Assembly (NCBI RefSeq): GCF_001552595.1
Contig: NZ_BCRM01000003.1
Location: 124,001 to 188,000, forward strand
Length of the DNA: 64,000 nt
Direction: 5' to 3'
From: Rhodococcus erythropolis NBRC 15567
GTDB taxonomy: Bacteria > Actinomycetota > Actinomycetes > Mycobacteriales > Mycobacteriaceae
This document shows, one piece after another, positions 1 to 64,000 of this stretch (position 1 is the first letter of the stretch; each line of letters begins with the position of its first letter). Under the pieces are notes generated by a model, which saw only the letters and a program-made list of their open reading frames with translations, searched no databases and was not told the origin of the DNA. A program made the position numbers and the translations under genes.

Positions 1-330
1 CTCGAATGGCTGGCCGTACCAACCTTCGACGACCTGCGGGCCGGATACGCCGAGCCCGAGGATCGTTCGCCCACCGTTGAGGTGATCGAGAGTGAGCGCG
101 TGCATGGCACAGCTGGTCGGTGTTCGTGCCGAAATCTGTACGACGGACGTGCCGAGACGGACGTTCTCGGTCCGAGATCCCCACCAGGCAAGCGGGGTGA
201 AGGCGTCCGAGCCCCACGACTCCGCCGCGAAGACCGCGTCGAATCCCGCGCCTTCCGCGGCCTCGATCAGTTCCGGGGCGTTTGCCGGCGGCTGTGCGCC
301 CCAGTATCCGAGTTGCAACCCAAGCTTCAT
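1..330 (-). CDS. LLM-class F420-dependent oxidoreductase (3' end outside window)
   Basis: N-terminal 110 residues of a luciferase-like (LLM) TIM-barrel oxidoreductase; the gene runs off the left edge. It starts MKLGLQLGYWG and carries the usual LLM strands and helices (ELIEAAEGAGFDAVFAAESW, then ENVRLGTSVVQI and HLNGGRTILGLGVSGPQV). The family typically uses coenzyme F420 for hydride transfer; the substrate is unknown. The ATG at 330 has a GGAGG ribosome site about 7 nt upstream. It is divergent from the DUF35 gene, with a KstR-type palindrome in the 94-bp gap, the arrangement of M. tuberculosis Rv3520c/Rv3521. Membership of the sterol regulon is inferred from that site. Confidence 0.85.
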   Translation of the reverse strand, partial: MKLGLQLGYWGAQPPANAPELIEAAEGAGFDAVFAAESWGSDAFTPLAWWGSRTENVRLGTSVVQISARTPTSCAMHALTLDHLNGGRTILGLGVSGPQVVEGWYGQPFE

Positions 331-380
331 CGCAGGCCTCCACATTGCCGGTGATCAGAAGTGACTCTTGCCACAATCTC

Positions 381-394
381 TAGAACCTGTTCTA
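381..394. promoter_or_regulatory. KstR-type operator between the LLM and DUF35 genes
   Basis: A perfect 14-bp inverted repeat, TAGAACCTGTTCTA, with the AAC-N2-GTT core known for the TetR-family cholesterol regulator KstR of mycobacteria and rhodococci. It lies 51 bp from the minus-strand LLM start and 30 bp before the chosen DUF35 start, so it could control both promoters. The same core recurs twice in front of cyp125/fadA5. Confidence 0.85.
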
Positions 395-424
395 CTCGAT
401 CTTGTGACCATCGGAAAGAGCGGG

Positions 425-1381
425 GTGGCCGACAAGCCCCTGAGCGCACCATTGAATCTCCATTTCGACTACACCAGATCGACGGGACCGACCATCGGCG
501 CGTTCGTGACTGCCCTGCGTGATCGCAAGGTGATCGGCGCACGTGGGTCGAACGGTCGTGTCTTCGTGCCGCCACCGGAATTCGATCCGGATACGGCCGA
601 ACCACTGACCGACTTCGTCGGAGTCTCCGACGGCGGAACGGTCGTGAGTTGGACGTGGATGCCCGAACCCATCGAGGGTCAACCCCTGACGAAGCCTTTC
701 GCGTGGGCCCTGATCAAGCTCGACGGCGCGGACACGTCCATGCTCCACGCGGTCGACGTCGACTCCCCCGACGACATCAGCACCGGCCTGCGGGTTCGTG
801 CTCGCTGGGCGTCGGAGCGGATCGGGCAGATCAAGGACATCGAGTGCTTCGAACCAGGTGAGAGCGAAAATGGAATCGCGACAGTCGATTCCACCGCCGA
901 TCCTGTCACCATGATCACGACGCCTGTCGACCTGCACTTCATGCATTCCGCTTCGGCCGAGGAGAGCTTCTACCTCCGTGGTCTCGCAGAAGGCAAGCTG
1001 ATCGGTGGTCGCAGCGGACCCGAAGACAAGATCTACATCCCACCGCGCGGCGCGAATCCCACCAACGGGAAGCCGACGAGCGAGCAGATCGAACTGCCCG
1101 ACAAGGGAATTGTCACCACCTTCTGCATCGTCAACGTCCCGTTCCTCGGGCAGCGAATCAAACCGCCCTACGTGGCCGCCTACGTGCTTCTCGACGGGGC
1201 TGACATTCCGTTCCTGCACTTGATCCTCGAATGTGATGCCGCGGACGTACGCATGGGCATGCGCGTCGAAGCCAAGTGGAAGCCTCGCGAAGAGTGGGGT
1301 TACACCCTCGAGAACATCGAATACTTCCGGCCGACAGGTGAACCCGACGCCGAGTACTCCACCTTCCAACACCACCTGTGA
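425..1381 (+). CDS. Tandem DUF35 OB-fold protein, partner of Ltp-type thiolase-fold enzymes
   Basis: A 318-residue protein made of two copies of the DUF35/OB-fold unit (about residues 8-145 and 165-305); each has a loop ending in VPP or IPP and a C-terminal beta segment. The rubredoxin-like zinc-ribbon cysteines usual in DUF35 proteins are absent: the loops read ARGSNGRVFVPP and GGRSGPEDKIYIPP. DUF35 proteins bind acyl-CoA and form complexes with thiolase-like enzymes (for example ChsH2 with the retro-aldolase Ltp2). The frame opens at 368, but the KstR site lies inside that extension. I chose the GTG at 425, preceded by GGAAAGAG; GTG 404 is the alternative. First gene of an operon with ltp4 and ltp3; resembles Rv3521. 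Confidence 0.8.
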   Translation: MADKPLSAPLNLHFDYTRSTGPTIGAFVTALRDRKVIGARGSNGRVFVPPPEFDPDTAEPLTDFVGVSDGGTVVSWTWMPEPIEGQPLTKPFAWALIKLDGADTSMLHAVDVDSPDDISTGLRVRARWASERIGQIKDIECFEPGESENGIATVDSTADPVTMITTPVDLHFMHSASAEESFYLRGLAEGKLIGGRSGPEDKIYIPPRGANPTNGKPTSEQIELPDKGIVTTFCIVNVPFLGQRIKPPYVAAYVLLDGADIPFLHLILECDAADVRMGMRVEAKWKPREEWGYTLENIEYFRPTGEPDAEYSTFQHHL

Positions 1382-1391
1382 GGCTCCTGAA

Positions 1392-2462
1392 ATGACTTCT
1401 GCAGACATCGCAGTCGTGGGCTTTGCTCAGGCACCCCACGTCCGCGAAACCAACGGCACCACCAACGGCGTCGAGATGCTCGTCCCGTGCTTCCAGCAGC
1501 TCTACAGCGATCTGGGAATCACCAAGTCCGACATCGGCTTCTGGTGCTCCGGATCTTCCGATTACCTGGCCGGTCGAGCGTTCTCCTTCATCTCGGCCAT
1601 CGACTCCATCGGAGCGGTCCCGCCGATCAACGAATCTCACGTCGAGATGGATGCTGCGTGGGCCTTCTACGAAGCGTGGATCAAGATCTTGACCGGCGAG
1701 GTCGAGACCGCGCTGGTGTACGGCTTCGGCAAATCCTCCGCCGGGCACCTGCGCAAGATCCTGTCCATGCAGCTCGATCCGTACCTCGTCACTCCGCTGT
1801 GGCCGGACTCCGTCTCGATCGCCGGACTTCAAGCCCGACTCGGACTCGACGCGGGTAAGTGGACGCAAGAGGACATGGCGGAGGTTGCCGCTCGCAGCCG
1901 TCGTCACGCGCTGAGTAATCCGAAGGCTCAGCTCGCGGGCGAGGTCGACATCGAGGCACTACTCGCCAGCCCGTTCCTCGCAGATCCGTTGCGCGCACAC
2001 GATTGTGCGCCCATCACCGATGGTGCGGCAGCAATCGTCCTGGCCTCGGGCAATCGCGCCCGCGATCTCTGCGATCGGCCGGCGTGGATCACCGGACTCG
2101 AGCATCGCATCGACTCCCCCAACCTGGGTGCACGTGACCTGACCACCTCACCGTCCACTACGTCGGCAGCCAAGGCGGCAACGGGCGGCGAGGTCGGCAA
2201 CATCGACGTCGCCGAACTGCACGCACCGTTCACTCACCAGGAATTGATCTTGAAGGAAGCGATCGGCCTGACCGACGCCACCACGATCAATCCGTCCGGC
2301 GGTCCGCTCAGCGGCAACCCACTGTTCGCCGGTGGTCTGGAACGAATCGGCCACGCCGCCAAGGCAATCTTCGACGGCCAGGCGAATCGCGCTCTGGCCC
2401 ATGCAACAAGCGGCCCTGTGCTGCAGCAGAACCTGGTAGCAGTCTTGGAGGGACGGAACTGA
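1392..2462 (+). CDS. ltp4: Lipid-transfer/thiolase-like protein Ltp4
   Basis: A 356-residue thiolase-superfamily protein of the SCP-x/Ltp type, similar in size and position to M. tuberculosis Rv3522. The segment that normally carries the nucleophilic cysteine (about residues 80-96, NESHVEMDAAWAF) has none, so classical thiolysis is unlikely. Cysteine-less Ltp proteins such as Ltp2 are retro-aldolases acting on steroid side-chain acyl-CoAs together with a DUF35 partner; that role is inferred here. ATG 1392 lies 10 bp after the DUF35 stop, and the stop overlaps the next start (TGATG). Expected to be cytosolic and KstR-controlled through the site at 381-394. Confidence 0.75.
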   Translation: MTSADIAVVGFAQAPHVRETNGTTNGVEMLVPCFQQLYSDLGITKSDIGFWCSGSSDYLAGRAFSFISAIDSIGAVPPINESHVEMDAAWAFYEAWIKILTGEVETALVYGFGKSSAGHLRKILSMQLDPYLVTPLWPDSVSIAGLQARLGLDAGKWTQEDMAEVAARSRRHALSNPKAQLAGEVDIEALLASPFLADPLRAHDCAPITDGAAAIVLASGNRARDLCDRPAWITGLEHRIDSPNLGARDLTTSPSTTSAAKAATGGEVGNIDVAELHAPFTHQELILKEAIGLTDATTINPSGGPLSGNPLFAGGLERIGHAAKAIFDGQANRALAHATSGPVLQQNLVAVLEGRN

Positions 2463-3643
2463 TGGCCGGAACGCCTCAACTCGCGGCCGTGCTCGGCACC
2501 GGCCAAACTCACTACGTCGCAAAGCGTCATGATGTCTCGATGGCGGGCTTGGTTCGTGAAGCCATCGACGCCGCGATGCTCGACGCCAACGTCGGCTGGG
2601 ACGACATCGACGCCGTCGTCATCGGAAAGGCCCCCGACCTGTTCGAGGGTTCGATGATGCCCGAACTCGCCATGTCGGATGCCCTTGGCGCCAACGGAAA
2701 GCCGTTGCTGCGTGTTCACACTGCCGGCTCGGTGGGTGGTTCGACGGCTATCGTCGCCTCCAGCCTGGTCAAATCCGGTGTCCACAAGCGCGTTCTGACG
2801 GTTTCCTGGGAGAAGCAGTCCGAGTCGAACGCCATGTGGGCGCTGTCCACACCGGTACCGTTCAACATGCCTGTTGGCGCCGGCGCCGGTGGATACTTCG
2901 CCCCGCACGTCCGTTCGTACATTCGTCGATCGGGCGCACCGGAGCACATCGGCTACCTCGTCGCGGTGAAAGATCGGCTCAACGGCAGCCTCAATCCGTA
3001 TGCGCACCTGCGGCAGCCGGACATCACCTTCGAATCGGTGCAGGCATCTCAGATGCTCTGGGATCCGATCCGCTACGACGAGACCTGCCCGTCCTCGGAC
3101 GGCGCGTGCGCTCTGGTGATCGGCAACGAGGAAGCGGCCGCACAGGTCGAGGCCGAGGGTCGTTCGGTCGCGTGGATCCACGCGACGGCGATGCGCACCG
3201 AGCCGACCTTCTATGCCGGACGCGATCAGGTCAATCCGCAGGCCGGCCGTGACGCCGCGGCCGCGCTGTGGAAGTCCGCGGGAATCACCGATCCGCTCAA
3301 CGAAATCGACTGCGCCGAAATCTATGTCCCGTTCTCGTGGTTCGAGCCGATGTGGCTCGAGAACCTCGGTTTCGCGGAGGAAGGCCAGGGATGGAAGCTG
3401 ACCGAGGCCGGCGAAACCGCGATCGGCGGCAAGCTCCCGGTCAATGCCTCGGGCGGTGTTCTCTCTTCCAACCCGATCGGCGCCTCGGGCATGATCCGTT
3501 TTGCCGAGTCGGCGATGCAGGTCATGCACCGCGCCGGCGATCACCAGGTGGCCGACGCGCGCAAGGCTCTCGGCCATGCCTACGGCGGTGGCTCGCAGTA
3601 CTTCTCGATGTGGGTCGTCGGCTCCGAACGTCCCACCACGTAA
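2462..3643 (+). CDS. ltp3: Lipid-transfer/thiolase-like protein Ltp3
   Basis: A 393-residue SCP-x-type thiolase-fold protein resembling M. tuberculosis Rv3523. The nucleophile loop reads VHTAGSVGGSTA (residues 85-96), with Gly where thiolases have Cys. The C-terminal half keeps thiolase landmarks (DCAEIYVPFSW, then PVNASGGVLSSNPIGASG near 327-345). The ATG overlaps the ltp4 stop by one base, so the two are probably translated together and may form a heteromer with the DUF35 protein. By analogy with Ltp2/ChsH2 a C-C lyase role in side-chain removal is likelier than thiolysis; a bile-acid or C-24-branched sterol substrate is possible but unproven. Confidence 0.75.
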   Translation: MAGTPQLAAVLGTGQTHYVAKRHDVSMAGLVREAIDAAMLDANVGWDDIDAVVIGKAPDLFEGSMMPELAMSDALGANGKPLLRVHTAGSVGGSTAIVASSLVKSGVHKRVLTVSWEKQSESNAMWALSTPVPFNMPVGAGAGGYFAPHVRSYIRRSGAPEHIGYLVAVKDRLNGSLNPYAHLRQPDITFESVQASQMLWDPIRYDETCPSSDGACALVIGNEEAAAQVEAEGRSVAWIHATAMRTEPTFYAGRDQVNPQAGRDAAAALWKSAGITDPLNEIDCAEIYVPFSWFEPMWLENLGFAEEGQGWKLTEAGETAIGGKLPVNASGGVLSSNPIGASGMIRFAESAMQVMHRAGDHQVADARKALGHAYGGGSQYFSMWVVGSERPTT

Positions 3644-3678
3644 CAGCAGCACACACGCCGATCAGGAAGAGGCCGAAG

Positions 3679-4542
3679 ATGAAGTACACCGTCGGGGTTG
3701 CCATGAACCCCTTGGACCAGTTAGCCGGTATCGCCAAAACGGCCGAAGAATGCGGCTTTTCGTCGATCGCTCTCCCCGATTCACTGTTCTTCATGGAAAC
3801 GCAGGCGGCGGATTACCCATACACCCCGGACGGGTCTCGGATGTGGAATGCCGAGACCCCCTGGGTCGATCCGCTGATCGCCGCAGCTGCAATGGGCGCG
3901 GTGACCGAGAAGATCGAGTTCTACACCCAGGTGCTCAAGCTGGGTAGCCGCAATCCGGTCCTGCTCGCGCGGCAGGTCGGATCTGTAGCGGCATTGACGA
4001 ACAACCGTTTCGGCTTCGGCGTCGGAATCGGTTGGGCTCCCGAAGAGTTCGAGTGGTGCGGCGCTCCGTACAAGCGTCGCGGCGCCCGAGTGGACGAGAT
4101 GATCGACGTTCTCAAACTTATTCTCGGCGGCGGGATGGTCGAGTATCACGGCGAGTTCTTCGATTTCGATCGCCTGCAGATGAGTCCAGCTCCCACCAAG
4201 CCGGTTCCGTTCTACGTCGGCGGCCACACCGAGGTGGCACTCAAGCGTGCTGCGCGAGTCGGCGACGGTTGGACCTCGGCGATGATCAAGTTCGACGACC
4301 TGGTGGGTGTGATCGCACGACTACGCGAACTGCGCGCCGAGTACGGCCGCGAGAACGAGCCGTTCGAAATCCAGACGGTGTGCATCGACCGTTTCGGCAA
4401 GGACGGTTACGCAGAACTCGAAGATGCCGGCGTCACGGACATCATCACCGTACCTTGGGTTTTCGACGGAATCGGCTTCGATGCCCCGCTGGAGGCAAAG
4501 CAGGATTCGATGCGTAAGTTCGCCGAGCAGTACATCAACTGA
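3679..4542 (+). CDS. LLM-class F420-dependent oxidoreductase (TIGR03619-like)
   Basis: A 287-residue luciferase-like TIM-barrel protein. Landmarks: SSIALPDSLFF near the N terminus, IEFYTQVLKLGSRNP, GRFGVGIG-type segment FGFGVGIGW about residue 112, and VPFYVGGHTEVALKRAARVGDGW in the second half. Proteins of this class usually bind coenzyme F420. The longer open frame back to 3268 is a shadow; ATG 3679 has GGAAGAGG 8 nt upstream. It follows ltp3 by 35 bp on the same strand and probably belongs to that operon, so a redox step in sterol side-chain metabolism is inferred. The substrate is unknown. Confidence 0.8.
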   Translation: MKYTVGVAMNPLDQLAGIAKTAEECGFSSIALPDSLFFMETQAADYPYTPDGSRMWNAETPWVDPLIAAAAMGAVTEKIEFYTQVLKLGSRNPVLLARQVGSVAALTNNRFGFGVGIGWAPEEFEWCGAPYKRRGARVDEMIDVLKLILGGGMVEYHGEFFDFDRLQMSPAPTKPVPFYVGGHTEVALKRAARVGDGWTSAMIKFDDLVGVIARLRELRAEYGRENEPFEIQTVCIDRFGKDGYAELEDAGVTDIITVPWVFDGIGFDAPLEAKQDSMRKFAEQYIN

Positions 4543-4551
4543 GGAGTCGCG

Positions 4552-4962
4552 ATGACTGACGAACACCCCGCCCGCGTCGCGGGTAACGCTTCGCGCGCCG
4601 CAGCGAGTGGCAAGAACAAGGAAGCCTGGCTGGACCTCTTCGCCGAGGACGGTTGGGTGGAGGATCCGGTCGGGCCGTCGGGATTCGATCCCGAAGGCAA
4701 AGGCCATCACGGACGCGAAGCGATCTCCAAGTTCTACGACATGACGATCGCGACCGCGGACAAGCTCGAGTTTCTGATCGACGATTCACTGGTGTGCGGC
4801 AACGAGAACGTCAACATCGGCAAGATCCGGACCACCATCGGCGGCTCGATCATCGACGCCGAGGGCGTGTTCGTCTATCGCGTGAACGACGCAGGCAAGA
4901 TCGCGTCGCTTCGAGCATTCTGGGAAGTGGACCGTGCGATGAAGACGGCACGCAAAGCCTGA
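4552..4962 (+). CDS. SnoaL/NTF2-like protein
   Basis: A 136-residue protein with the cone-shaped NTF2/SnoaL/ketosteroid-isomerase-like fold: helix 1 (RAAASGKNKEAWLDLFAEDGWVEDP), HGREAISKFYDMTI, and paired strands ending SLRAFWEVDRAMK. Members are small isomerases, hydratases, cyclases or ligand-binding proteins. No catalytic residue assignment can be made confidently, and a real delta5-3-ketosteroid isomerase activity is not shown. ATG 4552 has GAGGAG 6 nt upstream, 9 bp after the LLM stop. Last gene of the 425-4962 operon, followed by a strong hairpin terminator. Confidence 0.75.
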   Translation: MTDEHPARVAGNASRAAASGKNKEAWLDLFAEDGWVEDPVGPSGFDPEGKGHHGREAISKFYDMTIATADKLEFLIDDSLVCGNENVNIGKIRTTIGGSIIDAEGVFVYRVNDAGKIASLRAFWEVDRAMKTARKA

Positions 4963-4973
4963 GAACCCACAGT

Positions 4974-5012
4974 ACGAGAGCGGCCCCGGTCATCGACCGG
5001 GGCCGCTCTCGT
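4974..5012 (+). terminator. Strong hairpin terminator after the ltp operon
   Basis: Left arm 4974-4991 (ACGAGAGCGGCCCCGGTC) pairs perfectly over 18 bp with 4995-5012 around a three-base ATC loop, 11 bp after the SnoaL stop. There is no long T tract, as usual in high-GC actinobacteria. Confidence 0.85.
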
Positions 5013-5135
5013 CGTATTCGAATCAGCCTGTCGTACTTGCACCGAGAACCCTGAAATGGTTTCCTGGTTGCCAACGTCGCGTGTCGATGACGGACTGCGT
5101 CAGGCATGGAGGCGTCGTACTGCAAGGGGTCACTC

Positions 5136-5516
5136 ATGACCATTTCGTTCAATCACACCATCATCGCCGCAAAAGACCGCCAAGAGTCTGCGTGGTTCTT
5201 CACTCACATGTTCGGTCTGCCAGGCCCGGTCGAAGCCGGTTACTTTCTCGGCGTCGAACTCGAGCACGGGGTGACACTGGACTTCGCACAGGTGGAAGAG
5301 GGCGCCGAGGTTGCGTCTCAGCACTACGCTTTCCTCGTCTCCGAAGATGACTTCGACGGCATCTACCAGCGGATACAGGCGTTGAAACTTGATCACTGGG
5401 CCGATCCGCGCCAGTCGAGTACCGGCTTCAACACCAACGACGGTGGGCGTGGGGTCTACTTCCTCGACCCGTCGGGGCATTTCCTGGAAGCGATCACCAA
5501 GCCATACGGCGGCTGA
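5136..5516 (+). CDS. VOC-family (glyoxalase/bleomycin-resistance fold) protein
   Basis: A 126-residue single vicinal-oxygen-chelate domain beginning MTISFNHTIIAAKDRQESAWFF. Putative metal ligands are His7 and His-bearing SQHYAFLV in the middle, with a Glu in the closing strand GVYFLDPSGHFLEAITKP. The family covers isomerases, dioxygenases, epimerases and resistance proteins, so no reaction is assigned. ATG 5136 is chosen over the in-frame ATG 5106 because it starts the VOC strand directly; GGGG at 5127-5130 is a plausible ribosome site. It stands alone between two hairpins and is convergent with cyp125. Confidence 0.7.
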   Translation: MTISFNHTIIAAKDRQESAWFFTHMFGLPGPVEAGYFLGVELEHGVTLDFAQVEEGAEVASQHYAFLVSEDDFDGIYQRIQALKLDHWADPRQSSTGFNTNDGGRGVYFLDPSGHFLEAITKPYGG

Positions 5517-5535
5517 ATTAGAGATTGAACTACAA

Positions 5536-5578
5536 ACGGCGGCGCCTACGGGAGATGAGGGATCCCGCAGACGCCGCC
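5536..5578. terminator. Hairpin between convergent VOC and cyp125 genes
   Basis: CGGCGGCG at 5536-5543 pairs with CGCCGCCG at 5571-5578, with an inner CGGGA/TCCCG stem (5548-5552 with 5562-5566). It can serve both converging transcription units. Confidence 0.65.
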
Positions 5579-5710
5579 GCAGTTCCAGGTTGCCAACTAG
5601 TGGCCCCCCGGAACGTCTACTGTAGTTCTGCGTGTTCGAGAGTGCAGAGGCAACTCCCGAAAACCTACACAGAACCTACTCGCCGGTTACCAGGTCAGTA
5701 TATGTCCGGA

Positions 5711-6961
5711 TCAGTGTTTGACCGGGCAGCCCGATGTCTTGTAATCAACCTGAAACTCTTTGATGCCGTTGAGCCAGCCCGAGCGCAGGCGACGGGGATC
5801 GCCGAGCCTGGTGATATCGGGTAGGTGATCGGCGATCGCATTGAAGATCAGATCGATTTCGAGACGAGCCAAGTTGGCGCCGATGCAGAAGTGCGCACCC
5901 GTGCCGCCGAATCCGAGGTGCGGATTGGGGTCACGCATGATGTCGAACTTCGTGGGGTTCTCGAAGACGTCTTCGTCGAAGTTGGCCGACGCGTACATCA
6001 TCACGACGCGATCGCCCTTCTTGATCTTCTGTCCCCCGAGTTCGGTGTCTTCGAGCGCGGTCCGCTGGAAAGAGGTCACCGGGGTGGCCCAACGAACGAT
6101 CTCGTCGGCCGCAGTCTTCGGGCGTTCCTTCTTGTACAGCTCCCACTGGTCGGGATTGTCGAGGAAGGCAACCATGCCGTGTGTGATGGCATTGCGAGTG
6201 GTCTCGTTACCCGCGACCGCAAGCAGAATCACGAAGAAGCCGAATTCCTCTGGGGAGAGCTCATTTCCGTCGATGTCAGCTTCGATGAGCTTGGTGACGA
6301 TGTCATCGGCGGGACACTTCTTGCGCTGATCCGCCATCTGGTACGCGTATCCCAGAATCTCCATCGACGCTGCCTGCGGGTCGATGTCGAACTCGGGGTC
6401 GTCGTAGGACGTCATCTGGTTGGACCAGTCGAAGAGCTTCATTCGATCTTCCTGCGGCACACCGAGAAGCTCGGCGATTGCCTGCAGCGGAAGTTCGGAC
6501 GCGACCTGAACCACGAAGTCTCCGGCACCACCGGCAGCCGCAGTCTTGACGATCTTTTCGGCGCGCTCGGTCAGTTCTTCGCGCAGGCTGTTGATGGCTC
6601 GCGGGGTGAATCCACGCGAAACCAGCTTGCGAAGCTTGGTGTGCTCCGGAGCGTCCTTGTTGATGAGGATGAATCGCTGCATCTCGACGTTCTCGCGCGG
6701 GATGTCGTCGGCGAAGCGAGGAATCGCAGTGTTCTCGTGGGTCGAGAAGATGTCGCTTCGCTGCGAGACCTCCTTGACCTCTTCATGACGGGTGACCACC
6801 CAGAAGCCCTCGTCCTGGAATCCACCGATTTCCGGGGGCTGCGGATTCCACCACACGGGGGCCGTCTTCCGGAGTTCGGCGAACTCCTCGAACGGCATGC
6901 GTTCCGCGTAGATGTCGGGGTCCGTGAAGTCGATTCCCTCGGGGAATGCGGGCTGTGCCAC
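5711..6961 (-). CDS. cyp125: Steroid C26/C27 monooxygenase CYP125
   Basis: A 416-residue soluble cytochrome P450 very similar to CYP125 of M. tuberculosis (Rv3545c) and Rhodococcus. Visible motifs: I-helix AGNETT at 250-255, EIVR (the ExxR pair) at 287-290, and the heme loop FGGTGAHFCIG at 351-361 with Cys359 as heme ligand. CYP125 oxidises the terminal methyl of cholesterol/cholestenone to the alcohol and acid, starting side-chain degradation; electrons come from ferredoxin and a reductase encoded elsewhere. The GTG start at 6961 has a CAGGAGAC ribosome site. Divergent from fadA5; the intergenic region has two KstR-type operators. Confidence 0.95.
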   Translation of the reverse strand: MAQPAFPEGIDFTDPDIYAERMPFEEFAELRKTAPVWWNPQPPEIGGFQDEGFWVVTRHEEVKEVSQRSDIFSTHENTAIPRFADDIPRENVEMQRFILINKDAPEHTKLRKLVSRGFTPRAINSLREELTERAEKIVKTAAAGGAGDFVVQVASELPLQAIAELLGVPQEDRMKLFDWSNQMTSYDDPEFDIDPQAASMEILGYAYQMADQRKKCPADDIVTKLIEADIDGNELSPEEFGFFVILLAVAGNETTRNAITHGMVAFLDNPDQWELYKKERPKTAADEIVRWATPVTSFQRTALEDTELGGQKIKKGDRVVMMYASANFDEDVFENPTKFDIMRDPNPHLGFGGTGAHFCIGANLARLEIDLIFNAIADHLPDITRLGDPRRLRSGWLNGIKEFQVDYKTSGCPVKH

Positions 6962-6986
6962 TGATGTCTCCTGCCCTAAGCCTTTT

Positions 6987-7002
6987 CATCACAGGGGTGA
7001 TG
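6987..7002. promoter_or_regulatory. Short inverted repeat in the cyp125 leader
   Basis: CATCAC-AGGG-GTGATG, a 6-bp perfect inverted repeat between the cyp125 start and its KstR-type site. It could be a small leader hairpin or a second operator; no known factor was matched. Confidence 0.35.
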
Positions 7003-7015
7003 GGGATCCGTGATG

Positions 7016-7029
7016 TGTAACACGTTCTA
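7016..7029. promoter_or_regulatory. KstR-type operator, cyp125 side
   Basis: TGTAACACGTTCTA, with AAC-AC-GTT core and near-perfect dyad symmetry, 55 bp upstream of the cyp125 start. It is the closer of two KstR-like sites to cyp125 in the divergent promoter region. Confidence 0.8.
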
Positions 7030-7039
7030 CTCTCATTGA

Positions 7040-8299
<1,260 letters not shown>

Positions 8300-8300
8300 G

Positions 8301-8789
8301 ATGACTACTCCCCCAGCTAAACCCAAGGGACTCGACGCTCCGGCGACGGTCAAGATCATCAAGTGGATGTCGAAGGCAAACGTCGCCATGTATCGCGCCA
8401 CCGACGGGCGGCTGGGTAGCAAGTGGCGGGTCGGCAGCGCGTTCCCACGCGGGCTGCCGATCTGCCTGCTCACCACCACCGGTCGCAAATCCGGCGAGGA
8501 GCGGATCAGTCCGTTGCTGTTCCTCGAGGACGGCGAGAACGTGATTCTGGTGGCGTCGCAAGGAGGTCTTCCGAAGAACCCGATGTGGTACCTCAACATC
8601 AAGGCGGACCCGGTGGTGACGGTGCAGATCAAGTCTCGGATCCGATCGATGAAAGCCCGCGTCTCCACCGAGGACGAGCGCGCTCGGCTTTGGCCGATGT
8701 TGACGGCGATGTATCCGGATTTCGACAACTATCAGGCCTGGACCGACCGGGTCATTCCCGTCATCGTGTGCGAGCCGCTGAAGAAATAA
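8301..8789 (+). CDS. Ddn-like deazaflavin (F420)-dependent nitroreductase-family protein
   Basis: A 162-residue protein of the split-beta-barrel Ddn/FDOR-A family, resembling Rv3547 (Ddn). Landmarks: [24 protein letters not shown] and [17 protein letters not shown], the latter containing residues that bind F420 in the family. Ddn activates nitroimidazole prodrugs; physiological roles proposed for relatives include quinone reduction. The fadA5-ddn order is the same as in M. tuberculosis. ATG 8301 lies one base after the fadA5 stop. Probably cytosolic or membrane-associated through its N-terminal amphipathic helix, and KstR-controlled with fadA5. Confidence 0.85.
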
Positions 8790-8846
8790 ACGGACTGTTT
8801 ACAACAAAACGTTTACATCGGCCCGGGTTCGTGCCAGCCTGGGTTC

Positions 8847-9260
8847 ATGACCGATGACCAGTTCAGACCGATCGATTCCGGCCGCGAACGCGCACATCGC
8901 GAGTACGCCGGACTCTTTCGGATCAGCGAGCGCCACGGCGCGACCCAAAGCCAGCGCGCGCGGCAATCTCATCCGGAGATGCTCGAGCCCTACGGCGCGG
9001 TGCGCGTCGTGGCTCGTCTTGCCGGCGGCACCGACACACCGCAGCCGAACGAACCCGAGGTCGACGACGCCGATGTCATGGCTGCGTTGACTCTGATTCC
9101 CAAGGCCCGAGCCGAAATGGAACAGCTGGAAGCGCTGTTCCTCGGAATTGCCCGCGAACGGGGCATGACCTGGCAAGATATTGCCTTCGGACTCGGGCTC
9201 GGCAGCACTCAAGCTGCCCGCCAGCGCTACGAACGGCTCGTTCGCCGCACCGGAGGCTGA
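8847..9260 (+). CDS. Small putative DNA-binding protein
   Basis: A 137-residue protein of unknown function. The C-terminal third (about residues 90-133) is predicted helical and reads like a sigma-region-4/HTH element: LEALFLGIARERGMTWQDIAFGLGLGSTQAARQRYERLVRR, with WQDIA as first helix and QAARQRYERL as recognition helix. The N-terminal half is charged and probably flexible. The upstream gap (8790-8846) holds two GTTTACA repeats at 8797-8803 and 8812-8818, possibly its operator. It precedes the GyrA-like/GNAT gene by 94 bp; a functional link is inference only. Confidence 0.6.
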   Translation: MTDDQFRPIDSGRERAHREYAGLFRISERHGATQSQRARQSHPEMLEPYGAVRVVARLAGGTDTPQPNEPEVDDADVMAALTLIPKARAEMEQLEALFLGIARERGMTWQDIAFGLGLGSTQAARQRYERLVRRTGG

Positions 9261-9354
9261 ACACGTGCCATAACGAGCGAGTTGGAGCACTATTGACTCG
9301 TACGGTCCGCACGGCGTTTCGACAGAGCCTCGAACACAGCAAGGAGTCGCATAT

Positions 9355-10026
9355 ATGACGACGCATATTCAAGATCAAATCCTGGACCGACGCGAGATCA
9401 CCTCAGCCCTCGTGCGTGCGCTGGAGCGTCGCCACGAGGTGCTGGACGCAGTGGTCGACAGCAAGGACCACCAGGAGGCACTAACCACCGTCGCGGAACT
9501 CCTCGGCACGTCGGAAGCAAATGCCGAAGCAGTTCTGAGCCTCAAGTTCAGTGCGCTCACCAAGGCTGCGCGCGATCGCATCCAGGGCGAGCTGGAGAAT
9601 CTCGACGCCACTCTCGAATGGACGACGCTCGATCGTCCCGCGAGCAGCGGGCAGAACTTCACCCTGCGTCCGTTCAGCGACAGCGCAGAAGACAAGGCGC
9701 TGTTCACGATTCGTTCGGGCGAGCAGCTCGGCGAAGACGGCAAGCCGTGGAGCGAGGATCGGATCGAAGCTGAGCGCGTCGGTGGCCTCGGCCGGATCGA
9801 CGACGAGACCGCTGCCTGGTTCGTCGCCGAGGACGTCTCCGGTGACGGCTCGAAGAGCGTCGGCCTGGTCTTCGGCGAACTCGACGGCCAAGAGGTCAAC
9901 GTGGCGATCTGGATCGCGCCGGAATCTCGCAAGAAGGGCTACGGCACAGCCTGCGTGAAGCATTCGCGGCGCGAGCTCGCCGCAGAGTTCCCCGGCACCG
10001 TGTTGGTGGTTCGGGCGCCTGCGTAG
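9355..10026 (+). CDS. GyrA-like helical segment fused to GNAT-type acetyltransferase domain
   Basis: A 223-residue protein in two parts. Residues about 5-85 resemble the GyrA/ParC tower/coiled-coil section: ALERRHEVLDAVVDSKDHQE, then LGTSEANAEAVLSLKFSALT and a closing amphipathic helix, parallel to the GyrA pattern FGLSEEQAQAILDMRLQRLT. Residues about 100-223 look like a short GNAT domain: LRPFSDSAEDKALF, a strand GLVFGELDG, then IWIAPESRKKGYGTACVKHSRRE with the acetyl-CoA loop RKKGYG. The GNAT domain lacks the usual last strands. ATG 9355 follows AAGGAG. Substrate and role are unknown; a perfect hairpin follows the stop. Confidence 0.6.
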   Translation: MTTHIQDQILDRREITSALVRALERRHEVLDAVVDSKDHQEALTTVAELLGTSEANAEAVLSLKFSALTKAARDRIQGELENLDATLEWTTLDRPASSGQNFTLRPFSDSAEDKALFTIRSGEQLGEDGKPWSEDRIEAERVGGLGRIDDETAAWFVAEDVSGDGSKSVGLVFGELDGQEVNVAIWIAPESRKKGYGTACVKHSRRELAAEFPGTVLVVRAPA

Positions 10027-10040
10027 GCGGCACACCACCT

Positions 10041-10080
10041 GTGAGTGGTTAAGGAGTCCCTGCACTCCTTAACCACTCAC
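10041..10080. terminator. Perfect 17-bp hairpin between convergent genes
   Basis: GTGAGTGGTTAAGGAGT at 10041-10057 pairs over all 17 bases with 10064-10080, with a six-base loop. It sits between the convergent GNAT and SDR genes. A related sequence (ending AACCGCGCAC) recurs at 39921-39960. Confidence 0.85.
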
Positions 10081-10093
10081 GGGGCCGGAGGCC

Positions 10094-11008
10094 CTACGCT
10101 CCGTACACCGGCGTCGGAATCTCCGCCTTCTCCAACAGCGTTGCCACGACGGGCCCGATCTCCTTCGGGTCCCAACGGTCACCCTTGTCCTCGCTCGGGC
10201 CGTGACGCCAGCCCTCCGCGACGGTGATCTTTCCGCCCTCGACCTCGAACACCCGCCCCGTGACGTCCTTGGACTCGGCGCTACCGAGCCAGACGACCAG
10301 CGGCGAGATGTTCTCGGGCGCCATGGCATCGAAGCCCTCTTCGGGAGCTGCCATCGACTCGGCCATCGCCCCACCCGCGCCGACGGTCATGCGCGTGCGC
10401 GCAGCAGGCGCGATCGCGTTGACACTGACGCCGTAATTCTTGAGCTCGGCTGCGGCCTGGATGGTCATCTCGGCGATACCGGCCTTCGCCGCAGCGTAGT
10501 TACCCTGGCCGATCGAACCTTGCAGTCCTGCACCCGAACTGGTGTTGATGATGCGTGCGTCGACGGTCTTGCCTGCCTTGGCCTCAGCGCGCCAGTAGGC
10601 AGCAGCGTGACGCAGCGGCGCGAAGTGCCCCTTGAGGTGCACGCGAATCACCGCGTCCCACTCGCCTTCGCTCATGCCGACCAGCATGCGGTCCCGCAGG
10701 AAGCCCGCGTTGTTCACGAGTACGTCCAGGCCACCGAAGGTGTCGATCGCGGTCTTGATCAGATTCTCGGCGCCCGCCCAGTCGGCGACGTCGTCTCCGT
10801 TGACCACTGCTTGGCCACCGGCGGCGATGATCTCCGCGACAACCTGCTCGGCCGGACTCTCACCGGTCTCGGAACCGTCGGCACCCGCACCGATGTCGTT
10901 GACGACGACCTTGGCGCCCTCGGCAGCAAACGCCAAGGCATGCGCACGTCCGATCCCGCGACCAGCCCCGGTGATGATGACTACGCGTCCGTCGACCAAT
11001 CCACTCAT
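10094..11008 (-). CDS. Short-chain dehydrogenase/reductase (Rv3548c-like)
   Basis: A 304-residue classical SDR. NAD(P)-binding TGAGRGIG at 13-20, NNAG near 98, and catalytic Ser/Tyr/Lys in NTSSGAGLQGSIGQGNYAAAK around 155-175. The C-terminal tail is longer than usual (GWRHGPSEDKGDRWDPKEIG), as in MFE/HSD17B4-type dehydrogenases that oxidise 3-hydroxyacyl-CoAs. It resembles Rv3548c of the KstR2 regulon. ATG 11008 has GGAGAC upstream. It is divergent from echA20 across a KstR2-like palindrome, so a 3-hydroxyacyl-CoA dehydrogenase step in ring C/D or side-chain metabolism is inferred. Confidence 0.8.
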   Translation of the reverse strand: MSGLVDGRVVIITGAGRGIGRAHALAFAAEGAKVVVNDIGAGADGSETGESPAEQVVAEIIAAGGQAVVNGDDVADWAGAENLIKTAIDTFGGLDVLVNNAGFLRDRMLVGMSEGEWDAVIRVHLKGHFAPLRHAAAYWRAEAKAGKTVDARIINTSSGAGLQGSIGQGNYAAAKAGIAEMTIQAAAELKNYGVSVNAIAPAARTRMTVGAGGAMAESMAAPEEGFDAMAPENISPLVVWLGSAESKDVTGRVFEVEGGKITVAEGWRHGPSEDKGDRWDPKEIGPVVATLLEKAEIPTPVYGA

Positions 11009-11064
11009 ATTTGTCTCCTAATGCACTCTGCTCGGGCTTGTCGGCTCCGCTTGTGTGCTAACTT

Positions 11065-11082
11065 ACCAAGCAATCGCTTGGT
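11065..11082. promoter_or_regulatory. KstR2-like palindrome between SDR and echA20
   Basis: ACCAAGCAATCGCTTGGT, an almost perfect inverted repeat with CAAG and CTTG half-sites. The spacer between half-sites is 6 bp, against 2 bp in the consensus AnCAAGnnCTTGnT described for KstR2, so it is either a variant KstR2 operator or that of another TetR protein. It lies 29 bp before the echA20 start and 57 bp from the SDR start. Confidence 0.65.
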
Positions 11083-11110
11083 TTGGTACACAGACGTAAG
11101 GAATCCCGAT

Positions 11111-11887
11111 ATGGGCATCAGCACCTCCTCCGACGGAACCGGCATCACCACGGTCACCATCGACTACGCGCCGGTCAATGCAATCCCGTCCAAGGGATGG
11201 TTCGAGCTTGCCGACGCCATCCTCGACGCGGGCAAGGATCTCAACACTCACGTGGTGATCCTGCGAGCCGAGGGACGCGGATTCAACGCCGGCGTCGACA
11301 TCAAGGAGATGCAGGCGACCGAGGGATTCGACGCACTGGTCGCCGCCAACCGCGGTTGCGCCGCGGCCTTCGCAGCCGTCTACGACTGCGCTGTACCCGT
11401 CGTCGTGGCCGTCAACGGATTCTGTGTCGGCGGTGGCATCGGACTGGTCGGCAACGCGGACGTGATCGTCGCTTCCGACGACGCGATCTTCTCCCTCCCC
11501 GAGGTCGACCGCGGCGCACTCGGCGCTGCCACACACCTCTCACGGCTGGTGCCGCAGCACATGATGCGCACGCTCTACTACACCGCACAGAGCGTCGACG
11601 CCCACACACTCAAACAGTTCGGCAGCGTCTACGACGTGGTCCCGCGCGAGAAGCTCGACGAGTGCGCTCGCGAGATCGCCGCAAAGATCGCCGCGAAGGA
11701 CACCCGCATCATCCGGTGCGCCAAGGAAGCCATCAACGGCATCGACCCGGTCGACGTCAAGGGCAGCTACCGCCTCGAGCAGGGCTACACCTTCGAACTC
11801 AACCTCCTCGGTGTGTCCGACGAACACCGCGACGAATTCGTCGCCACCGGCAAGCCGCGCGAGAACGCAACCCAGAAGGAAGGCTGA
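11111..11887 (+). CDS. echA20: EchA20, crotonase-family steroid ring-opening enzyme
   Basis: A 258-residue crotonase-superfamily protein matching EchA20 (Rv3550). Oxyanion-hole segments GRGFNAGVDIKEM (about 54-66) and GFCVGGGIGLVGNADVIVAS (about 103-122) are present. In M. tuberculosis and Rhodococcus EchA20 hydrolytically opens the remaining ring of HIEC-CoA to give COCHEA-CoA, the IpdAB substrate. ATG 11111 has GTAAGGA about 9 nt upstream; the open frame back to 10202 is a shadow of the SDR. It heads the operon echA20-ipdA-ipdB-ipdC behind the KstR2-like palindrome. Confidence 0.9.
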   Translation: MGISTSSDGTGITTVTIDYAPVNAIPSKGWFELADAILDAGKDLNTHVVILRAEGRGFNAGVDIKEMQATEGFDALVAANRGCAAAFAAVYDCAVPVVVAVNGFCVGGGIGLVGNADVIVASDDAIFSLPEVDRGALGAATHLSRLVPQHMMRTLYYTAQSVDAHTLKQFGSVYDVVPREKLDECAREIAAKIAAKDTRIIRCAKEAINGIDPVDVKGSYRLEQGYTFELNLLGVSDEHRDEFVATGKPRENATQKEG

Positions 11888-11894
11888 GACAAAC

Positions 11895-12803
11895 ATGGCT
11901 AGCAAGCGTGACAAGACGAAGTCGCTCGACGAGGTAGTCGGCGAGCTCCGCAGCGGAATGACGATCGGCTTGGGCGGCTGGGGATCTCGCCGCAAGCCGA
12001 TGGCCTTCGTGCGTGCGATTCTGCGTTCGGACATCAAGGACCTGACCGTGGTCACTTACGGCGGACCGGATCTCGGGCTGCTGTGCTCGGCCGGCAAGGT
12101 CAAGAAGGCGTACTACGGTTTCGTGTCCCTGGACTCCGCTCCGTTCTACGATCCGTGGTTTGCCAAGGCACGCACCGCCGGTGAGATCGAAGTCCGCGAG
12201 ATGGACGAGGGAATGGTCAAGTGCGGCCTCGAAGCCGCTGCCGCTCGCCTCCCTTTCCTCCCGATCCGCGCGGGCCTGGGTTCGGACGTTCGCAACTTCT
12301 GGGGCGACGAACTCAAGACCGTCACCTCCCCGTACCCAGAGGCCGACGGCCGTTCCGAGACCTTGATCGCGATGCCTGCACTCAACCTCGATGCGTCGTT
12401 CGTTCACCTCAATCTCGGTGACAAGCACGGCAATGCCGCGTACAACGGTGTCGACCCGTACTTCGACGACCTGTACTGCATGGCCGCCGAAAAGCGTTAC
12501 GTCTCCGTCGAACGCATTGTCGAGACCGAGGAACTGGTCAAATCCGTTCCACTGCAGAATCTTCTGCTCAACCGCATGATGGTCGACGCCGTCGTCGAGG
12601 CCCCGAACGGTGCCCACTTCACGTTGGCCGGCGAAAGCTACGGCCGCGACGAGAAGTTCCAGCGTCACTACGCCGAGGCCGCCAAGACCCCCGAGTCGTG
12701 GCAGACGTTCGTCGACACCTTCCTCTCCGGCAGCGAAGAGGACTACCAAGCCGCAGTAAAGAAGTTTGCCGATTCATCAAAGGCAGGGGAGCAGGCAAAA
12801 TGA
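11895..12803 (+). CDS. ipdA: COCHEA-CoA hydrolase alpha subunit IpdA
   Basis: A 302-residue protein with class I CoA-transferase alpha fold, similar to IpdA (Rv3551). Landmarks: SGMTIGLGGWGSRRKPMAFVRA at the N terminus and LGDKHGNAAYNG near residue 178. Despite its fold, IpdAB acts as a ring-opening hydrolase on COCHEA-CoA late in degradation of rings C and D. ATG 11895 is 7 bp after the echA20 stop; the longer frame to 11811 overlaps echA20 and is rejected. Its stop overlaps the ipdB start (ATGA), consistent with a stoichiometric heteromer. Confidence 0.92.
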   Translation: MASKRDKTKSLDEVVGELRSGMTIGLGGWGSRRKPMAFVRAILRSDIKDLTVVTYGGPDLGLLCSAGKVKKAYYGFVSLDSAPFYDPWFAKARTAGEIEVREMDEGMVKCGLEAAAARLPFLPIRAGLGSDVRNFWGDELKTVTSPYPEADGRSETLIAMPALNLDASFVHLNLGDKHGNAAYNGVDPYFDDLYCMAAEKRYVSVERIVETEELVKSVPLQNLLLNRMMVDAVVEAPNGAHFTLAGESYGRDEKFQRHYAEAAKTPESWQTFVDTFLSGSEEDYQAAVKKFADSSKAGEQAK

Positions 12804-13555
12804 GCGAATCCACCGTCACCCGCGCAGAGTACGTTGTTCTCGCGTGCGCTGAAATCTTCTCCGGTGCAGGCGAAATCATGGCCAGCCCGATGTCGACGTC
12901 GTCCACCATCGGCGCTCGCCTGGCTCGGCTCACCACCGAACCCGACCTGCTGATCACCGATGGTGAAGCCCTCATTCTCGAGGACACCCCGGCAGTCGGA
13001 ACGAAGGGCCCCATCGAAGGATGGATGCCTTTCCGCAAGGTGTTCGACGTCGTCGCTTCGGGCCGTCGCCACGTAGTCATGGGCGCCAATCAGCTCGATC
13101 GCCACGGCAACCAGAACCTCTCCGCCTTCGGCCCGCTTCAGCAGCCGACGCGTCAGATGTTCGGTGTGCGCGGCGCCCCGGGCAACACCATCAACCACGC
13201 GACGAGCTACTTCGTCCCCAAGCACTCCAAGCGAGTGTTCGTCGACAAGGTCGACGTGGTGTGCGGTGTCGGCTACGACCAGATCGATCCCGAGAACCCG
13301 GCATACAAGTACCTGAACATCCCCCGCGTTGTCACCAACCTCGGTGTCTTCGACTTCGGTGGACCGGGAAACACCTTCCGCGCGCTGAGCCTCCATCCCG
13401 GCGTCACCGCCGAAGAGGTAGCCGAGAACACCTCGTTCGAGGTAGCCGGACTCGCCGAGGCCGGTATCACCCGTGACCCCACCGCCGAAGAGCTCCACCT
13501 CATTCGCGAGACCCTCGATCCGCGCAACCTTCGGGACCGTGAGGTCTCGGCATGA
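12800..13555 (+). CDS. ipdB: COCHEA-CoA hydrolase beta subunit IpdB
   Basis: A 251-residue CoA-transferase beta-type subunit, similar to IpdB (Rv3552). It shows ACAEIFSGAGEIMASPMST near residues 15-33, RRHVVMGANQLDRHGNQNLS about 87-106, and a VGYDQIDPENPAYKY segment. It pairs with IpdA to hydrolyse the last carbocyclic ring of the HIP-derived CoA thioester. ATG 12800 overlaps the ipdA stop by 4 bp, and its own stop overlaps ipdC. Regulation is expected from the palindrome at 11065-11082. Confidence 0.92.
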   Translation: MSESTVTRAEYVVLACAEIFSGAGEIMASPMSTSSTIGARLARLTTEPDLLITDGEALILEDTPAVGTKGPIEGWMPFRKVFDVVASGRRHVVMGANQLDRHGNQNLSAFGPLQQPTRQMFGVRGAPGNTINHATSYFVPKHSKRVFVDKVDVVCGVGYDQIDPENPAYKYLNIPRVVTNLGVFDFGGPGNTFRALSLHPGVTAEEVAENTSFEVAGLAEAGITRDPTAEELHLIRETLDPRNLRDREVSA

Positions 13556-14613
13556 CCCCTACTCTGAAGACAGCACTGACCGAACTGGTCGGTGTCGAGT
13601 ACCCGATCGTGCAGACGGGCATGGGCTGGGTTTCCGGGCCAGCGCTGACGTCGGCGACGGCCAACGCGGGCGGTCTCGGCATCCTGGCTTCGGCCACGAT
13701 GACCTACGACGAGCTCGAGCACGCGATCAAGAAGACGAAGCAGCTCACGGACAAGCCGTTCGGTGTCAACATGCGTGCCGACGCCACCGACGCGCCGCAG
13801 CGCGCGGACCTGCTGATCCGTGAGGGCGTCAAGGTCGCGTCGTTTGCCTTGGCTCCCAAGAAGGAACTGATCGCCAAGCTCAAGGACCACGGCATCGTCG
13901 TCGTACCGTCGATCGGTGCCGCGAAGCATGCGGTCAAGGTTGCATCTTGGGGCGCGGACGCCGTCATCGTCCAGGGCGGCGAAGGTGGTGGTCACACCGG
14001 CGGTGTGGCAACGACATTGCTTCTTCCCTCGGTTCTCGACGCGGTCGATATTCCGGTCATCGCCGGTGGCGGATTCTTCGACGGCCGCGGGCTGGCCGCA
14101 GCGTTGGCGTACGGCGCTGCCGGTGTCGCCATGGGGACGCGTTTCTTGCTCACCAGTGACTCTTCGGTGCCGGACTCCGTCAAGCAGGAATACCTCAAGC
14201 GAGGACTGACGGATACGACGGTCTCGCGCAAGGTCGACGGCATGCCTCATCGTGTGCTCAACACCGACCTGGTCAACAGCCTCGAAGGTTCCAGCTATGC
14301 AACCGGTTTGATCGCTGCTGCCAAGAACGCCACCAAGTTCAAGGCAATGACAGGTATGAAGTGGTCGACGCTCGCCAAGGACGGCCTCGCGATGAAGCGC
14401 TCGGGTGACCGCACGCTGATGCAAATCATCATGGCGGCGAATACCCCGATGTTGCTCAAGGCCGGTCTGGTCGAGGGCAATACGGAAGCCGGTGTGCTTG
14501 CCTCGGGTCAGGTTGTCGGAATGATCAACGATCTGCCCAGCTGCAAGGAACTGATCGAGAACATCATGGAGGACGCGGCCAAGCGTATCGACGCGCTTGC
14601 GGCTCTTCGCTGA
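13552..14613 (+). CDS. ipdC: IpdC, flavin-dependent ring C/D dehydrogenase
   Basis: A 353-residue nitronate-monooxygenase/2-nitropropane-dioxygenase-like TIM barrel (FMN enzyme), matching IpdC (Rv3553). Motifs: VEYPIVQTGMGWVSGPALTSA at the N terminus, GADAVIVQGGEGGGHTG about residues 133-150, VIAGGGFFDGRGLAAALAYGAAGVAMGTRF about 162-191. In the HIP pathway IpdC introduces a double bond into 5-OH-HIC-CoA before EchA20. It overlaps ipdB by 4 bp and ends the operon, 77 bp from the convergent IclR gene; no obvious hairpin separates them. Confidence 0.9.
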   Translation: MTPTLKTALTELVGVEYPIVQTGMGWVSGPALTSATANAGGLGILASATMTYDELEHAIKKTKQLTDKPFGVNMRADATDAPQRADLLIREGVKVASFALAPKKELIAKLKDHGIVVVPSIGAAKHAVKVASWGADAVIVQGGEGGGHTGGVATTLLLPSVLDAVDIPVIAGGGFFDGRGLAAALAYGAAGVAMGTRFLLTSDSSVPDSVKQEYLKRGLTDTTVSRKVDGMPHRVLNTDLVNSLEGSSYATGLIAAAKNATKFKAMTGMKWSTLAKDGLAMKRSGDRTLMQIIMAANTPMLLKAGLVEGNTEAGVLASGQVVGMINDLPSCKELIENIMEDAAKRIDALAALR

Positions 14614-14690
14614 CGCAGATTCATCCGAGTGCGTCTCCCCCACTGCGCTTTACGCGGAGTCGGAGGAGGCGCACTCTGCGCATTGCCGAG

Positions 14691-15407
14691 CTAACCGGTC
14701 TGCTGGTGACGACCACCCGGCACCTCGAAATACTGGGAGATTGCCACCGCGGCCATCTGTACCGGTGCAACGTGTCGATCGTCGATCTTGCCTCGAACGA
14801 GTGGGCCGCTGATCGACAGACCGACTTCCGCTTCGCCCAGCGCACCCACCCTCACACCGATGCAGCCGAGACCCGAAGTACACGTACCGAATACGACGCC
14901 GTACCGATGGTTGGCTATTGCGGAATGTTGCGCGACCGTCGAACGGCGGCCCGCTGCCAAGAGTGCCTTGCCGATTGCCGAGGATCGCGCCGGGATGCGA
15001 GAGCCAACGCCTGTCTGGAGGTCAGGTATCGCCTGGCTGCCGATCTTCTGAAGGTATCGCACGTTGCTTCCCTCGAGGACCCCGAGATGTACGGCCTGAT
15101 TGGTGACGAGGTGCAGGTTGTACAACAACGGCACCACCACCCTCTCGAACTTGTTTCGATACAACGAGATTGCCCCAAGATCGCCGAGTTTGTCGCCGAT
15201 TTCGTACTCGAGTCCTTCTCTGCGAAGCCAATCCATCCTCACGAGCTTCAGAAGCATCCTGTGCACGGACGATCGCGGAATCCCGGTTCGACGGGCCACC
15301 TCGCCCAGCGTCAACCGCGGCGTGTCACGAAAGCAATCCACCACCATCGCCAACCTGTCGAGTGTTGACATAGGGATGGGCTCTTCTGTGATCGGTCCGA
15401 CCGACAT
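14691..15407 (-). CDS. IclR-family transcriptional regulator
   Basis: A 238-residue IclR protein. N-terminal winged helix: LDRLAMVVDCFRDTPRLTLGEVARRTGIPRSSVHRMLLKL (about 15-55). The effector domain includes HLVTNQAVHLGVLEGSNVRYLQ and RIPARSSAIGKALLA, a typical IclR ligand-pocket segment. The 230-bp region to the divergent kshA is a natural place for its operator, although no clear palindrome was found. IclR proteins beside oxygenase genes usually sense a substrate or product; here a steroid effector is inferred. It may give this kshA control distinct from KstR, whose site is absent. Confidence 0.85.
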   Translation of the reverse strand: MSVGPITEEPIPMSTLDRLAMVVDCFRDTPRLTLGEVARRTGIPRSSVHRMLLKLVRMDWLRREGLEYEIGDKLGDLGAISLYRNKFERVVVPLLYNLHLVTNQAVHLGVLEGSNVRYLQKIGSQAIPDLQTGVGSRIPARSSAIGKALLAAGRRSTVAQHSAIANHRYGVVFGTCTSGLGCIGVRVGALGEAEVGLSISGPLVRGKIDDRHVAPVQMAAVAISQYFEVPGGRHQQTG

Positions 15408-15637
15408 GGCGTCTCCGTTTCGGTGATCCGCCCGTCGAGAGGACAGCGCTGGGCGTGCTCTGCTGACTGCAAATCTGGGCCTTCACCGGACGAACCGCCA
15501 GGGCGTTTCCCACCGTGCGGGAGACAAACCTGCCTGGCCACTCCACCTGCAGCTATACCGATCACCGGTTACCCCCGTTGAACCTGGACCAACTCCTCAC
15601 CACAGTGGCCAACACAGATCACTGAACAAAGGACGAC

Positions 15638-16804
15638 GTGTTGACCACAGACGTGACGACCACAACGGACCTCGGCGAAGTCGACGAGATCCGCATGATC
15701 GACGAGGGCGCTGCGCCCGAACGTTTTGCCCGCGGATGGCACTGCCTCGGACTTGCAACGGATTTCCACGACGGGAACCCACATCCGATCGAGGCCTTCG
15801 GCACCAAGCTTGTCGTATTTGCCGACAGCCAGAGCGAATTGAAGGTCCTCGATGCCTACTGCCGTCACATGGGCGGCGACCTCAGTCAGGGCACGGTCAA
15901 GGGCGATTCAGTCGCCTGCCCCTTCCACGACTGGCGTTGGGGCGGCAACGGCAAATGCACCGCGATCCCCTATGCACGCCGCGTTCCACCGCTTGCCAAA
16001 ACCCGCGCCTGGACCACCCTCGAACAAGACGGACTGCTTTTCGTCTGGCATGACCCCGAAGGCAATCCGCCTCCGGCCGAAGTCGCCATACCGGTAATCA
16101 AAACTCCGGACCACGAATGGACCGATTGGGTATGGAAGTCAATCGTCATCGACACCAACTGTCGAGAAATCGTCGACAACGTCGTGGACATGGCGCACTT
16201 CTTCTACGTGCACTTTTCGTTTCCCACTTACTTCAAGAACGTCTTCGAGGGGCATGTCGCCATCCAGGAGCAGAGCGGTATCAACCGCGACGACATCGTG
16301 ACCTGGACGGATCCCGACGTGCCGCAGTTGGTCTCGAACTTCTCGGTGGCCGCCTATCACGGACCGTCGTTCATGATCGATGATCTGGTGTACCAGTACG
16401 AAACGTTCAAGGTGGATTCGGTTTTGATCAACTGCCACTATCCGGTCAGCCCGAACAAGTTTGTCCTGATGTACGGCATCACCGTCAAGAAGACCGAGGA
16501 ACTTCCCGCCGGGATAGCGGACCAAACCGTTGACGCGATGATCGGTTACATCGGCGTCGGATTCGAGCAGGACATCGAGATCTGGAAGAACAAGACCCGC
16601 ATCGACAACCCACTACTCTGCACCGAGGACGGTCCGGTCTACCAACTGAGGCGGTGGTACGAACAGTTCTACGTCGACGTCGCCGACGTCACGCCCGAGA
16701 TGATCGATCGCTTCGAATTCGAGATGGATACAAGCAAACCCATCGAGGTGTGGAAACAGGAGGTTGCAGACAACCTCGCACGCCGTGCAGGAGCAGCGCA
16801 GTGA
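15638..16804 (+). CDS. kshA: 3-ketosteroid 9alpha-hydroxylase oxygenase component KshA
   Basis: A 388-residue Rieske non-heme iron oxygenase. Rieske ligands are Cys75-x-His77 and Cys94-x2-His97 (CRHMGG, CPFHDWRW). The mononuclear iron site follows the pattern N181-D184-H187-H192 (DNVVDMAHFFYVHFSF). KshA with reductase KshB hydroxylates C9 of 3-ketosteroids such as AD/ADD or their CoA esters, leading to ring B opening. kshB is not in the window. Rhodococci carry several kshA paralogues, and which one this is cannot be decided. GTG 15638 was chosen (AAAGGA upstream); TTG 15641 is possible. Divergent from the IclR gene and coupled to a small CxxC gene. Confidence 0.88.
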   Translation: MLTTDVTTTTDLGEVDEIRMIDEGAAPERFARGWHCLGLATDFHDGNPHPIEAFGTKLVVFADSQSELKVLDAYCRHMGGDLSQGTVKGDSVACPFHDWRWGGNGKCTAIPYARRVPPLAKTRAWTTLEQDGLLFVWHDPEGNPPPAEVAIPVIKTPDHEWTDWVWKSIVIDTNCREIVDNVVDMAHFFYVHFSFPTYFKNVFEGHVAIQEQSGINRDDIVTWTDPDVPQLVSNFSVAAYHGPSFMIDDLVYQYETFKVDSVLINCHYPVSPNKFVLMYGITVKKTEELPAGIADQTVDAMIGYIGVGFEQDIEIWKNKTRIDNPLLCTEDGPVYQLRRWYEQFYVDVADVTPEMIDRFEFEMDTSKPIEVWKQEVADNLARRAGAAQ

Positions 16805-17025
16805 CCATGGAACCAGTGGACTGCGAGCGGTGTGGAACATATGTCCTCGTCGAGAAGAACAGCTGGCAACATACCTCGACTCAATGGCGATCGGATCCGC
16901 ACAACGTGTGTTCGGAGTATCGCGAAGACAAGGCGTCGCCGAAAATTCGCACCGGAACTTGTTCGGCATTAAGAGATTCCATCAACCGAGCTGCAGTCGA
17001 CGGGAGACTCACCGTTCCAGATTGA
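16801..17025 (+). CDS. Small CxxC protein coupled to kshA
   Basis: A 74-residue protein with no recognised family. The N terminus has a single CxxC knuckle (DCERCGTYV, Cys8 and Cys11); two further cysteines lie at about residues 37 and 53. The GTG start at 16801 overlaps the kshA stop (GTGA) and has AGGAG 7 nt upstream; ATG 16807 is the alternative. Such overlap implies translational coupling with the oxygenase. It could be a metal-binding accessory or a degenerate zinc-ribbon protein; it lacks the four-cysteine pattern of a ferredoxin. It ends one base before the stop of the convergent winged-helix gene. Confidence 0.6.
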   Translation: MTMEPVDCERCGTYVLVEKNSWQHTSTQWRSDPHNVCSEYREDKASPKIRTGTCSALRDSINRAAVDGRLTVPD

Positions 17026-17026
17026 C

Positions 17027-18262
17027 CTAGCGCGCGCCCACCGCATCCACCTCGTCGCCGGCCATCAGAGCGGCCAGCTCTGATGCCAATGTTCCATTGT
17101 TCTCCACGACTACGGTGTCGCAGCCTTGCCACATTGCGGTTCTACGAAGGAGCTCAGCCAGACGCGGTGCAGTGTCGGCATCGGCGGTGGGCTCGGCCCA
17201 AGCAGCGCGCACGAGTAGCCGACGGCTCTGTCGGTCGTTCTTGAGATCGACTCGCGCGCAGATATTGTCGTCGATCAACACGGGGAGCACATAGTAGCCG
17301 TGAACCCGCTTGTGTGCGGGAGTATAGATCTCGATCCGGTAGTGAAAGTCGAAGAGCCGCAACGCTCGATCGCGCGCCCACACTACCGGATCGAAGGGCG
17401 ACAACAGAGCCTCGGTTCGGATCGACCTTGGACGCTTTGCCTGTGGATCAATCCATACCTCGCGAGGCTTGCCACGACGCTCCCAGCCCTCGACGGAAAT
17501 ACTGCGTACATTGCCGGCGTCTTCGAGCTCACGCAAGGCAATTCGTGCCTCAGCGCTCGGCAGCCGAAAGTAGTCGGCGATATCGTCGAGCGTACCGAGT
17601 CCGTGCGCCTTCACACCACGCAGCACCAGCTCACGGATCGCGTCCGATCGATCGATCCTCGCATCGAGGATCTCGGGCGCGAGCATGTGTTCGGCAAGGC
17701 CGTATCGACGTTCGAATCCTGCGCGACCCGCCGATACCACTTCGCCCCAACGGAACAGAGTCTCCAGCCCGACTTTCACGTCCGACCACCCCCACCACGG
17801 GCCGCGGCGTGTATTCGCTTCATGCTCGACTTCGCTCGCCGCCATCGGACCGTTTTCATGCAGTTCGTTGCGCAACCAGTCGAGGAAGTCGCGCCGATCA
17901 GACGCCCATCCGTTCTTGTCGCTCAACGCTTTGTCACGAAACTGGTCCATGCGCCAACGAAAGAGCGGCCACATGTCCACCGGCAGGAACGTCGCTTCGT
18001 GTCCCCAGTATTCGAGGTACCCCGACTCCGGGGAGAAGGTCAGCTGATCAAGCCTGGACTTGTCGTACGCGCCCAGTCGCGCATAAACGGGCAGGTAGTG
18101 ACTGCGTTCGAAAACGTTGACCGAGTCGATCTGCAAGACCTGCAGCCGGTCCATCACGCTGACCAGATTGCGCCGCGTCACCGTTGCCGGGTGTGATTTG
18201 CCGAACCCTTGAGCGGCGAGCGCTGTTCGGCGGGCAGCTGCCAGAGACAGGACTTCGCTCAT
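17027..18262 (-). CDS. Winged-helix DNA-binding protein, YcaQ-like (HTH_42)
   Basis: A 411-residue member of the YcaQ/HTH_42 (former DUF1006) family, whose E. coli and Streptomyces members act as DNA glycosylases that unhook interstrand crosslinks. It begins MSEVLSLAAARRTALAAQGF and shows LQIDSVNVFERSHYLPVYARLG, WGHEATFLPVDMWPLFRWRM and LLSPFDPVVWARDRALRLFDFHYRIEIY, with a hydrophilic C-terminal GDEVDA tail. The IDSV and HEA segments are the characteristic conserved parts. ATG 18262 is chosen over GTG 18274. A DNA-repair role is inferred from the family; its position beside steroid genes is probably incidental. Confidence 0.8.
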   Translation of the reverse strand: MSEVLSLAAARRTALAAQGFGKSHPATVTRRNLVSVMDRLQVLQIDSVNVFERSHYLPVYARLGAYDKSRLDQLTFSPESGYLEYWGHEATFLPVDMWPLFRWRMDQFRDKALSDKNGWASDRRDFLDWLRNELHENGPMAASEVEHEANTRRGPWWGWSDVKVGLETLFRWGEVVSAGRAGFERRYGLAEHMLAPEILDARIDRSDAIRELVLRGVKAHGLGTLDDIADYFRLPSAEARIALRELEDAGNVRSISVEGWERRGKPREVWIDPQAKRPRSIRTEALLSPFDPVVWARDRALRLFDFHYRIEIYTPAHKRVHGYYVLPVLIDDNICARVDLKNDRQSRRLLVRAAWAEPTADADTAPRLAELLRRTAMWQGCDTVVVENNGTLASELAALMAGDEVDAVGAR

Positions 18263-18330
18263 AGCCGACCACACTACGCACGCCGTCCGACAAGTTTCAG
18301 GGCGGCGAGAAGTTCAGGGCGGCGCGAAGT

Positions 18331-19605
18331 TCAGGGCGGCGGAGCCGGGCGGCCGAAGAGAACTGCTGACATGAACGTCTGAAGTGTGGAGGCGTTTTCT
18401 GCTGCAACATCGAACTTGATCAAGCGTCCGATGTCGGGGACCAGGTTCAAAGCAGCGTGAACCAGGAACTTCGCCTCTATCGCCGAAAGGTCCGGACGAA
18501 TTTCGCGAAGTATCCGCGCCCACTCGACCACGTACAGCTTCTGCCGATTCTTCAGATCGCTTCGATGTCCCGGCAGAAGGTTGTTCATCTCGGAAAAATA
18601 GACCGACATCAATTCATGTTGTGCAAACGACAACTCCACGTACATCGCCGACAGTGTGCGCAGCGCTTCCTCCGGCGACGTCGCAGACTCGAATACTGCT
18701 GCCGTCGCAAGGTCCAGACGGTCTGCCGCTCGATAGAACACCGCCCCGAGAAGTTCCGCTTTGCTCGGAAAGTAGCGGTACATCCCGGAAGCGTTCAAAC
18801 CCGCAGCGGCTGCGATCTCTTCGATACTGACGTCGTGGTAACCGCGAGAATCGAAGAGCCGCACGGCTTCCTGTAGCAGACGTTCACGCTTGTTCGTCGT
18901 CACCGGTCGCGTCGACACAGTTTGCTCCGACCGCCGCGATGTAATTGCACTCCCTCCATGTTCGATCGACAGACAAGCGTCGAGAAGAACTTGCTCCATC
19001 CGACGTTGGGGCAGTATCAGATTGTGAGCGGTGATGCTGCCGATCACGCTGAACATCGCTGAGGTGAGGATGGTTTCGGCACGAGTACTCGCCGGCGGTT
19101 CGGAGCGTGAAAGATGCAGTGCAACTCGGCGATTGACAGCAGCTGCCTGAGCTCGGACCGATTTCCGATCGGCAGCGTCGAGAAACCGACTCTCCCACCG
19201 GTAGATCCCGGCTGTGCGCCGATTACGCACCGTCGTTCGGATCACAGCGAGCAAATCCTCGCGTAGGCGCTCCCGGTCAGTTGCATCGGCGGCGACGGAG
19301 ACCGCATCGAGTGCACTCTCGAGCGCGTCGGTCAATTCCAGTGCCGCGTGGCGGAACATCGCATACTTGTTCGGAAAATGCCGATAGAGTGCCGAACCTG
19401 AAATACCAACGGACGACGCGATGTCCTCGACGCCTACGGCAGGATATCCCCGTTCACTGAACGCAATTGCAGCCGCAGCGGCGATCTTCGCCTTGCGGTC
19501 CTTCGGACGTCGCTTGACCGACTCCGATCCCGCCGCTCGAAGGATTACACGCGAGGTCTGTTCGTCAACTGTCTGCGCATCGACAGACTGCTGTCTCGGG
19601 CTCAC
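18331..19605 (-). CDS. Tandem TetR-family regulator (two TetR units in one chain)
   Basis: A 424-residue protein holding two TetR repressor units. The first HTH lies near residues 40-85 (KIAAAAAIAFSERGYPAVGV, then GISGSALYRHFPNKYAMF), the second near 236-285 (RLLQEAVRLFDSRGYHDVSI, then AAGLNASGMYRYFPSKAELL). Each is followed by a helical ligand-binding region. TetR proteins are about 200 residues and dimerise; a fused pair could act as an intrachain dimer or bridge two operators. GTG 19605 has GAGAGGGG upstream. It is divergent from mce4, with two ACCGGT palindromes 36-53 bp before its start and two 27-bp repeats nearer to yrbE4A. Confidence 0.85.
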   Translation of the reverse strand: MSPRQQSVDAQTVDEQTSRVILRAAGSESVKRRPKDRKAKIAAAAAIAFSERGYPAVGVEDIASSVGISGSALYRHFPNKYAMFRHAALELTDALESALDAVSVAADATDRERLREDLLAVIRTTVRNRRTAGIYRWESRFLDAADRKSVRAQAAAVNRRVALHLSRSEPPASTRAETILTSAMFSVIGSITAHNLILPQRRMEQVLLDACLSIEHGGSAITSRRSEQTVSTRPVTTNKRERLLQEAVRLFDSRGYHDVSIEEIAAAAGLNASGMYRYFPSKAELLGAVFYRAADRLDLATAAVFESATSPEEALRTLSAMYVELSFAQHELMSVYFSEMNNLLPGHRSDLKNRQKLYVVEWARILREIRPDLSAIEAKFLVHAALNLVPDIGRLIKFDVAAENASTLQTFMSAVLFGRPAPPP

Positions 19606-19640
19606 TCGTGCACCCCTCTCTCTCAGCCTCGCTCAGCCCT

Positions 19641-19658
19641 ACCGGTCACCAAACCGGT
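19641..19658. promoter_or_regulatory. Paired ACCGGT palindromes upstream of the tandem TetR gene
   Basis: ACCGGT occurs at 19641-19646 and again at 19653-19658, 12 bp apart (about one helical turn), 36-53 bp before the TetR start. A plausible autoregulatory operator; no experimental consensus was matched. Confidence 0.45.
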
Positions 19659-19808
19659 CCTTTTGCGAATGAGCATAATCATAATCTGTGCACGCCATCG
19701 GAAACTTTCGAGATTTCCACTGTATCAATGTTCCATATACGCTGCTAGCTGCCCTAACTCCAGGTTGCCATCAACTGCATCGCCCCGATCATCGATGCTG
19801 AAACTCGA

Positions 19809-19835
19809 GAGAATTCTCGTTAACAAAGCCTTGCC
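19809..19835 (+). repeat. Upstream copy of 27-bp mce4-promoter repeat
   Basis: Starts with the perfect palindrome GAGAATTCTC, continues GTTAACAAA and ends CTTGCC. It aligns with 20011-20038 with one gap and five to six mismatches, on the same strand, 202 bp apart. The terminal TTGCCC could act as a -35 element with TAGGGT 17-18 bp downstream. Confidence 0.6.
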
Positions 19836-20010
19836 CTGTGGTCGAAACTAGGGGTAGGGTCACCGCTCGAAGCGGCCCCTCCCTCCCCGATCGGGACATC
19901 GGACGACGGCTTCCGGAATTTCGATGAACTTAAGCCGAGGACGCCACCCGACAGAACTCATATTGGCACGTCAACGCACTCACCGTCGCTGTTACACCAA
20001 AAATTCCCCC

Positions 20011-20038
20011 GAGAATTTTCGTTCACATAATGCTTGCC
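20011..20038 (+). repeat. Downstream copy of 27-bp mce4-promoter repeat
   Basis: GAGAATTTTCGTTCACATAA followed by TGCTTGCC. It matches the 19809-19835 copy and lies 111 bp before yrbE4A, immediately upstream of the CRP-type palindrome. The GAGAATTTTC core is a slightly decayed form of the GAGAATTCTC palindrome. Confidence 0.6.
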
Positions 20039-20052
20039 ACGTCACATATATG

Positions 20053-20068
20053 TGTGAGATGCTTCACA
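20053..20068. promoter_or_regulatory. Perfect CRP/GlxR-type site upstream of mce4
   Basis: TGTGA-GATGCT-TCACA matches the CRP/GlxR consensus TGTGA-N6-TCACA at all ten specified positions. It is centred 88 bp before the yrbE4A start and partly overlaps the CACATATATGTG palindrome. Control of the importer by a cAMP-CRP-type regulator is inferred. Confidence 0.75.
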
Positions 20069-20148
20069 AGCAGTTCGCTCGACCGCCAGCGTCCGAACAG
20101 TTCGACTTTCGTGCTGAACCATGTTGATCTGCAAAGGAATTCAATTAG

Positions 20149-20958
20149 ATGACGTACGAGCTACCAGCCCCGAAAGGCCCGGTACGAGACGTAGCGTTGC
20201 AGGGGGGCTATCTGATCGGATTCTCGGTGCAGGCACTGTTCGGCCTGTTCACGGCAATCCTCCGCAGGCGACTCTCGTTGCACGAGACGATCACTCAGAC
20301 GCTCTTCATCGGTCGCGTCAGCACTGGTCCGTCGCTGCTCCTCATGATTCCGATCGGCGTCTTCATCGCGGTGTCGGTCGGCGAACTGGCCGGCCGCATC
20401 GGTGCCGGTGGCTACTCGGGCGCCGTCGTGGCATTCATCATCGTCGGACAGGCCGCAGCACTGGTGTGCGCGTTGATGATGGCCGGTGTTGCCGGGTCGG
20501 CGATCTGCACCGATCTTGGTTCGCGAAAGATTCGCGAAGAGATCGATGCCATGGAAGTGATGGGCATCGATGTGATCGAACGCTTGGTAGCTCCGAGATT
20601 GGTTGCGGCAGTGATCGTCTCCCTCGCACTGTGCTCGATGGTGACCTTCGGCGGAGTGATCGCGTGCTATCTGTACCACATCTACGTGCAGCATCTTCCG
20701 GCCGGAACGTTCATGGCAACGTTCAGCCAATACGGTCGATCGTCCGACTTCGTCATGGCTTTGGTGAAAGCCGCGATCTTCGGCCTCGCTTCGACTTTGG
20801 TGGCCACTTTCAAAGGTCTCCATGCAAAAGGCGGCCCCCGCGGCGTTGCCGACGCAGTCAACGAGGCCGTCGTCATTGCGTTCGCGCTCGTCTTCATCGT
20901 GAACACAGTGTTGTCCGCGTTGTACACCGTAATCGTCCCGGCGGTCGGTGAATTCTGA
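20149..20958 (+). CDS. yrbE4A: Mce4 transporter permease YrbE4A (MlaE family)
   Basis: A 269-residue integral membrane protein of the MlaE/YrbE permease family, with about five to six hydrophobic segments (for example LLLMIPIGVFIAVSVGELAG and SGAVVAFIIVGQAAALVCALMM). The conserved amphipathic loop EEIDAMEVMGIDVIERLVAPR (about residues 127-147) is where the ATPase Mkl/MceG would dock. With YrbE4B it forms the channel of the Mce4 sterol importer. ATG 20149 has AAAGGA about 10 nt upstream. It heads the mce4 operon and ends in a TGATG overlap with yrbE4B. The ATPase gene is not in the window. Confidence 0.93.
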   Translation: MTYELPAPKGPVRDVALQGGYLIGFSVQALFGLFTAILRRRLSLHETITQTLFIGRVSTGPSLLLMIPIGVFIAVSVGELAGRIGAGGYSGAVVAFIIVGQAAALVCALMMAGVAGSAICTDLGSRKIREEIDAMEVMGIDVIERLVAPRLVAAVIVSLALCSMVTFGGVIACYLYHIYVQHLPAGTFMATFSQYGRSSDFVMALVKAAIFGLASTLVATFKGLHAKGGPRGVADAVNEAVVIAFALVFIVNTVLSALYTVIVPAVGEF

Positions 20959-21815
20959 TGTCGCTCGTCGATCTCCGTGTTCGAGCCCGTCAAGCGAGCA
21001 GACCCCTGCGAACCGCCGGCGACGGCCTCGTCTCCCTCGGTCAGCACGTCACTTTCTACGTCCGCACCATCGCATCGATCCCTTTTGCGCTCACCAAGTA
21101 CCGCAAGCACGTACTCGGTCAGATCAGCGAGGTCAGCTTCGGCACGAACTCCTTGCTGTCCGGCGGCGGCACCATCGGGATCGTCTTCGCGATGTCGCTC
21201 GCCGCGGCAATGATGTTGGGCGTCGAGACTCACCGGGGCCTCGAACTCGTCGGGATGACCTCGCTCTCGGGCATGCTGTCTGCGGTCGCGAACACCCGTG
21301 AGCTTGCCCCTGTTGTCGTCGCTATCGCGTTGGCCGCCAAGGTCGGAACGGGTTTCACTGCCCAGATCGGGGCTATGCGCATCTCGGACGAGATCGACGC
21401 CCTCGACTCGATGGCGATCAGATCCATCCCCTTCCTCGCGGGTACGCGGGTGATCGCTGCCATGATCTGCGTCATCCCGATCTACATGATCGGACTGCTC
21501 GCCAGCTACCTGTCGACCCGACTGGTCGTCGTGTTCTTCAACGGTGCATCGGCAGGTACTTACGACTACTTCTTCCATCTGGCGATCTCGCCGCAGGATC
21601 TCCTGTACTCGGGCCTCAAGGCCGTGGTGTTCGCCGCTGTTGTCGCGCTGGTTCACTGCGCGTACGGCTACTATGCCTCCGGTGGTCCGGCCGGCGTCGG
21701 GCAGGCTGCCGGGCGCGCTCTTCGGACTGCGATCCTCGCGATCGGAATCCTCGACGTACTGATGACTTTCGCGCTGTGGGGCCTCGTGCCCCAGATCCCG
21801 GGAATGGGGGTCTGA
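20958..21815 (+). CDS. yrbE4B: Mce4 transporter permease YrbE4B
   Basis: A 285-residue MlaE-family permease paralogous to YrbE4A. It has an N-terminal amphipathic section, then several membrane segments (for example ELAPVVVAIALAAKVGTGFT) and the docking loop DEIDALDSMAIRSIPFLAGTR (about 144-164). ATG 20958 overlaps the yrbE4A stop by one base, so the two permease subunits are translationally coupled. The gene ends 3 bp before mce4A. Expected in the cytoplasmic membrane as half of the sterol-import permease. Confidence 0.93.
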   Translation: MSLVDLRVRARQASRPLRTAGDGLVSLGQHVTFYVRTIASIPFALTKYRKHVLGQISEVSFGTNSLLSGGGTIGIVFAMSLAAAMMLGVETHRGLELVGMTSLSGMLSAVANTRELAPVVVAIALAAKVGTGFTAQIGAMRISDEIDALDSMAIRSIPFLAGTRVIAAMICVIPIYMIGLLASYLSTRLVVVFFNGASAGTYDYFFHLAISPQDLLYSGLKAVVFAAVVALVHCAYGYYASGGPAGVGQAAGRALRTAILAIGILDVLMTFALWGLVPQIPGMGV

Positions 21816-21818
21816 GCC

Positions 21819-23042
21819 GTGGACAGACTCACTACACACACAAAGATCGTGTACGCCCTTCGCGGCGCGATCGCCGTAGTGGTAGCCGTCGCCGCCGCTG
21901 TCACAATGGTTCTACGCGGTTCGGGAAACCTCGAGCAGAGCACCGATATCTTCGTCGCTGTTCCAGCCACAGCCGGTCTCATCAGCGGTGAAGCTCCGGT
22001 TCGGTACCACGGCGTCAACGTCGGCCGAATCGGCGAAATCGAATCAGGCACCGCCGAATCCGTTGTGCAGTTGCAGATTCAGACCGATGACGCGTCGAAG
22101 ATTCCCGCCGACGTGGTGGCCCGCGTCGTTCCGCGCACGTTCTTCGGCGACATCTACATGCAGCTCGTGGACAGTCCGAATGAGCAGGGCCAGACGACTC
22201 TGTCGGACGGAGACGAGATCCACATGGACGACGGTCCCGAAGCCGTTGCGCTCTACGACGTGTACACCAAATTGGTGGGAGTCCTCACGGCGATGCAGCC
22301 CGAGAAGTTGCAGACAGCCCTGACTGCGCTGGGCCAGGCACTCGACGGAAACGGAGCCGAGATCGGTACCACGATAGACAATCTCAGTGCCGCGTCCGGC
22401 GTACTGACACCCGCCGCACACCAATTCCTCGAATCGACACCCGAATTCAAGTCGGTCGTCGACGCGTTGGACCGCGCGACCCCCGACATTCTCGATACCT
22501 TGGCAGCCGCCACAACCGTCTCGAACAACATGGTCGCCAACAGAGCGAATCTCGAGTCCTCGATCGGCGCGGCCGCAGTCTTCGCCGCTACCGTCGACGA
22601 TTTTGTCGTGGAGAACAACCGAAACATCATCACTGTGATCGATTCCGCCGGAAAGATACTCGCAACCACCGCGGCCAATCCCGGAGGACTGCGTTCCACC
22701 CTCGCCAATGCCAGTACGTTCGGCGCCGCGGGCGCGCGGGTCTTCGCCACCGGTAAGTTCGACATCACAGCAGTTGCCACGTTCGCCGAACCGCTCCCAT
22801 ACACGGGCGATGATTGCCCGCAGTACGGGGACTCGCGCGGCGCGCAGTGTTCAGGCTCCAACCTGACGCCTGCACAACCCGTCAGTGCCCCGGTCGTGGG
22901 CGGCGAAGCCGAAGCGGCCACGCTGCGCTACCTCGAAGATCAGCTACTGGGCGGATCGCCGGAACGCTCGGACACCCCCAACCCGGCAACAACACTGATG
23001 TTGGGGCCGATGGTCAGAGGCAATGAGGTGACCGTCCCGTGA
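21819..23042 (+). CDS. mce4A: Mce4A sterol-import protein
   Basis: A 407-residue MCE-family protein. One N-terminal membrane helix or uncleaved signal (about 9-32, IVYALRGAIAVVVAVAAAV), then the MCE domain (about 40-120: FVAVPATAGLISGEAPVRYHG, then NVGRIGEI), a long helical region and a cysteine-bearing tail. Mce4A-F form a hetero-oligomeric tube that carries cholesterol from the mycomembrane to the permease. The GTG start at 21819 follows the yrbE4B stop by 3 bp, and the stop overlaps mce4B. The C-terminal tail is longer than in most subunits (CPQYGDSRGAQCSGSNLTP). Confidence 0.93.
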   Translation: MDRLTTHTKIVYALRGAIAVVVAVAAAVTMVLRGSGNLEQSTDIFVAVPATAGLISGEAPVRYHGVNVGRIGEIESGTAESVVQLQIQTDDASKIPADVVARVVPRTFFGDIYMQLVDSPNEQGQTTLSDGDEIHMDDGPEAVALYDVYTKLVGVLTAMQPEKLQTALTALGQALDGNGAEIGTTIDNLSAASGVLTPAAHQFLESTPEFKSVVDALDRATPDILDTLAAATTVSNNMVANRANLESSIGAAAVFAATVDDFVVENNRNIITVIDSAGKILATTAANPGGLRSTLANASTFGAAGARVFATGKFDITAVATFAEPLPYTGDDCPQYGDSRGAQCSGSNLTPAQPVSAPVVGGEAEAATLRYLEDQLLGGSPERSDTPNPATTLMLGPMVRGNEVTVP

Positions 23043-24070
23043 AGGTCCGTCCTGGCCAGGTAATTCGGTTGTCACTCTTCTGTCTCACCGGCGTCGCTTG
23101 TGCGTCGTTCGTGGCGAACACGTTGTCGGTCCCGGTTCGCGGAAGCACCGATTCGTATTCGTTCGAGTTCACCGATGTCGAAGGCCTCAACCCGGGTAAC
23201 CCGGTCACGATGTCCGGTGTGCGTATCGGCCGCGTGGACTCGGTTGCGTTTGCCGACAACGGCGGCGGCACGAGCAAGGCGATCGTCGACGTCGAAATCG
23301 AGTCGCAATATTCCCTCGAGTCGGATGTCCGTGCCGCCGTGCGCTACGGCGACATGCTCGGTGCTCGATATCTGGCACTGACGCAGGACGACAGCGCGAC
23401 AACGGTATCCGCAAGACAGCTCGAACCAGGTGACACGATACCGCTGGCGCAGACAACACCGCCGATCAACTTGACGGCACTGATGAACGGGTTCAAACCG
23501 TTGTTCGCCGCGCTGCAACCCGAGCAGGTGAACACGCTCACGCGAAGTTTTGTCGAAACCTTCAACGGCCAGGGCCAGGCGATGACCACCCTCCTCGACC
23601 AGATCGCGACCATGAGCTCCGGCCTTGTCGACCGTCAGGACGTCTTCGCACAACTACTCACGAACATGAACACTCTTCTCACCTCCGTCGACGAACGCCA
23701 ACCCGAATTGGTCGGTCTGCTGGACGGTTTGAACGATCTGAGTACTTCCGTCGTCGGGCAGAACGATCAACTGGTCTCGCTCTTGGATCAGGGAAACCGA
23801 ACTGTCTCGTCGTTGGCTCAGATCATGGCCGGGTCGAACGGCGCATTCGGTCAGACCGTGCAACAACTCGAAAGTGTCACCGGGAGTTGGATTGCGAGCA
23901 CCGACGAGTTCAACAGACTTCTCGCCAACCTTCCCCAGTTCGCCGACGCCGCCAACCGGATCGGAAGTTACGGAAGTTTCATCAGCCTGTATCTGTGCAA
24001 TTTCACTCTGAAGGCAGGCGACATGGAAGCCAACATCTTCGGTCCGACACATTCGCCGGTGTGCTCATGA
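23039..24070 (+). CDS. mce4B: Mce4B sterol-import protein
   Basis: A 343-residue MCE protein with N-terminal hydrophobic anchor (VIRLSLFCLTGVACASFVAN), an MCE domain (about 35-115: FTDVEGLNPGNPVTMSGVRIG) and a helical region rich in Gln/Asn heptads (LLDQIATM, LLDGLNDLS). The short tail ends NIFGPTHSPVCS. The GTG start at 23039 overlaps the mce4A stop by 4 bp, and its stop overlaps the mce4C start. It is part of the periplasmic sterol conduit. Confidence 0.92.
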   Translation: MKVRPGQVIRLSLFCLTGVACASFVANTLSVPVRGSTDSYSFEFTDVEGLNPGNPVTMSGVRIGRVDSVAFADNGGGTSKAIVDVEIESQYSLESDVRAAVRYGDMLGARYLALTQDDSATTVSARQLEPGDTIPLAQTTPPINLTALMNGFKPLFAALQPEQVNTLTRSFVETFNGQGQAMTTLLDQIATMSSGLVDRQDVFAQLLTNMNTLLTSVDERQPELVGLLDGLNDLSTSVVGQNDQLVSLLDQGNRTVSSLAQIMAGSNGAFGQTVQQLESVTGSWIASTDEFNRLLANLPQFADAANRIGSYGSFISLYLCNFTLKAGDMEANIFGPTHSPVCS

Positions 24071-25125
24071 TGTTCCTGGTCAAGCTGATCGACGTGTTCG
24101 TCGGCATCATGCTCTTCCTGTTCAAAGGGGATCGCCGTCGCAGCGGTAGCGGCACCGCTCTCGCCCTGGGTAGTCTCGGAATCTTCGTTCTGGTGGTGGG
24201 ACTCGGCGCCGCCTTGGGCATTCCGAAGCTCTGGTACAACGTACGCACGTCGGCATACACAGCGGAGTTGGCCAATGCCAGCGGGCTTTCCGACACCGAT
24301 CCGGTTTACGTGGCCGGGGTTCCCGCGGGCCGAGTGGATTCGATCGACCTTGCCGGCGACCACGTCGTCGTCAACTTCCGCTTGGACAAGGACCAGCCTT
24401 TGGGAAACCAGAGCACGGCGACTGTCAGGCTCAAGACGGTCCTTGGCAAGCGCTACCTGGAGATCGTGCCGGCCGGAGTGGTCGACGACTCCGATGCGCG
24501 GGTCATCCCGCTCTCCCGCACAACCGTGCCGTACAGCCTCGACGACGTCAGCAGTGATGCCACCACTGCGGCCACCGGGATCGACCTACAGGCGATGGAG
24601 TCCATGATGAACACCCTTTCGCAGGTGATTCCAACTGATTCCGATCAGGTGGGCCGGGCTCTGGCCGGAATCAGCGGCGCCTCGGCGGCTTTCGCGCAGA
24701 ACAGTGAACAGATCGACCAGATTCTCATCATGTCCCGCGAGCTGTCGGACATGGCTGCGGCACAAACCGATTCGATAGTCGGTACTGCGGCCAATGCTCA
24801 GACGATCGTTCGTACTCTTGCGATGCGCAAGGACGCACTGACTCAGTTGGTCGACAACCTGACAATCATCATCTCGAAGCTCTCCACCACTTTCGTCGAT
24901 CGTCAGGACGAGTTCGGAGCCATGACCGACAACCTCGTCGAGGTCACCACCACGCTGAAGAACAACGCAGATCAGATCGACCTGCTGTTGACTCGTCTTC
25001 CTTCCGCGCTGCGTTCGGTCACCGATTCCACCGGCACCGGCAATTGGACCGACGTCAACGCGCCGGCCGCCGTGATCCCGGACAATCTGCTCTGCGCGCT
25101 CGGCATCATGGAGGGCTGCAAGTGA
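24067..25125 (+). CDS. mce4C: Mce4C sterol-import protein
   Basis: A 352-residue MCE protein. The N terminus is basic and strongly hydrophobic (MMFLVKLIDVFVGIMLFLFK, then a second helix GSLGIFVLVVGLGAALGIP), giving a possible two-segment anchor. The MCE domain covers about 60-140 (ANASGLSDTDPVYVAGVPAG), followed by coiled regions. ATG 24067 overlaps the mce4B stop; the ORF extension to 23887 lies inside mce4B and is rejected. The stop overlaps the GTG of mce4D. Confidence 0.92.
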   Translation: MMFLVKLIDVFVGIMLFLFKGDRRRSGSGTALALGSLGIFVLVVGLGAALGIPKLWYNVRTSAYTAELANASGLSDTDPVYVAGVPAGRVDSIDLAGDHVVVNFRLDKDQPLGNQSTATVRLKTVLGKRYLEIVPAGVVDDSDARVIPLSRTTVPYSLDDVSSDATTAATGIDLQAMESMMNTLSQVIPTDSDQVGRALAGISGASAAFAQNSEQIDQILIMSRELSDMAAAQTDSIVGTAANAQTIVRTLAMRKDALTQLVDNLTIIISKLSTTFVDRQDEFGAMTDNLVEVTTTLKNNADQIDLLLTRLPSALRSVTDSTGTGNWTDVNAPAAVIPDNLLCALGIMEGCK

Positions 25126-26219
25126 ATACACGAAAAGCCGTCACGGCCATGCTGGTCGTGACCCTGGCGATTGCACTCCCCGGTTGGTACATCTTCGGAC
25201 GAACGGATCAGTCCAAGACCGTCTACGCCGATTTCAGCTACGTCGGCGGAATCTACGAGGGAAGCAAGGTCACCGTCCTCGGAGTCGGCGTCGGGACGGT
25301 CACGTCGGTGGAACCTCGCGGAACTTCTGTTCGAGTAGCGATGTCGATGCCCAACTCCGTGGACCTGCCCGCCGACGCCTCGGCCTATGTCCTTAATCCA
25401 TCGGTGATCAGCGATCGCCACATCGAACTCGGCCCGGCTTACACCGGCGGAGAGACGCTGAAAGACGGCGACCAGATTCCGATCGAACGTGCCCACTCCC
25501 CCATAGATTTCGACGGCTTGATGGGAAGCGTCAGCACTTTGGCCGACGCATTTGCCGGGGATGGGGGCAATCTCGGCGATCTCGTGAGCCGCGGCGCTGC
25601 CGGATGGCAGGGTCAGGGCGATCAATTCAACACCGCAATTCGCAACCTCAGCACGGCAACCGGAGTTGTCGGCGCTCGGTCGGAAGACATCGGTGCCCTT
25701 GTCGACAATCTCAACACCTTGATGAATGCTCTGGACGCACGGCAGGTCAGCCTCGACGAACTTGTCGGTGACCTCGGCACATTGGGCGATCAGTGGGCGA
25801 ACCAGAGCATGGACATCTCACAGCCTCTGCAGGATCTGCAGGTGGTCTTCGACCAGTTGAACAGTTTCATGACAACTCACGGCGATGATGTCGGTGCCAT
25901 AGCCGACAACGTGCGAGTTCTCGGTGACACTCTGGCTGCCAAAGAACCCGGCCTCGCCGAGTTCATGGACCTGGTGCCGTTGATGATGCAGAACCTCTCC
26001 CAGACAATCGGTCCTGATCAGCGCGGGCGCATTCGGCTCAACGTCTCGACTGCATTGACTCAGTTCGCGGTTGCGAAACCGCTGTGCGACACCTACAAGT
26101 TGCCGATCTGTACCGGAGCCGGGTTCACGAATCCGATTTCCTTCCCCCTCAGCACTTCTGATCCGCTCGGAATCGCCTCCGCGATTTCCGGCGGAGCCGT
26201 CCCCGGAGGTGGCAATTGA
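25122..26219 (+). CDS. mce4D: Mce4D sterol-import protein
   Basis: A 365-residue MCE protein. N-terminal membrane helix VTAMLVVTLAIALPGWYIFG (about 7-26), MCE domain about 35-115 (FSYVGGIYEGSKVTVLGVGV), then long helices (LSTATGVVGARSEDIGALVD). The M. tuberculosis counterpart is often longer with a proline-rich tail, which is absent here. The GTG start at 25122 overlaps the mce4C stop by 4 bp. Role as for the other Mce4 subunits. Confidence 0.92.
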   Translation: MNTRKAVTAMLVVTLAIALPGWYIFGRTDQSKTVYADFSYVGGIYEGSKVTVLGVGVGTVTSVEPRGTSVRVAMSMPNSVDLPADASAYVLNPSVISDRHIELGPAYTGGETLKDGDQIPIERAHSPIDFDGLMGSVSTLADAFAGDGGNLGDLVSRGAAGWQGQGDQFNTAIRNLSTATGVVGARSEDIGALVDNLNTLMNALDARQVSLDELVGDLGTLGDQWANQSMDISQPLQDLQVVFDQLNSFMTTHGDDVGAIADNVRVLGDTLAAKEPGLAEFMDLVPLMMQNLSQTIGPDQRGRIRLNVSTALTQFAVAKPLCDTYKLPICTGAGFTNPISFPLSTSDPLGIASAISGGAVPGGGN

Positions 26220-27280
26220 CGCGGCAATCGGTTCGAATAGTCGCCGGTATCGTGATCATCGGTGTGGGTTCTGCGGCCGTGTTCGCCTTCGGCGGCTGTA
26301 GCGCAGGCATTCAAGACCTACCCCTGGGTCGTTCGGCCGACGGTGATGCGTACAACGTGGCGCTGCAGCTGGCCGGCGCCGACGGCCTGGTGTTGGGGGC
26401 AGACGTCCGCAGCGGCCAGAAAGTCATCGGTCGAGTATCCGCGCTGTCCGCCGACGTCGTCGGAGCCGATGTGACACTGAGTCTGGACGCCGCGACGCCG
26501 TTGCCGGACAACGTCGAAGCATCCGTCGAACTCCCGTCCGCACTGGGCAACCCGTTCATCAGACTATTGGTGCCGGAGGTTCCGTCCGGCTCGATGCTCA
26601 GCGACGGCGACACAATTCCGGAGTCTCGCACCGAGATCGGTCCGCAAGTCGAAAGTGCGCTTGCCACGCTCGGTACGGTTCTGACCGGAAGCGGCATCGA
26701 TCAACTCGATACCGTGGTGCGCGAGCTGAACACCGCGTTTTCCGGGCGCTCCGGTGAAGTTCGTTCTCTGACCGACACCCTGACCTCGCTCATGGCAGAG
26801 GCAAGCAGTCACCGCAGCGAGTTCGACGAGGCCGTCGACCTCGCTGCCCGGGTCTCCTCCCAACTGGCCGGCCAACGCGACGTCGTCGACAACTACCTCG
26901 ATTCCGTTCCACAGGTGGTGTCGATTCTCGTGGGACAGAAGGATCAGATTGCAGGCCTGTTGAACTCGACCGTTCAGCTCGCCACCAACGCAAACACCAT
27001 CCTCGACTCGTCACCCGACGGCCTCGACGCGATGCTGCACGATGCGTCGACCGTTGTCGGGACTCTGGATTCGTTCAATTCGGAGATCGGTCAGACACTG
27101 GCGAATATGAACGGACTGCTCGAGAACTTCACCAGTGCAGTCCAAGGTGACTACCTCGTTTTCGACGGCGCCCTGGATATTCCGGGAACGATCGACAAGC
27201 TCTGGAGCGGCGGGATGGCCGGTCAATCGATCGCACCGGCGGGAACTCTCACCGATCTACTTCAGGGAGGTCTGCGTTGA
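26216..27280 (+). CDS. mce4E: Mce4E lipoprotein (LprN-like)
   Basis: A 354-residue MCE protein with a lipoprotein signal: hydrophobic helix IVAGIVIIGVGSAAVFAFGG and lipobox FGGC with acylated Cys28. The MCE domain covers about 45-125 (GADGLVLGADVRSGQKVIG). The E subunit of mce operons is characteristically the lipoprotein (LprN in M. tuberculosis mce4), anchoring the complex to the membrane. Unusually it uses a TTG start at 26216, overlapping the mce4D stop (TTGA). Confidence 0.92.
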   Translation: MTRQSVRIVAGIVIIGVGSAAVFAFGGCSAGIQDLPLGRSADGDAYNVALQLAGADGLVLGADVRSGQKVIGRVSALSADVVGADVTLSLDAATPLPDNVEASVELPSALGNPFIRLLVPEVPSGSMLSDGDTIPESRTEIGPQVESALATLGTVLTGSGIDQLDTVVRELNTAFSGRSGEVRSLTDTLTSLMAEASSHRSEFDEAVDLAARVSSQLAGQRDVVDNYLDSVPQVVSILVGQKDQIAGLLNSTVQLATNANTILDSSPDGLDAMLHDASTVVGTLDSFNSEIGQTLANMNGLLENFTSAVQGDYLVFDGALDIPGTIDKLWSGGMAGQSIAPAGTLTDLLQGGLR

Positions 27281-28497
27281 GTCGCCTTGCGCTTGTTCAA
27301 CTTGTCCTGTTCGCTCTGATCGCTGCTGTGGTAATCCCTTTCGGAATCGTCTACGTGGTCGGCCCTCAGGGTTTCGGTGGCCAAATCCGGCTGCACGCCA
27401 ACATGTCCGACGCCTTCGGGCTGACCAAGGGCACGGTCGTCACGTATCGCGGCGTACAGGTGGGGAAAGTGAGTGAAGTCGAACTCGACGCAGGCACCCG
27501 CTCGGCTCGGGTGGAACTCTCACTCAACGACAACGCCGAGATACCTACCGACAGCGTCGCCAAGGTGACGATGGGGACCGCAGCCGGAATTCAGAATGTC
27601 GACATCTATCCCAACACAGACCACGGCCCGTATCTTCGGGACGGCGACGAAATCGCCATGCCCGCGGATCAGCAACCGGTCCAGATGAGCCAGTTGATGC
27701 TTCAGGCGTCCGGTGTCCTGGAAGGGATTGATCCGCAAGCGATCAGCGACATCGGGACCGAACTGGGAAATTCGTTCAACGGGCTCGGCCCGAGCTTGGC
27801 GACGATGATCGACAACGGTGGGACCATGTCCGCGCAGTTGAACGACCAGTCGACCGAACTCGCCGCGCTGCTGTCGCGAACCTCCACGTTGGTGGACTCC
27901 ATGGCGACACAATCGGATTCGTTAGTCCGAGGAATGGCAGCTGCCAAGAACTTCACCGAACAACTCGAATCCAACGCTCCGGTGCTGATCTACCTCACCG
28001 ATCATTCGCCCGCCGCCCTGAACAGCGCTCAACAGTTGTTCGACAAGTACCACAACACTTTCGGAGCGGTCCTGGCCAATCTCGTCACTGTCGCACCGAT
28101 CATCTCCGACCGCACAGACGCCCTCGAAACCGGACTTGTCACGATTCCTGAAGGTCTCGCCAAACTGGCATCCATCGTCAAAGGCGATCGCGCCGACTTT
28201 GCCTTGGTTGCCACACAGGGGCCGGTCTGTAACTACGACACCCCTAGGCGTGAGGTCGGCGATCTGTCTCCCACCAGTCCAAGTCTGGCGATGTACTGTC
28301 CCCCCTCCGACGACCTCGTCCAACGCGGAGCACAGAATGCTCCCCGCCCGAACGACCTCGGATTGCAGAACTCGACGGTCCCCGGTACGCCGATCGGACC
28401 GCCCGTCGTCGCAGATCCGATTCTCGTCCCGACCGGAGTCGAAGCCCTGAACTACTGGAGATTGATGTTGGAAGGACTGGGAAATGGCACACGGTGA
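27277..28497 (+). CDS. mce4F: Mce4F sterol-import protein
   Basis: A 406-residue MCE protein with N-terminal helix LALVQLVLFALIAAVVIPFGIVYVVG read in two parts (about 3-28), MCE domain about 38-118 (NMSDAFGLTKGTVVTYRGVQ), then helical and proline-rich sections (CPPSDDLVQRGAQNAPRPND). It starts with TTG at 27277 in a TTGA overlap with mce4E. Its end overlaps the following mas gene by 14 bp. Completes the mce4A-F set. Confidence 0.92.
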   Translation: MSRLALVQLVLFALIAAVVIPFGIVYVVGPQGFGGQIRLHANMSDAFGLTKGTVVTYRGVQVGKVSEVELDAGTRSARVELSLNDNAEIPTDSVAKVTMGTAAGIQNVDIYPNTDHGPYLRDGDEIAMPADQQPVQMSQLMLQASGVLEGIDPQAISDIGTELGNSFNGLGPSLATMIDNGGTMSAQLNDQSTELAALLSRTSTLVDSMATQSDSLVRGMAAAKNFTEQLESNAPVLIYLTDHSPAALNSAQQLFDKYHNTFGAVLANLVTVAPIISDRTDALETGLVTIPEGLAKLASIVKGDRADFALVATQGPVCNYDTPRREVGDLSPTSPSLAMYCPPSDDLVQRGAQNAPRPNDLGLQNSTVPGTPIGPPVVADPILVPTGVEALNYWRLMLEGLGNGTR

Positions 28498-29041
28498 CAA
28501 CGCACTACTCGACGAGGCTGAAGCCGAGGTGGCCGAACATCCGACTTCTCCGTCGCTACTTCGCCGCCTCAAGGAGCCACGCAACGCACTGATCTCACTC
28601 ATAGCGGTAGCGCTGGTCGCAGCATTGGTGGTGCTCGGATTCCAGATGTACTCGGCGAATCAGGAAGACACGCTGCGGCAGGAGGCTTTGGACACCGCGC
28701 GGGATTACTCGACCATCATGTCCTCCTTCGACTATCAGAACCTCGATGCCAACAAAGACAGCATCGCCTCGATGTCGACCGACGAGTTTGCCGGCACCTA
28801 CCGAACGATGGTCGATTCACTGCGCGAAGTCGTCGCCGGGGGGCAAGGCCAGGCGAGCGCAACGGCGACAGACGTCGGCATCGAATCGCTGGACAATTCG
28901 TCGGCCAAGGTGCTCGTGTTCGTCGACCAACAAGCCAAGAATGTCGCAGCGCCAGAGGGAAACACACAGAAGTACCGCATGGTCGTGTCCCTGGTCCGCT
29001 CGGACGACCGGTGGCTCGTGAGCAACGTCGAGACCAAGTAA
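28484..29041 (+). CDS. mas4A: Mce-associated membrane protein (Mas/Mam4)
   Basis: A 185-residue protein with a short cytosolic N terminus, one membrane helix (LISLIAVALVAALVVLGFQM, about 35-54) and a periplasmic domain resembling the NTF2-like domain of Mce-associated proteins (TARDYSTIMSSFDYQN, then SSAKVLVFVDQQAKN and RMVVSLVRSDDRWLVSNVE). Mas/Mam proteins stabilise Mce complexes. ATG 28484 lies 14 bp inside the end of mce4F. M. tuberculosis has two such genes after mce4F; only one is present here. Confidence 0.87.
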   Translation: MAHGDNALLDEAEAEVAEHPTSPSLLRRLKEPRNALISLIAVALVAALVVLGFQMYSANQEDTLRQEALDTARDYSTIMSSFDYQNLDANKDSIASMSTDEFAGTYRTMVDSLREVVAGGQGQASATATDVGIESLDNSSAKVLVFVDQQAKNVAAPEGNTQKYRMVVSLVRSDDRWLVSNVETK

Positions 29042-29065
29042 CTCACCACGAGCGGAGGAAGATCC

Positions 29066-29971
29066 ATGCCCACTCACTACCTGGATTCGGAAAAGTCCGA
29101 GTCGTCTCTTCGGACCGATCAGACACGCATCACCATCACGGCGGAGCGTAGGCGGTGGGCACGTAAACCCGCACACATCACCGACGCACTCGATTTCTGG
29201 TCGTTCGCCGGAGCCGCTGCCAACGTCATCCTGCAACTCGGTTGGCCCGAGGTGGCGTACGGCGTCATGGAGAGCAAGGTCGAATCTGGTGCTCTGACAG
29301 CGCATCCGTGGAAGCGCGCACGAACCACAACGCAGTACCTGACGGTCGCGATCCTGGGCAACGAGGAAGAGCGAAAGGCCTACCGCGAGGCTGTGAATTC
29401 GGTACACCGACATGTGAAGTCGGATGCGAACAGCCCGGTCAAGTACAACGCCTTCAATCGCGAACTCCAATTATGGGTTGCTGCTTGCCTGTTCATCGGT
29501 TTCGAAGACAGTCATCAGTTGTTGCACGGCAAGATGTCGGAAGAACAGGCGGAGTCGTTCTATCAGTCCGCATCAACTTTGGGAACGACACTGCAGGTCA
29601 CCGAAGAGATGTGGCCGGCCACACGCGCAGACTTCGAGCGCTACTGGAACCTCGGTTGCGAACGCGTCGTCATCGACGAACGCACCAAGCAGTATCTGAT
29701 CGACCTGGTCAATCTACAGATGATCGCTTGGCCGATACGCTTGGTGTTCCGAAACTTGTTGCGGTTCCTGACGGTCGGATTCCTTCCACCGGTCTACCGC
29801 GACCAACTCGACCTCGAGTGGACCGAAGACGACCGCCGCCGGTTCGAACACCTCTTCATTTTCGTGTCGTTCGTCAACAGGTTCATTCCACGCTCCGTTC
29901 GTCAGGCCGGCAACACCATTCAGATGCGCGACATCCGTCGTCGGATCAAGGCGAGCAAGAATCTCGTCTGA
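29066..29971 (+). CDS. MpaB/latex-clearing-like oxygenase-family protein (DUF2236)
   Basis: A 301-residue helical protein of the DUF2236 family (MpaB/Lcp-like; several members are heme b proteins). Landmarks: AHITDALDFWSFAGAAANVILQ read in parts, HPWKRARTTTQYLTVAILG, and FNRELQLWVAACLFIGFEDS about residue 130-149. The His in LTAHPWKR and the basic Arg-Thr-Thr segment are typical; a heme ligand cannot be fixed by eye. ATG 29066 has GGAGGA 7 nt upstream, 24 bp after mas4A on the same strand, so it probably belongs to the mce4 operon. An oxidoreductase role on sterol or lipid cargo is speculation. Confidence 0.75.
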   Translation: MPTHYLDSEKSESSLRTDQTRITITAERRRWARKPAHITDALDFWSFAGAAANVILQLGWPEVAYGVMESKVESGALTAHPWKRARTTTQYLTVAILGNEEERKAYREAVNSVHRHVKSDANSPVKYNAFNRELQLWVAACLFIGFEDSHQLLHGKMSEEQAESFYQSASTLGTTLQVTEEMWPATRADFERYWNLGCERVVIDERTKQYLIDLVNLQMIAWPIRLVFRNLLRFLTVGFLPPVYRDQLDLEWTEDDRRRFEHLFIFVSFVNRFIPRSVRQAGNTIQMRDIRRRIKASKNLV

Positions 29972-30145
29972 GCCAGCAGCGCGTAATTCGTTTTCAATTC
30001 TGCTGCCCCACAGGTAAATCGGGGCGGTCGGTCGACAACAAATCGCGGTTCGACACAGCTTCCTGTGTGACCAGAACTGGGGCCGGAAAATCGACAAAAC
30101 CGGCCGATCGAGCGCCACATACCGACGCCATCAAGACGCTTTTTC

Positions 30146-30161
30146 AGTGACTTGCATCACA
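30146..30161. promoter_or_regulatory. CRP/GlxR-type site upstream of rpf
   Basis: AGTGA-CTTGCA-TCACA matches TGTGA-N6-TCACA at nine of ten specified positions and lies about 285 bp before the rpf start. CRP (Rv3676) is known to control rpfA in M. tuberculosis, which makes the assignment plausible. Confidence 0.65.
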
Positions 30162-30305
30162 CTTTATCTCGATTATGTAACGCCGAGCGAGGTGGCATAT
30201 CGCCACGCGACCTGGGAAAACACTCTTTGATGCATTTCTGTTGCACAAACATGCGTCGACACGCCGACCCGTGACCAATCCGTAATCATCTCTTATGGTT
30301 GGTGA

Positions 30306-30779
<474 letters not shown>

Positions 30780-30799
30780 GCCCAGCCCAAGTAGTGCGT

Positions 30800-30843
30800 C
30801 ACTGCCCGGTGTTCGTCGAGAATTCGACGGCCGCCGGGCAGTG
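30800..30843 (+). terminator. Hairpin terminator after rpf
   Basis: CACTGCCCGG (30800-30809) pairs with CCGGGCAGTG (30834-30843); an inner GTCGA-GAAT-TCGAC stem extends it. It lies 21 bp after the rpf stop and is followed by TTGT. Confidence 0.8.
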
Positions 30844-31140
30844 TTGTACACCGATACCTATTTCCCACCACCACTACTGTTGAAAGATGTTACAGCGGTG
30901 CGTGATCCGTCGGGATGACGCGGTGCGAGCGAGGTATATCGACTCGCCTTCCGATCCCCCATCATCCCGCGAAGAATTATCGACAACCTTTGGAGCATCC
31001 TTCTGAACCGGTTGCGAGAACTGACCGGCGCAGCCGTAGACGCGTACGGGATGGGCTCCTTGCGCACGTAGTGCTCCATAACCCCAGTTTAGCCGTCCAT
31101 CGATGCCGAAATGCTCGAATACGGCGATGCCTCGCGGCCC
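30844..31140. other. Gene-poor 297-bp gap
   Basis: Between the rpf terminator and the end of the Nudix gene. Short open frames exist on both strands, but none has a convincing ribosome site or recognisable protein. Nothing else was seen. Confidence 0.5.
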
Positions 31141-31641
31141 TCATGGTGCCCGAACAAACTGTTCCAGCGAACTCGGTGATCCATCCTTGACCAGGCGTGC
31201 AAACCGGTCGGGTAAATCGCGTGGCCCGAACACTTCTCGACCATTGTGTGACAGAAGGCGGTCAACGCTCCACCACTCGAAGTGCTCGACCAGCTCGGCG
31301 GCCAGCGCTTCGCGCCCCAACGACCCACAGGGCTCGAATGCGGCCGCCACCGGCACGAGGAAGTAGTCGTTGATCGCACCGTCCCAACCCGGCAATATCG
31401 TCGGATCATGGATCTCCTCATGCCACACATGGGTGGCGGCGCCGCAGTCACGCAAGCCGATCTCCTCGTCCAATTCGCGCGCGAGCGCCTCGGGCGGGGT
31501 TTCGTCTCCTTCCAAGCCTCCGCCCGGAGGACACCAGACCGTCAGCCCGCCCCCGGGTGCGATGTATCGGTAGAGCAGAAGACGAGACTGGTCGTCAACG
31601 ACCAACCCCCTGGCCGAATGCCTCAGACGCATGAGTGCCAC
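31141..31641 (-). CDS. Nudix hydrolase
   Basis: A 166-residue protein with a complete Nudix box at residues 41-62: G41-x5-E47-x7-R55-E56-x2-E59-E60-x-G62 (core LARELDEEIGL). The N-terminal strand RHSARGLVVDDQSRLLLYRY fits the family. Nudix enzymes hydrolyse nucleoside diphosphates linked to another group; the substrate here is unknown. The start at 31641 overlaps nothing upstream; the DUF1023 gene ends 14 bp away on the same strand, so the two may be cotranscribed. Confidence 0.85.
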   Translation of the reverse strand: MALMRLRHSARGLVVDDQSRLLLYRYIAPGGGLTVWCPPGGGLEGDETPPEALARELDEEIGLRDCGAATHVWHEEIHDPTILPGWDGAINDYFLVPVAAAFEPCGSLGREALAAELVEHFEWWSVDRLLSHNGREVFGPRDLPDRFARLVKDGSPSSLEQFVRAP

Positions 31642-31655
31642 TGTAAGTCAGCAGG

Positions 31656-33077
31656 TCAGGCCACAACGGCCAACTCCGGCAGTCCGGCAACCACAACCGC
31701 GAGGTTGTAACCCGACATCCGCAGTTCTCCGTTGTCCCCGGTTCTCGCGTACTCCGCATGACCGAAAGCCCGCTCGTGCTTGACACCGTCCGGGGTGATC
31801 CCCTCGGCCGTGGACAATCGGTGGAACTCGGTGCGCGTCGGATCGCCACCGAAACGGCCGAACCCCGCGATACTGTCGCCTTCCGCTTTCATGACGTAGA
31901 CGTGGCGGTCGGCGATACCGAGGTCCGACTCCACCTTGGCCCGCACGCCGGGTGAACCGTAGAACACCACGTCGTCGACCGCTGCGCTTGCCCCGCGTTG
32001 CAGCGCAAGAGAAGTCGCAAGCGATCCGTAGGAGTGACCCAACGCGGTGATATGGACTCGGTCGTTGACCGACGCAGCACGAAGACCGTGAAAGAAGCTA
32101 CCCAATGCGTCGGCGGCTATGCCTGCCTTGGACGATCGACTTACGTCGAAGCTGGCCCGACCGATGTCGAACTTTCCCGGCCCGATCACCTGTGGCGCGT
32201 CGTATCCGATCCAGGCGATGGTGGCCACGCTTTCCTTTCGGCCGGCCAGTTCGAGTTGGCGCATCGCCTCGGCTCGTAATCGTGTTGCCTCGCCGACCAT
32301 TCCGCGCATCGAGTCCTTGACGTTGGTGTTCAATCCGGGAATCGTCACGGAGATGTGATCCGCTGTGTCCGGATCACCGATCGCGATTGCCGCGAAGCCG
32401 CGTTCACCCGAGCGCATGTCCATGAGCAGTAACCGTCGACAAGGTTCGGCGCGAAACAACTCGTCGAGCGCGTCCAGATCCTCGAGTTTGCGTTCGGCGT
32501 ACCACTGGCCCGCCCCTGTGTTACTCAGTCTGCCGCCGAAGAACTCACGGTGGAGTTCTTGCGAGATTCGGACTGAATCATCTTGCAGCCGTGCTCGTTC
32601 CGATTGAATTCGATCGAGATTGGCAGGACTGCGAACCGCAGAAGGAATTCCATCGAGGTTGGCGATCAGGCCGGGTGCATGACGCAACATCTGACGCTGC
32701 CGATCAGGGCTGAACGCTCGCCACTCCTCCCCCACACGCACAGCTTTGTCACGGAGGTCGGTGCCGACCTGAGACCGCAGAGACAACGCATGATGAAGAT
32801 CCGCGCTGACCAGCAGTGCCTCACCGATCAGTTCTCGCACCGCGACCTCGAGCAACTGGGCATGCACGTGGAGCGGGTGACCGTCGGCGATGGGCGCAAC
32901 GGCAGAAACGGTTCCGTCCTGACGAATATGCAAGTCGTCGGCGACGGCCTCTTTGCGCAGCGTATCCAGCCGTCGCCGGATGTCGCGGACACGATGAGCG
33001 ACCAGAACGCCCTCCAGCCCAGCTGACAGCTGATCCAACGGTTCGACGTCCCATACGTCGATATCTGTGAGATCCAC
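31656..33077 (-). CDS. DUF1023 alpha/beta-hydrolase-fold protein
   Basis: A 473-residue actinobacterial protein. Residues about 1-200 are helical and reminiscent of the WXG-like N-terminal regions found with DUF1023; residues about 205-430 form an alpha/beta-hydrolase domain with nucleophile Ser349 in GHSYGS and preceding strands (HISVTIPGLNTNV, VATIAWIGYDAP). His near the end (KHERAFGHAEY) could complete the triad. The function is unknown; lipid or peptide hydrolysis is possible. No signal peptide is visible. It follows the DUF2277 gene by 5 bp and precedes Nudix by 14 bp, forming a three-gene minus-strand unit. Confidence 0.75.
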   Translation of the reverse strand: MDLTDIDVWDVEPLDQLSAGLEGVLVAHRVRDIRRRLDTLRKEAVADDLHIRQDGTVSAVAPIADGHPLHVHAQLLEVAVRELIGEALLVSADLHHALSLRSQVGTDLRDKAVRVGEEWRAFSPDRQRQMLRHAPGLIANLDGIPSAVRSPANLDRIQSERARLQDDSVRISQELHREFFGGRLSNTGAGQWYAERKLEDLDALDELFRAEPCRRLLLMDMRSGERGFAAIAIGDPDTADHISVTIPGLNTNVKDSMRGMVGEATRLRAEAMRQLELAGRKESVATIAWIGYDAPQVIGPGKFDIGRASFDVSRSSKAGIAADALGSFFHGLRAASVNDRVHITALGHSYGSLATSLALQRGASAAVDDVVFYGSPGVRAKVESDLGIADRHVYVMKAEGDSIAGFGRFGGDPTRTEFHRLSTAEGITPDGVKHERAFGHAEYARTGDNGELRMSGYNLAVVVAGLPELAVVA

Positions 33078-33082
33078 TCGGG

Positions 33083-33355
33083 TCAGGACGAACGAGCAGC
33101 GATCCGCGCCTGTACTTCCGGACGACGCAACGGCGGGACGGTCTGAGGTGGCTGTCTGCGAGGCGGCAATGCGCTGAGCAGGCGCGTCGTCGTTTCGGTC
33201 ACCTCACGCACCGCCTGTTCGAAGGCGTCTCGGTTCGCGTCGGACACCTTGGCTATTCCACTCACCTTACGTACGTATTGGCGAGAGGCGGCCTCGATCT
33301 CCTCGGGCGTAGCAGCGGGCTCGAGTCCACGAAGTTCAGTGATGTTTCGGCACAT
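33083..33355 (-). CDS. DUF2277 family protein
   Basis: A 90-residue protein matching the DUF2277 pattern: MCRNITELRGLEPAATPEEI at the start, then AASRQYVRKVSGIAKVSDAN and a TTRLLSALPPRR end. The longer frame to 33481 was rejected because family members begin at MCRN (ATG 33355). The fold is probably a small helical bundle and its function is unknown. It is the first gene of a minus-strand unit with DUF1023 and Nudix and is divergent from the BASS transporter. Confidence 0.8.
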   Translation of the reverse strand: MCRNITELRGLEPAATPEEIEAASRQYVRKVSGIAKVSDANRDAFEQAVREVTETTTRLLSALPPRRQPPQTVPPLRRPEVQARIAARSS

Positions 33356-33487
33356 AATTCGACGATAACCCTGCTCACCGACGCCGTCACGGTTCGATAC
33401 ACCAATGTATCCAAACTGCCACGCAGATCCGGGCATCACGGTAGTTTCAGTGAAATTCCCCCAGTGACTGGAAGTAGCCACTAACTC

Positions 33488-34366
33488 ATGGACTCTGCAC
33501 TCACCTCCGTCGGCCTACCCGCCGCACTCGCCATCATCATGTTCGGCCTCGGGCTTTCCCTGACGGTCGGAGATTTCGCCCGCGTGGCAAAAGCGCCGAA
33601 GGCCGTTTCGATCGCCCTGATCTGTCAGTTGTTGTTGCTCCCGGCCGCGGCCTTCGGATTGGTCACGTTGTTCGACCTCGACCCACTGCTCGCGGTCGGC
33701 ATGATGCTCCTCGCCGCATCACCGGGCGGCACGACGGCAAACCTGTTCAGCCATCTGTTCCGCGGCGATGTTGCTCTCAATGTGACACTGACTGCGGTCA
33801 ATTCGGTGATAGCGGTGGTCACTCTCCCCCTGATCACCAACTTCGCGTTGGGTTACTTCGAACCCGAGGACGCGGACGGCACTCTCGGGCTTCAGTTCAC
33901 GAAGGTGCTCCAGGTCTTTGCCGTCGTATTGATTCCTGTCGCCCTCGGAATGTGGGTTCGGTTGCGCTCGAGCGCCTTTGCCGAGCGGATGGACAAGCCC
34001 GTCCGCATCGGATCCGCGGTGGTTCTGGCACTGGTGATCGTCGGAACGGTTGTTTCCGAGCGCGAGAACATCGCGGACTATCTCGTCGACATCGGCGTCG
34101 TCGCTGCCTTGTTCTGCCTACTGAGCCTATCGATCGGTTACGTCGTTCCCCGGATATTCGGCATCGAGGATCGTCAGGCAATCGCCAGTTCCATGGAAAT
34201 CGGCATCCACAACAGCACGTTGGCGATCACCATCGCCGTCAGTCTCCTCGGCAACGTGCAATTGGCAGTGCCGGCTGCGGTGTACGGCGTTCTCATGTTC
34301 CCGCTCGCCGCTGCCTTCGGCGCAACGATCACCCGCAAGTCACGGACAATGGCCGAAATCGACTAA
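33488..34366 (+). CDS. Bile acid:sodium symporter (BASS/SBF) family transporter
   Basis: A 292-residue integral membrane protein with about nine to ten hydrophobic helices. Family landmarks: MFGLGLSLTVGDFARVAKAP, MMLLAASPGGTTANLFSHLF (a sodium-site region with SPGG) and SSMEIGIHNSTLAITIAVSL (the EIGIQN-type motif). BASS proteins move bile acids or other organic anions with Na+. A link to the steroid theme is attractive but unproven, because the family also carries pantoate and other acids. ATG 33488 is the first codon after the last stop; the ribosome site is weak. Monocistronic by context. Confidence 0.85.
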   Translation: MDSALTSVGLPAALAIIMFGLGLSLTVGDFARVAKAPKAVSIALICQLLLLPAAAFGLVTLFDLDPLLAVGMMLLAASPGGTTANLFSHLFRGDVALNVTLTAVNSVIAVVTLPLITNFALGYFEPEDADGTLGLQFTKVLQVFAVVLIPVALGMWVRLRSSAFAERMDKPVRIGSAVVLALVIVGTVVSERENIADYLVDIGVVAALFCLLSLSIGYVVPRIFGIEDRQAIASSMEIGIHNSTLAITIAVSLLGNVQLAVPAAVYGVLMFPLAAAFGATITRKSRTMAEID

Positions 34367-34447
34367 TATCAGGCGGTTTTCGATATAGGTGATCTGGTAT
34401 CGCCGACCCTACGATCGATACGGACTCAGACCGAAGGGTATCGAAAA

Positions 34448-35458
34448 ATGCTGACCACCACACCTACCGTGCTGGACGAACGCGCCTGGCAAGAGCTAGT
34501 CGACGCACTGACCCGTCGCCAATTCGGCATCGGAGCCGGGATGGCAGCAGTAGCAACAATTCTGTCGTCCTGCAGTTCCAGTGACGGTTCGGGTACATCT
34601 GACGACACTCAAATGCGCACCGTCACCACACCGTTGGGAACTTACGACATACCGACCAACCCCAAGCGGGTCTTGGCCGTCGACGCACGCACCGACCTCG
34701 AGCTCGCTATTGCCCTGGAGCTACAGGTCTTCGGATACAACATCTCGCCCGCCACCGAGTGGGTTCCCGTCGACAGCTCGGCCGAATACCTCAGCGACAA
34801 GCCCAATCTGGAGCAGATCCTCGGACTCGCACCCGATCTCATCATCTGCGTCAACGCCGACAACGAGTACTGGCCCGCTGCAAAACTCCAAGCCATCGCT
34901 CCTGTCCTGACAACCGAATCAAAGCAGACGTGGCGAGAAAATCTCACGCGACTCTCCGATTGGTTGGGCCGAACACCCACCATGGATCGCCTGATCACCG
35001 ACTATGACGCTCTGATCACCGACATCCGCTCTCGACACGCTTCGGCGATCGCGGGAAAGACCGTCGCGAGTTTGTCCTACAGTCCGGACAAGGCCACGAT
35101 CTACATCGACAGCCTGCCTGTGTCGGAGGAAACCGGTAAGAAGAATCGCCAACCCACCGACATGACGCTCGCTGACATCGGTGGAAGAACATTGAACACA
35201 ACCGGTTTCGACAATCAGGGGCGGCTGAGCATCGAGGAGATGGATCGCCTTCGCGATTGCGACGCGTTCATGGTTTCCGTCACCGACAGCAGCGACACCA
35301 CCTTCGATCAGCTCTCGGACAACAAGTTGTGGCAACGACTTCCGGCTGTGCAGGCCGGGAACGTCACCGTTCTGCGCGGCAGTACGTACTACGGATCCAT
35401 CTACACCACCATGTACGTAGCCAAGGGCTGGGACGATCTCTATTCGACGCTCGACTGA
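34448..35458 (+). CDS. Iron-siderophore ABC transporter substrate-binding lipoprotein (FecB/FhuD-like)
   Basis: A 336-residue class III periplasmic-binding lipoprotein. The N-terminal signal has a Tat-like RRQF (23-26) and lipobox LSSC with acylated Cys42. The binding domain shows NPKRVLAVDARTDLELAIAL, LEQILGLAPDLIICVNADNE and IGGRTLN, typical of siderophore binders. The permease and ATPase are not adjacent, and no IdeR/DtxR box was recognised in the 81 bp upstream. The long cytosolic segment before the twin arginines is unusual. Exported and membrane-anchored. Ends 16 bp before a hairpin shared with the convergent TetR gene. Confidence 0.82.
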   Translation: MLTTTPTVLDERAWQELVDALTRRQFGIGAGMAAVATILSSCSSSDGSGTSDDTQMRTVTTPLGTYDIPTNPKRVLAVDARTDLELAIALELQVFGYNISPATEWVPVDSSAEYLSDKPNLEQILGLAPDLIICVNADNEYWPAAKLQAIAPVLTTESKQTWRENLTRLSDWLGRTPTMDRLITDYDALITDIRSRHASAIAGKTVASLSYSPDKATIYIDSLPVSEETGKKNRQPTDMTLADIGGRTLNTTGFDNQGRLSIEEMDRLRDCDAFMVSVTDSSDTTFDQLSDNKLWQRLPAVQAGNVTVLRGSTYYGSIYTTMYVAKGWDDLYSTLD

Positions 35459-35473
35459 TCAGACTTGTCCGTG

Positions 35474-35507
35474 GAAATGCCGGCCGCTCCCACGCGGTCG
35501 GCATTTC
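35474..35507. terminator. Bidirectional hairpin between siderophore-binding and TetR genes
   Basis: GAAATGCCGGCCGC at 35474-35487 pairs with 35494-35507 (13 Watson-Crick pairs plus one G-T), loop TCCCAC. It serves the two convergent genes. Confidence 0.75.
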
Positions 35508-36099
35508 ACGTTTCGAGGTCGATGCCCAACGCTCCGGAGAGGGTCCGCAGACAAATCACTCTCAACTCTTCCTGCGGTATGGAAGGTTGATCGAGCCAGT
35601 CGAGGCAGACAGCCCGGACGAATGCGATCCATCCCCGAACTGCGACGGCAGCGATCTGTCTTCTTTCGCCCTCGAATTCCAGTGCGTCGAGGATTCGAAT
35701 CTGCTGCTGTTCGAGTTCCCGTTCGACGATCGCTCGGATACCGGCCTCGGCGGAGAGCGTCCCCACGTTGATGGCGCGTACTCCCCTGCTGTGCGACTTC
35801 ACGTACGCGAAGTAGGCGTCCAACCCGGCTGCCACCTGTTCGCGCACCGGTAGCGTCGCGTCCGGTGCGGTCACCTCGAGCAGGTGCTGCGATTCGCGCT
35901 CGACGATTGCGGCGAAGAAGTCTCGCTTGGTCGGGAAGTAGTGGTACATCAACCCGCGCGAGACGCCCGCAATCTCGGCGACCTCTTCGATCCAGACGTC
36001 CTCGTACGAACGATCGGCAAAAAGTTGCGCGCCGATGTCGAGCAACTGCGTGCGCCGCTGCTCTCGGTCCAGGCGTTTTCGTGGTGCGACCATAGACAA
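35506..36099 (-). CDS. TetR-family regulator divergent from CYP102-like P450
   Basis: A 197-residue TetR protein. HTH near residues 15-60: RTQLLDIGAQLFADRSYEDV, GVSRGLMYHYFPTKRDFF. The C-terminal region is a helical effector domain (VVERELEQQQIRILDALEFE type). The 89-bp gap to the divergent P450 gene holds two direct copies of GACACCRATTCAGTAAG (36115 and 36149), its likely operators. By position it is inferred to repress the P450 and itself in response to an unknown lipid-like ligand. Confidence 0.85.
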   Translation of the reverse strand: MSMVAPRKRLDREQRRTQLLDIGAQLFADRSYEDVWIEEVAEIAGVSRGLMYHYFPTKRDFFAAIVERESQHLLEVTAPDATLPVREQVAAGLDAYFAYVKSHSRGVRAINVGTLSAEAGIRAIVERELEQQQIRILDALEFEGERRQIAAVAVRGWIAFVRAVCLDWLDQPSIPQEELRVICLRTLSGALGIDLET

Positions 36100-36114
36100 G
36101 TCAGATTACTACTT

Positions 36115-36132
36115 GACACCGATTCAGTAAGG
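36115..36132 (+). promoter_or_regulatory. Direct-repeat operator copy 1 (TetR/P450)
   Basis: GACACCGATTCAGTAAGG. It shares 16 of 17 bases with the copy at 36149-36165, 34 bp downstream on the same strand. It overlaps a TTGACA at 36114-36119 that could be the P450 -35 box. Confidence 0.65.
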
Positions 36133-36148
36133 CGTACTTTGCGTACTA

Positions 36149-36165
36149 GACACCAATTCAGTAAG
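36149..36165 (+). promoter_or_regulatory. Direct-repeat operator copy 2 (TetR/P450)
   Basis: GACACCAATTCAGTAAG, the second copy, ending 23 bp before the P450 ATG. The 34-bp spacing (about three helical turns) would place two TetR dimers on the same DNA face. Confidence 0.65.
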
Positions 36166-36188
36166 CGATCTCACCCGGGGGACACACC

Positions 36189-37589
36189 ATGAGCGTCGAC
36201 ACCACTCCAGAGGCGACGACCGATGCTCGGATTCCGCATCCGGCATGGCGCCTGCCAGTCCTCGGGGACGTCCTCGGGATCAATATCCGTACGCCGCTGC
36301 AGAACTCCGTGAGCATCGGGCGCGAACTCGGCCCGATCTTCGAGAGAAATGTCCTGGGAAATCGCTTCGTCTTCGCCTCGGGCGCGGACATGGTGGCAGA
36401 ACTGTCCGACGAGTCCCGGTTCGCGAAGCACCTTGCGCCTGGAGTCAAAGCACTCCGCGGAATCGGCGGCGACGGACTGTTCACTGCGTACAACCACGAA
36501 CCCAACTGGGGCAAGGCGCACAATCTCCTGGCCCCGGCGTTCAGCCAGACTGCGATGCGCTCGTACCACCGCACCATGCTCGACGTGGCCGGCGAGCTGG
36601 TCGATCATTGGGACAGTCGTGACAGCGACTCCCCCGTCGACATCTCCGCAGACATGACCAAGCTGACGTTGGAGACCATCGGACGCACTGGATTCAGCTA
36701 CTCGTTCGACTCTTTCGAACGTGAAGAGCAGCACCCGTTCGTCAAGGCGATGGTCGGCGCTCTCTCCCATTCACAACGCACGACGTTCTTGAAGTCGACG
36801 GCCCTGGGGCGAGTCCTCGCACGTCGGGCCGATCAACGTGACGAGGTCCGCAAGGCGTACATGGCCGAGGTTGTGGACGAGGTGATCCGTGCCCGGCGGA
36901 CAAGTACCGAACCGGGGCCCGAAGATCTTCTCGAACTGATGCTACGGGCGGCACGCGAAAACGATCCCAACCGTATCGACGAACTGAACATCCGCCATCA
37001 GGTCGTGACCTTCCTCGTCGCGGGACACGAAACCACCTCCGGCGCATTGTCGTTCGCGCTGTACTACCTGTCACGATACCCTGACGTGCTGGCCAAGGCG
37101 CAAGCCGAGGTCGACAAGGTCTGGGAGGGCGAAGAGCCCGCCTTCGAGAAGATCGCGAAACTTCGATACGTACGACGCGTCCTCGACGAATCGCTGCGTC
37201 TGTGGCCGACCGCTCCCGCCTACGGCCGTGCGGCGCTCGAAGACACCACGCTCGTCGGCAAGTATCCGATGAAAAAGGGCGATTGGATGCTCGTGCTCAT
37301 CCCGTCACTTCATCGCGATCCCGTGTGGGGCAACGATCCCGAGGCTTTTGATCCGGATCGCTTCCTACCTGCCAACATCAAGGCCAGGCCGGCGCACGTG
37401 TACAAGCCATTCGGAACAGGTGAACGCGCCTGCATCGGAAGACAATTCGCCATTCACGAAGCGGTCCTCGTGTTGGGCACCATCTTGCAGAAGTATACGA
37501 TCGAAGCCGATCCGGACTACGAGTTGAAGGTGGCCGAACGGCTCACCCTGATGCCCGAAGGCTTCAACTTGACGGTCCGCCGACGCTGA
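36189..37589 (+). CDS. Stand-alone CYP102-like cytochrome P450
   Basis: A 466-residue P450 of the CYP102 (P450 BM3 heme-domain) type: I-helix AGHETT 278-283, ExxR at 334-337 (ESLR), heme loop FGTGERACIG 408-417 with Cys415, followed by RQFAIHEAVLVLGTILQKY, a CYP102 signature. BM3 relatives hydroxylate fatty acids and carry a fused FMN/FAD reductase; this protein ends right after the heme domain (VRRR then stop), so it needs a separate redox partner. The ribosome site is weak. The divergent TetR gene and paired operators suggest inducible expression. Substrate inferred as fatty acid or similar lipid. Confidence 0.85.
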   Translation: MSVDTTPEATTDARIPHPAWRLPVLGDVLGINIRTPLQNSVSIGRELGPIFERNVLGNRFVFASGADMVAELSDESRFAKHLAPGVKALRGIGGDGLFTAYNHEPNWGKAHNLLAPAFSQTAMRSYHRTMLDVAGELVDHWDSRDSDSPVDISADMTKLTLETIGRTGFSYSFDSFEREEQHPFVKAMVGALSHSQRTTFLKSTALGRVLARRADQRDEVRKAYMAEVVDEVIRARRTSTEPGPEDLLELMLRAARENDPNRIDELNIRHQVVTFLVAGHETTSGALSFALYYLSRYPDVLAKAQAEVDKVWEGEEPAFEKIAKLRYVRRVLDESLRLWPTAPAYGRAALEDTTLVGKYPMKKGDWMLVLIPSLHRDPVWGNDPEAFDPDRFLPANIKARPAHVYKPFGTGERACIGRQFAIHEAVLVLGTILQKYTIEADPDYELKVAERLTLMPEGFNLTVRRR

Positions 37590-37687
37590 GCTCGGCAAAC
37601 GGCGTCGAGTAAGTCGGGTTGAACAGTCCCGAATGCGGTAATCCCTGAGGTGGCAGCAGCGAGCACCGGCGCACCCTGGGAGTTCAC

Positions 37688-38005
37688 ATGACAAAGAGGC
37701 CTGCAGTTGGAATCGTCTTGCTCTCGGCGGCATTGGCCACGGGAGCTTGCTCGGCAAGCGTCGGGACGCCGCAAGTGGACAAGTCCGAAGTCGCAAGTCA
37801 GATCTCCACTCAACTCGCCGAGAAGATCGGCGAGCCACCTGACGACGTGACGTGTCCGGAGAACCTCGACGCAGAAGTCGGCGCATCGATCACGTGCATC
37901 CTGACCGAGCAGGGCACCGAATACGACGTCACAGCTACCGTGACCAGCGTTGACGGTGAAAGTGCGAACTTCGACATCAAGGTTGCGGATGTGCCGAACA
38001 ACTAA
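37688..38005 (+). CDS. DUF4333 lipoprotein
   Basis: A 105-residue secreted lipoprotein. Signal peptide with lipobox ATGAC, acylated Cys21. The mature domain is DUF4333-like: VDKSEVASQISTQLAEKIGE, DVTCPENLDAEVGASITCIL (two cysteines likely disulfide-bonded) and TVTSVDGESANFDIKVA. The function of the family is unknown. ATG 37688 lies 98 bp after the P450. It is convergent with fadA6 across a long hairpin. Confidence 0.8.
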   Translation: MTKRPAVGIVLLSAALATGACSASVGTPQVDKSEVASQISTQLAEKIGEPPDDVTCPENLDAEVGASITCILTEQGTEYDVTATVTSVDGESANFDIKVADVPNN

Positions 38006-38007
38006 CT

Positions 38008-38053
38008 GCTGTGCGCCTTTATTAACCGTCGGCGGTTAATAAAGGCGCACAGC
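38008..38053. terminator. 21-bp perfect hairpin between DUF4333 and fadA6
   Basis: Left arm 38008-38028 (starting GCTGTGCGCCTTTATTAACC) pairs perfectly with 38033-38053 around a TCGG loop. The arms are almost identical to those at 48561-48610. It serves the two convergent genes. Confidence 0.88.
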
Positions 38054-38059
38054 AAGGCG

Positions 38060-39208
38060 TCAGAGCCGCTCGATAATCGTCGCGTTTGCGGTGCCGCCAC
38101 CTTCACAGATGGTCAGCAGGCCGTAACGACCGCCGGTGCGCTCGAGTTCGTTGAGCAGGGTCGCCATCAGCTTGGTGCCAGTCGCGCCGAGCGGGTGACC
38201 GAGTGCGATCGCGCCGCCGTTGACGTTGACCTTGGCCGGATCTGCGCCGATCTCCTTGATCCAGGCCAGGACGACCGGGGCAAAAGCTTCGTTGATCTCG
38301 ACGATGTCGATGTCCTCGATGCTCAGACCGGCCTTCGCGAGAGCATGCTTCGTGGCCGGGATCGGCGCACTGAGCATGAAGATCGGGTCGTCGCCGCGAG
38401 CGCTGAGGTGATGAATCCGGGCGCGGGGCTTGAGGTTGTACTTCTCCACCGCTTCCGCCGACGCCAGCAGCAGCGCACTCGCACCGTCGGAGATCTGGCT
38501 GGCCACCGCTGCGGTCATGCGGCCGTCTTCGACGAGAACCTTGAGCGTCGCCATCTTTTCGAGGCTGGTCTCGCGGGGTCCTTCGTCGACGGTCGCGTCA
38601 CCCATGGCGACGATCTCGTTGTCGAAGCGACCCGCGGCGATTGCAGCCTTGGCGCGCTCATGGCTCTGCAGGGCCCACTTCTCGAGCTCTTCGCGGCTGA
38701 TGTCCCACTTCTCGGCGATCATTTCGGCGCCCTTGAACTGCGACACTTCCTGGTCACCGTAACGCTCGGTCCAACCGACCGAACCCGAAGTCGGCGTGTC
38801 GAATCCGTACTGCTGACCGACGATCATCGCTGCCGAGATCGGAATCTGGCTCATGTTCTGAACGCCGCCGGCAACGATCAGATCCGCGGTGCCCGACAGG
38901 ATGGCCTGAGCGCCGAAGTGCACTGCCTGCTGGCTCGAACCACACTGACGGTCGACCGTCACACCGGGAACGTGCTCCGGGAATCCCGCTGCGAGCCAGG
39001 ACATACGGGCGATGTTGCCGGCCTGGCCGCCGATGGCGTCGACGCAACCGAAGATCACGTCGTCGACGTCACTGGGGTCGATACCGGTGCGCTCGACCAG
39101 TGCCTTGACGACGTGCGCACCGAGATCGATGGGGTGCACGCCGGACAGCGCGCCACCCCTCTTGCCGATCGGTGTGCGAATGGCGTCGACGATGTAAACC
39201 TCGGACAT
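38060..39208 (-). CDS. fadA6: Thiolase FadA6 (ring C/D pathway)
   Basis: A 382-residue complete thiolase: nucleophile Cys89 in DRQCGSSQQ, His338 in GAIALGHPLG, Cys368 in TICEGGG. It resembles FadA6 (Rv3556c) of the KstR2 regulon, which carries out a thiolysis in degradation of the HIP-derived acyl-CoAs. ATG 39208 has GGAGC 5 nt upstream. It lies 11 bp after kstR2 on the same strand, the same order as Rv3557c-Rv3556c. It ends at the 38008-38053 hairpin. Confidence 0.9.
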   Translation of the reverse strand: MSEVYIVDAIRTPIGKRGGALSGVHPIDLGAHVVKALVERTGIDPSDVDDVIFGCVDAIGGQAGNIARMSWLAAGFPEHVPGVTVDRQCGSSQQAVHFGAQAILSGTADLIVAGGVQNMSQIPISAAMIVGQQYGFDTPTSGSVGWTERYGDQEVSQFKGAEMIAEKWDISREELEKWALQSHERAKAAIAAGRFDNEIVAMGDATVDEGPRETSLEKMATLKVLVEDGRMTAAVASQISDGASALLLASAEAVEKYNLKPRARIHHLSARGDDPIFMLSAPIPATKHALAKAGLSIEDIDIVEINEAFAPVVLAWIKEIGADPAKVNVNGGAIALGHPLGATGTKLMATLLNELERTGGRYGLLTICEGGGTANATIIERL

Positions 39209-39219
39209 AGCGTTAGCTC

Positions 39220-39891
39220 CTAGTTTCGTTGTGCAGCAATAGTTCTTGAAGTTGAGTCAGCAATAGCGTCTGAAGTTGTAGCCGGATCGGAGAGCCCGTC
39301 GAGCACGATCGCGAGATATTGAGCCGCGACGGCGTGAGCCGACAGGGATCCACCCGGGCGGTACCAGCGAACCGCGACCCACACGGTGTCTCGCATGAAT
39401 CGGAAGACCAACTCGACGTCGATGTCGGAACGGAAGGTCCCGTCCGCGACGCCGGCTTCGAGGACGCCGACCCACAGGTCCCGGAATTCGGTGTTGCGCT
39501 CGGCCAGGTAAGCGAAGCGCTCGTTCCCGACGAGGTGCTTGACCTCGTCCTGGTAGATCGCCACAGCCGAATGTGAGGCGTCGATGGCCTCGTAGGAGGT
39601 CACCACCAGCGCTTCGAGCGTCGCGCGACTGTCCAACCCCGCCGCGACGATCTCGCGGTATTTTCCGAAGAGTTCGTCGAGGAACTGGTGCAGGATCTCG
39701 TCGACCATCGACTCTTTGGAATCGAAATGGTGATACAAGCTGCCGGACAGTATCCCGGCGGCGTCGGCGATGTCGCGGACGGTCGTCGCGCGCACTCCGC
39801 GATCGGCGAACAGCCCCGCCGCGATCTCGAGCAGCTCGTCGCGGCGCCCGGACTTGCCGTTTGATTCGTCGGAATTTCGAGGTGGCGTCAT
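39220..39891 (-). CDS. kstR2: TetR-family repressor KstR2
   Basis: A 223-residue TetR protein closely resembling KstR2 (Rv3557c). HTH ATTVRDIADAAGILSGSLYH (about 35-54) followed by HFDSKESMVDEIL; the C-terminal RFMRDTVWVAVRWYRPGG segment is characteristic. KstR2 represses the HIP/ring C-D genes and is released by HIP-CoA, the FadD3 product. It lies upstream of fadA6 and downstream of the ipdF-like gene, separated from the latter by a hairpin; no CAAG-N2-CTTG site was found directly before it. The first residues (TPPRNSDESNGKSGRR) form a flexible basic arm. Confidence 0.92.
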   Translation of the reverse strand: MTPPRNSDESNGKSGRRDELLEIAAGLFADRGVRATTVRDIADAAGILSGSLYHHFDSKESMVDEILHQFLDELFGKYREIVAAGLDSRATLEALVVTSYEAIDASHSAVAIYQDEVKHLVGNERFAYLAERNTEFRDLWVGVLEAGVADGTFRSDIDVELVFRFMRDTVWVAVRWYRPGGSLSAHAVAAQYLAIVLDGLSDPATTSDAIADSTSRTIAAQRN

Positions 39892-39920
39892 GTATTCAAT
39901 CCTATCCAGGGCCTTCCCCT

Positions 39921-39960
39921 GTGCGCGGTCAGCGAGTCCGGGGACTCCTTAACCGCGCAC
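39921..39960 (-). terminator. Nested hairpin between ipdF-like gene and kstR2
   Basis: Outer stem GTGCGCGGT (39921-39929) with ACCGCGCAC (39952-39960) and inner stem GAGTCC-GG-GGACTC (39934-39947). It may attenuate readthrough from the ipdF-like gene into kstR2. Sequence-related to the 10041-10080 hairpin. Confidence 0.7.
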
Positions 39961-39967
39961 GGGGACG

Positions 39968-40780
39968 CTAGGCCCTCTGCGAAGAAACGGAGACGATCTC
40001 GCCGGTCATGTAGGTGGAGTAATCGCTGGCGAGCATCGCGATGACCGTTGCGATCTCCCAGACCTCCGCGGCGCGGCCGTAGGCCTCACCGGAAGCCAAC
40101 TGGTCGAGCAGTTCCTCACTGGTGACCTTCGCCAAAAACGCATGTCGCGCAATGGAGGGCGAGACCGCATTGATACGGACTCCGTACTCCGCGGCTTCGA
40201 TAGCGCTGCACCGAGTCAGTGCCATGACGCCCGCCTTGGCTGCGGCGTAGTGAGCCTGGGAATGCTGCGCCCGCCAACCGAGAACGGACGCGTTGTTCAC
40301 CAGAACACCGCCGTGCGGAACGCTCTTGAAGTACCGCAGCGCGGCACGCGTCGAACGGAAGGTGCTGTTGAGGGTGATGTCGAGAACGCGATCCCACTGA
40401 TCGTCCGTCATGTCGACGACGGGTGTCTCGCCGCCCAGGCCCGCGTTGTTGACGACGATGTCGATGCGTCCCAACTTCTCGGCCGCGCCGACGAACAACG
40501 CGTCGACCTGCTCGGTGCTGGAGACGTCGCAGATGATGGACTCGACCTGCTGGCCGGGAAACTCGGCCTTCAGCTTCTCCACCGTCTCGCCGAGCCGACG
40601 CTCGTGGAAGTCGGAGACGAGAACGTCGCCGCCCTCGAGAAGCACCCGGCGCGCGGTAGAGAAGCCGATGCCGGTTCCGGCTGCGGCGGTGATGATCGCC
40701 TTCTTGCCCGCGAGCAGTCCGTGGCCCGGGGTTTCCTCGGGCGCAACGGAAAGCGGGGACGCGGCTTTGGTGTCAGACAT
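39968..40780 (-). CDS. ipdF: Short-chain dehydrogenase IpdF-like
   Basis: A 270-residue classical SDR: GTGIG in ITAAAGTGIGFSTARR (about 31-46; the first Gly of TGxxxGxG is replaced, TAAAGTGIG), NNAG near 110, catalytic Ser/Tyr/Lys in NNASVLGWRAQHSQAHYAAA followed by KAG. It matches Rv3559c (IpdF), which oxidises a hydroxyacyl-CoA intermediate of the HIP pathway. ATG 40780 shares one base with the fadE30 stop (TAATG), so it is translationally coupled. The longer frame to 40957 is rejected. Controlled from the KstR2 site at 42026. Confidence 0.85.
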   Translation of the reverse strand: MSDTKAASPLSVAPEETPGHGLLAGKKAIITAAAGTGIGFSTARRVLLEGGDVLVSDFHERRLGETVEKLKAEFPGQQVESIICDVSSTEQVDALFVGAAEKLGRIDIVVNNAGLGGETPVVDMTDDQWDRVLDITLNSTFRSTRAALRYFKSVPHGGVLVNNASVLGWRAQHSQAHYAAAKAGVMALTRCSAIEAAEYGVRINAVSPSIARHAFLAKVTSEELLDQLASGEAYGRAAEVWEIATVIAMLASDYSTYMTGEIVSVSSQRA

Positions 40781-41976
40781 TAACGAGCCTCTCGGGGAAG
40801 ACCGAGCACGCGCTCGGAAATGATGTTGCGCTGAATTTCGTTGGAGCCGCCGTAAATCGTGTCGGCGCGGGTGAAGAGGAAGAGGCGCTGCCACTCGTCG
40901 AGTTCGAGATGCTCGGGGTCGGTGATGTCCGAGGCATTGTCTTCGGAATCCGCCCACGGTGCAACCAACGACGACGCACCCTGCACGTCCATCGCCAGCT
41001 GTCCCAGGTCACGATGCCAGTTGGCCCACAACAGTTTTGCGACGGACGCTTCGCCGCCACCGGTTCCGGCGTCGACCGCGTCGAGAGTACGCATCGCGTG
41101 GGCGCGCATCACGCGCAGTCCGACCCAGGCGCGAGCGATCTTTTCGCGAATGTGCGGATCCTGGTCACTGCCATTGGCCTTCGCCAGGTCGACGACGCCC
41201 TGGAGCTCGCGAGCGAATCCGATCTGCTGTCCGAGCGTCGATACCCCGCGCTCGAAGGTGAGCAGCCCCATCGCGATCTTCCAGCCCTCGCCAGGTTCCC
41301 CGACCACCAGATCGGCGTCGGTGACGGCGTCGTCGAAGAAGACCTCGTTGAACTCCGACGTACCGGTGAGCTGCTGGATGGGCCGAACTGTCACACCAGG
41401 CTGATCCAACGGGACCAGCAGGAAGCTCAAGCCCTGATGACGCTTGGAGCCCACCTCGGTGCGGCAGACCACGAAGCACCACTGCGCGACGTGAGCCAGT
41501 GAGGTCCACACCTTCTGGCCGTTGATGATCCACTTGCCGCCTTCGAGGCGTGCGGTGGTGGAGACGTTCGCGAGGTCTGAACCGGCGCCAGGCTCGGAGT
41601 AGCCCTGCGACCACAGTTCGCTGACCGTGTTGATGCCAGGAAGGAATCGGCGTTTCTGCTCGTCGGTTCCGTACGCGATCAGCGTCGGGCCGAGCAGCTC
41701 TTCACCGATGTGGCTGACGCGAGCGGGCGCACCGGCCTTCGCGTACTCCTGATGGAAGATGACCTGCTGAGAGATGCTTGCTCCCCGCCCGCCGAACTCC
41801 TTCGGCCACCCGAGGCACGTCCATCCTGCGGCTGCGAGGTGCTTGTCCCACTCGAGTCGTTGCTCGAAGAACTCGTGCTCACTGCCGGGGCCGCCCTTAC
41901 CCTTGAGCTGGGCAAATTTGCCCGTCAAGTTCTCGGCCAACCACTGCGCGACCGTGGCCGCAAACTCGTCGTCCGT
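40780..41976 (-). CDS. fadE30: Acyl-CoA dehydrogenase FadE30
   Basis: A 398-residue acyl-CoA dehydrogenase matching FadE30 (Rv3560c): GYSEPGAGSDLANVSTTARL (FAD/substrate loop), WIINGQKVWTS, and the C-terminal FTRADTIYGGSNEIQRNIIS. FadE30 acts on HIP-CoA, the first beta-oxidation step after FadD3. ATG 41976 fits the M. tuberculosis start; GTG 42009, 7 nt after a TATCTT box, would give a leaderless 409-residue form. The frame continuing to 42153 crosses the KstR2 operator and is not credible. Divergent from fadD3. Confidence 0.9.
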   Translation of the reverse strand, partial: TDDEFAATVAQWLAENLTGKFAQLKGKGGPGSEHEFFEQRLEWDKHLAAAGWTCLGWPKEFGGRGASISQQVIFHQEYAKAGAPARVSHIGEELLGPTLIAYGTDEQKRRFLPGINTVSELWSQGYSEPGAGSDLANVSTTARLEGGKWIINGQKVWTSLAHVAQWCFVVCRTEVGSKRHQGLSFLLVPLDQPGVTVRPIQQLTGTSEFNEVFFDDAVTDADLVVGEPGEGWKIAMGLLTFERGVSTLGQQIGFARELQGVVDLAKANGSDQDPHIREKIARAWVGLRVMRAHAMRTLDAVDAGTGGGEASVAKLLWANWHRDLGQLAMDVQGASSLVAPWADSEDNASDITDPEHLELDEWQRLFLFTRADTIYGGSNEIQRNIISERVLGLPREAR

Positions 41977-42025
41977 CATCTGCCCGTCCGGGCTCTCGCT
42001 CTGGTCCACATATGTAAGATAACCT

Positions 42026-42039
42026 ACCAAGCACTTGCT
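42026..42039. promoter_or_regulatory. KstR2 operator between fadE30 and fadD3
   Basis: ACCAAGCACTTGCT matches AnCAAGnnCTTGnT at every specified base. It lies 26 bp before the fadD3 GTG and 17-50 bp before the possible fadE30 starts, so it can control both divergent operons. Confidence 0.88.
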
Positions 42040-42064
42040 AGGTAGCGTGTCAGGTAGGAGTCCA

Positions 42065-43606
42065 GTGACCGAACAACCAAGAACCATCCCATCAGCCCTC
42101 ATCCGGGCCGCCGAGGAGTTCGGTGAGCGCGCGGCTATCGCCGATGGCGACACCCGACTGACCTTCGCACAGCTACATCAACGTGTCCGCGATTTCGCCG
42201 GCGCGCTGATCAACCGTGGGGTGAAGGCAGGCGATCGCGTCGTCATCTGGTCGCCCAACACGTACCACTGGGTGATCGCCCTGCTCGGCGCTCAATATGC
42301 CGGCGCGGCCATCATCCCGATCAACACTCGATACACCGGCACCGAAGCTCTCGACATCATCGAGCGCGTCGACGCCGCGGCCTTGGTGGTCGTCGGCACG
42401 TTCCTCAAGGCCGATCGCTATCAGCAGTTGCTCGACGCCAACCCGGACCTGTCGATCCCGACCGTCATCCAGGTACCGATCGACGGGGACGACGACCGTG
42501 ACGGCGTCATCGAGTTCGAGGACTTCCTCGCGCTCGCCACCGACGCCGCCCGCACCGAAGCCGATGCGCGTGCTGCGAAGGTGCAGCCAGACGACGTCAG
42601 CGACATCCTCTTCACCTCCGGCACCACAGGACGCAGCAAGGGTGCGATCACCGCGCATCGTCAGTCCATCGCTGTCGCGAAGTCGTGGGGTGAATGCGCC
42701 GAGGTCACCGCCGACGACAACTTCCTCATCATCAGCCCGTTCTTCCACACTTTCGGGTACAAGGCCGGAATCCTGGTCTGCCTGCTGAATGGTGCGACGA
42801 TCGTGCCGGTGTCCGTCTTCAACATCGACGACACTCTTGCCCTGGTCAACAGCGAAAAGATCAGCATCCTGCCTGGCGCCCCGACGATCTACCAGACCAT
42901 CCTCGATCACCCCCGCCGCAGCGAATACGATCTGTCCTCGCTCCGCATCGCGATCACCGGCGCAGCACCCGTGCCGGTTGCTCTCGTCGAGCGCATGCAG
43001 GCAGAGCTTTTCGACGCCGTCCTCACGGCATACGGTCTGACCGAGGCAGTGGTCGCGACCATGTGCCGCACCGACGACGACCCGGTCACCGTCTCCACCA
43101 GTTCCGGCCGCGCGACAGCCGATTTCGAGGTCAAGATCGGTGACCAGGGTGAGATCCTGCTTCGTGGACCGAACGTCATGCTCGGATACCTCGACGACCC
43201 CGAATCCACCGCCAAGGCAATCGACGCCGACGGCTGGTTGCACACCGGAGACGTCGGAACCCTCGACGAGCGTGGCTATCTCGACATCACCGACCGTCTG
43301 AAAGACATGTACGTCAGCGGCGGATTCAACGTCTACCCCGCCGAGATCGAGGGCATGTTGGCTCGCCTGCCCGGCGTCCACGAGTCTGCTGCCATCGGCA
43401 TCCCCGATCACCGGATGGGAGAGGTGGGCCGCGTCTACATCGCCCAACTCGACGGTGCCGGCCTCACCGAAGAGTCGGTGATCGCTTTCCTCAAGGAGAA
43501 GATCGCAGGCTTCAAGGTGCCCCGCGAGGTGCGCTTCGTAGATCACCTGCCCCGTAACCCTTCGGGCAAGGTCCTCAAAACGGTTCTGCGCGAGGAACAA
43601 TCATGA
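42065..43606 (+). CDS. fadD3: HIP-CoA synthetase FadD3
   Basis: A 513-residue acyl-CoA synthetase of the ANL superfamily, matching FadD3 (Rv3561), which activates HIP (the C/D-ring propionate left after AB-ring cleavage). Motifs: P-loop-like FTSGTTGRSKG at 183-193, AYGLTEAVVATM near 320, GDVGTLDERGYLDITDRLKD near 405, and C-terminal NPSGKVLK with the catalytic lysine. GTG 42065 has GGTAGGAG 5 nt upstream. Its product releases KstR2. The stop overlaps the next gene (ATGA). Head of the operon fadD3-ech-fadE31-fadE32-fadE33. Confidence 0.93.
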   Translation: MTEQPRTIPSALIRAAEEFGERAAIADGDTRLTFAQLHQRVRDFAGALINRGVKAGDRVVIWSPNTYHWVIALLGAQYAGAAIIPINTRYTGTEALDIIERVDAAALVVVGTFLKADRYQQLLDANPDLSIPTVIQVPIDGDDDRDGVIEFEDFLALATDAARTEADARAAKVQPDDVSDILFTSGTTGRSKGAITAHRQSIAVAKSWGECAEVTADDNFLIISPFFHTFGYKAGILVCLLNGATIVPVSVFNIDDTLALVNSEKISILPGAPTIYQTILDHPRRSEYDLSSLRIAITGAAPVPVALVERMQAELFDAVLTAYGLTEAVVATMCRTDDDPVTVSTSSGRATADFEVKIGDQGEILLRGPNVMLGYLDDPESTAKAIDADGWLHTGDVGTLDERGYLDITDRLKDMYVSGGFNVYPAEIEGMLARLPGVHESAAIGIPDHRMGEVGRVYIAQLDGAGLTEESVIAFLKEKIAGFKVPREVRFVDHLPRNPSGKVLKTVLREEQS

Positions 43607-44475
43607 CCGTTCCCTTCGAAGCCGACGTCGTGACCTACGAGGTTCGTGACTCGGTCGCCGTCGTGACCTTGAATCGACCCGACTACCGCAACGCCCAGAA
43701 CTCGGTCGTGACGTACGCCCTCGACGCGGCATTCCAGCGCGCCGTCGAGGACGACGACGTGAAGGTGATCGTCCTGGCAGGCAACGGACCTCACTTCAGC
43801 GCCGGACACGACCTGGGAACTCCGGGACGCGACCATCACGTCGAGTACGAGAACAAGGCCACCATGTGGTGGGATCACGTCGACAAGCCAGGCGGTGACC
43901 AGCGTTTCGCCCGCGAGATGGAGGTCTACCTGGGCATGTGCCGCCGCTGGCGGGAGATCCCCAAGCCCACCATCGCGATGGTCCAAGGCGCCTGCATTGC
44001 CGGTGGGCTCATGCTCGCCTGGGTCTGCGACATGATCGTCGCGGCCGACGACGCCTTCTTCTCCGATCCCGTTGTCCGCATGGGCATCCCCGGCGTCGAA
44101 TACTTCGCGCACCCGTGGATGGTCGGTTCACGTTTCGCGAAGGAAATGCTCTTTACCGGCGATCGGTTCACCGCGCAACGCGCCTACGAAATCGGCATGG
44201 TCAATCGCGTCGTCGCCCGCAAGGATCTCGAGAAGGAGACGTTCGAGCTCGCCGGACGTATCGCCGAGATGCCGCGCTTCGGACTGGCTTTGACCAAGAA
44301 GGCCGTCAACCAGTGCGAGGATCAGATGGGGATGCGCAACGGCATCGATTCCGTCTTCGGTCTGCATCACTTCGCTCACGCTCACAACGCCGAGGTCGGC
44401 AAAGACTCGCTTGGTGGTCTCGACGCCAAAGCCATGGCTGCCAGTGCTCGCGCACCGCAGGAAGGAACAAACTAG
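43603..44475 (+). CDS. Enoyl-CoA hydratase in the HIP operon
   Basis: A 290-residue crotonase-family protein. Oxyanion-hole segments GPHFSAGHDLGTPGRDHH (about 65-82) and QGACIAGGLMLAWVCDMIVA (about 128-147). The long insertion (EYENKATMWWDHVDKPGGDQ) is atypical for short-chain hydratases and suggests a bulky substrate. No equivalent lies between Rv3561 and Rv3562 in M. tuberculosis. ATG 43603 overlaps the fadD3 stop, and the stop overlaps the fadE31 GTG, so it is firmly inside the operon. Inferred to hydrate the enoyl-CoA made by FadE30 or a later dehydrogenase. Confidence 0.85.
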   Translation: MTVPFEADVVTYEVRDSVAVVTLNRPDYRNAQNSVVTYALDAAFQRAVEDDDVKVIVLAGNGPHFSAGHDLGTPGRDHHVEYENKATMWWDHVDKPGGDQRFAREMEVYLGMCRRWREIPKPTIAMVQGACIAGGLMLAWVCDMIVAADDAFFSDPVVRMGIPGVEYFAHPWMVGSRFAKEMLFTGDRFTAQRAYEIGMVNRVVARKDLEKETFELAGRIAEMPRFGLALTKKAVNQCEDQMGMRNGIDSVFGLHHFAHAHNAEVGKDSLGGLDAKAMAASARAPQEGTN

Positions 44476-45635
44476 TGGATCTCGTATTCGACGACGCCAC
44501 AACCGCATTCCGTGACGAGGTCCGCTCGTTCCTGGAGGCGAATGTGCCCGCCACTCCCCTGAAGTCGATGGATACCGCCGAAGGCTTCGAAGAGCACCGT
44601 CAGTGGGAGCACACTCTCGCCGACGCCGGCTACGCCGTCGTCTCCTGGCCCAAGGAACTCGGCGGACGTGATGCGTCCCTGCTCGAATGGGTCATCTTCG
44701 AGGAGGAGTACTACCGCTCGGGCGCACCCGGGCGCGTAAGCCAGAACGGCATCTTCTTGTTGGCTCCCACACTGTTCGAGCATGCAAATGCCGAGCAGTT
44801 GGCTCGCATCATGCCGCGCATGGCTCGTGCCGACGACATCTGGGCCCAGGCCTGGTCCGAGCCCGAGTCCGGTTCCGACCTCGCAAGCCTGCGTTCGAGC
44901 GCCAAGAAGGTCGACGGCGGCTGGCTGCTCAACGGTCAGAAGACGTGGAGCTCACGCGCGAGCTACGCCGACTGGGGCTTCGGCTTGTTCCGCTCCGATC
45001 CGGATGCGCAGCGCCACAAGGGCATCACGTATTTCATGTTCGACCTCCGGTCGAAGGGTGTCACCGTTCGCCCGATCGATCAGCTCGACGGTGAGCCCGG
45101 CTTCGCCGAGATCTTCCTCGAAGACGTCTTCGTTCCGGACGACCCGGCCAACCCAGGTGAGTCGGGTGTGATCGGAAACGTCAACGAAGGTTGGCGGGTC
45201 GCGATGAGCACCGCGAGCAACGAGCGTGGTCTCTCGCTGCGCAGCCCCGGCCGCTTTCTCGCCACCGTCGACCGCCTGCTCGAGCTGTACAAGTCCAGCG
45301 GACGCACCGACGACAGCGCTCTGCGCAACCAGGTCGCCGACGCCTGGATCGGTGCTCGCGCCTACCAGCTCAACACATTCGGTACCGTCACCCGTCTCGC
45401 CGACGGTGGACAACTCGGCGCCGAGTCCTCGATCAACAAGGTCTTCTGGTCCGAGTGGGATATCGCCACCCACGAGACTGCTCTCGAACTGCAGGGCCCT
45501 GAAGCCGAGCTGGCCGACAACTGGATGGACGGATACCTGTTCTCCCTGTCCGGCCCGATCTACGCAGGCACCAACGAGATTCAGAAAAACGTCATCGCTG
45601 AGCGTCTGCTCGGCCTACCGAAGGCGGACCGATGA
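44475..45635 (+). CDS. fadE31: Acyl-CoA dehydrogenase FadE31
   Basis: A 386-residue acyl-CoA dehydrogenase matching FadE31 (Rv3562). Landmarks: AWSEPESGSDLASLRSSAKK, WLLNGQKTWSS and the C-terminal SGPIYAGTNEIQKNVIAERL. The catalytic Glu of typical dehydrogenases (YEGT) is replaced by Ala (YAGT), as often seen where a heteromer or a different position supplies the base. The GTG at 44475 shares its first base with the hydratase stop and has GAAGGA upstream; the frame back to 43938 is rejected. Steroid FadE proteins form alpha2beta2 heterotetramers, here presumably with FadE32 and/or FadE33. Confidence 0.9.
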   Translation: MDLVFDDATTAFRDEVRSFLEANVPATPLKSMDTAEGFEEHRQWEHTLADAGYAVVSWPKELGGRDASLLEWVIFEEEYYRSGAPGRVSQNGIFLLAPTLFEHANAEQLARIMPRMARADDIWAQAWSEPESGSDLASLRSSAKKVDGGWLLNGQKTWSSRASYADWGFGLFRSDPDAQRHKGITYFMFDLRSKGVTVRPIDQLDGEPGFAEIFLEDVFVPDDPANPGESGVIGNVNEGWRVAMSTASNERGLSLRSPGRFLATVDRLLELYKSSGRTDDSALRNQVADAWIGARAYQLNTFGTVTRLADGGQLGAESSINKVFWSEWDIATHETALELQGPEAELADNWMDGYLFSLSGPIYAGTNEIQKNVIAERLLGLPKADR

Positions 45636-46597
45636 GATTCGCGCTCGACTCCTCCCACCAGGACTTCGCTGCAAGCATCGATGCACTGCTGACCAAGTCC
45701 GACATGCCCTCCGTCATCCGTTCGTGGAACGACGGTGACACCGAGCCGGGCAAGAAGCTCTGGCAGCGCCTTGCCGAGACCGGCGTCAACGGCCTCGTCA
45801 TATCCGAAGAACACGACGGACTCGGCGCCGACGCCGTGGACCTGGTCGTTGCACTCGAACAGCTCGGTCGGCACGCAGTACCCGGACCGGTCGTCGAGAC
45901 CATCGCAGTAGCACCGACGCTCCTGGCTTCCGTTGCACCGGAACGTCTCTCTGCTCTCGCCGAGGGTTCGCTGGCAACCGTCGCCGCTCCCCCGCGCACA
46001 CCGTTCGCGCTCGACGCCAATGCGGTCGATCTGGTTCTACTCGCGCAGAACGGCACCGTCTCACTCGGCGTCCCTGGCGAAGCCAAGGCATCGGTGGATC
46101 TCTCCCGCAAGCTCTACGAGGTTTCCGCCGGCGAATCGCTGGGCTCCGCCGACTTCTCCGCAGCCTTCGACATGGGCGCTCTTGCCACTGCCGCGCAGTT
46201 GCAAGGTCTCGGCCAGACACTGCTCGAGGTCACCACCGAATACGCGAAGCAGCGCAAGCAGTTCGGCAAGGTCATCGGACAGTTCCAGGCAATGAAGCAC
46301 CACCTGGCAGAAGTTGCCGTTTCGCTCGAAATGGCTCGCCCCCTGCTCCACGGTGCCGCTCTGTCGGTTCGCGATCAGTCGGCCGACGCCTCGCGTGACG
46401 TTTCTGCCGCCAAGGTCGCGTGCGGGGATGCTGCTTACAAGGCCGCCCGCGTCGGACTCCAGGTTCACGGCGCCATCGGCTACACGATGGAACACGATCT
46501 CTCACTGTGGCTCACCAAGGTACGAGCATTGCTCACCGCCTGGGGCACACCGTCCGAGCATCGTGCGCGCGTCGTCGAAGCGCTGGTTGCATCATGA
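45632..46597 (+). CDS. fadE32: Acyl-CoA dehydrogenase FadE32
   Basis: A 321-residue shortened acyl-CoA dehydrogenase subunit matching FadE32 (Rv3563). The N-terminal helical half is normal (FALDSSHQDFAASIDALLTK); the middle beta domain is reduced, and the C-terminal half keeps TEYAKQRKQFGKVIGQFQAM and VHGAIGYTMEHDLSLWLTKV. Such short subunits pair with a full-length partner. In M. tuberculosis FadE32 is needed for the last acyl-CoA of the pathway (MOODA-CoA). ATG 45632 overlaps the fadE31 stop. Confidence 0.9.
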   Translation: MRFALDSSHQDFAASIDALLTKSDMPSVIRSWNDGDTEPGKKLWQRLAETGVNGLVISEEHDGLGADAVDLVVALEQLGRHAVPGPVVETIAVAPTLLASVAPERLSALAEGSLATVAAPPRTPFALDANAVDLVLLAQNGTVSLGVPGEAKASVDLSRKLYEVSAGESLGSADFSAAFDMGALATAAQLQGLGQTLLEVTTEYAKQRKQFGKVIGQFQAMKHHLAEVAVSLEMARPLLHGAALSVRDQSADASRDVSAAKVACGDAAYKAARVGLQVHGAIGYTMEHDLSLWLTKVRALLTAWGTPSEHRARVVEALVAS

Positions 46598-47646
46598 GCA
46601 TCGACACCGAAGACCAGGCAGCACTACGTGCGTCGGTACGCGATCTGCTGAGCAAGCATTCCGACTCCGCGGCCGTCCGCGCTGCCATCACCACCGAGAT
46701 CGGCTACGACGCCGCGTTGTGGAGCAAGCTGTGCGAGCAGATCGGCGTCGCCGCGCTGGCGATTCCGGAGGAGTTCGACGGCGTCGGAGCAGGTTTGGGC
46801 GAGGTACATGTGGTCCAGGAGGAACTGGGCCGCACGCTGACCCCCTCACCGATGCTGGGTTCGGCGATTCTTGCCGCACAGGCACTGCTGCTTTCCGGTG
46901 ACAACGACGCATGCTCGCGACTGCTGCCCGGTGTCGCGTCCGGCGAGAGCACGCTCGCCCTGTGCTGGGCAGGGGCTGCGGGTTGGAGCACCTTCGGCGT
47001 CGAGGCAACCGAGGATGCGTTGACCGGCACGGCGTCGTACGTCCTCGACGGACACGTCGCTGACACCCTGCTCGTTCTCACGGCCGACGGCTTCTACGAA
47101 GTAGATCCCGCGGCCGAGGGCGTCTCCCGCCGACGCGTCCCCACCATGGATCCGACGCGAACGCTGGCGGAGGTCACGTTCTCCGGTGTTCGTGGTCGGC
47201 CACTGGAGTGGTCCGAAGATCTGGTCGATCGCATCCGAACCGTCGTTCTGATCGCGTTGTCCGCTGAACAGGTCGGAGCGGCCGCAGCGATCGTCGAACA
47301 GACCGTGGAATACACCAAGTCGCGCAAGCAGTTCGGTCGCGCGATCGGTTCTTTCCAAGCCCTCAAGCACCGGATGGCCGACATGTACACGTTGGTCGAG
47401 ACGGCGCGGTCGATGACGTACGCCGCCGTGGCGACGCAGTCGGCGGACGACGCGGCAGTGGCGAAGGTCTACTGCTCGGAAGCCTTGCAGCAGATCACCT
47501 CCGAAGCAGTTCAGTTGCACGGCGGAATCGCAATCACCTGGGAGCACGACGCTCAGCTGTACTTCAAGCGTGCACACGGCAGCGCTCAGCTCTTCGGACA
47601 GCCGAGCACCTACCTGCCGAGCCTCGCTCAGGCCGCGGGTCTCTAA
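46594..47646 (+). CDS. fadE33: Acyl-CoA dehydrogenase FadE33
   Basis: A 350-residue acyl-CoA dehydrogenase-like subunit matching FadE33 (Rv3564). Segments: AIPEEFDGVGAGLGEVHVVQ, EYTKSRKQFGRAIGSFQALK, and LHGGIAITWEHDAQLYFKRA near the end. ATG 46594 overlaps the fadE32 stop by 4 bp; the frame back to 46420 is rejected. Last gene of the operon, followed 4 bp later by a 17-bp hairpin. Exact pairing among FadE31, 32 and 33 cannot be read from sequence. Confidence 0.9.
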   Translation: MSIDTEDQAALRASVRDLLSKHSDSAAVRAAITTEIGYDAALWSKLCEQIGVAALAIPEEFDGVGAGLGEVHVVQEELGRTLTPSPMLGSAILAAQALLLSGDNDACSRLLPGVASGESTLALCWAGAAGWSTFGVEATEDALTGTASYVLDGHVADTLLVLTADGFYEVDPAAEGVSRRRVPTMDPTRTLAEVTFSGVRGRPLEWSEDLVDRIRTVVLIALSAEQVGAAAAIVEQTVEYTKSRKQFGRAIGSFQALKHRMADMYTLVETARSMTYAAVATQSADDAAVAKVYCSEALQQITSEAVQLHGGIAITWEHDAQLYFKRAHGSAQLFGQPSTYLPSLAQAAGL

Positions 47647-47650
47647 GACA

Positions 47651-47696
47651 CATCGGTGCTTGTTCGCTCGCAATCCCGGGCGAACAAGCACCGATG
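47651..47696 (+). terminator. Hairpin terminator of the fadD3-fadE33 operon
   Basis: CATCGGTGCTTGTTCGC (47651-47667) pairs perfectly with 47680-47696; 12-base loop. It begins 4 bp after the fadE33 stop. Confidence 0.85.
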
Positions 47697-47792
47697 CTGC
47701 CCAGTCAGTGGAATGAACCGCAGATTTATGCGGCTGGATCACGCAGAATCGGTCACCAGACAGCTGTCCATCTCACAGACCGGAGTTTTCTC

Positions 47793-48557
47793 GTGAATCG
47801 ATTCGACGACAAGCGCGTCCTCATCAGCGGCGCAGGGTCCGGAATCGGCCAGGCCACCGTTGCCCGCATCCTGGCAGAAGGAGGCACCGTCGTCGCCGCC
47901 GACATTTCCGAGACCGGCCTCGAACAGACGCTGAACGCCGCGAAGGACGCCGGCCACTCCGATCGCCTCACCACGGTGAAGGTCGACATCTCCAGCGAAG
48001 AGTCTGTTCGCGAACAGGTCGGCGCTGCGATCAAGGCTCTGGGCGGGCTCGACGTGCTGGTCAATGCGGCGGGCATTCTGCGCTCCGCGCACACCCACGA
48101 GATGACACTCGATTTCTGGAACACCGTCATCGGGGTCAACCTCACCGGAACATTCCTCATGACGAGGGAATCCCTCCCGGCACTGCTCGAAAGCGGAGCA
48201 GGTGTCGTGGTCAACTTCAGTTCCACTTCGGCGACCTTCGCCCACCCGTACATGACGGCATATGCGGCATCGAAGGGTGGAATCCAATCCTTTACGCACG
48301 CACTTGCACTCGAGTACAGCAAGCAGGGTCTTCGCGCCGTGGCCGTCGCACCCGGCAGCATCGCGTCGGGCATGACGTCCGATCCCGGTTTCCCGGCCGA
48401 CATCGACTTCACGCTGCTCGGCAAGCTGGCCCCGGCAATCGGTGAGGGTTTCGCGCCCCCGTCCGCGGTCGCCGGTGTGATCGCGATGCTCGCTTCCGAG
48501 GACGGCTCGTTTGTCACCGGAACGGAAATCCGCATCGACGGCGGCACGCATATGTGA
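47793..48557 (+). CDS. Short-chain dehydrogenase/reductase
   Basis: A 254-residue classical SDR: cofactor loop SGAGSGIG (12-19), NAAG near 86, catalytic NFSSTSATFAHPYMTAYAAS followed by KGG (about 136-160), and C-terminal VTGTEIRIDGGTHM. The GTG start at 47793 has CGGAG 7 nt upstream; the extension to 47694 runs into the preceding hairpin region. The substrate is unknown. It follows the HIP operon but has its own flanking terminators, so it is a separate unit. Confidence 0.8.
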   Translation: MNRFDDKRVLISGAGSGIGQATVARILAEGGTVVAADISETGLEQTLNAAKDAGHSDRLTTVKVDISSEESVREQVGAAIKALGGLDVLVNAAGILRSAHTHEMTLDFWNTVIGVNLTGTFLMTRESLPALLESGAGVVVNFSSTSATFAHPYMTAYAASKGGIQSFTHALALEYSKQGLRAVAVAPGSIASGMTSDPGFPADIDFTLLGKLAPAIGEGFAPPSAVAGVIAMLASEDGSFVTGTEIRIDGGTHM

Positions 48558-48560
48558 TCC

Positions 48561-48610
48561 CTGCTGTGCGCCTTTATTAACCCCCGGCGGTTAATAAAGG
48601 CGCACAGCAG
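48561..48610 (+). terminator. 22-bp hairpin after the SDR
   Basis: Left arm 48561-48582 pairs perfectly with 48589-48610. Twenty of the arm bases (GCTGTGCGCCTTTATTAACC) are identical to the hairpin at 38008-38053, showing a repeated terminator sequence. Confidence 0.85.
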
Positions 48611-48678
48611 CGAGGCGGCATACTTGTCTAGCCGCCCGGAACCCGTCCGACGGTACGACGTGCGGTGGGGAGCCAGCG

Positions 48679-49344
48679 GTGAGCGAATCAACAGGCAGTA
48701 CGAACCTCGAGCCTGTGTTGATCAGTCCTGTCGTCAGCGGAATGATTCGCACCTGGTCCGAGGACGAGACCCGCTTGTGGAGCGTCGACGATCCCGCCGC
48801 GCTCGGCGCACTGCTTGGACGCGGCCTCGTAGCTCGTACTTCTCTGCCGGACAACAAGTTCCGAGAAGTTGCGTTTCTGGATACCCAGACCCAGGCCCTC
48901 ACTGTGCAGCCGCGCTTCGCCACCCCGGACAGCACTGCCCTCGCCGCACCGTTCAAGCTCACCGAGGCGTCGGCCCCGACCGGCGACGCTTGGGAAGATC
49001 TCGAATCGGTACTCGCGTCCATCGCGATCTCCGCTGCTGGACGCGGCGAATTCTGGCTCGCGGAACTCGGCGGGTGGGATTCTCCGCACGAGCCGAACTG
49101 CCTCTTCACGACCGTCGACGAATCGGGCCTGGCCAACGCAGTCATGGAGGCAAACCCCGCACCCGTGGGCACAGGCGTCTGGCCGGAGGTTCCGAGCGAC
49201 CAAACCGGCGTTTCGGTGTCGGCACCAGCCTCACAGGACACCATCGAGGCTGCCGGAATCTTCGCGGTTTCAGCGATCGAGACGTGGGGCGTCACACCGT
49301 GGGACATCAACCTCACCTTCGGCAAACTGGTCGATTTCACCTGA
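48679..49344 (+). CDS. Conserved-looking hypothetical protein
   Basis: A 221-residue acidic protein that I do not recognise. It has no signal peptide, membrane segment or cysteine-rich motif. Predicted mixed alpha/beta: RTWSEDETRLWSVDDPAALG and FAVSAIETWGVTPWDINLTF are the most distinctive segments, with Trp-rich patches. The GTG start has no strong ribosome site. The codon pattern is typical of neighbouring genes, so it is likely real. Stands alone between a terminator and the alpha/beta-hydrolase gene. Confidence 0.6.
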   Translation: MSESTGSTNLEPVLISPVVSGMIRTWSEDETRLWSVDDPAALGALLGRGLVARTSLPDNKFREVAFLDTQTQALTVQPRFATPDSTALAAPFKLTEASAPTGDAWEDLESVLASIAISAAGRGEFWLAELGGWDSPHEPNCLFTTVDESGLANAVMEANPAPVGTGVWPEVPSDQTGVSVSAPASQDTIEAAGIFAVSAIETWGVTPWDINLTFGKLVDFT

Positions 49345-49569
49345 TCAACGGCACCGACACGCGGCGGTGAGTTGTACGTCTCCCCTCAGCCGACGGCTCA
49401 CGGTTCGTCACAACACGCCCGATGGCCACGACATCGACCCCCTCGATGGGCATACTGAGGGAACTGGGGTTACTCCCGGTCACAAATACCCGTGGATCCG
49501 CGTCGGGGCGGGTGCGGTCCGACAACACGCGAGCAGCCACAGACACTGGCGGCTCCGAAAGGTTCAATC

Positions 49570-50457
49570 ATGGCAACCGACCAATTACAGACGGTTGTAT
49601 TGCACGGCGACCAGCTCAAATACGTCGACCAAGGCAGTGGCCCCGTCGTGGTGCTCATTCACGGCCTGCTGGGCGCGCACTCCAACTGGGAACCGCAGAT
49701 CGAGACGCTCTCGCGTCATTACCGCGTGATCGCCCCTGATCTCTTCGGACACGGTGCGTCGGACAAGCCTGCCGGCGACTATTCACTCAGTGCTCACGCC
49801 GCCACTGTGCGTGACCTCCTCGAAGCCCTCGACATTCCGTCGGCCACCCTGGTCGGCCACTCCCTCGGTGGTGGGATCGCGATGCAGACGCTGTATCTGT
49901 TCCCCGACCGGGTGGAGCGGCTGTGCCTGGTAGCCAGCGGTGGACTCGGCCCCGAGGTGAGCCCACTCCTACGCGCGGCGACACTGCCCGGCAGCGAACT
50001 GGTACTTCCCGTCCTCGCGTCGAGGACGCTGACCGACGTGACCGACAAAGCGCTCGGACTTTTCAACAAGATCGGCCTGTTCAAGCTCGGTGCCAGCGCG
50101 AGCGAGGCTCGTAAGAGCTTCGCTTCGGTATCGGACGCGTCGACACGTCAGGCATTTCTGGCGACGGCACGATCGGTCATCAATTACAACGGTCAAACCG
50201 TCAATGCCACTCCGCATTTCGCCAACTTCAAGAATCTGCAGGCACTACTGGTGTGGGGTGAGGAGGACACCATCATCCCCAACGCCCACACCGAGAACGC
50301 TCGCGCCGAACTACCGCTGGGGCGGGTGGAGATCTTCAAGCGCGCCGGACATTTCCCGCACCTTGACTACCCGGATCGCTTCGACCGCGTCTTCTCCGAA
50401 TTCATGACGGACTGCGGAGTCGGTATCGGCACCGGACCCAAGGCCGTCAGCAGCTGA
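49570..50457 (+). CDS. Alpha/beta-fold hydrolase
   Basis: A 295-residue alpha/beta hydrolase with oxyanion strand VVVLIHGLLGAHSNWEPQ, nucleophile Ser98 in GHSLGG, acid in VWGEEDTIIPN and His in RAGHFPHLDYPDRF. The order and spacing match the epoxide-hydrolase/C-C hydrolase group; the substrate is unknown. ATG 49570 has GAAAGG 8 nt upstream. It is convergent with the HAD phosphatase gene, with one base between the two stops. Confidence 0.85.
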   Translation: MATDQLQTVVLHGDQLKYVDQGSGPVVVLIHGLLGAHSNWEPQIETLSRHYRVIAPDLFGHGASDKPAGDYSLSAHAATVRDLLEALDIPSATLVGHSLGGGIAMQTLYLFPDRVERLCLVASGGLGPEVSPLLRAATLPGSELVLPVLASRTLTDVTDKALGLFNKIGLFKLGASASEARKSFASVSDASTRQAFLATARSVINYNGQTVNATPHFANFKNLQALLVWGEEDTIIPNAHTENARAELPLGRVEIFKRAGHFPHLDYPDRFDRVFSEFMTDCGVGIGTGPKAVSS

Positions 50458-50458
50458 A

Positions 50459-51277
50459 CTAGCGCCCCGCAACCAACTCTTCGAGGTAGCTCGCCACGCC
50501 GTCCTCGTCGTTCGTGGGCAAAATTCGGTCGGCGAGCTCGATGACCTCGGTTCTGGCGTTGGCTGGCACCAGAGCCGTTCCAGCCCAGGTCAGCATGGCA
50601 ACATCGTTGAAGGCGTCACCGGCTGCGGCGACTTCCAACGCGTCGATGCCGTCGATCGCGCACAACTGCGCGAGAGCGCTGGCCTTCGAGACGCCCGCCG
50701 CGGCCATTTCCATGTACGGGGCGCCGGAGTGGGTCAACTCCACGCCCTCGATGCCCGCAGCGACCGCTGTTCGGTACAGGTCGGCGCTGGGAACTTCCGC
50801 ATGCCGGGCCACGATCTTGACCATCGGCTCCACGTCCAGCGGCAGGGTATCGGCGAGCACCATCTCGTGCAGGTGCCGGTGATGGTCCGCGAATTCGCAC
50901 AGAGCGGCGTACTCCGGCTCGGCAAAGAATTGCGTGGGTCCGACATTCGCGAACACGACGCCCGGAACCAGCGCCCGAACTTGCTCCATAGCCGTTGCAG
51001 CCAAGGACATTTCGATCGAGACGGTGTCGACGATCTCCGGAGTCCCGTCGGCGAGGTCGAGAATCACAGCTCCGTTGGCACACACAGCTTTACCGCGAAA
51101 TCCGCACGAGTTCGCCAAAGTGTGTACCGAATGCCGGGCGCGGGCCGTCGCCCACACAACTTCGATACCCGCCAGCCGCGCGTTCTCCATGGCCTGCGCG
51201 GTGCGCGCCGAAATCGTTCGGTCGGAGCGCAGCAGGGTGCCGTCGAGGTCGGTTGCGAACATACGAATGCGGGTCAC
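50459..51277 (-). CDS. HAD-superfamily Cof-type phosphatase
   Basis: A 272-residue HAD hydrolase of the Cof (type IIB cap) group. Motif I DLDGTLLRSD (nucleophile Asp10, Asp12), motif III lysine in GVSKASALAQ, and motif IV AAGDAFNDVAML. These enzymes dephosphorylate sugar phosphates, phosphonates or cofactors. It ends one base from the stop of the convergent hydrolase and is upstream of (same strand as) no obvious partner; the MarR gene ends 62 bp beyond its start. Confidence 0.85.
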   Translation of the reverse strand: MTRIRMFATDLDGTLLRSDRTISARTAQAMENARLAGIEVVWATARARHSVHTLANSCGFRGKAVCANGAVILDLADGTPEIVDTVSIEMSLAATAMEQVRALVPGVVFANVGPTQFFAEPEYAALCEFADHHRHLHEMVLADTLPLDVEPMVKIVARHAEVPSADLYRTAVAAGIEGVELTHSGAPYMEMAAAGVSKASALAQLCAIDGIDALEVAAAGDAFNDVAMLTWAGTALVPANARTEVIELADRILPTNDEDGVASYLEELVAGR

Positions 51278-51339
51278 CAGACCATGATGGCAGTCCGTTC
51301 GCAGCCCTCACCAACTACATGACATGGACAGTTGCTCTG

Positions 51340-51810
51340 TCAATTACCTGACTGGGCATCGAGAAGGTGCCGACGCATCTCGCCGAAGACCACACTCAGC
51401 CGCTCGACATCTCGCGGGCTCAGCAGATCGAACATGCTCTCCCGTACTGCGGCTACATGCGCCGGGCTTGCCGACGCCAATTTCTCGGCACCCTGGTCGG
51501 TCAGCTCCGCATTAGCGCCCCTCTTGTCGTCGACACACTCGACCCTGCGCACCCAACCGGCACCGACCAGCCGATTGACGGCCCTGGTCACACCACTTCG
51601 GGTCGCCATCACAGCATCGGCGAGCTCACTCATGCGCAGTTGCCGCCCAGGCGCTTCGGATAGAGCAACCAACAGTTCGAAGTCCGTGAACGAAATGTCG
51701 GAGTCTCGCACCAACTGCTGATCGAGAACACGCTGGAGCAGTCGGGTCGAGTCCAGGTAAGCCCGCCAGGCCGTTTGCTCCGTGTCGCTCAACCACCGCG
51801 TCGATTCCAT
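51340..51810 (-). CDS. MarR-family regulator
   Basis: A 156-residue MarR protein: winged helix from FELLVALSEAPGRQLRMSEL through VMATRSGVTRAVNRLVGAGW to the wing RVECVDDKRGANAELTDQG. It is divergent from a VOC-pirin-maleylacetate reductase operon; the gap carries a perfect palindrome (51865-51884) and an extra half-site (51829-51836) of the TAGTTGA type often bound by MarR proteins. Inferred to repress itself and the operon. Confidence 0.87.
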   Translation of the reverse strand: MESTRWLSDTEQTAWRAYLDSTRLLQRVLDQQLVRDSDISFTDFELLVALSEAPGRQLRMSELADAVMATRSGVTRAVNRLVGAGWVRRVECVDDKRGANAELTDQGAEKLASASPAHVAAVRESMFDLLSPRDVERLSVVFGEMRRHLLDAQSGN

Positions 51811-51828
51811 GACACCACCATATCCGAA

Positions 51829-51836
51829 GTAGTTGA
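51829..51836. promoter_or_regulatory. GTAGTTGA half-site by the MarR start
   Basis: Same 8-mer as the left arm of the 51865-51884 palindrome, 19 bp from the MarR start, followed by CAACG. Confidence 0.5.
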
Positions 51837-51864
51837 CAACGAAATCAAATGATCTATTCTCAAT

Positions 51865-51884
51865 GTAGTTGATCAGTCAACTAC
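51865..51884. promoter_or_regulatory. MarR-type palindromic operator
   Basis: GTAGTTGA-TCAG-TCAACTAC, a perfect 8-bp inverted repeat between the divergent MarR and VOC genes, 37 bp before the VOC start. Confidence 0.75.
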
Positions 51885-51920
51885 CTGTTCGAAGAGAAGG
51901 TTCAACCGAGAGGCGGCGCC

Positions 51921-52454
51921 ATGAGCGACAACAACGCAGTGCAGTTCGACGACGCAGTGCAGTTCGACAACGCAGTGCAGTTCGAGGAACGCCGGACCGA
52001 GATCAGGGATCGACATCTGATCCCCGCCGACAAACGACCCGCATCGACCGCACGCGGCCTGCACCATACGGCCCTGATCAGCAGTGACGTCGAACGAACC
52101 GTGAAGTTCTATCAGGATCTCCTCGGATTCCCACTCACCGAGTTGATCGAGAACCGTGACTATCCCGGGTCGTCGCACTTCTTCTTCGACATCGGCAATG
52201 GCAACCTTCTGGCCTTCTTCGACTTCCCGGGTCTCGACGTGGGCCCGTACCAAGAAGTACTCGGCGGCCTCCACCACATCGCGATCAGCGTCGAACCTGC
52301 CAAGTGGGCGAAGCTGCGCACCCAACTGACCGAGGCCGGCGTCGAACTGATCGAGCACAGCGAGGTCTCGTTGTACTTCCGCGATCCCGACGGCGCTCGA
52401 CTCGAGCTGATCGCCGACCCCCTCGGCGAGATGTACGGCAATCACGTCCTCTGA
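51921..52454 (+). CDS. VOC-family protein with N-terminal hexapeptide repeat
   Basis: A 177-residue protein. Residues 5-22 are three copies of AVQF(D/E)(D/N/E), encoded by an 18-bp tandem repeat. The rest is a VOC domain (about 45-172): GLHHTALISSDVERTVKFYQ, GGLHHIAISVEPAKWAKLRT, YFRDPDGARLELIADP, with candidate metal ligands His48/His49, the His pair near 119 and a closing Glu. Possible dioxygenase, isomerase or glyoxalase. ATG 51921 was chosen because the repeat begins just after it. It heads the MarR-controlled operon with pirin and maleylacetate reductase. Confidence 0.8.
   Translation: MSDNNAVQFDDAVQFDNAVQFEERRTEIRDRHLIPADKRPASTARGLHHTALISSDVERTVKFYQDLLGFPLTELIENRDYPGSSHFFFDIGNGNLLAFFDFPGLDVGPYQEVLGGLHHIAISVEPAKWAKLRTQLTEAGVELIEHSEVSLYFRDPDGARLELIADPLGEMYGNHVL
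51936..51989 (+). repeat. 18-bp tandem repeat, three copies, in coding sequence
   Basis: GCAGTGCAGTTCGA(C/G)(G/A)A(C/A) repeated at 51936, 51954 and 51972, encoding AVQFDD, AVQFDN and AVQFEE. The first twelve bases are identical in all copies. Confidence 0.85.
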
Positions 52455-52492
52455 AAACTTGCTCTCCCCCCACACCATTCGGAAGGCACACC

Positions 52493-53281
52493 ATGACCTC
52501 CACTCTGTCGCAGCCGAACCTCGATATCCGTCGATCCGGGGATCGCTTCAAGTCCAATGCCGGCTGGCTGGACTCGAAGCACTCGTTCTCGTTCAGCAAT
52601 CACTACGACCCGAAGAACACTCACCACGGTCTTCTCCTGGTCAACAACGACGACATCGTCACGCCCGGAATGGGATTCGACACCCACCCGCACCAGGACA
52701 TGGAGATCGTCACCTGGGTACTGAGAGGTTCTCTCGTACATCAGGATTCGATGGGGCATTCGGGCGTCATCTACCCCGGTCTCGCCCAGCGGATGAGCGC
52801 TGGAACGGGAATCCTGCATTCGGAGAAGAACGATTCGTGGCGACTCGGTGACGTGGCGGGTGCGCATTCCGACAAGCACAGCGACCCGGTTCACTTCATC
52901 CAGATGTGGGTCGTCCCCGACGAGGCCGGAATCACGCCCGGATACGAGCAGTTGGAGATCGACGCCGAATTGCTTGCCGGTGGACTGGTTCCCGTCGCGT
53001 CGGGCATGGACGCGTACGCCGATCACTCGGCAATCCGGATCAAGAACAAGTACGCCGCGATGCACGTTGCGCGTCTGCAACCCGGACAACCTGTGACCCT
53101 GCCGGACGCACCGTTCCTGCATGTTTTTGTCGCCGACGGTCAGGCCGCCATGGAAGGCGTCGGAGTGCTCGAACAAGGTGACGCGGTGCGAGTATCCGGC
53201 GGTGGAGGTCAGCAGCTCAGCTCCGATACCGGGGCAGAGGTCATCGTCTGGGAAATGCACGCCACCGTTTCGCAGGGATGA
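52493..53281 (+). CDS. Pirin-family bicupin protein
   Basis: A 262-residue pirin. The N-terminal cupin has the metal-site pattern FDTHPHQDMEIVTWVLRGSL (His at about 64 and 66) and RMSAGTGILHSEKND. The C-terminal cupin is weaker. Pirins are iron-binding bicupins; some have quercetinase-like dioxygenase activity, others act as redox-sensitive regulators. ATG 52493 has GGAAGG 6 nt upstream; the frame back to 52304 is rejected. Middle gene of the VOC-pirin-MAR operon, one base before the MAR start. Confidence 0.87.
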   Translation: MTSTLSQPNLDIRRSGDRFKSNAGWLDSKHSFSFSNHYDPKNTHHGLLLVNNDDIVTPGMGFDTHPHQDMEIVTWVLRGSLVHQDSMGHSGVIYPGLAQRMSAGTGILHSEKNDSWRLGDVAGAHSDKHSDPVHFIQMWVVPDEAGITPGYEQLEIDAELLAGGLVPVASGMDAYADHSAIRIKNKYAAMHVARLQPGQPVTLPDAPFLHVFVADGQAAMEGVGVLEQGDAVRVSGGGGQQLSSDTGAEVIVWEMHATVSQG

Positions 53282-53282
53282 C

Positions 53283-54347
53283 ATGAAGCCCTTCTCGTAC
53301 GACGCTTCACCGGCTCGAATTGTCTTCGGCCAAGGGATGATCGATACGATCGCCGAAGAAGTGCAGCGGCTCGGCCGTAGTCGAGTGATGGTGCTGGCAA
53401 GTCGTCGACTCGACGCGGTTGCCGCCGCCGTGACCGAATCTCTCGGCGACATGGCGGTGGTCCGCTTCGACGGCGCTGTGATGCATACTCCGATCGAAGT
53501 CACGACAGCCGCGCTGAGACTTGCCGAGAACCATCACGTCGACACGGTCGTCGCGATCGGCGGCGGTTCGGCAACCGGGTTGTCCAAGGCACTGGCACTA
53601 CGAGCGGGGTTCGATCAGATCGTCGTTCCGACAACGTACGCGGGATCAGAAGTCACTCCGGTGTTGGGTGAAACAGAGAACGGACGCAAGACAACTCGCT
53701 CCTCTCCCCACATCAGACCGGAAACCGTCATCTACGACGTCGACCTCACTCTCGATCTGCGGCTGGATACCACCGTCACCAGCGCCGTCAACGCGATGGC
53801 GCATGCGGTTGAAGCGTTGTACTCCACCGAGTCCAACCCGATCACGGACTTGATGGCGATCGAGGCGATCGCCGGGATCGCCCGTGCGCTGCCGAGCATT
53901 GTCGATGATCCGAAAAATCTGGAAGGTAGGGCCGAACTACTGCAAGCGGCCTGGTTGGCCGGAACTTGCTTGGGCACAGCCGGTATGGGGCTTCATCACA
54001 AGTTGTGCCACACCCTCGGTGGCAGCTTCGGTTTGCCGCATGCCCCCACCCACACCGTTGTCCTCCCCCACGCAATGGCATTCAACGCGCCTGCTGTCCC
54101 GGATGTGATGTCGCGAATAGCGACTGCTCTGGGCGCATCCGATGCCGCTACCGGCGTTTTCGACCTCGTCACCGCGTGCGGCGGACCGACCACTCTGCAA
54201 GAACTGGGAATGAGTCACGATCAAATCGAAAATGCAGTCGAACTCGCCACCTCCGCCGCGTATCCGAACCCGCGTGAGATCACCCCGCCGGGCCTGAGCG
54301 AACTCCTCGAGAACGCCTGGTCCGGGCGTCGACCCGCCATCAGGTGA
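53283..54347 (+). CDS. Maleylacetate reductase
   Basis: A 354-residue iron-alcohol-dehydrogenase-superfamily protein of the maleylacetate reductase type: NAD-binding GGGSATGLSKALAL (about 93-106), VPTTYAGSEVTPVLGETENG, and HHKLCHTLGGSFGLPHAPTH with the conserved histidines. The enzyme reduces maleylacetate to 3-oxoadipate in hydroxyquinol and chloroaromatic pathways. The usual partner (an intradiol hydroxyquinol dioxygenase) is absent, so the VOC or pirin protein is a candidate ring-cleaving partner, by inference. ATG 53283 is one base after the pirin stop. Convergent with the Lrp gene. Confidence 0.87.
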   Translation: MKPFSYDASPARIVFGQGMIDTIAEEVQRLGRSRVMVLASRRLDAVAAAVTESLGDMAVVRFDGAVMHTPIEVTTAALRLAENHHVDTVVAIGGGSATGLSKALALRAGFDQIVVPTTYAGSEVTPVLGETENGRKTTRSSPHIRPETVIYDVDLTLDLRLDTTVTSAVNAMAHAVEALYSTESNPITDLMAIEAIAGIARALPSIVDDPKNLEGRAELLQAAWLAGTCLGTAGMGLHHKLCHTLGGSFGLPHAPTHTVVLPHAMAFNAPAVPDVMSRIATALGASDAATGVFDLVTACGGPTTLQELGMSHDQIENAVELATSAAYPNPREITPPGLSELLENAWSGRRPAIR

Positions 54348-54354
54348 GAACTAA

Positions 54355-54876
54355 TCAGGCAGTACCGCCTCGAGGCCTGACGTGTTCGAAGATCAGAATC
54401 GTCTCGGTCGCAGCAACCGCTGGATGTGCCGAGAGATTGTTGACGACGAAGTCACGCAACTGCGCCGAATCCGTCGTTGCGACGTGCAGCATGTAGTCGT
54501 CGACACCGGCAACGAAGTACACGTTGAGCACCGAGTCCAGCTTGGCGAAATCGTCGCCGAGCCGGTTGAGGTGCGACCGTGCGTTGGCCTGCAGTCGAAC
54601 TGCGATCATCGCCTGCAGATCCATTCCGAGAGCGGCGGGGTCGATGTCCGCGTGAAATCCCCTGATCACGCCGTTGTCCACCAAGGCGCGCACACGGCCG
54701 AGGCATGTCGACGGCGCAATTCCCGCGATCGCGGCCAGCGCATTGTTCGGAATCCTCGCGTCTTTCGCCAGCTCTTCGAGCAGAACCCGGTCGACCTCGT
54801 CCAACTTCACGGCAGCCCGAACATGCTTCGGCGAGGCGGCCGTCTGAATACCGATTCTTGAACTTTCGCGCACCAT
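54355..54876 (-). CDS. Lrp/AsnC-family regulator
   Basis: A 173-residue Lrp/AsnC protein: HTH LDEVDRVLLEELAKDARIPN followed by ALAAIAGIAPSTCLGRVRAL, then an RAM ligand domain (MDLQAMIAVRLQANARSHLN, VYFVAGVDDYMLHVATTDSA). It is divergent from alanine dehydrogenase, as with AldR/Ald in mycobacteria, so it probably activates or represses ald in response to alanine. The 109-bp gap is rich in CTTCAC-type repeats (around 54900-54916). Confidence 0.87.
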   Translation of the reverse strand: MVRESSRIGIQTAASPKHVRAAVKLDEVDRVLLEELAKDARIPNNALAAIAGIAPSTCLGRVRALVDNGVIRGFHADIDPAALGMDLQAMIAVRLQANARSHLNRLGDDFAKLDSVLNVYFVAGVDDYMLHVATTDSAQLRDFVVNNLSAHPAVAATETILIFEHVRPRGGTA

Positions 54877-54985
54877 GAATACAGCCTAGAGAATTATCTT
54901 CACTTCTCTTCACTATCTGACGACGAAACTTCATGCTTGGCACCTGCCATTCGAAGAAACAACAGACTCAGTTCGGAGCCGTGTC

Positions 54986-56086
54986 ATGAAGGTCGGAATC
55001 CCCCGCGAAATCAAAAACCACGAGTACCGCGTGGCTATCAGCCCAGCAGGCGTCCACGAACTGGTCGGCCGAGGGCACGAGGTCGTCATCGAAACGGGCG
55101 CAGGCGTCGGCTCCTCGTTCAGTGACGAGGATTTCAAGGCCGCGGGCGCGCAGATCCTCGGGTCCGCCGATCAGGTCTGGACAGACGCAGATCTGCTCCT
55201 GAAGGTCAAAGAACCTATTGCAGAAGAGTATTCGCGACTCCGTCAGGATCAGGTGCTCTTCACCTACCTGCACCTGGCGGCGTCGAAGGAATGCACCGAC
55301 GCACTCCTGGCCTCGAAGACCACTTCCATCGCCTACGAAACCGTTGTCGGTTCCGACGGTTCACTGCCCCTTCTCGCACCGATGAGCGAAGTAGCCGGAC
55401 GCCTTGCGCCGCAGGCCGGCGCCTACCACTTGATGCGTCACGGCGGCGGACGCGGAGTGCTGATGGGCGGCGTCCCCGGAGTGCGCCCCGCCAAGGTCGT
55501 GGTGATCGGTGCTGGCGTCTCCGGCAAGAACGCCATCGCCGTGGCCTACGGCATGCAGGCCGACGTCACCGTTCTCGATCTGTCGATCGCGCGCCTGCGG
55601 GAAATCGACGAGCTGTACCACGGCCAGGTCAAGACCATCACGTCCAACAGCCTCGAACTGGAACAGGCAGTACTCGACGCCGACCTCGTCATCGGCGCAG
55701 TGCTGGTCCCCGGGGCGAAGGCGCCGACTCTCGTCTCCAACAGCCTGGTGGCGCGCATGAAGCCGGGTTCTGTCCTGGTCGACATCGCCATCGACCAGGG
55801 CGGCTGCTTCGAGGATTCACACGCGACCACGCACGCCGATCCGACGTACCAGGTTCACGGTTCCGTCTTCTACTGCGTTGCGAACATGCCCGGAGCCGTC
55901 CCCCGTACGTCGACGTACGCGCTCACCAACGCGACGCTTCCGTACGTCGTCGCATTGGCAGACAAGGGGTGGAAGGACGCGGTCGCGACAGTTCCCGGCC
56001 TGGGGTCAGGACTGAGCACACACGACGGCCTGCTCCTGTCCGACAGTGTTGCAGCGGCACACGGGTACTCGGCTACGACTCTCTGA
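54986..56086 (+). CDS. ald: Alanine dehydrogenase
   Basis: A 366-residue L-alanine dehydrogenase: MKVGIPREIKNHEYRVAISP at the start with the substrate Arg and Lys, catalytic His in FTYLHLAASKE, and NAD loop VVVIGAGVSGKNAIAVAYGM (about 171-190). It interconverts alanine and pyruvate plus ammonia with NAD and matters in nitrogen use and redox balance under low oxygen. Length is normal for the family. Divergent from an Lrp/AsnC regulator that probably controls it. Confidence 0.93.
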   Translation: MKVGIPREIKNHEYRVAISPAGVHELVGRGHEVVIETGAGVGSSFSDEDFKAAGAQILGSADQVWTDADLLLKVKEPIAEEYSRLRQDQVLFTYLHLAASKECTDALLASKTTSIAYETVVGSDGSLPLLAPMSEVAGRLAPQAGAYHLMRHGGGRGVLMGGVPGVRPAKVVVIGAGVSGKNAIAVAYGMQADVTVLDLSIARLREIDELYHGQVKTITSNSLELEQAVLDADLVIGAVLVPGAKAPTLVSNSLVARMKPGSVLVDIAIDQGGCFEDSHATTHADPTYQVHGSVFYCVANMPGAVPRTSTYALTNATLPYVVALADKGWKDAVATVPGLGSGLSTHDGLLLSDSVAAAHGYSATTL

Positions 56087-56139
56087 CCCAGGCGGCTCTG
56101 ACCCCGGCAAGGAAAGCTCGAGATCGCTAGCCTTGATCC

Positions 56140-57015
56140 ATGAGCAATCCTGACATCACGCTGAATTCCGGAACCACGATCCCGCAACTCGGCCTCGGAG
56201 TCTGGCAGGCCACCAACGACGAAACCGAGCATGCAGTGCGGTTCGCTCTCGACGACGCCGGCTACCGGCACATCGACACCGCTGCCGCATATGGGAACGA
56301 AGAGGGCGTCGGACGAGGTATCGCCAACTCGTCCGTCGCGCGAGAGGACATATTCCTCACCACGAAGCTGTGGAATGCAGATCAGGGCTACGAGCCGGCG
56401 TTGAAGGCTTTCGACAGCAGCATCGACAAGCTGGGCGTCGATTACGTCGATCTGTATCTGATCCACTGGCCACTGCAGGACAACGACCGACTCCTCCGCA
56501 CTTGGGACGCGCTCGAAAAGATCGCGGAATCGGGCCGCGCCAAGGCAATCGGGGTGTGCAACTTCGAGCCGCATCATCTGCAGCTTCTCGTCGATCGCGG
56601 CGGATTGTTGCCGGCAGTCGATCAAGTGGAACTGCATCCGCACCTCACGCAGCACGCGATCCGCGACAAGGCCGCCGAGCACGGAATCAAGGTCGAATCG
56701 TGGAGCCCACTCGGCGGTACCAGCAACGCGGGTTGGGGTAAGGCATCGAAGCCCAACACGCTGCTCACCGATCCGATCATCACCCGAATCGGCGACCGCC
56801 ACAGCAAGACTGCCGCGCAGGTCCTGATCCGTTGGCACCTGCAGAACGGCCTGATCGTCATCCCGAAATCAGTGCATGACGCCCGGATCGCTCAGAACAT
56901 CGACGTATTCGACTTCGAACTCACTGATCTCGATCTGAGCGAAATCGACACTCTCGACGACGGTACCCGCGTCGGCGCGCATCCCGATGAACTCAACATC
57001 GGTGCACCGAACTGA
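56140..57015 (+). CDS. Aldo-keto reductase (AKR5-like)
   Basis: A 291-residue aldo-keto reductase: GYRHIDTAAAYGNEEGVGRG with catalytic Asp and Tyr, TTKLWNADQGYEPAL with the catalytic Lys, DLYLIHWP with the His, and the NADPH-binding end GLIVIPKSVHDARIAQNIDV. The family reduces aldehydes and ketones (2,5-diketogluconate or methylglyoxal reductase group). ATG 56140 follows AAGGAAAGC at about 56110 at a distance, so the ribosome site is weak. Its stop abuts that of the convergent old-yellow-enzyme gene. Confidence 0.88.
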   Translation: MSNPDITLNSGTTIPQLGLGVWQATNDETEHAVRFALDDAGYRHIDTAAAYGNEEGVGRGIANSSVAREDIFLTTKLWNADQGYEPALKAFDSSIDKLGVDYVDLYLIHWPLQDNDRLLRTWDALEKIAESGRAKAIGVCNFEPHHLQLLVDRGGLLPAVDQVELHPHLTQHAIRDKAAEHGIKVESWSPLGGTSNAGWGKASKPNTLLTDPIITRIGDRHSKTAAQVLIRWHLQNGLIVIPKSVHDARIAQNIDVFDFELTDLDLSEIDTLDDGTRVGAHPDELNIGAPN

Positions 57016-58266
57016 TCAAGCCGCTCGTTTGGTGGGGCGAAGCGCATCGATTCCGTTTCGCCTCACCATCGTTCCGAGGGTCTTCCACCACGGCCGAGCC
57101 GGATCCGGCTCGCTTCCGTCGCCCATTCGGTGCAATTGATCGGTGTGCCACTGCAGGTCGAGTGCACCGTCGAGCATCGAGATGTCGGCAACCTTCCCCA
57201 ACAACTTCCGCGCTCCGAACTCCACAGTCGGGACGATCAATCGTTCCCGATTCGATTCCAGGAGAACGGTTGCCGCGTCGGGAATCGTGATCGTCGGCCG
57301 GCCGAGGCCGATCACGTCGCACGCGCCGGAAGCGAGTGCCTCGACCATCGCCGATCGCGAGCGGAAGCCGCCGGTGACCGCCAAGGGAATGTCGCCGGCA
57401 ATCGCTCGAACCGTCTCGGCATACTCGAGGAAATATGCCTCTCGATCGCGAGTGCTCTGCTTCTGCGCTTTACCCATCATGGCCGGCGATTCATAACTGC
57501 CACCGCTGATCTCGATGAGGTCGACCGACTCTTCGGTCAGCGCGCGTACTACTTCTCGCGACTCGTCTTCCGAGAATCCGCCGCGCTGGAAATCAGCCGA
57601 GTTGAGTTTGACCGACACCGCAAATCCCGGAGCAACGGTCGAGCGTATGCGCCGAACGATTTCAATCAGAAAGCGTCGTCGACGCTCGGGATCTCCACCC
57701 CACTCGTCCGTCCGCTGATTGGACAACGGCGAAAGGAACTGCGCAACAAGATAACCGTGCGCGGCATGTATCTGCACGCCTCCGAATCCGGAGGACTCGG
57801 CGACGCGAGCGGTTTCCGCGAACTTGTCGATGATCTCTTCGATCTCAGCAGTCGAGAGTTCTCGCGGCGTCGCCATTCCCGGAATCTTCAGCGCAATCGC
57901 GCTCGGTGCGACCGGTCGACCTCTGCTGGCGATCGGGTTGGATTGCCGCCCTGGGTGGTTCAGCTGCATCCAGATCTCGGCGCCGCCGTTCTTGGCAGTC
58001 TTGGCCCAGGCAGTCAGCGCTTCGGCATCACGATCGTCGTCGACGACGACGTTGCCCGGTTCGGCGATCTGCGATCGATCGACCATGACATTGCCGGTGA
58101 CGAGCAATCCGAACCCGCCACTGCCCCAACGGCCGTACAGCGTTTCCAAGCGGGTGGACGGTGCATGAGTCCGGTCCCCCAGAGCCTCACTGAGCGCAGC
58201 TTTCATCGTGCGATTCCGCAGTATCTGCCCACAGGGCAAAGTCAACGATTCTCCGAGTGTGGTCAT
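57016..58266 (-). CDS. NADH:flavin oxidoreductase, old yellow enzyme family
   Basis: A 416-residue OYE-family FMN enzyme. Active site His167/His170 (HAAH) and Tyr172 in HAAHGYLVAQFLSPLSNQR, plus LTLPCGQILRNRTMKAALSE and IPLAVTGGFRSRSAMVEAL. Such enzymes reduce activated alkenes or, in longer forms, dienoyl-CoA; this one lacks the iron-sulfur/FAD C-terminal extension. It is the third gene of a probable unit tetR-SRPBCC-OYE on the minus strand, 28 bp after the SRPBCC gene. Confidence 0.87.
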   Translation of the reverse strand: MTTLGESLTLPCGQILRNRTMKAALSEALGDRTHAPSTRLETLYGRWGSGGFGLLVTGNVMVDRSQIAEPGNVVVDDDRDAEALTAWAKTAKNGGAEIWMQLNHPGRQSNPIASRGRPVAPSAIALKIPGMATPRELSTAEIEEIIDKFAETARVAESSGFGGVQIHAAHGYLVAQFLSPLSNQRTDEWGGDPERRRRFLIEIVRRIRSTVAPGFAVSVKLNSADFQRGGFSEDESREVVRALTEESVDLIEISGGSYESPAMMGKAQKQSTRDREAYFLEYAETVRAIAGDIPLAVTGGFRSRSAMVEALASGACDVIGLGRPTITIPDAATVLLESNRERLIVPTVEFGARKLLGKVADISMLDGALDLQWHTDQLHRMGDGSEPDPARPWWKTLGTMVRRNGIDALRPTKRAA

Positions 58267-58294
58267 GGATACCTCTCGTATGAAGGGAAGAAAG

Positions 58295-58798
58295 TCAATG
58301 GCGTGGCGCAGAACCGAAGTGCCGCTTGGTATCGCGCACGAAGCTCGAGAAGATCAGTGAGTTGACCGGTAGCCCGCCGCGCACCGCGAGCGACAGCTTC
58401 GGACGCGGCGAGAATGCAAAATTCCACTGCAGTCTCGAACCCACTGCGAGCTCGTCGACGCGGTAGTCCTCCGCGAAGGATTGGAACAGCGGGACATTGG
58501 ACTGTTCGACGTAAAACGAGTGCCGACGCGTTTCGTCGTCCCAGGTGATGAACTTTTCGCGCATCTGCATCGCACCACCGCCCACCTCCGCGATTCGGCG
58601 CGTGCCGACGCCGTAGGGGCGCGGCGAGGTGTAGTGCACTTTTGTGAGCAGTCGGCACCACGACAAAGGCTCGTCGGCGGTCAGACCGGCCCAGACGACA
58701 TCAGGTTCGGCGGCGAGGTCGATCGAGTACGTGAAGATATGCGGCGCCGTGTCGAAGAAATCCACACCGACCGGTTCGAGGTCGAACCAATGTGTCAT
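58295..58798 (-). CDS. SRPBCC-fold protein
   Basis: A 167-residue START/Bet v1-like (SRPBCC) protein: IFTYSIDLAAEPDVVWAGLT at the start, YGVGTRRIAEVGGGAMQMRE, then HSFYVEQSNVPLFQSFAEDY and a C-terminal helix. These bind hydrophobic ligands or act as small cyclase-type enzymes. No function can be set. It lies between tetR and the OYE gene on the same strand; an imperfect inverted repeat (58820-58838) precedes it. Confidence 0.75.
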   Translation of the reverse strand: MTHWFDLEPVGVDFFDTAPHIFTYSIDLAAEPDVVWAGLTADEPLSWCRLLTKVHYTSPRPYGVGTRRIAEVGGGAMQMREKFITWDDETRRHSFYVEQSNVPLFQSFAEDYRVDELAVGSRLQWNFAFSPRPKLSLAVRGGLPVNSLIFSSFVRDTKRHFGSAPRH

Positions 58799-58819
58799 CG
58801 CCTACTCCTGCCCAATTAG

Positions 58820-58838
58820 CCGTTACATGAAGTTACGG
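58820..58838. promoter_or_regulatory. Imperfect inverted repeat before the SRPBCC gene
   Basis: CCGTTAC-ATGAA-GTTACGG, six of seven pairs matching, 22 bp before the SRPBCC start. A possible operator for an internal promoter. Confidence 0.4.
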
Positions 58839-58870
58839 ATACTTGGCGACCGAAGTCAACCCCCGAAGGC

Positions 58871-59446
58871 TCAGCGGGACCAAGCCTCAGAACGAGAGAG
58901 CCCCTGCAGTGAAGCGATGACCTGTTCGAGCGGCTCGATACTTCGAGTCGTCTGGCACACCGCCACTGCACCTTCGACCGACGTGATCGTCAGGTTTGCC
59001 ATCGACTTTGCTTGCACTGCAGGATAACCCGCAGTTTCGAGTTGCGATTCGATCAACTTCTGCCATCCCAGCATGACCTCAGCCGATACTTCCGCGACTT
59101 CTGGCTCACTGGCGCGTGCCAACCCGCCGGCAATCACCGGGCAGCCGATCGCGAAGTCCGAGCGCGTGAGATTGAGTCGCCAGATGTCTCCGACCGCTTC
59201 GATCACGTCGGCAGTGGAACCGGTGGCCGCAGCCGAGCTGATTCGTCTGGTGATGATCGCACCGGCCGCGCGCACGGCTTCGACCATCAGCTCGGTCTTG
59301 CCGCCGGGGAAGTGATGGTAAATCGACCCACGGGGCGCGCCGCTGTGCTTGATGACGTCGCTGAAGGACGTCGCATCGACACCGTTGCGGCTGATCAGTT
59401 CGACCGCACTACGAATCATGCGATCACGTGAGCTCAGCTCTGCCAT
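58871..59446 (-). CDS. TetR-family regulator
   Basis: A 191-residue TetR protein: HTH RMIRSAVELISRNGVDATSF, HSGAPRGSIYHHFPGGKTEL. The C-terminal domain resembles the LmrA/YxaF group (TRSDFAIGCPVIAGGLARAS). It is divergent from the PaaI thioesterase gene across an 85-bp gap with a TATGTA-N8-TACATA palindrome, and upstream of the SRPBCC and OYE genes, which it may regulate as an operon. Confidence 0.85.
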   Translation of the reverse strand: MAELSSRDRMIRSAVELISRNGVDATSFSDVIKHSGAPRGSIYHHFPGGKTELMVEAVRAAGAIITRRISSAAATGSTADVIEAVGDIWRLNLTRSDFAIGCPVIAGGLARASEPEVAEVSAEVMLGWQKLIESQLETAGYPAVQAKSMANLTITSVEGAVAVCQTTRSIEPLEQVIASLQGLSRSEAWSR

Positions 59447-59495
59447 GTCACAGATCCTTCGGCCGTCGGTACACCTGTCGACTCATACGCTACGT

Positions 59496-59515
59496 TATGT
59501 ATGACGACCTACATA
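59496..59515. promoter_or_regulatory. TetR-type palindrome before tetR/PaaI genes
   Basis: TATGTA-TGACGACC-TACATA, perfect 6-bp arms, 17 bp before the thioesterase start and 50 bp before the TetR start. Confidence 0.6.
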
Positions 59516-59531
59516 GTGATGGGATGAAACA

Positions 59532-59990
59532 ATGAGTGACGAGACAACCGCAACCGTCGATCCGGCGCAGATGACAGGCCTCGAACTTCTCCGCTGGATG
59601 GGAACGCAGGTCAACGACCGACCCAGCATCGGACGCCTCCTCGGCATGGAGATGCGCGAGGTCAACGAGGGATCGGTGAGCTTCGCCCTGACCCCGCGTG
59701 CCGATTTCAGCAACCCGCTCGGCACCGTGCACGGCGGCATCTGCGCAACGCTGCTCGACTCGGTCATGGGCTGCGCGGTACACACGATGCTTCCGGCCGG
59801 CGTCGGCTACACGACCCTCGAACTCAAGCTCAACTACATCCGCACGGTGCCTCTCGACGGTGACGAACTGACAGCCCACGGCAGTGTCATTCACGTGGGC
59901 GGGCGTACCGCGACCGCAGAGGGCAAGGTCTTGGACAAGAACGGCAAGTTGGTGGCGCACGGAACTACGACGTGCATGATTTTTCGCTGA
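59532..59990 (+). CDS. PaaI-family hotdog thioesterase
   Basis: A 152-residue hotdog-fold protein: EVNEGSVSFALTPRADFSNP, then GTVHGGICATLLDSVMGCAV with the HGG active-site turn and catalytic Asp, and LELKLNYIRTVPLDGDELTA. These hydrolyse acyl- or aryl-CoA esters. ATG 59532 follows GGGATG. It is divergent from the TetR gene and followed by a hairpin-rich spacer before trpB2. Confidence 0.85.
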   Translation: MSDETTATVDPAQMTGLELLRWMGTQVNDRPSIGRLLGMEMREVNEGSVSFALTPRADFSNPLGTVHGGICATLLDSVMGCAVHTMLPAGVGYTTLELKLNYIRTVPLDGDELTAHGSVIHVGGRTATAEGKVLDKNGKLVAHGTTTCMIFR

Positions 59991-60029
59991 GCCGACGGAG
60001 GATGGCGAAAATGTAGCCGCGCCCGACGT

Positions 60030-60075
60030 GAGCAGGGTGCGAGTACCGATGTACGATCGGCTCGTGACCCTGCTC
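60030..60075 (+). terminator. Long hairpin downstream of the thioesterase gene
   Basis: GAGCAGGGT (60030-60038) pairs with ACCCTGCTC (60067-60075), continued by CGAG/CTCG and CCGAT/ATCGG inside (about 18 bp in all). It may terminate the thioesterase transcript, or be the first hairpin of a trpB2 leader, since the possible leader-peptide ATG lies in its apical part. Confidence 0.55.
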
Positions 60076-60105
60076 ACTGCGCACCTCTGGTGGCCCGACC
60101 GCTGA
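60049..60105 (+). CDS. Possible Trp leader peptide upstream of trpB2
   Basis: An 18-codon open frame translating to MYDRLVTLLTAHLWWPDR with tandem Trp codons at 60088-60093, four codons before the stop. It lies 144 bp before trpB2, between competing stems: CACC/GGTG over the Trp codons, GACCG/CGGTC at 60097-60110, GGACC/GGTCC at 60132-60151, GGATC/GATCC at 60168-60180. Tandem Trp codons in a short leader before a tryptophan gene are the mark of ribosome-mediated attenuation. In-frame GTG codons at 60028 and 60037 are alternative starts; no strong ribosome site is seen, which lowers confidence. Confidence 0.45.
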   Translation: MYDRLVTLLTAHLWWPDR

Positions 60106-60248
60106 CGGTCAGCCGCAACTGCGTGCTGCCCGGACCGACATCGGGTGGTCCAGCAGGCTCCTCTCCAGGATCCCCGATCCGGCAAATGCCGTACGCGTCG
60201 TCGCTACGACCGCCAAGATCAGGTACCGAATCCACGAAGGAGAGTTAG

Positions 60249-61550
60249 TTGACCACCACCCCACTCAACCGTTCGCTCGAGCCTTTGGGCGTCTCCATCC
60301 CGTCGAAAGTGCCGACGCACTGGTACAACCTGGCGGCTGACCTCCCCGAGCCTGTTCCCCCGCACCTGCATCCGGGCACTCGTGAGCCGCTCGGCCCTGA
60401 GGACTTGGCGCCGCTGTTCCCGATGAACCTCATCGCGCAGGAAGTCGCAACCGAGCGCTACATCGAGATCCCGGAGACGGTTCGCGAGATCTACGGCATG
60501 TGGAGGCCATCTCCCCTGTTCCGTGCGCATCGACTCGAGCGCGCTCTGGGCACGCCTGCCCGCATCTACTACAAGTACGAAGGCGTGAGCCCGGTCGGTT
60601 CACACAAGCCGAATACTGCTGTCGCGCAGGCGTACTACAACGCGATCGAAGGAACCACCAAGCTCACCACCGAAACCGGCGCAGGCCAGTGGGGTGCGTC
60701 GCTGTCGTTCGCGGGCGCACTGCTCGGACTCGACGTCGAGGTGTGGCAGGTTCGCTCCTCCTTCGATTCGAAGCCGTACCGACGCATCCAGATGGAGGCG
60801 TACGGCGGAATCTGTCACCCGTCGCCTTCCGACCTGACGGAAGCCGGACGCGCACTGTTGAAGTCGCATCCCGACACCACCGGCTCGCTTGGTATGGCGA
60901 TCAGTGAGGCCGTCGAGGTCGCTGCGCAGGATCCGAACACGCACTACTCACTCGGTAGCGTGCTGAACCACGTCATGCTTCACCAGACCGTGATCGGTCA
61001 GGAAGCAATGGTCCAGCTCGAAGAGGCCGGCGACGCCGTCCCCGACACCGTGTTCGGTTGCGCCGGTGGCGGTTCCAACCTCGCCGGACTCACCTTCCCG
61101 TTCCTGGGACGAAACCTTCGCGAAGGCACCAAGACTCGTCTGGTCGCCTGCGAGCCTTCGGCATGCCCGTCCCTCACCCAGGGCGAGTACCGCTACGACT
61201 TCGGTGACGTCGCCGGGTTGACGCCGCTGCTCAAGATGCACACTCTGGGTAAGGACTTCGTTCCCCCGGCGATCCATGCGGGTGGCCTTCGCTACCACGG
61301 CATGTCGCCGATGGTCTCGCATGCGGTCAACCTCGGACTCATGGATGCGATTGCCGTCGATCAGGACGACGCGCTCCAGGCCGGTCTGATTTTCGCCCGC
61401 GCCGAAGGGATCATCCCGGCTCCGGAATCAACCCACGCGGTTGCCGGCGCCATCGCTCACGCTCGCGCCGTCACCGAACCCGAGGTGATTGTGATCGGAC
61501 TGTCGGGCAACGGTCAGTTGGATCTCCCGGCGTACTCGCCTTACGTCTGA
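60249..61550 (+). CDS. trpB2: Tryptophan synthase beta-like protein TrpB2
   Basis: A 433-residue PLP enzyme of the TrpB2 type, longer than TrpB1 and with the TrpB2-specific N terminus ([20 protein letters not shown]). The PLP lysine is Lys120 in [10 protein letters not shown]; the catalytic Glu is in [10 protein letters not shown] and the phosphate loop in [12 protein letters not shown]. It condenses indole (or possibly O-phosphoserine-derived intermediates in some TrpB2) with serine. TTG start at 60249 with GAAGGAGAG 5 nt upstream. No trpA or other trp gene is adjacent. Followed by a hairpin. Confidence 0.9.
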
Positions 61551-61558
61551 CGCCGTCG

Positions 61559-61592
61559 GTGTGGTGGTCTCGTGTGTACGAGGCCACCACAC
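61559..61592 (+). terminator. Hairpin terminator after trpB2
   Basis: GTGTGGTGGTCTCGT (61559-61573) pairs with 61578-61592 (14 Watson-Crick pairs and one G-T), loop GTGT, 8 bp after the trpB2 stop. Confidence 0.82.
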
Positions 61593-61692
61593 TTCGTCAC
61601 ACCGAGCACGTGGGATCGATTTCGAGGTCGGCATCGAGCCGGCCGTCCGCGAAACGAACCGATCAGTTTGCTCGATCGGTTACGGTCTTTCG

Positions 61693-63117
61693 ATGCAGCT
61701 TCGGTTGAAGGAACACTGGAAACTGGTCGCCCTCGGACTGGCGTTGATCGTGGCGATCGCGTTCATCGTCGTATCGGCACTCTCCGACTCCAGTGAGGCG
61801 GCCTCGCCGAAGCAGAAGATAGGCGGTCCGATCGTCGAGCAGGGGGTTGTCGACGTGGACCTCTCCGATCCTCCGCAACAAGCCTGGGAACTCGATGTTC
61901 GAACGCTCACGGACAACTCCGGCGACGTGCTGCTGTCGATGCCTTCCGGCCTCGATAGCTACTACGGCTACGGCAACACGTACCAAGTCGGTGACGTGCT
62001 GGTGGCCGCGACTGCTTATCCCCTTCCCAAGACCGACGAGTCTTCGTCGAGTCAGGGAGTCGGTGCCGTCACACTGGTCGGTGTGAATCCCGACGACGGA
62101 AGTCCGCTGTGGAAAACGCGAATCGGCGGAGTCATCGGCCAGTGCAGTCAGCAGAACGAATCCACGATCATCGCGTGCTGGGGCGATCGACGGATGATCT
62201 TTGTCGATACCGCGACCGGAACTCTTATGTCCGACCTCGGAACCGACTTCGATCTCAATGGCGCCGTCATCACCGGAGACACCGTGTACACGTCCGGCGA
62301 AAGGATGGACGGAACGATTCGAACACGAATTCTCGCCAGCGGCAACACAACCAACTTAACGGCCAACTTCGTTCGCACCTTCGAACCAAGTGAGAAGTTC
62401 GGGGCCGTCTACACGGTCCCTCACACCGACACTGTCATTGCGATGGAACAGGGCGATGGCGGGGACCCACAGTACCGCTATCGAATCTACGATCTGGATT
62501 CCGGCGCCGAACGATTCAGATTCGAGGGCGATTCGCTTGTCCCGGCCGGGAATGGATTGTTCCTGACTAGTGTCGGCGGCAGGTCAGGTTATGCAGGAAC
62601 CCAAAACCTCTTGGCTTCCGATGGATCCACGATTCGTGCGATACCGATTCCCTCGTACTCATCGTCGTCCTACCCAAGTAAGTCCTCGACGGGCCTGCCG
62701 ATGTTTCTCGGCGACGGCGCCTACGACCCGGATTCCGGTGACGAACTTTGGCGCAGTTCACAAATCGTCAATACCGAGATGGCCGGGACGGGAAGCGCCA
62801 TCGCCGCAGTGGTAGGTAAAACAATCCTGGTCACGTCGCCGGAGACGCGCACAATCTCGGGTCTCGACATCGAGAGTGGCCGACAGCTGTGGCAAACACC
62901 CTGGCAAGACGCGTACTGGGTTCGCAACGGCGCGACCGACGGCGACTACTTCGTCTTCAGCGACTACACCGGAATGCATTCGATCAGGGCTCGCGACGGA
63001 AAGATGATGTGGTCGGTTCCCCTTCCCCCAGAAGTCGATCCGCGCGGAGTCGTCGTCTCGAATGCCGGCAAAAACGTGTCGTTCTCCTGGCAGAATCATT
63101 TCACCGTTTGGCGATAG
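61693..63117 (+). CDS. Membrane-anchored PQQ-like beta-propeller protein
   Basis: A 474-residue protein with one N-terminal membrane helix (LVALGLALIVAIAFIVVSAL, about 11-30) and an extracytoplasmic beta-propeller of PQQ-like repeats: GVNPDDGSPLWKTRIGG, DSGAERFRFEGDS, DPDSGDELWRSSQIV, DIESGRQLWQTPWQD, RDGKMMWSVPLPP, each with the D/G-x-x-W signature. No enzymatic residues were identified; a scaffold or BamB-like role is possible. ATG 61693 was chosen because the extension to 61561 covers the trpB2 terminator. Confidence 0.75.
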   Translation: MQLRLKEHWKLVALGLALIVAIAFIVVSALSDSSEAASPKQKIGGPIVEQGVVDVDLSDPPQQAWELDVRTLTDNSGDVLLSMPSGLDSYYGYGNTYQVGDVLVAATAYPLPKTDESSSSQGVGAVTLVGVNPDDGSPLWKTRIGGVIGQCSQQNESTIIACWGDRRMIFVDTATGTLMSDLGTDFDLNGAVITGDTVYTSGERMDGTIRTRILASGNTTNLTANFVRTFEPSEKFGAVYTVPHTDTVIAMEQGDGGDPQYRYRIYDLDSGAERFRFEGDSLVPAGNGLFLTSVGGRSGYAGTQNLLASDGSTIRAIPIPSYSSSSYPSKSSTGLPMFLGDGAYDPDSGDELWRSSQIVNTEMAGTGSAIAAVVGKTILVTSPETRTISGLDIESGRQLWQTPWQDAYWVRNGATDGDYFVFSDYTGMHSIRARDGKMMWSVPLPPEVDPRGVVVSNAGKNVSFSWQNHFTVWR

Positions 63118-63373
63118 GCCGGCAACATCACCGATACTGTGTCGCACTGACCAGCCAGTTCAGCAGCAAGCAAAGGGCTAGACGTGCAGCATGAATGGCC
63201 ACAATCCAGTCTGGCGCGTTTGTTCAATTTCGGGGGAACGATCTCGAACAACTGCATATATCTCCGCGACTCCAATTTCGGAAAGATCAGACCAGACCTG
63301 CAGTGAAGGGGTGCGTAAAAATCGCACCGACTCAGGTATCTGATCCAATCCAACCGTAAAGGGAGCCAACGGG

Positions 63374-63691
63374 ATGGACGCGAAATCCCCTATTTGCAGT
63401 CGGCAACAAATTGTCCAGTTTGCGCGCAAACATCTGCGTACCGGGGGACCGAACTCAGACCAAATTCGTCGTCATTTCGGTTTGCAAAAACGCGCGTTCT
63501 TCACGCAGCTCGACACCCATCTGGACGATTCTGCACTTTCAATGCCCGAAAAAGTTGCACTCCGCCGCATCTGCCGACAGGAGGATAGAAGGTGCCCGAT
63601 CAAACGTATGAACGTCTCAGCAGGTCAAGCCAACCCACCCCGGCCGATGTACGACGCGCTTCCTTTCCCACCCCAGAACCATCATGCTTGA
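63374..63691 (+). CDS. Small putative HTH protein (DUF3263-like)
   Basis: A 105-residue frame whose first 70 residues resemble the DUF3263 pattern seen in actinobacterial small DNA-binding proteins: RQQIVQFARKHLRTGGPNSD, then IRRHFGLQKRAFFTQLDTHL and PEKVALRRICRQEDRR. The tail is proline-rich and low in predicted structure. ATG 63374 has ACGGG upstream, a weak ribosome site. The base composition of this stretch is less GC-rich than the neighbouring genes. It may instead be a chance frame, as two others overlap it. Confidence 0.45.
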   Translation: MDAKSPICSRQQIVQFARKHLRTGGPNSDQIRRHFGLQKRAFFTQLDTHLDDSALSMPEKVALRRICRQEDRRCPIKRMNVSAGQANPPRPMYDALPFPPQNHHA

Positions 63692-63757
63692 CGATCGAAA
63701 GCCCCGAACTACGTTGAGCCGCTGGATTCTTCCGCAGTCCCCTCTTCTCGGTTGGGA

Positions 63758-64000
63758 TCATCGGAGATCTAACAACCGCGCGACTTTCAGACTTAAATGC
63801 AATGCCAACCGGTCGTCGCCGTTTGCCAAGTCTGCGCGTGTTATCTCCTGAATTCGCCGCAAACGATAGTACAAGCTCCCTCGATGCACACAGAGCGCCT
63901 CGGACGTTCGCTTTACGTCACCGGCATTGTCCAAAAAGCTCTCCAGCGTCGCGAGAAGAGCCTCACTTTTTGAGTCCTCATGGCTGAGCAAGGACTGCAA
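63758..64000 (-). CDS. PucR-family regulator, C-terminal end (gene continues past the window)
   Basis: The last 80 codons of a PucR/CdaR-type regulator; the N terminus lies beyond 64000. It shows the PucR C-terminal helix-turn-helix: LLATLESFLDNAGDVKRTSE, LCVHRGSLYYRLRRIQEITR, and the closing LALHLSLKVARLLDL. Such proteins usually activate purine, sugar-diacid or amine catabolic genes. The target is unknown because the neighbour is outside the window. The TTG at 64000 should not be read as the true start. Confidence 0.85.
   Translation of the reverse strand: MQSLLSHEDSKSEALLATLESFLDNAGDVKRTSEALCVHRGSLYYRLRRIQEITRADLANGDDRLALHLSLKVARLLDLR

What the first reader, a model, noticed from the sequence alone, without database searches (positions are those of the whole stretch)
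20053..20068. Perfect CRP/GlxR palindrome in front of the mce4 sterol-import operon
TGTGA-N6-TCACA matches all ten consensus positions, 88 bp (centre) before yrbE4A, in a promoter region where no canonical KstR palindrome was found. mce4 of mycobacteria and RHA1 is known for KstR control; cAMP-CRP control of sterol import would tie uptake to energy or carbon state.
Basis: partly seen in the sequence, partly recalled or inferred. Interest (0 to 1): 0.72.

Follow-up and report, generated by a model that had tools for sequence, protein, structure and literature searches.

The report
Likely CRP site at lipid importer
A perfect cAMP-receptor (CRP) DNA site lies on the start region of a lipid-import (mce) operon in a Rhodococcus and is conserved in relatives, but the operon is not the cholesterol importer mce4 that it was taken for.

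Summary
TGTGAGATGCTTCACA is at 20053-20068, a perfect CRP consensus centred 88 bp before the first permease gene. The label is wrong: the true mce4 lies about 47 kb upstream on the same contig, with the best Mce4A match, a FadD17-like neighbour and a KstR site. The window operon groups with neither mce4 nor mce3. It is divergent from a double-TetR regulator whose best solved match is Mce3R; that regulator's putative operator lies just upstream.

The dyad spans the predicted -10. With N6 spacing it recurs in three promoter settings: beside the operator in two classes, and in Gordonia without the operator there, where 8 of 14 loci match with at most one mismatch against at most 4 of 14 in 209 controls. 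The genome encodes a close relative of M. tuberculosis CRP. CRP is published at the start of yrbE1A (mce1), which rises in the crp mutant.

Best reading: CRP-cAMP represses this operon. No binding was tested.

The parts
20053..20068 (+). TGTGA-N6-TCACA dyad, proposed CRP (GlxR-type) operator
   Evidence: conservation
20034..20039 (+). TTGCCA, inferred -35
   Evidence: position read; TTGC conserved in class I promoters; not listed by the consensus scan
20058..20063 (+). GATGCT, inferred -10, inside the dyad, 18 nt from the -35
   Evidence: class I columns 6-11
20011..20031 (+). GAGAATTTTCGTTCACATAAT, putative operator of the double-TetR regulator (proximal copy)
19809..19825 (+). GAGAATTCTCGTTAACA, second (distal) copy of the operator; TTGCCC 19831-19836 and TAGGGT 19855-19860 could form another promoter behind it
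18331..19605 (-). Double-TetR regulator, Mce3R-like
20149..20958 (+). First MlaE/YrbE-type permease gene
20958..21815 (+). Second MlaE/YrbE-type permease gene
21819..23042 (+). MceA-type gene (407 aa)
23039..24070 (+). Second Mce-family gene
24068..28497 (+). Further long ORFs of the operon, Mce genes by position (not searched by family here)
   Evidence: ORFs only
28484..29041 (+). Rv0361-type membrane protein domain, weak match below the cut-off; probable Mce-associated protein
29066..29971 (+). MpaB/Lcp-type oxygenase-domain gene, kept behind this operon in many relatives

Best explanation
The palindrome is an operator for the genome's CRP (GlxR-type) protein, laid over the -10 and start region of an mce lipid-import operon that is not mce4. 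RNA polymerase uses TTGCCA-18-GATGCT (inferred). A double-TetR repressor of the Mce3R kind binds the GAGAATnnnnGTTCAC box just upstream of the -35 and senses a substrate-derived ligand (inferred from Mce3R). CRP-cAMP binds the dyad and competes with polymerase (inferred from its position and from the published rule for M. tuberculosis CRP). The importer would then open only when its own inducer is present and the cAMP signal permits. Shown here: the site, the conserved dyad, that the operon is not mce4, the regulator class, and the presence of CRP. Inferred: binding, repression, the start site, the ligand.
For: Site confirmed. Not mce4. Class I promoters (30 loci): arms and -10 kept, flanks not; 24 of 30 with at most one mismatch. 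Class II promoters (22 loci, before an upstream acyl-CoA ligase gene): the -10 is in another register (columns 3-8), yet the right arm is TCACA in 20 of 21 distinct sequences and CCACA in one. Gordonia (g9, 14 loci; operator in the last 400 bp in 0 of 14): 8 of 14 with at most one mismatch and unrelated spacers; 209 control arm/spacer combinations mean 0.05, maximum 4. N6 gives the most matches in all four sets tried. CRP gene: 458 bits to M. tuberculosis CRP 3d0s, recognition region identical in the printed alignment. Precedent: CRP site at +3.5 of yrbE1A, expression up in the crp mutant (PMC4117774, section 16).
Against: No binding or expression data for any of these promoters. Exact consensus is often not kept: L027 is TATGA-N6-TCACT, L038, L039 and L053 have 2-3 mismatches, L041 has lost the dyad at that place. 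Of 100 relatives 42 lack an operator-plus-dyad pair: all 14 g4, all 10 g6, all 14 g9, 2 of 6 g22, 1 of 5 g14, 1 of 1 g28; some operator copies have no dyad. Part of the left-arm and spacer conservation is due to the promoter itself. Class I and II rows were chosen because they hold an operator with a dyad of at most 3 mismatches (L041 class I was placed by offset), so their match counts are not unbiased. In class I, N8 also matches 5 of 15 loci with at most one mismatch. In the published table mkl has a site at -0.5 but falls in the crp mutant, so the repression rule has exceptions.
Confidence: 0.6

Rival explanations
1. Promoter by-product: the conserved block is an extended -10 (TGA-GATGCT) plus start-site sequence, and its match to CRP is fortuitous.
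For: The N6 spacer is itself conserved (nAnGCT) in class I, and TGA falls where an extended -10 would lie. The mycobacterial class I loci have CCACA, not TCACA.
Against: The right arm lies downstream of the -10 and is kept in class II, where the -10 is in another register. In Gordonia the dyad lies beyond the apparent -10 with unrelated spacers. N6 is the best spacing in four sets.
Confidence: 0.2
2. The dyad is a second contact site of the double-TetR regulator, as Mce3R has two sites upstream of yrbE3A.
For: Mce3R binds two asymmetric 25-bp sites in the mce3 promoter (PMC11667970, passages). Operator and dyad lie 41-45 nt apart, start to start, in classes I and II.
Against: The dyad is symmetric and unlike the operator box. 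Gordonia loci keep the dyad without an operator in the last 400 bp. The mce4 promoter has a similar dyad next to a KstR site. Other operator copies lack the dyad.
Confidence: 0.12
3. Another CRP/FNR-family protein, not the CRP/GlxR orthologue, uses the site.
For: Six HTH_Crp_2 matches pass the family cut-off in this genome.
Against: One match stands far above the rest (66.4 bits against 31.7 for the next) and it is the M. tuberculosis CRP-like protein, whose published consensus is this dyad.
Confidence: 0.08

Closest known systems
M. tuberculosis CRP (Rv3676) at yrbE1A, first gene of mce1
   Same: CRP site at the start of an mce operon; +3.5 from the TSS, expression up in the crp mutant in both conditions (PMC4117774 Table 2)
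   Different: Another mce operon in another genus; here the site is inferred from sequence only
mce3 operon with Mce3R of M. tuberculosis
   Same: Divergent double-TetR regulator; asymmetric operator boxes, one about 100 bp before the start codon there, 122-138 bp here
   Different: Permease 37-40% identical to those near true Mce3R genes, which are 54-57% identical to the mce4 permease; regulator about 30% identical
mce4 operon under KstR
   Same: mce architecture; the true mce4 also has a CRP-like dyad over the -10
   Different: The window operon has no KstR site and a different MceA
GlxR of corynebacteria (recalled)
   Same: CRP-family global regulator with the same kind of consensus (recalled)
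   Different: GlxR sites were not compared here

Membership tests
CRP/GlxR operator | TGTGA-N6-TCACA consensus | tested here: met
   consensus as printed in PMC4117774
CRP/GlxR operator | Cognate CRP encoded in the genome | tested here: met
CRP/GlxR operator | Dyad conserved with fixed spacing beyond controls | tested here: met
   with controls; selected rows; missing in 42 of 100 relatives as an operator-dyad pair
CRP/GlxR operator | Bound by CRP; expression depends on crp | not testable with these tools
   needs gel shift, ChIP or a crp deletion
mce4 (sterol import) | MceA closest to Mce4A among the five mce clusters of the genome | tested here: not met
   bits to 7ai2 Mce4A: window 24.3, C22 45.6, C3:96 kb 99.9, C12 35.6, C19 64.2
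mce4 (sterol import) | FadD17-like and hsd4A-type neighbours and a KstR site | tested here: not met
   found at the C3:96 kb cluster, not at the window operon; gene order of M. tuberculosis is recalled
mce3 | Permease groups with mce3 of Mce3R-bearing genomes | tested here: not met
   40, 40 and 37% identity, against 45% to the C22 paralogue; mce3-type is 54-57% to mce4; pairwise identities in three genomes, no tree
Mce3R-type double TetR | Two TetR domains in one chain, aligned end to end with Mce3R | tested here: met
   (residues 26-396 to 4-376 of 9b7y)
Mce3R orthologue | Best match to Mce3R in the genome | tested here: not met
   the best own match is another double TetR at C1:845542
KstR regulon | TnnAACnnGTTnnA in the promoter | tested here: not met
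   none with at most one mismatch in 19606-20148; motif from PMC1995591

The most novel reading that the evidence does not exclude
CRP-cAMP directly represses the real cholesterol importer mce4, through a dyad (TATGA-N6-TCACA) laid over the -10 next to the KstR operator and kept in Rhodococcus relatives and, weaker, in mycobacteria; the same switch in consensus form controls a second mce operon. This would give a direct route for the unexplained failure of the KstR1 regulon to be induced when cAMP is raised in M. tuberculosis.
Probability: 0.3. Interest if true: 0.72.

Novelty: new member of a known kind. Interest (0 to 1): 0.5.

Why it matters
Raised cAMP is reported to prevent induction of the KstR1 regulon, yrbE4B included, by a route that is not identified (PMC8856561, passages). 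Conserved CRP-like dyads over the -10 of mce operons, the real mce4 among them, offer a testable route and would tie lipid import to the cell's cAMP state through one element used in several promoters. The work also corrects the operon label, so that tests meant for mce4 are not run on the wrong promoter.

Tried and rejected
Rejected: operon = mce4; operon = mce3; C22 cluster = mce4 because the KstR gene is on that contig (my first guess, overturned). A general feature of KstR promoters as the source of the mce4 dyad: of 14 KstR-like sites in own sequence held, read in both directions, two have a dyad with at most one mismatch in the following 75 bases, mce4 and L116:17059.

Led nowhere: literature searches for mce4 with KstR and CRP, GlxR with Rhodococcus and cholesterol, and Rhodococcus with cAMP receptor protein, mce and GlxR gave nothing on point in their listings. 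The main text of the M. tuberculosis CRP ChIP paper does not contain Rv3501c, Rv3502c, yrbE4A, Rv3574 or Rv1964, which counts against mce4 binding in that species; its supplements could not be read here. The consensus promoter scan did not list the inferred promoter. The mce group of the window operon was not settled (listing only).

Full report
Observation. TGTGAGATGCTTCACA is at 20053-20068, the only perfect match in the window and one of ten in the 6.59-Mb genome, against 2.95 expected from base composition. In the 543-bp intergenic region 14 of 20,000 dinucleotide shuffles contain a perfect site. Of the other nine perfect sites, six (L164, L165, L167, L168, L170, L171) lie at or within about 120 bp upstream of the start of an ORF of at least 150 aa, two (L166, L172) overlap a long ORF, and L169 is unclear (my reading; ORF starts are mechanical). 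One of the genes is an acetate-CoA ligase (L167).

What the operon is. The genome has five clusters with a related permease. Their MceA proteins score against the solved Mce4A (7ai2): window 24.3 bits, C22 45.6, C3:96 kb 99.9, C12 35.6, C19 64.2. The C3:96 kb cluster also has a FadD17-like ligase (641.7 bits, below that model's cut-off of 850) and an SDR gene in the hsd4A place (the name hsd4A and the M. tuberculosis gene order are recalled), and a KstR-type site 85-98 bp before its permease. That cluster is mce4. The window operon is about 47 kb away. Permeases near true Mce3R genes in three unnamed mycobacteria are 37-40% identical to the window permease but 54-57% identical to the mce4 one, so the window operon is not mce3. 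I did not assign it to a named Mce group.

The local regulator. The divergent gene 18331-19605 has two TetR domains, and its best solved match is Mce3R over both halves (129 bits). It is not the Mce3R orthologue: another own protein is closer. Double TetRs are common: 278 of 401 family genomes have one at E at most 1e-30. In 47 of 83 relatives' loci a match to the window regulator (E at most 1e-20) lies upstream on the opposite strand within the flank held. It is missing in the other 36, which include the Gordonia loci and the M. fortuitum-type loci. The six mycobacterial genomes tested nevertheless have a 39-40% identical relative in the genome, and seven of 14 Gordonia genomes one of 39-43%, the other seven at best 29-37%. 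The box GAGAATnnnnGTTCAC starts 42 bp before the dyad, with a second copy at 19809. A box like it (GAGAAT-N4-GTTAAC, at most two mismatches) is in the regulator's own divergent intergenic region in 10 of 10 loci examined, which I chose; 200 permuted motifs gave a mean of 0.145 of 10 and a maximum of 2. It is the regulator's likely operator, by inference.

The dyad. In class I promoters (next to the permease gene; 30 loci, 29 distinct 42-mers) the arms are conserved, most flanking columns are not, and the spacer nAnGCT is conserved as a -10 would be. In class II (before an upstream ligase gene; 22 loci, 21 distinct) the sequence is TGTAA-N6-TCACA in most. The -10 TAnnnT lies at columns 3-8, and the right arm is TCACA in 20 of 21 and CCACA in one; 19 of 22 have one mismatch to the CRP consensus and 3 have two. 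Eight of 14 match with at most one mismatch and 11 of 14 with at most two. The 209 control combinations of permuted arms and spacers 3-9 give mean 0.05 and maximum 4, and mean 0.59 and maximum 6; the control with 4, GTGAT-N4, overlaps the same dyad. N6 gives the most matches in each of four sets (at most one mismatch): class I 11 of 15, Gordonia 8 of 14, class II 17 of 28, mce4 24 of 41. The next best is N8 in class I, 5 of 15. Of 100 relatives, an operator followed at 36-49 nt by a dyad of at most three mismatches is found in 58: g1 16 of 16, g10 11 of 11, g27 16 of 16, g29 6 of 6, g25 1 of 1, g14 4 of 5, g22 4 of 6, g28 0 of 1, g4 0 of 14, g6 0 of 10, g9 0 of 14. Related species are not independent, so these counts are not probabilities.

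Why CRP. The own protein at L173:985-1734 matches M. tuberculosis CRP with 458 bits, and the recognition region is identical in the printed alignment. That protein's published consensus is this dyad; sites close to the start go with repression, upstream sites with activation (PMC4117774, abstract, passages and section 16). Its Table 2 lists yrbE1A, first gene of mce1, with a site at +3.5 and higher expression in the crp mutant (log2 0.97 and 2.10). It also lists mkl with a site at -0.5 and lower expression, against the rule. The present site, centred near -9 by the inferred start, fits the repressing class.

The real mce4. Its promoter reads TTGACA, KstR site, TTAATATGACCTGAGTCACA. In 41 mce4 promoters 24 have a dyad with at most one mismatch and 31 with at most two. 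Controls give mean 0.11 and maximum 2 for the first, and mean 1.66 and maximum 23 for the second, so only the first count is telling. The left arm TATGA is partly the -10 itself. A dyad with at most two mismatches right after the KstR site is lacking in the g23, g16 and g9 loci, in the one g31 locus and in one of four g6 loci; the g9 and g31 loci have no KstR core either. Four of five g23 loci have a one-mismatch dyad 173-222 bp upstream instead. In 30 mycobacterial loci, paralogues included, 9 have TATGA-N6-TCACA with one mismatch and 13 with two, 3 have only an upstream AATGA-type dyad, and 5 have none (no control run). Wilburn and others report that raised cAMP prevents KstR1-regulon induction, yrbE4B included, with the route unknown, and that only nine predicted CRP genes changed in their data (PMC8856561, passages).

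Verdict.

Noticed in passing
L115:11006-11110 (own contig C3, about 97.0-97.1 kb; outside the window): True mce4 promoter: KstR site followed by a one-mismatch CRP-like dyad TATGACCTGAGTCACA over the -10, conserved in many relatives.
   Followed up: partly
20043-20054: CACATATATGTG, a perfect 12-bp palindrome between the inferred -35 and -10; many Gordonia promoters of the same operon carry TTTCATATATGAAA near their -10. Possible site of another regulator.
   Followed up: no
L112:7716-11110 (own contig C22): Second double-TetR regulator, 46% identical to the window one, with an operator-like box (4 mismatches) and TGTAGCCTGAGTCACA before an acyl-CoA ligase gene.
   Followed up: partly
381-394, 7016-7029 and 7093-7106: KstR-type palindromes near a ChsH2-domain gene and a steroid 3-ketoacyl-CoA thiolase gene: part of the window looks like a KstR-controlled sterol region.
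   Followed up: no
15638-16804: KshA-type Rieske oxygenase gene close to the regulator; a match was found in the held flank of only 2 of 83 relatives' loci, L024 and L025.
   Followed up: no
33488-34366: Sodium/bile-acid symporter family protein downstream of the mce operon.
   Followed up: no
L351, L352 (unnamed g6 genomes): The double-TetR matches show one TGA inside the aligned range; it may mark the end of the gene rather than a break.
   Followed up: no
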